Part shown: in pieces, positions 1-23,368 of the stretch
Numbering within the stretch: position 1 is the stretch's first letter
Layout: every line of letters begins with the position of its first letter
From: a virus
Length of the DNA stretch: 23,368 bases
IMG/VR virus record: IMGVR_UViG_3300021960_000534
Location: 1-23,368 of that record
Direction: 5' to 3' (one strand)
Notes under the pieces: generated by a model
Database searches by the model: none
What the model was told of the DNA's origin: nothing
The model's input: only the letters and a program-made list of their open reading frames with translations
Made by a program: the position numbers and the translations under genes

Positions 1-168
1 TAACCTTTCTTTTTCTTCTTTGAGGTATTCCAATAACAACGTGACGTATATCTGTCTCTCAAAAGGCATCATGTTTTCAAGATCACTCAGTGTATACTTA
101 TGATGCTGCATCAGTGCAAAGTTAACCTTATAGTGATTGATAAGGTTATCGTAACCGAGTGTTAGGTA
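1..168 (-). CDS. gp51: gp51-like tail-assembly chaperone segment, partial, in the -1 frame after gp26
   Basis: This reading frame starts inside the last codons of gp26 and stays open for 56 codons to the window edge, so the C-terminus is missing. It runs ...GYDNLINHYK, then HHKYTLSDLE, then MMPFERQIY, then a charged helix EYLKEEKERL. That style fits the short gp51 hub-assembly proteins of marine T4-like phages and the T-domain of tail assembly chaperones. There is no start codon near the gp26 stop. The first ATG (109-111) falls 19 codons into the conserved-looking segment and lacks a well-spaced Shine-Dalgarno sequence. The frame is exactly -1 relative to gp26 and begins at a T TTT TTT heptamer, so I infer it is made as a gp26-51 fusion by ribosomal frameshifting. 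The alternative is an independent gp51 translated from the internal ATG. Family assignment is by recall of motif style, not by search. Confidence 0.6.
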
Positions 169-881
169 AAAAAACTAGCAAGACCCTCCATATGGATAGT
201 CTCTTTCCTTTCACATTTATTACAGGTCCACTCTATGTCATGCTCTAGCTTAGGAGCATTACTGAAGAACCGCTGTACCTTTTCAAACTGTTGTTGATTT
301 AGAGATTCTAAGAAGTTCTTAATCTCATCTTTAGTGAATGTATCATATACATTTTCATTATCATAGATGCATATAACACATGAACACACAAAGTCTAACA
401 GTTGATCAAAGTTTTCATTGTTTAGATCAATGTCTCCCATCTCCATAATTTGTTTGACACCAGGAAACTGTAAACGAATACCAACTTCATCAGTTAACTG
501 TATCTTGTCACTATATTCTTCAGGGAAAGTAACATTAATTTGATCTAAGTTGACACTTACATCGACTATGTTTTTACAATCGCTGCCCTTTGGATGCTTT
601 AACCTTAGGTCTACGTTCTCTCCTACGCTCTTACCTCTTAGCTGAAGGAACAAATACTCAACATCAAACATTGCTAGCTTATCGACGTTGAAGTCATCTG
701 TTAACACACACGTCTTAATAATGTTACTAACAGCGTTAGTCATTTCCTTCTGATCACCACCTTGCAAAGCCATGAACAGAAGTTTCTCTTCCTTAACTAG
801 GAATGGTCTAAACTTAATAGTCTGCTTTGTAGATGGTACAGTGGTAGTATACTCAGGGGATTTTAATACTGGTAAAGACAT
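162..881 (-). CDS. gp26: Baseplate hub assembly protein gp26
   Basis: The 239-residue protein resembles the T4 gp26 family of baseplate-hub proteins (T4 gp26 is a little shorter). The start (S-L-P-V-L-K-S-P-E-Y) and the segment with KFRPFLVKEEKLLFMALQ (about residues 23-41) are family-like. So is the C-terminal WTCNKC knuckle (about 218-223) followed by a GLASFF tail. Only one CxxC pair is present at the C-terminus, so any metal site would need other ligands. The start is supported by a strong Shine-Dalgarno TGAGGTGA (889-896), 7 bases upstream. In T4 this gene acts in hub assembly near the tape-measure protein. The -1 continuation into a gp51-like segment makes a G/GT-like tail chaperone role likely; that is inference. 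It is the last complete gene of the leftward operon, 15 bp after the tube-like gene. Confidence 0.75.
   Translation of the reverse strand: MSLPVLKSPEYTTTVPSTKQTIKFRPFLVKEEKLLFMALQGGDQKEMTNAVSNIIKTCVLTDDFNVDKLAMFDVEYLFLQLRGKSVGENVDLRLKHPKGSDCKNIVDVSVNLDQINVTFPEEYSDKIQLTDEVGIRLQFPGVKQIMEMGDIDLNNENFDQLLDFVCSCVICIYDNENVYDTFTKDEIKNFLESLNQQQFEKVQRFFSNAPKLEHDIEWTCNKCERKETIHMEGLASFFT
168..174 (-). promoter_or_regulatory. Slippery heptamer T TTT TTT, candidate -1 frameshift site
   Basis: On the minus strand the gp26 codons read AGT TTT TTT ACC TAA. The seven Ts are in the exact X XXY YYZ register for simultaneous P- and A-site slippage. After a -1 slip translation avoids the stop at 162-164 and enters the open gp51-like frame. 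I did not identify a clear downstream pseudoknot; the segment around 120-160 can form only modest pairing by eye. Confidence 0.65.
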
Positions 882-888
882 TATATTG

Positions 889-896
889 TCACCTCA
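889..896 (-). promoter_or_regulatory. Strong Shine-Dalgarno for gp26
   Basis: TGAGGTGA on the minus strand lies 7 bases before the gp26 ATG, directly after the stop of the upstream tube-like gene. It is the best ribosome binding site in the left arm and fixes the gp26 start. Confidence 0.7.
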
Positions 897-1418
897 TTAA
901 TTTTCAGTAAAGAATCTATATTGAAATTGAACGCTGAAGGTTACAATCTCTTCAGCAGCATAAGAATATGATATATCGCTAATTGATCTAGGATATGCTT
1001 CTAGTAGCTTACACCTATAAGTCTCAGCTCCTGTCTGATCCATTTGTATGATAGAGACATCATTAACATACTCATCATAGTAACCAGCTTCAAATGGTTC
1101 AGCATATCCATTAGGACTTACACGGTGAGGTCCTATGATCTTATCCTGCCATTGAGTAAAAGCTAGTCTCTCTTTAAGATCAGCACTACAAAGGAATGTA
1201 GCTGATGCTTGAGTGTATAAAGGAAGGTAAGCTATCTCTCTCGATGCACCATAGTCTCTGTACGTAGTAGCCTGTACAGATCTACCTGGAAGAGTAACGT
1301 TGATAGCTCTAAGCTGAGTATCCTCATCAACAATAGGTATCTGAATCTGATAGTGTGATGCCTTAGCAACACCAGAGCTATTAAGACTAGACAGGATCTT
1401 GCTTACAGACATTACCAT
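897..1418 (-). CDS. Tail-tube-fold protein, probable gp54-like tube initiator
   Basis: The 173-residue protein can be matched by eye along its length to T4 gp19 (tail tube). SHYQIQIP corresponds to the first strand of gp19. INVTLPGRSVQATTYRDYG corresponds to the 'LP' loop. ASATFLCSADLKERLAFTQW corresponds to the strand-helix block ending in W. ISYSYAAEEIVTFSVQFQYRFF matches the final 'NEIQTFEVTLALDYW' strand pair. The real gp19 usually sits beside gp18, which is not here. The gene lies in a baseplate operon near gp48, so a gp54-type role (first tube ring on the baseplate) is more likely than the bulk tube; this is inference. The first ATG has GGAGAG 9 bases upstream; a second ATG two codons later is the alternative. 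The start overlaps the previous stop by one base (TAATG). Confidence 0.6.
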   Translation of the reverse strand: MVMSVSKILSSLNSSGVAKASHYQIQIPIVDEDTQLRAINVTLPGRSVQATTYRDYGASREIAYLPLYTQASATFLCSADLKERLAFTQWQDKIIGPHRVSPNGYAEPFEAGYYDEYVNDVSIIQMDQTGAETYRCKLLEAYPRSISDISYSYAAEEIVTFSVQFQYRFFTEN

Positions 1419-2005
1419 TATTGTAAACTCTCCAGTGAGTCTCTATGTATACGAGCTACATTAGCTTTCTTGAACCTTTGCAGTGGAAGAAACAGAGCTA
1501 TGTCCCATTCAACAGGCTCTATCTTCATAAATCTAGTCTTGACATTAGATGCTAAATATTTTTTTAGGCATGGCTTAAAAAATTTATACCGTGCAGCATT
1601 TTTTAATACACGGTAGCTCAGCTTAAGATAAGTCTTCTCGTTATACCTCTGATCACTGACTAATCCGTACAATGCATCCATCAATACAGCTCTCTGTCTA
1701 AGAGGAAGATAGTGCATATTGAGTCCAATGAACCCACCTTTAACCTCTTCTACAGGAAATACTAATGGAAATGAATCATAGTATGGTAGCTCTTTCTTAA
1801 ACTTAGGATCATATCCATACAAGTACATATGACCTGCTTCAGGCTTACTATCAAAGCTATCACCAGCTGTAAGCAATCTACCAGGAGTAGTACGAGTACC
1901 AGATGCTTTGTCTCTAAACCAATTGCGAGCTTGTTGAGTACGAGCAGGAATTTGTCCTGCTCTAGCACCCTGTGCAATGATTCTATCAAAGACATAGGCT
2001 ACCAC
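1418..2005 (-). CDS. Conserved T4-like virion structural protein, function unknown
   Basis: The product is 195 residues. The core motif runs from GHMYLYGYDPKFKKELPYYD into FPLVFPVEEVKGGFIGLN and then HYLPLRQRAVLMDALYGL (about residues 58-115). I recognise this as a segment common in marine T4-like phages, near head-completion and baseplate genes, but I do not know its function. The C-terminal third is basic (KNAARYKFFKPCLKKYL), which may mean nucleic-acid or capsid contact. Translation starts at GTG (2003-2005), since no ATG lies near; GGAAG sits 6 bases upstream, overlapping the end of the NUMOD gene. It ends one base inside the start of the tube-like gene, which suggests coupled translation. 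Confidence 0.6.
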   Translation of the reverse strand: MVAYVFDRIIAQGARAGQIPARTQQARNWFRDKASGTRTTPGRLLTAGDSFDSKPEAGHMYLYGYDPKFKKELPYYDSFPLVFPVEEVKGGFIGLNMHYLPLRQRAVLMDALYGLVSDQRYNEKTYLKLSYRVLKNAARYKFFKPCLKKYLASNVKTRFMKIEPVEWDIALFLPLQRFKKANVARIHRDSLESLQ

Positions 2006-2006
2006 T

Positions 2007-2420
2007 TTAAACTTCCCAGTCGTAGTAAGGAAATTGTAAGTATTGCTTCTTCAACAGAAAGTATCCTGAGTATTGAATGTTCTTAGTATTGTTTATTCTA
2101 TAGAACATAGAGCTCTTGTTTATATCACAATGCTCAGCAGCATCGTCTATCCTTTCAAATATCATATCAGGGGTGACCCAATACCCTTTCCACTTGGCAC
2201 TCTTCTTACCCGAGCAACCTTTCCACAGAGCACTCTTCTTTGCCATCAACTCTTTTGAATAAGGATTCTTCAGTCCTTTGTTCCAAGCACGCTGCCCTTT
2301 TTGGAACCCCTGACCCCAATCACCACCCCAGTAACTTGGAAGAGGAATAGTATTTACTACTACTTTATCCCAATCTACGTTAGAGGAACAATTAAAAAGT
2401 CTATCAAGATTATCGTACAT
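2007..2420 (-). CDS. Small protein with NUMOD-type DNA-binding motifs, no nuclease domain
   Basis: The 137-residue protein carries AWNKGLK (45-51), the hallmark of NUMOD3 modules in GIY-YIG and HNH homing endonucleases. Two WKG repeats follow (ALWKG 64-68, AKWKG 75-79). Then comes a NUMOD1-like helix-turn-helix, GYWVTPDMIFERIDDAAEHC followed by DINKSSMFYRI (79-109). No GIY-YIG, HNH or other catalytic motif is visible, so it is either a DNA-binding remnant of a homing endonuclease or a domesticated regulator. I chose the ATG at 2418-2420 because it overlaps the gp4 stop as TAATG and has AGGA 6 bases upstream. An in-frame ATG at 2462 would add 14 residues but would lie 43 bases inside gp4 with a poor ribosome site. 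The N-terminal 40 residues are unrecognised. A consensus late promoter lies 86 bases upstream. Confidence 0.6.
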   Translation of the reverse strand: MYDNLDRLFNCSSNVDWDKVVVNTIPLPSYWGGDWGQGFQKGQRAWNKGLKNPYSKELMAKKSALWKGCSGKKSAKWKGYWVTPDMIFERIDDAAEHCDINKSSMFYRINNTKNIQYSGYFLLKKQYLQFPYYDWEV

Positions 2421-2857
2421 TAGATTCCTAACTCTTTCTCCGTAATGATCTGGAACTTCCATCCACGATCTTTACAGTACTGTTTAGCAGATTGCCACTT
2501 CTTACTATTTATACCGTAAGTAGCAACCTCATTCAAGTACTTTTTAGTCTTTCTGCTACGAACTGTAGGTGGTTGAGTCTGAGCATATGGCTTTACCTCG
2601 ATAAGTATAGTATCGGTATTGCCTTTTGCGGTTTTTACTTTGATAAGGAAGTCTGGAAAGTATCTATGAAGTCTACCGTCTAATGGTGATCTATAAGGTA
2701 TAACAACCTCTTCACTACACCATTGCAACACATTTGGATTGTTATCACAGTAAACCATAAACATCCTTTCCCAACTAGAGCGATAAATAATACAATCGGG
2801 ATCTCCAATGTATTTGTTACGGTTACGTGGTTTATAATATCCCTTATGTGTCTTCAT
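2420..2857 (-). CDS. gp4: Head completion protein gp4 (TnsA-like nuclease fold)
   Basis: The 145 residues match the T4 gp4 (gp50) head-completion family, which acts on filled heads before tail joining. The start MKTHKGYY, then DPDCIIYRSSWERMF, FPDFLIKV and ILIEVKPYAQ give a restriction-endonuclease-like triad: E30 (SSWE), D69 (PDF) and E87-V-K89 (EVK). This is the layout of TnsA-type nucleases. All four residues are intact, so an active nuclease, for example one trimming packaged DNA, is plausible. No clear Shine-Dalgarno precedes the ATG. The minus strand reads CCTAAATAG just upstream, resembling a weak late promoter that would give a nearly leaderless message. It is the first gene of the leftward operon and diverges from gp48 across 19 bp. 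Confidence 0.85.
   Translation of the reverse strand: MKTHKGYYKPRNRNKYIGDPDCIIYRSSWERMFMVYCDNNPNVLQWCSEEVVIPYRSPLDGRLHRYFPDFLIKVKTAKGNTDTILIEVKPYAQTQPPTVRSRKTKKYLNEVATYGINSKKWQSAKQYCKDRGWKFQIITEKELGI
2506..2513 (-). promoter_or_regulatory. T4-type late promoter TATAAATA for the leftward genes
   Basis: The minus strand reads TATAAATA exactly, the T4 late promoter consensus recognised by gp55. It lies in the 3' part of gp4, with transcription expected to begin about 6 bases beyond and to reach the NUMOD gene start (2420) and the genes after it. Confidence 0.5.
2782..2789 (+). promoter_or_regulatory. T4-type late promoter GATAAATA upstream of gp48
   Basis: GATAAATA lies 87 bases before the gp48 ATG, antisense within gp4. 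The 11-base string AGCGATAAATA here (2779-2789) is repeated exactly upstream of gp25 (8795-8805). It probably drives the rightward hub operon; the resulting leader would be antisense to the gp4 start. Confidence 0.55.
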
Positions 2858-2876
2858 CTACTATTTAGGAACAACT

Positions 2877-3815
2877 ATGGCAGCTGAATTAGAACCAATA
2901 GAAGTTAATCCTGCGATAACCAATCAAGCATCACTGAACGATGCTTTAGGTGCTTTGCATGGAGGAAGTGATACTGTGCAGGGACTTACATTTCCATCTA
3001 ACCTTGAAAAACATTTCCTGATGTTTAAGGTTAAGAAGAGAGAGAGACAGACTCAGAAGATTGCAGCTGGTAGTCAAATAAAGAATGTAATATCACTGCC
3101 AATACCTGCTAATCTCTCAACTGGCTACAATGCAAAGTATGCTAATGCTCCTATAGGACCAGGTGGTGCACTCGCTCAAGCAGTTGCTGCAGGTGATACG
3201 AGTAGTCTCTCTTCTGTAGTAGATAGTATGAATGGAGGAGAAGAAGGTGGTGGTTTACTAGGAGCAATAAAGAATGTAGGAGCAGGTGTTGCTGAAAATC
3301 AGCTGGCAGCCATTGTTGGTGGTGTAGCTGGTGGAGCACTTAGTAAGGGAGGAACATTAGGGTCAGCTGTTGGTGCAGCTCTTGGTGACTTGGCAGGAGA
3401 TGCATTAACAGGTACATTACAGTCAGCAGGAGTCGCTCGTAACCCACACCTAGCAGTACTTTTCGAAGGTGTAGATATGAGGACTCATCAGTTCCAATAC
3501 AAGCTGATAGCACGTAATGCAGCAGAGAGTAGTACTTTAAGAGAAATCATTACTCAATTCAAATTAGCCATGGCTCCAGAATTTTCTGAAGCCAACCATT
3601 TTTTTAATTACCCAGATGAGTTTGATATAGAATTTTCCAAACCTTTGTTCTTATTCAAGATAGGAACGTCAGTATTAGTAGATTTCCAAGTAAATTACAC
3701 TGCTCAAGATGGATCACTGTTCCATTCTAACAGAGCACCACTAGCTGTAAGTATCAGTATGACATTCCAAGAATTGGATATTATTACCAAAGCAGAGATC
3801 AAAGAAGGACGATAA
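2877..3815 (+). CDS. gp48: Baseplate tail-tube cap gp48
   Basis: The 312-residue protein matches marine T4-like gp48 (T4 gp48 has 364 residues). The N-terminal segment has LTFPSNLEKHFLMFKVKKRE and VISLPIPANLSTGYNAKY (about 37-90). A glycine/alanine-rich hydrophobic middle follows (about 120-185). The C-terminal part has a tube-like fold: MRTHQFQYKLIARNAAES, FNYPDEFDIEF and APLAVSISMTFQELDIIT. In T4, gp48 sits on the hub and, with gp54, templates tail-tube polymerisation. It opens the rightward operon. AGGA (2867-2870) lies 6 bases before the ATG. It is followed 2 bp later by gp53. Confidence 0.85.
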   Translation: MAAELEPIEVNPAITNQASLNDALGALHGGSDTVQGLTFPSNLEKHFLMFKVKKRERQTQKIAAGSQIKNVISLPIPANLSTGYNAKYANAPIGPGGALAQAVAAGDTSSLSSVVDSMNGGEEGGGLLGAIKNVGAGVAENQLAAIVGGVAGGALSKGGTLGSAVGAALGDLAGDALTGTLQSAGVARNPHLAVLFEGVDMRTHQFQYKLIARNAAESSTLREIITQFKLAMAPEFSEANHFFNYPDEFDIEFSKPLFLFKIGTSVLVDFQVNYTAQDGSLFHSNRAPLAVSISMTFQELDIITKAEIKEGR

Positions 3816-3817
3816 TA

Positions 3818-4402
3818 ATGGCTCAATTCTATTTTTCTGAGTACCCTACAGCAAATTACGATTTAAAGAAAAATGGTAAAAAAACACTAGTGTCCAACAT
3901 AACAGTTAGGTTCATGATAGCTGAACTGTTACGGTTGAAGTCAGCTGTGATCTACAATTATACGATCCAAGATGGCGATAAACCCGACATAATCGCATAT
4001 AAGTACTATGAAGACGCTACACTAGATTGGTTGATCTTTCTACAAAACAACATCATTGATCCAGTTTGGGAATGGCCTCTCGACCAACCATCGTTCGAAA
4101 GATACATCAGAAAAAAGTATGGCAGCTTCGAGAGTGCATTGGCTACACATCATCGCTATGAAAAAATTCATAGACGACAACAAATTTTATTTGATGGTAC
4201 GATCATTCCTGAGAAGAGGTTTGTAGTTGATCAGGATACGTACAACCTAACCTCTCCATCATTACGGAGAGAGGTTGATAAGTATACTTACGAAGTTGAA
4301 CTGAACGATGCTAGAAGAGAGATTAAGATCCTCGACAAGCGATACGTTGGTGCAGTGACGAAAGGACTAAGAGCAGCAGCTAGGTTAGCAGACGATGTCT
4401 AG
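3818..4402 (+). CDS. gp53: Baseplate wedge protein gp53
   Basis: At 194 residues it is almost the same length as T4 gp53 (196). Family landmarks are the opening FYFSEYPTANYD, RFMIAELLRLKSAVIYNYTI (about 33-52), and a LysM-like stretch YTIQDGDKPDIIAYKYYEDA ending in LDWLIFLQNNIIDPVWEW (50-90). PLDQPSFERYIRKKYGS follows. gp53 completes the wedge and lets six wedges join round the hub. GAAGGA lies about 9 bases before the ATG. The 3' end overlaps the next gene by 8 bases (4395-4402), so translation of the two is probably coupled. Confidence 0.9.
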   Translation: MAQFYFSEYPTANYDLKKNGKKTLVSNITVRFMIAELLRLKSAVIYNYTIQDGDKPDIIAYKYYEDATLDWLIFLQNNIIDPVWEWPLDQPSFERYIRKKYGSFESALATHHRYEKIHRRQQILFDGTIIPEKRFVVDQDTYNLTSPSLRREVDKYTYEVELNDARREIKILDKRYVGAVTKGLRAAARLADDV

Positions 4403-5798
4403 ATTATATGAACCTCATGGCATTGACTATGAGTTGACGATCATCTCTCCCGTTGGTCAGCAGCCGATGCAGATTAATGAGATGGTACAAGAGATCAATT
4501 GGTTTGAGGATCTGTTTAGTCCGTTCATGAAGATTGAGATTGCTTGTGTTGATGCATTAGGTCTGTTTGATAAGTTACCTATCACTGGCGATGAGACTAT
4601 TGTATTCACTTACTCCACTCCTAATGATACTGAGTACACACAAATCTTTAATGTGTACAAAGTAGCTCATCGTCAATTAGCTAAAGAAAGAACTCACTCA
4701 TACATCATCCATGGCATCTCACCTGAAGGAATGAACAATTCATTGACTCAAGTATACGACTCATATGTTAAGCAGTCGACGCTTGGTGCTATCAGTGATG
4801 TGTTCAATAAGTATCTTGCTGAGAATAAGTCACTAGCAATTGATGGTGCGTCAGCATCAGACACTATCCTTACTAAGATTGGTACAGGTCAGCAGCCTGC
4901 TAGGTTCATTAGTGAGCTTTGTGGTGAGACTCAATCGACTAAGCATCCAGAGTGTTCGACTTATCTGTTCTGGGAGAATAGAGATCAGTTTAATATAAGA
5001 ACGATATCGTCTCTGCTCGATCAAAGTTACAAGTACAAATTCTATCTTGGTGATCCTACTGATGCTGAACTGTATGTTGGAGAAGCAATGGGTCGACCAG
5101 ATGTTCCTGCTAAGACTGTCATCCACTTTAGATTCAATAACAATATGGATCAGTTGGATGAGATAATGGATGGGATGAGTAAGAATGAGATTAACATCAT
5201 CGATCCTATCCTTAAACGATTCAAAATGAATCCGATTGAAGAGAAAGAGAAGTATCAGTTTGATTATGAGAAGGACTTTGGTAAGCTCGAGCACATTAAG
5301 ACAGGTGGTGGTTCAAAGTGGATTGTTAGTGATGGTAAGGTTGCGAAGGGTGAAAAGCCTGGTGCATCTCATAGACGGATGTTCTTTACACAGATTGAAG
5401 AGGATGGCGAAGACTATCCGACCGTGTCGTACTTGAACCAGAGATCAGATCCAGATAATATTCTAAGTGCTCCTAGAAAGAGACAAAAGTATGCAGCTCG
5501 CTCTATACACGAGCGTCGTAATTTAACGTCTCATACAATCGACATAACTACTCCAGGCACTACAGATATGGTGGCAGGTGATCATGTGCTCGTTCATGTA
5601 CCTCAGCCGACTCAATTGAAGAGTGAGTTTTCAGACTATCTGTTGATGTGGGGTGATGATCCAAACTTTATCATAACAGGTATCCGTCACGTGTATAGAG
5701 TAGCAGAAGAAAACTACTTCTCTGTGTACTCTTGTAGTAAGGAATCGTACATTGAGCAGCCACAAGGCAAGACGTTCAATAACGATCCGTTTGGTTAA
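4395..5798 (+). CDS. gp27: gp27-like baseplate hub protein
   Basis: The 467-residue protein is a hub protein of the T4 gp27 type (391 residues in T4). Its N-terminus has the tube-like pattern of this family: DYELTIISPVG, then EINWFEDLFSPFMKIEIACVD, LPITGDETIVFTY and YTQIFNVYKVAHRQL (12-100). A second block with CGETQSTKHPECSTYLFWEN (about 178-198) leads to the central region. The late segment HTIDITTPGTTDMVAGDHVLV (about 380-400) resembles the final barrel of phage hub proteins. gp27 trimers bind the gp5 spike, and gp5 is the next gene, 9 bp downstream. The protein is longer than T4 gp27, with the extra length mostly in a charged region around residues 270-340. The ribosome site is weak, fitting coupling to gp53. 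Confidence 0.8.
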   Translation: MSRLYEPHGIDYELTIISPVGQQPMQINEMVQEINWFEDLFSPFMKIEIACVDALGLFDKLPITGDETIVFTYSTPNDTEYTQIFNVYKVAHRQLAKERTHSYIIHGISPEGMNNSLTQVYDSYVKQSTLGAISDVFNKYLAENKSLAIDGASASDTILTKIGTGQQPARFISELCGETQSTKHPECSTYLFWENRDQFNIRTISSLLDQSYKYKFYLGDPTDAELYVGEAMGRPDVPAKTVIHFRFNNNMDQLDEIMDGMSKNEINIIDPILKRFKMNPIEEKEKYQFDYEKDFGKLEHIKTGGGSKWIVSDGKVAKGEKPGASHRRMFFTQIEEDGEDYPTVSYLNQRSDPDNILSAPRKRQKYAARSIHERRNLTSHTIDITTPGTTDMVAGDHVLVHVPQPTQLKSEFSDYLLMWGDDPNFIITGIRHVYRVAEENYFSVYSCSKESYIEQPQGKTFNNDPFG

Positions 5799-5807
5799 GG
5801 TGAAGCA

Positions 5808-6869
5808 ATGAAAGCTAAGCAAGAGTTCTTTGGATTTAATCCTGTGATGTGGATGGGTGTTGTTGAAGACAATGAAGACCCAATCAAACTCGGTCGGTTG
5901 AGAGTTCGCATCTTTGGATGGCACACACAACAGACATCGGGCAGTGGTACAGAGCCAGGTGTTGCAACTAGCGACTTACCATGGGCGCATGTGATGCAGC
6001 CAGTATCCAATGCACCTAATAGTGGCATCGGTGGTCCTTTGACAGGGATTCATAGAGGCACTTGGGTGATGGGTATGTTCTTAGATGGTGAGCTTGCAAG
6101 AGAGCCTCTTGTTATGGGATCGCTTGGTGGTATACCAGTTGAGTATTCCAAAGGGCCAGATAAAGGGTTCTATGATCCAAGCACTACCTACCCACGTAAG
6201 CACCCGACTGATAGTTGGGACATTAATGAACCAGACACAAACAGACTAGCTCGTAACGATAATGTAGCAGTGCATGGTGACCCTGAGGACTTTGAGCACA
6301 AGATCATTCAGACTAAGAAGGATGGTCAGGTAAAAGGGATCGTTACTGCTAGGGGCTTTGCTTGGGAAGAACCTATCCTTGATAGTGATGAGATGACTCC
6401 AGACGATGGTCGTAAGAAGGAGTGGAAGGATTTCAAAGCAAAGTATCCTGATAACAAAGTGTTGGAGACTGAGAGTGGCCATATTATAGAGGTCGATGAT
6501 ACAGCAGGTGAAGAAAGGATACACATCTATCACAAGTCTGGTACGTATGTTAACATTGATAAGCAAGGGCGTATGACTACTAAGATAATGCAACGCAACC
6601 TTAAAATGAGTATGGTCGATGACTTGAACTATGTTGCAGGGGAGCATAATATTACAGTAGGGGGCGATAGTAACCACCAGTGTAAGAACATGCTTATTAA
6701 TACCACGGGTTTCACAGTACGTGCTAGTGGCGGCGCTATTATAGAGGGCGGCCTTTATGTGGTCGGGTCTATGGGTGGTAGTGCTCATCCATCGGGTAGT
6801 TTCTCAACACCATGTAAGAAGAATGTTACTGTCAAAGATGGTGTGGTTACTTCCATAGTACAGGGTTAA
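5808..6869 (+). CDS. gp5: Baseplate spike gp5, without lysozyme domain
   Basis: The 353-residue protein has the gp5/VgrG OB-fold at its N-terminus: WMGVVEDNEDPIKLGRLRVR followed by IFGWH (15-39), PWAHVMQPVSNAP and GTWVMGMFLDGELAREPLVM (about 58-103). At about 221-251 comes the typical SGHIIEVDDTAGEERIHIYH then SGTYVNI block that begins the gp5/VgrG C-terminal region. A short strand-rich tail ends at residue 353. T4 gp5 carries a lysozyme domain of about 170 residues between these parts. Here the linker (about 115-215) is acidic and charged and shows none of the T4-lysozyme motifs, so the spike is probably non-enzymatic. The C-terminal needle is also short. AAGGTGA lies 6 bases before the ATG. 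Confidence 0.85.
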   Translation: MKAKQEFFGFNPVMWMGVVEDNEDPIKLGRLRVRIFGWHTQQTSGSGTEPGVATSDLPWAHVMQPVSNAPNSGIGGPLTGIHRGTWVMGMFLDGELAREPLVMGSLGGIPVEYSKGPDKGFYDPSTTYPRKHPTDSWDINEPDTNRLARNDNVAVHGDPEDFEHKIIQTKKDGQVKGIVTARGFAWEEPILDSDEMTPDDGRKKEWKDFKAKYPDNKVLETESGHIIEVDDTAGEERIHIYHKSGTYVNIDKQGRMTTKIMQRNLKMSMVDDLNYVAGEHNITVGGDSNHQCKNMLINTTGFTVRASGGAIIEGGLYVVGSMGGSAHPSGSFSTPCKKNVTVKDGVVTSIVQG

Positions 6870-6873
6870 TATT

Positions 6874-7977
6874 ATGTCGCGACATTACGATCCATGTTTA
6901 CCTACAGTCGAGCAATCAGTTGTTGGATTGCCTAACAACCTTCGTACGCCTCTTTTAAACCTTGCAAATATAATCGATGGTATTAATGCAAGCCTAGACA
7001 CATTAGTTGTAGATGGCCAAAACCTATCGCCTGGTGATCAGAAGAAGATATCTGATGCAACTAGATCTGCTGATACAATGGCTACGCTTATACAGCTAGC
7101 AGCACAGAACATACAAGATGATCCAACGGACCCCCTACAAGAGCTAGCCGTAGAAGCGCAGACCGTCAGTAACAACATAGGTGCAGTTGATCGATCTATA
7201 GCAGATAGTGCTGATGACACATTACCTATTATACGGCAGCTGCAGACTACGGTAGGTATTGATCCTGATGTTACTGAAGCGTTGAATCTAATTGCGCTTG
7301 GTACATCTGATGACACTATTATAAGCCCACAGTTAAACCCACTCCTAACAGTCACAGACAACCCTACCGATAATATCATTAAGAATATAAACACTAGTAG
7401 TGATTGTGGTGCACTTGGCCCTTTAGCAACCGGTGCTTTAGAAGCAGCTTGTGATGCAGTAGAGAGTGCAGAAAGTATTGCAGAACAAATGAAGGGTAAA
7501 GCAAGTGGCGATAATAACTGCCCTGATTTACCGATCGGTGTTGTATTGCCATGGGCTGGTATACAAGTGCCGCCTTGTAATTACCTTCTTTGTGATGGTT
7601 CCAGTTATAGTAAGAGCGAATATAAGAAGCTGTTTGATACCATTCAATATACGTATGGTGGATCTGGCGATAGTTTTAAAGTGCCGGATATGAGAGGTAG
7701 GTTTCCTATAGGGATATCTAATAGCGCTGTTAAAGAAGACCATGATCCTACAGACGAGCTTGTTACTGATGCAGCTGCAGCTGGTCTTGGTGGTAAGGGT
7801 GGTAGAGAGAAGAGAGATATAACTGGGCTTGATAGTGCGGGTGAAGACAAATTTAGTGCTACAGTAAAGGCTGCTGGTGAGCCAGATGGGTCGTCTGGTA
7901 CAGAGATAGACCTGTTTCAAATTAAAACCCTGCCTCCTTATTTGGCCCTACATTTTATTATTAAGGCGAAAGAGTAA
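6874..7977 (+). CDS. Tail-collar-domain protein of the hub operon
   Basis: The 367-residue protein has a tail collar domain (PF07484 type) at about 220-280: PIGVVLPWAGIQVPPCNYLL, then CDGSSYSKSEYKKLFDTI and VPDMRGRFPIG. It ends in the matching tail IKTLPPYLALHFIIKAKE. This module occurs in T4 gp12 short fibres and many receptor-contacting proteins. The first 200 residues are acidic and largely helical by composition, with no family I recognise, and may trimerise. The gene directly follows gp5 by 4 bp, where T4 has gp5.4 (the spike tip) nearby; no PAAR motif is visible. It could be a spike-associated tip or a hub-attached adhesin. The collar identification is firm, the placement on the virion is inference. 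Confidence 0.75.
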   Translation: MSRHYDPCLPTVEQSVVGLPNNLRTPLLNLANIIDGINASLDTLVVDGQNLSPGDQKKISDATRSADTMATLIQLAAQNIQDDPTDPLQELAVEAQTVSNNIGAVDRSIADSADDTLPIIRQLQTTVGIDPDVTEALNLIALGTSDDTIISPQLNPLLTVTDNPTDNIIKNINTSSDCGALGPLATGALEAACDAVESAESIAEQMKGKASGDNNCPDLPIGVVLPWAGIQVPPCNYLLCDGSSYSKSEYKKLFDTIQYTYGGSGDSFKVPDMRGRFPIGISNSAVKEDHDPTDELVTDAAAAGLGGKGGREKRDITGLDSAGEDKFSATVKAAGEPDGSSGTEIDLFQIKTLPPYLALHFIIKAKE

Positions 7978-7982
7978 ATACT

Positions 7983-8627
7983 ATGCCATCTATTCAATTA
8001 CAAAGTACGGTATATGATCTTGCTCAGGATCTGATTATAGTAGTCGCTAGTCTTGAGCAGTATGATAACCTTATAGCAGATTTAGAGAGACTTATAGAAG
8101 CGGTAGAAGGCATACTGTCTGATTTAAAGTTATGTGGAGGTCAAGATATTCTTTTATTAAAAGCGCCTTTCTCAGGTACGGTGGAAGGGTTTAAGAATAC
8201 TACTGTTACTGGTCTTACATCTGGTGCTTCTGCTAAGGTAGCAAGCAGCGAGCAAACTACAGCACTTGGATTTACGGTATGGCAATTATTCCTGTCGGGT
8301 ACATCAGGTAGCTTTTTGGACGAGCCAGATAATAGAGAAACAGCTCAGGGCGGTTCTAATTCAGGGGTAGTATTATATCATGGCTCTAGTGATCCTTCAG
8401 AAGCACTTGCACGTGCTAAGGCTATTATAGCTAATAAAGGTACTAGCTATGAAAATCAAAGGGCTGCTATTCAATTAATGCAGGATAAGATTATTGAATT
8501 ATCGGGGGACAGTATAACTAGTACTTTTGATACTACTAGTGTCACTACCCTTCTTAATACTATAGCGGCTAGTGATCGTAATTCTTTTGATGGTAAAATT
8601 AACGAGTTTATTACAAGCGGGAGTTAA
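7983..8627 (+). CDS. Probable structural protein with a gp7-like 26-residue block
   Basis: I do not recognise the whole 214-residue protein. The first 50 residues look helical with heptad-like leucines and isoleucines (LIADLERLIEAVEGILSDL). Residues 61-86 align without gaps to residues 143-168 of gp7 in this window, sharing APF, G, E, VTG, TSGA and KV (14 of 26 identical by my count). A related TSGA motif occurs in gp8. The last third (ALARAKAIIANKGTSYENQR, then AAIQLMQDKII) is helical. The spacing (5 bp after the collar gene, 2 bp before the next) places it in the hub operon. A baseplate structural role is likely but not shown. No strong ribosome site is seen. Confidence 0.6.
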   Translation: MPSIQLQSTVYDLAQDLIIVVASLEQYDNLIADLERLIEAVEGILSDLKLCGGQDILLLKAPFSGTVEGFKNTTVTGLTSGASAKVASSEQTTALGFTVWQLFLSGTSGSFLDEPDNRETAQGGSNSGVVLYHGSSDPSEALARAKAIIANKGTSYENQRAAIQLMQDKIIELSGDSITSTFDTTSVTTLLNTIAASDRNSFDGKINEFITSGS

Positions 8628-8629
8628 AA

Positions 8630-8806
8630 ATGAGTACTAAAGAAATGTTAGATAACCACGTTGCTACACTTGCAACAGAGTATGAAAAGTTTGAAGGGGG
8701 TAATAAGGCAGCGGGTACTAGAGCGCGTAAGGCTTTAAGTGAAATTGCTAAGTTATGTAAACTTTTACGTGTTGAGATACAAGCTGCTAAGAACAGCGAT
8801 AAATAG
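8630..8806 (+). CDS. Small histone H1/Hc1-like basic protein
   Basis: This 58-residue ORF begins at ATG 8630 with GGGAG 7 bases upstream and ends at TAG 8804-8806. The sequence MSTKEMLDNHVATLATEYEK is followed by FEGGNKAAGTRARKALSEIA and then KLCKLLRVEIQAAK. The GNKAAGTRARKAL core followed by a basic helix resembles the N-terminal part of bacterial Hc1-type histone H1-like proteins, where it is NKAAxxRxR. The lysine-rich tail of Hc1 is absent. It may bind DNA or simply be a helical-hairpin structural protein; the family call is by motif and moderately sure. It is the last gene before the late promoter that precedes gp25. Confidence 0.65.
   Translation: MSTKEMLDNHVATLATEYEKFEGGNKAAGTRARKALSEIAKLCKLLRVEIQAAKNSDK
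8798..8805 (+). promoter_or_regulatory. T4-type late promoter GATAAATA upstream of gp25
   Basis: GATAAATA overlaps the stop of the Hc1-like gene and lies 29 bases before the gp25 ATG. The extended string AGCGATAAATA (8795-8805) is identical to the one before gp48. This is one of the few non-coding gaps in the window, which supports a real promoter for the wedge operon. Confidence 0.65.
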
Positions 8807-8834
8807 AAGTAAACAAAAATAATAGTTGGGCGTA

Positions 8835-9254
8835 ATGGCAGGCAACGGCTCCTCAGATCCTTTATTGCGTGAAATAGTTTTTAGCGATGTTAACTATACG
8901 TTTACACCGCATCCTATTACAGGCAAGTTGCCTGTACTGAAAAACGAAGAAGCTATTAAAAGAGCTATTAGAGCTAACATTCTAACTAACTTTGGCGAGC
9001 GTCCTTACCAACCAGACTTTGGTGGTAATATACTTGCGATGTTATTTGAGAATGCTAATGATCCAATGCTGAATCAGTTAATGAAGGCTCAGATTGAGAA
9101 TAGCGTTCGTAAGTATGAGAAGCGCGCTAAGATCCTTGATACTATAGTTGATGTACAGCCAGATAGCAATAGTATCCGTATTGAGATTAAGTTCATGCCA
9201 ATTAACCAACGATTCCCAGTAGACCTAGCTATAGAGATAGAAAGAGTAAGGTAA
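8835..9254 (+). CDS. gp25: Baseplate wedge protein gp25
   Basis: The 139-residue protein (T4 gp25 has 132) has the family core: a PHPITGKLPVLKNEEAIKRA helix, then ILTNFGERPYQPDFGGNI (about 50-67) in place of the 'GER-P-FG' motif, and ENSVRKYEKRAKI leading to strands VDVQPDSNSIRIEIKF. In contractile systems gp25 clamps the sheath to the wedge. The start is the ATG at 8835; an in-frame TTG nine bases earlier is less likely. It overlaps gp6 at TAATG (9254). Older annotations call this family a lysozyme, but no catalytic site is seen. Confidence 0.93.
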   Translation: MAGNGSSDPLLREIVFSDVNYTFTPHPITGKLPVLKNEEAIKRAIRANILTNFGERPYQPDFGGNILAMLFENANDPMLNQLMKAQIENSVRKYEKRAKILDTIVDVQPDSNSIRIEIKFMPINQRFPVDLAIEIERVR

Positions 9255-11104
9255 TGGCCGCTAATAACGCACTTATAGTCACAGACATAAACTTTGATAG
9301 TATAAAATCAAACTTGCAGGCGTATCTCTCTAGTCAGTCTGATTTTCAGGACTATGACTTTGACAGTAGCGGTATGCAAACTATTCTTAGTCTTCTTGCA
9401 TATAACACTTACTACAATTCAATCTATACCAACATGATTGCAAATGAGATGTTCTTAGATAGTGCACTGATTCGCAACAATATTGTAAGTAGGGCAAAGC
9501 AGCTTGGTTTCACACCTACTAGTGCACGAGGGTCTAAGGCTACATTGTCTGTTAAGGTAAATCCAGCAGGCAGCCCTCTCACCACTATAGTGCCAGCTAA
9601 CACTGAATTCACTAGTACTATTGATGGAGTGCAGTATAAGTTCACAAGTATAGGTGCTACTACGTTTACTAACGATAGTAACTACACCGCTAGTATGGTT
9701 ATTAGAGAAGGCGATCCTGTACAGGAGTCTTATGTAGTAAGTTCTGTTAATCCTGTTCGCTACTTACTCAATAACGAAAATGCAGATACTACTAGTCTTA
9801 AAGTCACCGTGCAGCAGAGCGTTTCTAACACGGCTGTACGGGTTTACAATTTAGCTGATGACATATTAGGTATTAACGGAGACTCTGCCGTATACTTCGT
9901 TCAAGAGAATAATGACGGCGCATTCGAAGTACAATTCGGTGATGGCATCCTCGGTAAGAAACCGCAAGATGGAAATATTGTTAGACTTAACTACAACGTA
10001 TGCAACGGCCCCATTACAAACGGTACAAAGACGTTTACAGGACCAGCAACCCTTGCAGGCAACAGCACATATACAATCTCGGTGACAAATAGGGCAAGCG
10101 GCGGTGTTAATCCTCAGAGTCTCAATAGTATCAAATTCAACGCCCCCAAAAATTTCTCGGCGCAGAACAGAGCGGTAACCGCAAACGACTACAAAAACAT
10201 TCTTTTAAACAATGCACCTGATCTACAGACTATTAGTGTGTGGGGTGGTGAAAAGAACAATCCTCCTGTATATGGTAAGGTGTATATAAGTGCTAAGCCT
10301 GTTGGTAGTGAAGTATTGACGGATAGTCGCAAAGAAGAACTGATAGAGTTACTTGAAGAAAGAAATACTGTAACTATCGAGCCTGTGTTTGTTGATGCCC
10401 AATATCTTTATGTTGTTCCAGAGATTGAGGTAAGATACAATCCATCCAGTACTAGTAAAAATGCTACTACCTTCCTCAATCAAGTGAATAGCGTTATGAA
10501 TAATTTTAACGTAGATGACCTTGGTGTGTATAGTCAGGACTTCTATCTATCAGAGTTTATTAAGAAGGTTGACAGTATTGATGATAGCGTTGTTAGCGTA
10601 GCTGCAACTATTAAGATGCAGCGAAGGTTTATACCTAACACTGCACTTACTCAAACATATCAAGTATCGTTTAACAACAAAATCTACAATCCTCACTCAG
10701 GACACCAGTATGCAGTAAGTAGTAGCTCATTTACTTACGATGGATTTACATGCTACTTAGATGATGATGGTAAAGGCAAATTAAGAATCTATAGAATTGC
10801 TAGTGGCAGTAGAGTGTATATTGTTAACAATGCTGGTACTGTAAACTACACTCTTGGTATAGTAAAACTAAATGCTATTAACATCACGGCGTTTGCAGGG
10901 GATGCAATAAAGATAAACGCTGTACCAGCGGAACAGTTTATTATAGCATCTCGCCAACAAATCTGTCAATTGGCTGATTCTGTTGTGGAAATTGTAAACA
11001 ACTCTTCTGGTGTTAGCGAAATTGTTTCGAGATCGCTTGCATCTACTAATCAATCAACAGTTGCAACAGAAACTGGTGTAGTGGCAAGCTCGTCGACGTA
11101 CTAA
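9254..11104 (+). CDS. gp6: Baseplate wedge protein gp6
   Basis: The 616-residue protein is close to T4 gp6 (660). The opening DINFDSIKSNLQAYLSSQSD is followed by SSGMQTILSLLAYNTYYNSI, ANEMFLDSALIRNNIVSRAK and QLGFTPTSARGSKATL (about 10-100), the gp6/baseplate-J N-terminus. EVQFGDGILGKKPQDGNIVR (about 223-242) and APKNFSAQNRAVTANDYKNI (about 295-315) are baseplate-J landmarks. gp6 forms the inner ring that ties wedges together. It starts one base inside the gp25 stop and ends next to gp7 with no gap. The last 130 residues are strand-rich and probably less conserved. Confidence 0.92.
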   Translation: MAANNALIVTDINFDSIKSNLQAYLSSQSDFQDYDFDSSGMQTILSLLAYNTYYNSIYTNMIANEMFLDSALIRNNIVSRAKQLGFTPTSARGSKATLSVKVNPAGSPLTTIVPANTEFTSTIDGVQYKFTSIGATTFTNDSNYTASMVIREGDPVQESYVVSSVNPVRYLLNNENADTTSLKVTVQQSVSNTAVRVYNLADDILGINGDSAVYFVQENNDGAFEVQFGDGILGKKPQDGNIVRLNYNVCNGPITNGTKTFTGPATLAGNSTYTISVTNRASGGVNPQSLNSIKFNAPKNFSAQNRAVTANDYKNILLNNAPDLQTISVWGGEKNNPPVYGKVYISAKPVGSEVLTDSRKEELIELLEERNTVTIEPVFVDAQYLYVVPEIEVRYNPSSTSKNATTFLNQVNSVMNNFNVDDLGVYSQDFYLSEFIKKVDSIDDSVVSVAATIKMQRRFIPNTALTQTYQVSFNNKIYNPHSGHQYAVSSSSFTYDGFTCYLDDDGKGKLRIYRIASGSRVYIVNNAGTVNYTLGIVKLNAINITAFAGDAIKINAVPAEQFIIASRQQICQLADSVVEIVNNSSGVSEIVSRSLASTNQSTVATETGVVASSSTY

Positions 11105-13192
11105 ATGGCTACCGATAAAAAAATATCGACATTAGTTCAATCGCAGCTTCCTCAGTATCTTACTGAGGAGGGTCCTAATCTCGTTGCGTTCCTAAGAGCG
11201 TACTACGAATGGATGGAAACAAATGGTCAGGTATTGGAGCAAAATAAGAACCTGATTGTTAACCAAGATATTGATACCACCAACTTATCCAAATTCTATA
11301 GATACTTTCAAAGAGAAGTTCTCTGTGACTTTCCAGATGAGATATTAGCGGACAAGAGACTAGTAGCTAAAAGGATAAAGGACCTGTATAGGTCTAAAGG
11401 TTCGCCAGCTTCATACAACCTTTTATTTAGAATACTGTATGATCAAAACGTATCGATTTATAAGCCTAGTGAAAACATTCTTAGAGCATCCGATGGTAGG
11501 TGGACACAAGATACTATTATTAGACTTGGAGCTCCGTTTGCAGGTAATCTCGAGCTAGCTATAGGTAAAATTGTAACTGGAGAAACATCAGGTGCGAAGG
11601 GTAAGGTATTAAAAGTACTTACTGTATTTGAAGGTGGTGTGGAAGTAAAGCAGTTACGGTTGATCGAAGTAGTTGGTACCTTTGTTGACTTAGAAAAAGT
11701 ATCTACTCCAGACAATCTTAGTGGTTTTGTTGTTAATACTATCGGACCGCTGAGTGATGTTTTATTTGGATCAGCCGGATCTGTTGGTGGTACTGGTCAC
11801 CAGCCAGGTGACACCGTAACTTTTAGCAGCGCTACTGGTATTGGTGCAACCGGTTTTATTAGAACAACTACCGATGAAGTTATTACCTTTTCTTTGGTAG
11901 ACGGTGGTAGCGGTTATAGAGTAAACGATACGGTAGTAACAATATCTGGCGGAGAACCAAAACTAGGGTTGACAGGTTCGATAAGCGTAACTGCTATAAA
12001 CAACGAAGAGAGTATCTTTGCCTATATTGATAGCATCCAAGGGTTAAAAGATACACCTATTGGATTTGGTCCTTCATATAGTTCTAATTCAGGAGTCATA
12101 AGTTCTAACCTTGCATCATCTAACTCATCCACTGCACTTAATGTTGCTTTAGGTATTATAAGTGTTAATGTTGGATCAATTAGTTCAATATCAGTCACTC
12201 CAGGAAACTATGCTAATAGCTCTGTACCTTCTATATCTGCAGTAGACGCAGCAATATCTGCCTTAGACCTATCTGATGGTTCAGGAGGATTCAAAGGACG
12301 CAATGCTGTACTACAGGCTTCCTATATTCCTGGATCCATTCAGGACGTAGATGTAACACGGGGTGGTAGGCTTTATAATGCAATCGATTTAGTAACCATA
12401 ACCAACACCTCCAGACTACATGCTAATGGTGCTCCAGCAACAACTCCAGCAACAGGAGATCCAGTTGTATCTGGTGTAATTGCTGAAGATGGTAGTTATA
12501 AAGGTACCAAAGGTTTTCTTAGTTGGGATCAAAGATTACAGGACAATTATTACTACCAAGAATTTAGTTACGTTCTTAACTCTAAATTAGCTTTAAGAAC
12601 TTATAAAGATGTAGTTCGAGACGTTCTCCATCCGGCCGGTACTAAGTTGTTTGGTCAAGTTAATTTTGATACCGAAGTAGATTTAACTGGTCTCTCAGTA
12701 GAGCAGCTTGTGTCTACAGATTTGATTGGTGGTAGAGATGGAGTTCCAAGTATTGGACCAAATACGGTGTTTGGAACTACTAAGTTGAATCGCAATATGT
12801 TCGTTGATGCTATTGCTTCAACTACTGCAGTTGGCATACTAGAAGCTGGTGATCGAACTGATGTCTATCTAAACGCTAATGGATTTGTCTACGTATCAAA
12901 TACCAACGTCATTAGCCACTTCCTAGGCAAACCAATTACTGAGTTCTTAGATGATCCAGTAATTATTGGCACACCGTTTATTGTAGTTGGTGATGGTACT
13001 GAAGACTTTACTACAATACTTACTGGTGGTACAGAGGTTGAAATTACAGATGTAACACCAGGTACGTCTGGCAACACGAGCTATATAGTAAATACTGTAT
13101 TCAGTAATACTGTATTCTCACTTAACACGGCATTTACTGGTGGCTCAATGGCCAACGGTATATTCAGATACACATACAATGGTAACATTTAA
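11105..13192 (+). CDS. gp7: Baseplate wedge protein gp7
   Basis: The 695-residue protein is shorter than T4 gp7 (1032) but fits marine T4-like gp7. The N-terminus has STLVQSQLPQYLTEEGPNLV, AFLRAYYEWMETNGQV, then RIKDLYRSKGSPASYNLLFR leading to ILYDQNVSIYKPSENIL and ASDGRWTQDTIIRL (9-139). The middle carries glycine-turn repeats such as SLVDGGSGYRVNDTVVTISG (about 260-280) and VTRGGRLYNAIDLVTI. The part WDQRLQDNYYYQEFSYVLNS followed by YKDVVRDVLHPAGTKLFGQV is the family's most conserved C-terminal block. Residues 143-168 are shared with the 214-residue protein upstream. A short imperfect 15-bp repeat (13091-13117) encodes NTVFS twice. It sits 2 bp before gp8. Confidence 0.88.
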   Translation: MATDKKISTLVQSQLPQYLTEEGPNLVAFLRAYYEWMETNGQVLEQNKNLIVNQDIDTTNLSKFYRYFQREVLCDFPDEILADKRLVAKRIKDLYRSKGSPASYNLLFRILYDQNVSIYKPSENILRASDGRWTQDTIIRLGAPFAGNLELAIGKIVTGETSGAKGKVLKVLTVFEGGVEVKQLRLIEVVGTFVDLEKVSTPDNLSGFVVNTIGPLSDVLFGSAGSVGGTGHQPGDTVTFSSATGIGATGFIRTTTDEVITFSLVDGGSGYRVNDTVVTISGGEPKLGLTGSISVTAINNEESIFAYIDSIQGLKDTPIGFGPSYSSNSGVISSNLASSNSSTALNVALGIISVNVGSISSISVTPGNYANSSVPSISAVDAAISALDLSDGSGGFKGRNAVLQASYIPGSIQDVDVTRGGRLYNAIDLVTITNTSRLHANGAPATTPATGDPVVSGVIAEDGSYKGTKGFLSWDQRLQDNYYYQEFSYVLNSKLALRTYKDVVRDVLHPAGTKLFGQVNFDTEVDLTGLSVEQLVSTDLIGGRDGVPSIGPNTVFGTTKLNRNMFVDAIASTTAVGILEAGDRTDVYLNANGFVYVSNTNVISHFLGKPITEFLDDPVIIGTPFIVVGDGTEDFTTILTGGTEVEITDVTPGTSGNTSYIVNTVFSNTVFSLNTAFTGGSMANGIFRYTYNGNI

Positions 13193-13194
13193 AA

Positions 13195-14730
13195 ATGGCT
13201 GCTACTGTCAGTAAAAAATTTAACGTACATACTGCCCAACAGTTTAAAGAAGGATTTGACGAATCAGATCCATCACAAATGTACTTGTTCTATTCTAGAG
13301 TAAATCCATGGGGCAATGAGTCGGTTGCGCCAGCCATTGGTGATACTGTAGCTGCTGAAAGAGCAGTGTGGACAGGAATGACTGCTCTTAAAAAAGTATC
13401 CAACAACAACGTTACACTATCTGTATCCAAATACCTTTGGAGCACTAACACAGTTTATACCGAGTACAGCGACACAAATTCCAATTTGCCTGATAGTCAG
13501 TTTTATGTAATAACAAGTAACAACGAAGTTTATAAATGCCTGTTCAACAACAATGATGCAGTTAGTACCGTATTGCCTACTGGTAGATCAACTTCAGTTA
13601 TAACAACTAGTGATGGTTATAAATGGAAGTTTATGTATGACGTTAGTCAGGCAGATATGGACCGGTTTGGAGGTGTTAACCACATACCAGTAAAAACTTT
13701 ATTGTCTGATGATGGTAGTGCGCAGTGGGCAGTACAGACAGCAGCTGCTAATGGATCGGTTCCAATTTATGAGTTGACTTCGGGTGGTTCAGGTTATCTA
13801 GAAAACAAAGGGCCCATAAGTGGTATTACTAGTACTACTCAATTGACTATAGCAAACACTGCTAGTGGTACTGACAACGTATATAACGGTTCGACAATTT
13901 TTATTTCCAGTGGGTTAGGTGCAGGTCAAATACGAGTTATTACAGGTTACAATGCATCAACCAAACTACTGACTGTAAATACAGGTTTTGTTGTTACACC
14001 TAATACATCTAGCACATATCACATTGGGCCTAGGATAAATATATCCGGTGATGGTACACTGGCCTCAGCGTACGCTAATGTTAACTCAGGAGTAGTAACA
14101 AAGGTTACTTCTATTAACGATGGCAAAAATTATTCTCGGGCTAAAGTTACTATATCTGCAAATCCTTCTTTTGGATCTGGAGCAACAGCTGTAGCCTATT
14201 TGCCGGGTGTGGGTGGTCATGGCTCAGACCCGGTAACTGAGTTGTATGCTAGAAACGCTACACTTAACATTGAAGTAGATGGTCCCGAAGGTGGTTTCTT
14301 TGCGGCCAATAATGATTTTAGGGTTTACGGTCTTATTAAAGATCCTGTACAGTTGAGTACTGGAGGAGTAGCAAACAATTTAAGATATGATCAGACCTTG
14401 AGATTAACACTTTCTTCTGTATCTGGTACGTTTGCTCAAGATGAGTTTGTAAGGGGAGGTACTTCTGGCGCTGGCGGACGAATAGTTTATTTTGCAAATA
14501 CTAACTTATCAGGAACGTCTGGTGTTTTACATTTAACGTACCCAGAACGAAACTTTATAAATGGTGAAACACTTACAGCTAACAGTACCGCAGTTACAGC
14601 TTTGGTAGGCACTATTACTCAGCCAGATCTAGTACCGTATAGTGGCCAAATGTTGTACACTGTAACTCAACCACCACTTCAGAGAGATGTAGATCAAACA
14701 GAAAACTTTACTATCACAGTTAAGTTTTGA
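13195..14730 (+). CDS. gp8: Baseplate wedge protein gp8
   Basis: The 511-residue protein is longer than T4 gp8 (334). The N-terminus has KKFNVHTAQQFKEGF, SQMYLFYSRVNPWGNE and DGYKWKFMYDVSQADMDRFG (6-160), all characteristic of gp8. The late block LPGVGGHGSDPVTELYARNA then LNIEVDGPEGGFFAANNDFR and VYGLIKDPV (about 336-385) is the conserved gp8 core. The extra length is mainly an inserted strand-rich domain (about 205-285) with NVYNGSTIFISSGLGAGQIR and VVTPNTSSTYHIGPRI, and a TSGA-type strand pair near 420-445. gp8 is a wedge dimer that helps link gp7 and gp10 in T4. It is followed by the giant gene after 15 bp. Confidence 0.9.
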   Translation: MAATVSKKFNVHTAQQFKEGFDESDPSQMYLFYSRVNPWGNESVAPAIGDTVAAERAVWTGMTALKKVSNNNVTLSVSKYLWSTNTVYTEYSDTNSNLPDSQFYVITSNNEVYKCLFNNNDAVSTVLPTGRSTSVITTSDGYKWKFMYDVSQADMDRFGGVNHIPVKTLLSDDGSAQWAVQTAAANGSVPIYELTSGGSGYLENKGPISGITSTTQLTIANTASGTDNVYNGSTIFISSGLGAGQIRVITGYNASTKLLTVNTGFVVTPNTSSTYHIGPRINISGDGTLASAYANVNSGVVTKVTSINDGKNYSRAKVTISANPSFGSGATAVAYLPGVGGHGSDPVTELYARNATLNIEVDGPEGGFFAANNDFRVYGLIKDPVQLSTGGVANNLRYDQTLRLTLSSVSGTFAQDEFVRGGTSGAGGRIVYFANTNLSGTSGVLHLTYPERNFINGETLTANSTAVTALVGTITQPDLVPYSGQMLYTVTQPPLQRDVDQTENFTITVKF

Positions 14731-14745
14731 TAAAGAGAAACGGAT

Positions 14746-17700
14746 ATGCCAACTGCTAACAATAATCTTTCGACAAATTTTAACGTAGATCCATACTACG
14801 ATGATTACGATGAATATAAAAACTTTCATCGAATTCTTTATCGTCCAGGATTCGCAGTACAAGCTAGAGAGTTAACTCAGCAACAATCTATTCTTCAAAA
14901 TCAAATTCATAGATTTGGTAATCACGTTTTCAAAGACGGATCGGAAATAACTGGTACTACTGAAGTACTTAACCAAGTAGGTGTGTTCAGATTAAAATCA
15001 ACCTATGGCGGTGTCGCTATCGATGTAAGCGAGCACGATAACCGTTTTGTAAGAAGCCGTAACTCAAAAGAACTTTTTAGAGTAAAAAAGACTGTTGCAG
15101 CAGCAGGCGGTGAATTTGATTTATTGTTTGTTCAGTATCTCCGTAGCGCCAACACTACTAGTGATCCTAGTGAAATTTATAACGTAGTTGCCAATAACGA
15201 GGTGCTAGATTTTAGTGCTTCGTATATCAACGCTAACAGCGTGTTTAGCTCTAACTGTGGGGCAGCTCAAATACTTTCTACAGCTCAGGGCTCATCGGTT
15301 AAGAAACCCGTTACTAGAGGCTATTTGTACTCTATTGACGACTCAATATATTATCACAAAGGGTTGTTTATCAGGACGCCAGCACAGACTGTTGTTGTTG
15401 CTGCCAACAATCAGCACGCAGTAAGTGTTGGTTTAGAATCTTCAGAAACCTTAGTTACTTCGGATGATGATACAACTCTAACAGATCCTGCAAGAGGTAG
15501 TTATAACTACGCTGCTCCTGGTGCGGATAGATTAAAAGTAGAGATGACTCTTGTAGCTAAGCCTCTTACGTCTATTGATGCACAGCTACCATTTTCTAAT
15601 AATTATGTTGAGCTTGCTAGGGTATTTAACGGTGATCTTACTCGCGTTCGTAGAGATCCTGATTACAATCTTTTGGCTGACGAGCTCGCTACTCGAACTT
15701 ATGAGGAGTCCGGAAACTATGCAGTTGAAGGTCTCAATCTTTCGGTATCTAACACTGTAGCTTCATCTTCAAACCTGGTTGCTGTATTTTCTCCTGGAAC
15801 CGCTTATGTTAAGGGCTATAGAAACAGAACCGTTGCTAGAAGGTATGTAACCTTACCTAAAGCTCGGAGCACCGATTCTGTAACAGAACAAAATATTACT
15901 GCGTTGTACGGCAACTATCTTATAGCTAACACAATATCGATTGGATTGCCTAATATTGATGATCGAGTTGAACTACATGACAATAACGTAGCAGGTCCAG
16001 GAAGCAAGATCGGTGATGCTCATATTAAAAATTTAGAGTACTTATCTGGGTCTGGAAACACCAGAAAATACAAAATCTTTTTATATGACGTTAATATAAC
16101 GAATTCAGTAAAAAACTTTAACAATGTTAGAAGTATTATTAAGGGTACTTACTCAGCTCAGACTGCATATGCTGCTGTCCATTCAGATAGTATTACAACT
16201 TTCTCGAAAACTGGTACCGTTACTTCCGGTAGCCCAACAGTTAGATTTACAAGCGCAGCAGGTATCAAGGTTGGTCAGGTAGTAACAGGAAGCAGCGTAG
16301 ACGTTGACACGAGAGTAAATTCAATATCCTTTGATGAAGTTACGTTAAGTAAAAATGCTACTGCAACAGAGGCTAATGGAACACTGATTTTCTCTAGCGT
16401 CAACTTGACTGATACTGACTTTCATAGAAGTTACTTTGCAATGCCACACGTAAACGTGGTAAACGTTGATAACGTTGATTACAAATTTAAAAGAAAGTTT
16501 GGATCTGTTAATTTTGTAAACGGTGTTGGAACAATTCAGACTTTAAGTGGAGCAGAAAGGTTCTCTTCTGGTTCTGGTGATCTGGTAAATGAAAACTTTA
16601 TAGTTGTTACGACCTCTGCAGGTGGTAGTCTTCCTGCAGGTGAAAATATTGATCTAACTGCTTCAGGACGATCAGCGGTACCTGCAGCTGCTGTACCTGG
16701 TAACCCACAATCAGCCACTATTACACTTAATGATGCCTCATTTAACGGTACAGCTGATATTATAGCATCCATAGATGTTACAGCTGACTCAAGAAGAGTT
16801 AAGACCCGAAACAGCAACCAACAAAAAACTTTAGTTGGTTATCCTGCAGTTGGTACTAAATCGTCCCTAGGTTACTCCGATGTAATTAAGATCAATGCAA
16901 TCTATGAAGGTAACACAACTTTGGTTACAAGCAACTCCACTATTGTAACCGATAAGTTTTTATTTGATAATGGTCAGAGAGATAACTTTTACGATCATGG
17001 TACTATCTCGCTTAAGCCAGGTTATAGTGCTAATTCAACTAATTTGTTGTTGGTAGATTTTGATTACTACAGTCATGGTGGTGGTTTAGGCTACTTCTGT
17101 GATAAGAGCTATCCTGACTATTCAAACATTCCTACTTACACTACTTCTACTGGTGAAGATGTATATTTAAGGGACGTGCTGGATTTCCGTCCAACTAGAA
17201 CAGCTGATGCCAGCGCCAACGTGTATAGTACTAGCAAGACGTTTGATAGCCATCAAATAGTCGACTCACAAACATTTGAAGTTGAATCCGATTACAGCTA
17301 TTATAAGAGCGTTGTACATAAGATTTCCTTAGATCACAACGGAAACTTTGTACTGGTCACAGGTACTCCAGCGTTAAACAATCCTCCGGTGCCTGAACAT
17401 AATTCAGACCATATGCTTTTGGCCACCTTCTTTATGAATCCTTACACGTATAACGAAGAGGATATGACAATAAGGTTAGAGGATAACCGTCGTTATACAA
17501 TGAGAGATATTGGAAGAATTCAAAAACGAGTTGAAAACTTAGAGTATTACACTTCTCTTAACCTACTTGAAACTCAAATACAATCTCAGCAGTTCTTAGA
17601 TAACGATGGGGAAGCGAGATTTAAAAGTGGTTTCTTGACAGACCCGTTCAGAGGTCACTCGGTTGGTGATGTTTTTAATTCTGATTACAAGGCTTCAATG

Positions 17701-20406
17701 GATCCTGTTAATCAAGTTATGAGACCAACGTTTTCCAGTGACGCTGTACCAATTGTACCGTCAACTAGCTCCTTTGCTATACGTAATGGAATAGCTACTC
17801 TTCCATATACTGAGGTTGGTTATCTAGATCAACAACTTGCTTCAGGTACCATAAATGTCAATCCATTCCAAATCTCTACATTCGTGGGTTCGCTTAAGTT
17901 AATACCTTCTCAAGATCATTGGGTTGATACAATCAACAGACCTCAAATTACAGTTAATACAAAGAATGATGTAGCGGAATACGCAGCACTTTCTAAAATT
18001 ATTGATAACAAAGGTGGATATGCTTATGGTAATTGGGAATATAATAACCTAAGTGGCCAACCTGACGAGTGGTATGAGGGAATAAGGCAGTATGTTAACT
18101 ATCAAGAATCGCAACGGCATCGATCCAAACTTTCTATAAAGACCTCTGAGAGAGTACATGATAGGCAAAGAATTAGATTAGACAGCGTAGTGCTGCCTTA
18201 TATGAGGACCCGTAAGGTAAGATTTGAAGCTACTGGTCTGAGACCAAATAAGAGACTACATGTTTTCTTTGGAGGTGAGGATATTACTCAATATGCTGCT
18301 CCGTCGACGTTTAGTTCGTCTAGGGTTGAACAGGTTCTCTACTCATCTAGTAGCAGTAAGGATATTGTAACCGATGATAATGGATCAGCAACGGGTTACT
18401 TCTGGGTTCCCAATAAAGATCAAACTTTGAGCAGATCAGCATATGATGCTAATCCAAACGCGGCTATACGTCCTAATCTGTCTAACGCTAGTAGGTCTGG
18501 TACTAAGTTCACGGCTGGTGTTGCTGAAGTAATGGTGTGTGATAATTTTATTAATCCAAATTTCTCTACAACTTTTGCATCAGAGTTTTATGGTGCTCAA
18601 GGTTCTAGGGATTCGTACCAAACTACGGCGTACACCACTAAAACATATTCACTTGCTTCACAACCAGCTGGTGTTCAACAAGGTCCTACTATTAAAACCG
18701 GTAGTTACTTTTTAAGAACGCCGACTACTTTAACTCAATTTCTGAATGACCATTTCCCTGGCCACGGTGCTGACCATACGGCCATTGCTAATCAAATAGC
18801 AAGCTGGTATGTTCAATACTTTACTAGAAGACCCGAGCAAGGTGGAATGTTTCATTGGATGGATCACTGGTTTAATAGAATGACCGAAGGCTCTGGTACA
18901 ACCTTAGCTAACACTGAAAGGTTAAACGCGCTGGATAACCATATAGTGTATGCTGGTTGGCAAAATCAAGAACCAGATATTACTGATTTGCTGAGATCAA
19001 GATATAAAGAGGTTACTGGCCTGACTGACTCTGTAGGTAGTCAGGAAGAGGTAGCTCCATCAAATGCAGATACTGGTGATACTAATAGATTTAATCAGTT
19101 GCTGGCAACTATTGGTGTTAAGAGACCTTGTGACTCAGGAATCGATCCTCTTGCTCAAACATTCAACGTGTCGCCTGAGTTTTATAGTCACGGAGTGTTT
19201 ATTACATCAGTCGACGTCTTTATTGCTCAAAAGGATACAGTGCTTCCATTGACGGTAGAGATTAGACCTACGGTAAATGGGTTCCCAAGTGCAACTGATT
19301 ATGTTCCAATGTCAAGAGTAAGCGTGAATCCTGCTCAGATAAACGCTAATGCATCTACTCCTACAGCTACAAACATTAAGTTTGATGCTCCAATTTTCTT
19401 GGCTCCTGGAGAGTATGCTATCGTGCTAAGAACAGATGCAGACCAGTATCTAACCTACATTGCAACAATAGGTGAAAATCGTTTGGATGGTACTGGGGAG
19501 ATTACACAGCAACCAACTATGGGTTCTTTGTTTAAGTCTCAGAATGCTAGAACATGGACTCCTCAACAGGATTCAGATTTGTGCTTTAAGTTATACAATG
19601 CTTCGTTTACAAAGAATGTAAACTACACATCTGTACTAGTTGCAAATAACGTTGCTCGAGCTGCATACGAGTCTAACACGGTATATGCAAACACAGTTGG
19701 TCAATATGACTTGGCCAACATTAATGTTGCAAGGTATGATAAGTTAGAGCCAGTTTTTTCTCAGTACGAAATACTTACTAAAAACCAAGGTGGATCTGTA
19801 CAGCCTTATGTAAAGGTTGAGCCAAACCAAAATATTGTATTTGATGCGTCTAAGGAAATTACTACTAATAGTGATTTGCAGGTAAAGGTTACATTTAGAA
19901 CTTCTGATTCTGATGTTTCACCTATACTTAATTTTAATTCTTCAGCAGTAACATTAGTTAAGAACATTATAAGCACAGTGCCTACAGGTAATACCTTCGT
20001 AGCAGAAACTTCTTCAAGTGGTGGTAATGCAACGGCAAGATATATTACCAGAAAGGTGAGTTTATCTAAGGATCTTTCTGCGAGAGGTTTAAAAGTATTT
20101 GTAGACCAGAATACACCTAAAGGCGCTACAGTCGAGGTTTATTATCGAGTTATAAATAATGATGACTCTACTAAGTTCGAAGAAAGACCATTTGTATTAA
20201 TGTCACGTAGACAGGCATCTGTACCTATTAGTGACGATGCCCGTCAATACACTGAGCTGGAGTATTATGCAGACGATATTACGTATACTCAAGATGGGGT
20301 TACGTATGACGAGTTTGACGCATTTGTTATCAAGATCGTAATGTATGCAACCTCTACAGCATCTGCTCCTTCCTTCCGTAACTTTAGAGCTATAGCGTTG
20401 GCATGA
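14746..20406 (+). CDS. Giant DUF4815-type baseplate or fibre-connector protein
   Basis: The 1886-residue N-terminus (TNFNVDPYYDDYDEYKNFHR, then ILYRPGFAVQARELTQQQSI, then LQNQIHRFGNHVFKDGS) is the DUF4815 signature of marine T4-like virion proteins. Residues 489-550 hold a strand domain (GTVTSGSPTVRF, AAGIKVGQVVTG, VTLSKNATATEA) often found in fibres. A helical stretch with IGRIQKRVENLEYYTSLNLL lies at about 919-945. LPYMRTRKVRFEATGLRPNK then FFGGEDIT lies at about 1150-1182. A DUF4214-like piece with WYVQYFTRRPEQGG (1354-1367) is inserted between that part and the conserved C-terminal domain with DPLAQTFNV, FITSVDVFIAQKDTVLPLTV and SQNARTW. In T4 this slot holds gp9/gp10, so a baseplate-to-fibre connector is likely; that is inference. 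The 3' end overlaps the next gene as ATGA. Confidence 0.75.
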   Translation: MPTANNNLSTNFNVDPYYDDYDEYKNFHRILYRPGFAVQARELTQQQSILQNQIHRFGNHVFKDGSEITGTTEVLNQVGVFRLKSTYGGVAIDVSEHDNRFVRSRNSKELFRVKKTVAAAGGEFDLLFVQYLRSANTTSDPSEIYNVVANNEVLDFSASYINANSVFSSNCGAAQILSTAQGSSVKKPVTRGYLYSIDDSIYYHKGLFIRTPAQTVVVAANNQHAVSVGLESSETLVTSDDDTTLTDPARGSYNYAAPGADRLKVEMTLVAKPLTSIDAQLPFSNNYVELARVFNGDLTRVRRDPDYNLLADELATRTYEESGNYAVEGLNLSVSNTVASSSNLVAVFSPGTAYVKGYRNRTVARRYVTLPKARSTDSVTEQNITALYGNYLIANTISIGLPNIDDRVELHDNNVAGPGSKIGDAHIKNLEYLSGSGNTRKYKIFLYDVNITNSVKNFNNVRSIIKGTYSAQTAYAAVHSDSITTFSKTGTVTSGSPTVRFTSAAGIKVGQVVTGSSVDVDTRVNSISFDEVTLSKNATATEANGTLIFSSVNLTDTDFHRSYFAMPHVNVVNVDNVDYKFKRKFGSVNFVNGVGTIQTLSGAERFSSGSGDLVNENFIVVTTSAGGSLPAGENIDLTASGRSAVPAAAVPGNPQSATITLNDASFNGTADIIASIDVTADSRRVKTRNSNQQKTLVGYPAVGTKSSLGYSDVIKINAIYEGNTTLVTSNSTIVTDKFLFDNGQRDNFYDHGTISLKPGYSANSTNLLLVDFDYYSHGGGLGYFCDKSYPDYSNIPTYTTSTGEDVYLRDVLDFRPTRTADASANVYSTSKTFDSHQIVDSQTFEVESDYSYYKSVVHKISLDHNGNFVLVTGTPALNNPPVPEHNSDHMLLATFFMNPYTYNEEDMTIRLEDNRRYTMRDIGRIQKRVENLEYYTSLNLLETQIQSQQFLDNDGEARFKSGFLTDPFRGHSVGDVFNSDYKASMDPVNQVMRPTFSSDAVPIVPSTSSFAIRNGIATLPYTEVGYLDQQLASGTINVNPFQISTFVGSLKLIPSQDHWVDTINRPQITVNTKNDVAEYAALSKIIDNKGGYAYGNWEYNNLSGQPDEWYEGIRQYVNYQESQRHRSKLSIKTSERVHDRQRIRLDSVVLPYMRTRKVRFEATGLRPNKRLHVFFGGEDITQYAAPSTFSSSRVEQVLYSSSSSKDIVTDDNGSATGYFWVPNKDQTLSRSAYDANPNAAIRPNLSNASRSGTKFTAGVAEVMVCDNFINPNFSTTFASEFYGAQGSRDSYQTTAYTTKTYSLASQPAGVQQGPTIKTGSYFLRTPTTLTQFLNDHFPGHGADHTAIANQIASWYVQYFTRRPEQGGMFHWMDHWFNRMTEGSGTTLANTERLNALDNHIVYAGWQNQEPDITDLLRSRYKEVTGLTDSVGSQEEVAPSNADTGDTNRFNQLLATIGVKRPCDSGIDPLAQTFNVSPEFYSHGVFITSVDVFIAQKDTVLPLTVEIRPTVNGFPSATDYVPMSRVSVNPAQINANASTPTATNIKFDAPIFLAPGEYAIVLRTDADQYLTYIATIGENRLDGTGEITQQPTMGSLFKSQNARTWTPQQDSDLCFKLYNASFTKNVNYTSVLVANNVARAAYESNTVYANTVGQYDLANINVARYDKLEPVFSQYEILTKNQGGSVQPYVKVEPNQNIVFDASKEITTNSDLQVKVTFRTSDSDVSPILNFNSSAVTLVKNIISTVPTGNTFVAETSSSGGNATARYITRKVSLSKDLSARGLKVFVDQNTPKGATVEVYYRVINNDDSTKFEERPFVLMSRRQASVPISDDARQYTELEYYADDITYTQDGVTYDEFDAFVIKIVMYATSTASAPSFRNFRAIALA
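20151..20158 (+). promoter_or_regulatory. T4-type late promoter TATAAATA ahead of the fibre genes
   Basis: TATAAATA is an exact match to the T4 late consensus. It lies inside the 3' end of the giant gene, 245 bases before the 74-residue ORF. It would let the fibre block be transcribed apart from the wedge genes. As an intragenic match in A+T-rich DNA it could be chance. Confidence 0.45.
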
Positions 20407-20627
20407 GCAAGTTGGTAAAGGTTGAAAACCACAGTGAATTGAGAAGGGATGATTCTTCTCAAGCTATTATAAATGTGGACAAGCAGCAATATACTGCTTA
20501 TAAGCGTAAGAAATATATGGCTAAGCAGAAGGCGGAACGTCTCAACAATGTTGAAAGTAAGGTTGATAAATTACAGGAAGACATGAAGGACATTAAACAG
20601 CTTTTGCAACAATTAGTAGCAAAGTAA
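20403..20627 (+). CDS. Small coiled-coil protein between connector and fibres
   Basis: The 74-residue protein starts within the stop of the giant gene (ATGA). Its N-terminal half is polar (VENHSELRRDDSSQAIINVD). The C-terminal half is a clear coiled coil with heptads: KAERLNNVESKVDKLQEDMK then DIKQLLQQLV. I recall similar small proteins in this place in cyanophage-like genomes, with no assigned function. An oligomeric adaptor or fibre chaperone is possible. The next gene begins 15 bp downstream. Confidence 0.7.
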   Translation: MSKLVKVENHSELRRDDSSQAIINVDKQQYTAYKRKKYMAKQKAERLNNVESKVDKLQEDMKDIKQLLQQLVAK

Positions 20628-20642
20628 AGATAGAGGCAACGA

Positions 20643-21680
20643 ATGGCACTTGTTCTAGCTAACGTACAAACCACGGACACGTTTCAGACGTGGTTTAATC
20701 GTACCAACGAAATATTAACGTATGCCGGCAACACGACTCTTAGTGGTGATGTTACTACAGTAAGCAGTTCTAATACTAACGTCACTGGTTACATGAGATT
20801 GTCTAGTACTGGCCAGCTCAGACTTCCTGTTGGTAATACTGCACAGCGAATTGAAGGTTCTGCTGGTTCGCTTAGATATAACAGTGAGACAAGTCAGTTT
20901 GAAGGTTACGGTGCAGAAGGATGGGGTCAGATTGGTGGCGGCGGCCTTGGTAAGTTTACATTTAAGAGTACCACCTATACAGCAGAAGCAGGTGATCGTA
21001 TTGCAGCTAATACTGCTGGAGGTGCGTTTACTATTACATTGCCTGCAACTCCTTCGGCCGATGACATAGTAGAGTTTATAGATGAGAACAATACTTTTAA
21101 CTTACAGAATCTTACTATTGCTAGAAACGGTAGCACAATAGAGGACGTAGCAGATGATCTAGTTGCAGACGTAAGTGGAAGTAACTTCTATTGTCAGTAT
21201 GATGGTTCAACGTGGCGAGTGTTTGGTGTCGCTACGGGTACACAATATTTCAACGGTACGTTTAGTGTTGCTGGGTTAACGGTTACAGGCGACCTCACTG
21301 CAACTGATATAACTGGAACAAGTATTACTGTTACAGAAAGTGTTGTAGCTAACACGGGATCATTTACTAATCAAGTTAGTGCACAAGACTTTAACAGTAC
21401 ATCAGACGTTGCTCTCAAGCAGAACATTAATACTATCGATAATGCTAGTAACGTCATTAACCAACTTAGAGGTGTGTCTTTTGAATGGGTTAATAGCAAT
21501 GAACCCGGCTACGGTGTTGTTGCACAAGAATTGGAATCTGTTGTACCAAACCTAGTTACTACCAACAACGATGGCACTAAGAGTGTTAAGTACAACGGAC
21601 TAATAGGATTCTTATTAGAATCTAATAAGCAGCTATTACAAAGAGTTGAAACATTAGAAGAGAAATTGCAGGACAAGTAA
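20643..21680 (+). CDS. Tail fibre with C-terminal S74 intramolecular chaperone
   Basis: The 345-residue N-terminus has the phage-fibre pattern LANVQTTDTFQTWFNRTNEI (4-23), followed by a repeat domain LRLPVGNTAQRIEGSAGSLR then YNSETSQFEGYGAEGWGQIG (about 58-98). The C-terminal segment from residue 250 is an S74 peptidase / intramolecular chaperone: TSDVALKQNINTI, FEWVNSNEPGYGVVAQELES and VVPNLV. Self-cleavage is expected at S254-D255 in the conserved SD-x-x-LK-x-N-I context (K259, N261). The final 25 residues form a coiled coil, LLESNKQLLQRVETLEEKLQ. The mature fibre would thus be about 253 residues per chain, as a trimer. The gene abuts the next fibre gene with no gap (TAA then ATG). Confidence 0.85.
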   Translation: MALVLANVQTTDTFQTWFNRTNEILTYAGNTTLSGDVTTVSSSNTNVTGYMRLSSTGQLRLPVGNTAQRIEGSAGSLRYNSETSQFEGYGAEGWGQIGGGGLGKFTFKSTTYTAEAGDRIAANTAGGAFTITLPATPSADDIVEFIDENNTFNLQNLTIARNGSTIEDVADDLVADVSGSNFYCQYDGSTWRVFGVATGTQYFNGTFSVAGLTVTGDLTATDITGTSITVTESVVANTGSFTNQVSAQDFNSTSDVALKQNINTIDNASNVINQLRGVSFEWVNSNEPGYGVVAQELESVVPNLVTTNNDGTKSVKYNGLIGFLLESNKQLLQRVETLEEKLQDK

Positions 21681-22838
21681 ATGGCACAGCTACTTTCAAA
21701 TATTCTGGTTTCAAATAACACTTTACTGCTTGATTCGGTAAATCAACTTGCTGCCAACAATCAATCGGTTTTTAATTTTACTTACACACCCCCTTTTGTA
21801 GAGGTATTCTTGAATGGTGTAAAACTAGTAAAGGACACTGACTTTACTGCATCAAACGGATCTGCTATTGTACTTACTGAAGCAGCAGCTGCCAATGATA
21901 TTATTGAAGTTGTAAAGTTTTCCACTGGTAACATATACGGCCAGTCTACAATAGTAGCAGGTACTAATATATCAGGTGGTGGTACAATATCAGGTGGTAA
22001 CAACGTCACACTCAATCTTGATACATCACTTACTTCATTAACTTCTGTACAAACAGAAACCTTAACTAATGCATCTGGAAACCTACTTGTTGATACTGCT
22101 ACTCAAAAGACTGAATTTAGAGGTGACGGATCATCCACAGTAGGTGCCATTCAGCTTAACTGTGAAGTCAATACTCATGGTCAAACTATTAAACCACAAC
22201 CACACAGTGCGTTAGTAACCAATGAGCTTACTCTCCCAGCTGGTAGTAACCAGGAGATCGTAGGTACATCTGCGACTCAAACTCTCAGTGGAAAAACTTT
22301 GACTGGAGCGACACTTAATGGTGCTACAACCTTAAACGGTGCTACGACAGCTAACTCTTTAACAGTAACATCTACAGCGACACTTAATGGTGCTACAACC
22401 TTAAACGGTGCTACGACAGCTAACTCTTTAACAGTAACATCTACTACGTCTATTGCCGAAGTAATTGAAAAGGTAGATATACCTACTTCAACAACAGGTA
22501 CGATTGCATTTGATTTGCTTGCTCAGGCAGTACAGTTATACAATACAGATCAAACTGCAAACAGAACTATTAACTTTAGAGGTGATGGCACTACTTCTTT
22601 GGACAGTGTCATGGCTGTCGGTGAAAGTATGACTGCTGCAGTATTAATGAAGCAAGGTGGTTCCGCATATTATCTAAATGCTTTTCAGATTGATGGGGCC
22701 TCTGTTACACCTGAATGGTCAGGAGGCTCAGCTCCATCATCGGGCAATGCAAATTCGATTGATGCATATTTGTTTACAATCATAAAAACGGCAAGTGCAA
22801 CATTTACAGTATTAGCTAGTCAGACACAATACGCATAA
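21681..22838 (+). CDS. Tail fibre protein with 23-residue tandem repeat
   Basis: The 385-residue N-terminal domain has FTYTPPFVEVFLNGVKLVKD then DFTASNGSAIVLTEAAAAND (about 33-72), widespread in marine phage fibres. AGTNISGGGTISGG and the block GAIQLNCEVNTHGQTIKPQP then HSALVTNELTLPAGSNQEIV follow, also common in such fibres. Residues 210-255 contain two identical 23-residue copies built on TLNGATTLNGATTANSLTVT. The C-terminal 100 residues (QAVQLYNTDQTANRTINFRG to the end ASQTQYA) are a fibre C-terminal domain often found at the end of such genes. No S74 chaperone is seen here. It overlaps the glycine-rich gene by one base (TAATG). Confidence 0.75.
   Translation: MAQLLSNILVSNNTLLLDSVNQLAANNQSVFNFTYTPPFVEVFLNGVKLVKDTDFTASNGSAIVLTEAAAANDIIEVVKFSTGNIYGQSTIVAGTNISGGGTISGGNNVTLNLDTSLTSLTSVQTETLTNASGNLLVDTATQKTEFRGDGSSTVGAIQLNCEVNTHGQTIKPQPHSALVTNELTLPAGSNQEIVGTSATQTLSGKTLTGATLNGATTLNGATTANSLTVTSTATLNGATTLNGATTANSLTVTSTTSIAEVIEKVDIPTSTTGTIAFDLLAQAVQLYNTDQTANRTINFRGDGTTSLDSVMAVGESMTAAVLMKQGGSAYYLNAFQIDGASVTPEWSGGSAPSSGNANSIDAYLFTIIKTASATFTVLASQTQYA
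22307..22444 (+). repeat. Perfect 69-bp tandem duplication within the fibre gene
   Basis: Copy 1 is 22307-22375 and copy 2 is 22376-22444. They are identical at every base including silent positions. The unit keeps the reading frame (23 codons). Within each unit the AATGGTGCTACAAC and AACGGTGCTACGAC segments are themselves imperfect repeats encoding NGATT. Confidence 0.95.
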
Positions 22839-23368
22839 TGCCTGTCTTAGCTACAATTGGTGCAGGATCTGCTAAAGGGTTTAACCCAGGATCCGTAGCA
22901 CCCTTCATGCATCTAGTAATCCAAGCAGGAGGCGCTGGAGGGGAAAGTGCCGCTCCTAACAGTACTGCTAATGGAGGAGGTGGCGGAGGCGGATTCAGAG
23001 AATTTGAAAATGCGGACGCAATTGAAATTGTTCCAGGAATACCTTACACTGTAACTGTTGGAGCTGGCGGAGGAGCTGGTTCGAATGGAGGCGGTTCAGC
23101 GTTTTCAAATGGACTTGGATTGAATCTTCAAACTACCGGAGGTGGTGCTGGTAGGGGAGGGACAGGATTTTCTGGAGGCTGTGGTGGCGGTGGTGGTGGC
23201 GCTCTTGGTGGTGGCGATCCTGGTGGCTCTGGTAACGCCGGTGGCTACACTCCAGATGAAGGAAGAGATGGTGGTGCTGGTAATGGCGGCGGTGCTTCCG
23301 GTTGTGGAGGTGGTGGCGGCGGTACTCGTGATGCTGGATCGGACGGTACAGTTGAAAGTGGTACTGGC
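22838..23368 (+). CDS. Glycine-rich fibre-tip or adhesin-like protein, partial
   Basis: An ORF from ATG 22838 (overlapping the fibre stop as TAATG) is open to the window end for 177 codons, so its C-terminus is missing. It begins MPVLATIGAGSAKGFNPG and FMHLVIQAGGAGG, then has a short strand pattern IEIVPGIPYTVTVGAGGGAG (about 66-85). Beyond that, runs of glycine are broken by S, A, N, D and two CGGGGGG motifs (C115 and C156). This pattern fits phage glycine-rich domains and recalls the polyglycine sandwich of T-even gp38 adhesins, but I cannot show homology. Its place just after a fibre suggests a distal tip or receptor-binding partner. Confidence 0.7.
   Translation, partial: MPVLATIGAGSAKGFNPGSVAPFMHLVIQAGGAGGESAAPNSTANGGGGGGGFREFENADAIEIVPGIPYTVTVGAGGGAGSNGGGSAFSNGLGLNLQTTGGGAGRGGTGFSGGCGGGGGGALGGGDPGGSGNAGGYTPDEGRDGGAGNGGGASGCGGGGGGTRDAGSDGTVESGTG

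Follow-up and report, generated by a model that had tools for sequence, protein, structure and literature searches.

A predicted -1 frameshift linking gp26 to a gp51-like segment in the tail assembly chaperone locus of an uncultured T4-like phage

The gp26 gene of an uncultured marine T4-like phage and an overlapping gp51-like segment very probably constitute one tail assembly chaperone (TAC) locus, in which a -1 slip on the heptamer T TTT TTT yields a gp26-gp51 fusion beside gp26. The phage is represented by IMGVR_UViG_3300021960_000534, an IMG/VR virus fragment of 23,368 bases (hereafter, the window) that carries a T4-like set of tail and baseplate genes. A previous sequence-only reading had proposed that this locus is laid out like lambda G/GT. 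The present analysis supports such a layout, with a short chaperone, a -1 slip site, a C-terminal extension and then a tape measure gene, and shows it to be deeply conserved.

Results

The gp26 protein (TAC-N; 239 aa) is encoded on the minus strand at 162..881 and was identified by its matches to PHROG 150, 'baseplate hub' (E 5.5e-66), and Pfam PF12322, T4_baseplate (E 1e-61); its AlphaFold model has a pLDDT of 92. The gene ends GGT CTT GCT AGT TTT TTT ACC TAA, with the TAA stop at 164..162 (-). One codon before this stop lies the slippery heptamer T TTT TTT (168..174, minus strand), which was read directly from the sequence. Since the TTT codons occupy 173-171 and 170-168 (-), the heptamer stands in the in-frame X XXY YYZ register, which fits tandem -1 slippage. 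An in-register heptamer within AGT TTT TTT ACC TAA, as the sequence-only reading had described it, was thus confirmed at 174..168 (-). When the sequence was read in the -1 frame from the heptamer, it continued as TAC CTA ACA CTC... (YLTLGYDNLINHYKVNFALMQHHKYTLSDLENMMPFERQIYV...), and 56 codons remained open up to the left edge of the window. This gp51-like C-terminal segment (TAC-C; 1..168, minus strand), which begins YLTLGYDNLINHYKVNFALMQHHKYTLSDLENMMPFERQIY, matched PHROG 634, 'baseplate hub assembly catalyst' (gp51), with an E of 5.4e-24, in agreement with the proposed gp51-like frame of at least 56 codons, and the joint F-F-Y-L-T-L predicted for the -1 product proved to be correct. In addition, gp26 aligned with positions 5-233 of PHROG 150 and the -1 segment with positions 238-281, and therefore both pieces follow one another in order along a single profile, across the joint.

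Extension of the window to the left, which had been suggested as a check on the -1 frame, was made possible by contig L006 (IMGVR_UViG_3300021959_005147), which shares 3,151 nt with the window at 100% identity and reaches 1.5 kb beyond its edge. In this contig the -1 frame is complete (L006:2984-3169) and closes after 61 codons. The gp51 stop is overlapped (ATGA) by an ORF at L006:3166..4671 with an open frame of 502 residues, incomplete at the contig end, which matched the tape measure families PHROG 305 (E 6e-7) and PHROG 4372 (E 3.5e-6). In the annotation of phage Cr30, the tape measure gene lies two genes downstream of gp51. The order gp26, (-1) gp51, tape measure is the layout of lambda G, GT and H.

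Several other features of the window were recorded. Gene direction diverges at 2857-2877, with gp4, the end protector, a tail-tube-like protein and gp26 running leftward, and the baseplate genes for the tube cap, a gp53-like protein, gp25, gp6 and a gp8-like protein running rightward. An ORF of 151 aa (2007-2462, minus strand) is flanked by the genes for gp4 (head closure) and the DNA end protector; it overlaps gp4 by 43 nt and contains NKG-type repeats. By eye it resembles the remnant of a homing endonuclease (NUMOD), and searches with it gave zero Pfam matches and, among the PHROGs, only a weak match of unknown function. A protein of 1,886 aa with a DUF4815 domain is encoded at 14746-20406 (+), amid baseplate and fibre genes.

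The conservation of the junction was assessed in homologous loci from viral contigs and isolate phages, which gave 194 junctions in 121 clusters at 70% amino-acid identity. The loci from viral contigs were the best-scoring relatives, picked by similarity; the sample is therefore uneven, and the breadth of the survey rests mainly on the isolates. An in-frame TTTTTTN was observed near the gp26 stop in 120 of the 121 clusters (final base C in 68, T in 43, A in 8 and G in 1), as the junction alignment called for by the sequence-only reading would have it, and usually one codon before the stop. TTTTTTH was present at the junction in 119 of the 121 clusters, with TTTTTTG in one more; TTTTTTG is the form seen in the isolate RL2RES. 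In all 180 loci that could be located by profile, the frame of gp51 was shifted by -1 from that of gp26 and an in-frame TTTTTT[T/C/A] lay in the overlap; the -1 frame was likewise found in the 14 isolate phages checked. The hosts of heptamer-bearing phages include cyanobacteria, Methylophilales, Rhizobiales, Caulobacter, Stenotrophomonas, Pseudomonas, Vibrio, Aeromonas and Cronobacter, and the isolates include P-SSM2, Syn1, ACG-2014j/b, Melnitz-1, phiM19, Cr30, Moby, S13, ORM_20, D490, Aswh_1, ValKK3, V07 and Milchi. By comparison, in the 28,326 codons that make up the rest of the gp26 genes TTTTTTH occurred in frame 16 times, and the slippery motif was used by 8 of the 118 other Phe-Phe pairs in gp26. 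In the main ORFs of the window, TTTTTTH was found in frame twice in 7,354 codons; the other in-frame TTTTTTT, at codon 241 of a baseplate tail-tube-cap (gp48-like) gene at 2877-3815 (+), is probably due to chance.

Conceivably, a sequencing error or the decay of a gene could have split a single frame into two, and homopolymers are indeed prone to error. However, the break was at the identical position in 194 loci, isolates included, the independent contig L006 was identical to the window, and the -1 segment was strongly conserved as protein, so that the probability of an artefact or of decay is negligible.

The sole junction type without the heptamer among the 121 clusters was that of the Vibrio phages K475 and K393 (ACG CTT TTT GCG TAATG at L192:2190-2405 and TCA CTT TTC AAG TAATGG at L200:2190-2450), in which CTTTTT or CTTTTC is followed by an ATG right at the stop. 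These phages may use re-initiation or single-tRNA slippage. No relatives of the K475 type were found in the viral contigs searched.

In the -1 frame of the window, no ATG, GTG or TTG was present between the slip site and codon 20. The ribosome site of the ATG at codon 20 is weak (-3.2 kcal/mol, versus -9.9 for the start of gp26 itself), and a start at this position would lose conserved residues, which bore out the earlier claim that gp51 has no usable start nearby. The same applied to the clusters: when ribosome sites were scored by duplex energy over the first 24 codons of the -1 frame, no ATG with such a site was found in 116 of 120 clusters, whereas 78% of gp26 starts had one. Many GenBank records nevertheless present gp51 as a separate small protein, which would be made by termination-coupled re-initiation just past the gp26 stop. 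In accordance with this idea, an ATG was among the first nine -1 codons in 34 of the 120 clusters, and a TAATG start is annotated in the ValKK3 and D490 records. We nonetheless consider re-initiation a highly unlikely source of gp51, as ATG, GTG and TTG were all lacking there in 60 of the 120 clusters, while a ribosome site accompanied just one of the 34 early ATGs and the residues ahead of the later ATGs were conserved. Furthermore, re-initiation leaves the invariant in-frame heptamer unexplained, and T TTT TTY is retained even in phages with TAATG, such as ValKK3, D490, Cr30 and Moby. Given the early ATG in 34 clusters and only a GTG or TTG in 26 more, some lineages could make additional free gp51 by coupled re-initiation, which may contribute in those with TAATG.

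The annotation of this region varied between records. In GenBank, the gp51 segment is absent for ACG-2014j, S13, Aswh_1 and ORM_20, begun at various internal codons for Syn1, Milchi and Melnitz-1, and begun at TAATG for ValKK3, Moby and Cr30. A gp26-gp51 join was annotated in none of the 18 annotated phage records carrying the pair, and most protein databases and proteomic searches therefore probably lack the fusion.

Upstream of the heptamer we found a probable stimulator of the predicted slip, a Shine-Dalgarno (SD)-like GGAGGG at 184..189 (-) that ends 9 nt before it. Across the 120 clusters, complementarity to the anti-Shine-Dalgarno sequence peaked 6-10 nt before the heptamer and was enriched over within-gene shuffles of synonymous codons (z about -10). 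In 105 of the 120 clusters the SD-like core was 4 nt or longer, and it mostly lay 8-9 nt from the heptamer. Codon usage at the site was also informative: the GAG:GAA ratio was 45:31, versus 695:1983 elsewhere (p 2.8e-9), and purine-ending Gly codons gave a p of 1.3e-4. Because the SD-like element is too distant from any start beyond the gp26 stop to act as its ribosome site, the natural reading would be that it acts in slipping, as in dnaX. The fixed spacing of the element, which points to the ribosome, also bears on the possibility that the RNA polymerase slips on the T run and produces mixed mRNAs, some of which would join both frames. A homopolymer run like this one resembles known sites of transcriptional slippage, but it comprises only 6 T in 76 of the 120 clusters and reaches 9 in only one, and such slippage does not need the fixed reading register that was seen. 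Transcriptional slippage is therefore extremely unlikely to account for the locus.

A possible stem-loop downstream of the heptamer (124..147, minus strand; stem AACCTTAT...ATAAGGTT) is a tentative candidate for a second stimulator. The fold had a z of -3.3 in the window, and a hairpin was also predicted in P-SSM2, Cr30 and ValKK3. A universal downstream hairpin was rejected: there was a signal on average, with a mean z across clusters of -0.96 (at +6 nt), but since only 23% of the clusters fell below a z of -2, we do not claim the hairpin as conserved.

The proposal that gp26 and gp51 of T4-like phages form a G/GT pair does not extend to every such phage: T4 and IME13 encode the two proteins in separate genes, one on each strand. 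T4 gp51 is a free-standing protein of 249 aa, complete with its N- and C-terminal parts. T4 gp26 keeps a Phe-Phe pair near its end, coded TTC TTT after a G and thus without a slippery site, and the -1 frame of T4 gene 26 contained no gp51 segment. In the phage of the window gp51 is not encoded as a full-length separate gene; what follows gp26, in the -1 frame, is the C-terminal segment alone. The homology of the fusion to T4 gp51 was evident when a profile of 114 predicted fusions was aligned with T4 gp51, as the alignment ran across the joint from residue 15 to 244 (E 1.5e-13). Pfam T4_baseplate covers residues 1-201 of T4 gp51 (E 3.9e-52). This profile was needed to see the relation: BLASTP between the fusion and T4 gp51 was not significant, and hhalign returned local matches only, at low probability. 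Since the fusion profile aligns end to end with T4 gp51, T4 appears to hard-code the product made here by predicted frameshifting, and on this alignment we regard T4 gp51 as the fixed-gene counterpart of the frameshift product.

Structural models were compared as well. The model of a T4-type gp51 showed an order of secondary structure elements similar to that of gp26 plus three C-terminal helices, and a fold search with it returned models of the gp26 family. The best matches of the gp26 model among predicted viral proteins were other T4-like baseplate hub (gp26) proteins. A sequence search of the PDB with profiles of gp26 and T4-type gp51 found no relative, and Foldseek found no significant PDB match for the gp26 model (pLDDT 92). 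The best PDB entry by probability was 2OB9, the HK97 tail assembly chaperone (probability 0.80, TMt 0.51), the next distinct protein having a probability of 0.30; because its E was 0.78, the likeness of the gp26 model to the HK97 chaperone fold is suggestive only.

Discussion

We infer that slipping occurs at this locus, and in a small share of the ribosomes. Most ribosomes would stop at the gp26 TAA and release TAC-N, the short form of the chaperone. The internal SD-like GGAGGG 9 nt upstream, and perhaps also the downstream hairpin, would make a minority pause, move back by one base on T TTT TTT and continue in the gp51 frame, to give a gp26-gp51 fusion of 299 residues (TAC-NC). By analogy with lambda gpG/gpGT, the product of the adjacent tape measure gene may be coated by both TAC-N and TAC-NC, the C-terminal extension may recruit tail tube subunits, and neither form would stay in the virion.

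In lambda, the slip takes place on another heptamer, GGGAAAG. As in lambda, a short chaperone and its -1-extended form are encoded here just before the tape measure gene. The two systems differ in that gp26 is larger; the chaperone whose fold was compared here is that of HK97. A parallel for the signal is the -1 frameshift of E. coli dnaX, where an internal SD-like element lies about 10 nt upstream of the slippery heptamer, A AAA AAG, and acts together with a strong hairpin. Such a strong hairpin is not general in the TAC genes of T4-like phages. It is possible, if somewhat short of probable, that phages from those of cyanobacteria to those of Vibrio share a compound dnaX-type signal in which slipping on U UUU UUH is stimulated by a conserved SD-like element located 8-9 nt ahead of it, that this part is previously undescribed, and that T4 itself, by contrast, carries the frameshift product hard-coded in one gene (gp51).

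Vladimirov, Gautam and Davidson are said to have identified the tail assembly chaperones of T4-like phages in 2022 (Virology 566:9-15), and according to their abstract several groups of T4-like phages reportedly conserve the frameshift, T4 itself relying on genes 26 and 51. The genes concerned are the same, gp26 and gp51, and the window adds a new uncultured member. Two later papers cite Vladimirov et al. 2022: one describes poly-T slippery sites in TAC-N genes from T4-like phages (PMC12846349), and the other states that in some T4-like phages a short and a long TAC gene are separate (PMC10885494). The TAC of Vandenendeviridae and Andersonviridae, as described in PMC12846349, is similar in that a -1 shift on a T-rich site ending TAC-N had been missed by annotation, but it has the core motif GTTTTT instead of T TTT TTY and belongs to other phage families.

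A frameshifted TAC in T4-like phages was thus already described in 2022, and the phage studied here is a well-supported further case; the SD-like element and a survey of this size may be additions. The signal is near-invariant, which would make a simple reporter test easy. In a 2010 paper (PMC3037559), cyanophage and marine vibriophage gp51 is noted to lack about 200 N-terminal residues; gp51 would appear 'truncated' to this extent because the missing part is gp26, joined to it by the predicted frameshifting. A 2016 review (PMC5009743) describes wide conservation of G-T frameshifting 'except T4', a statement that holds for T4 itself, whose separate genes 26 and 51 encode homologues of the proteins studied here, and not for its wider relatives.
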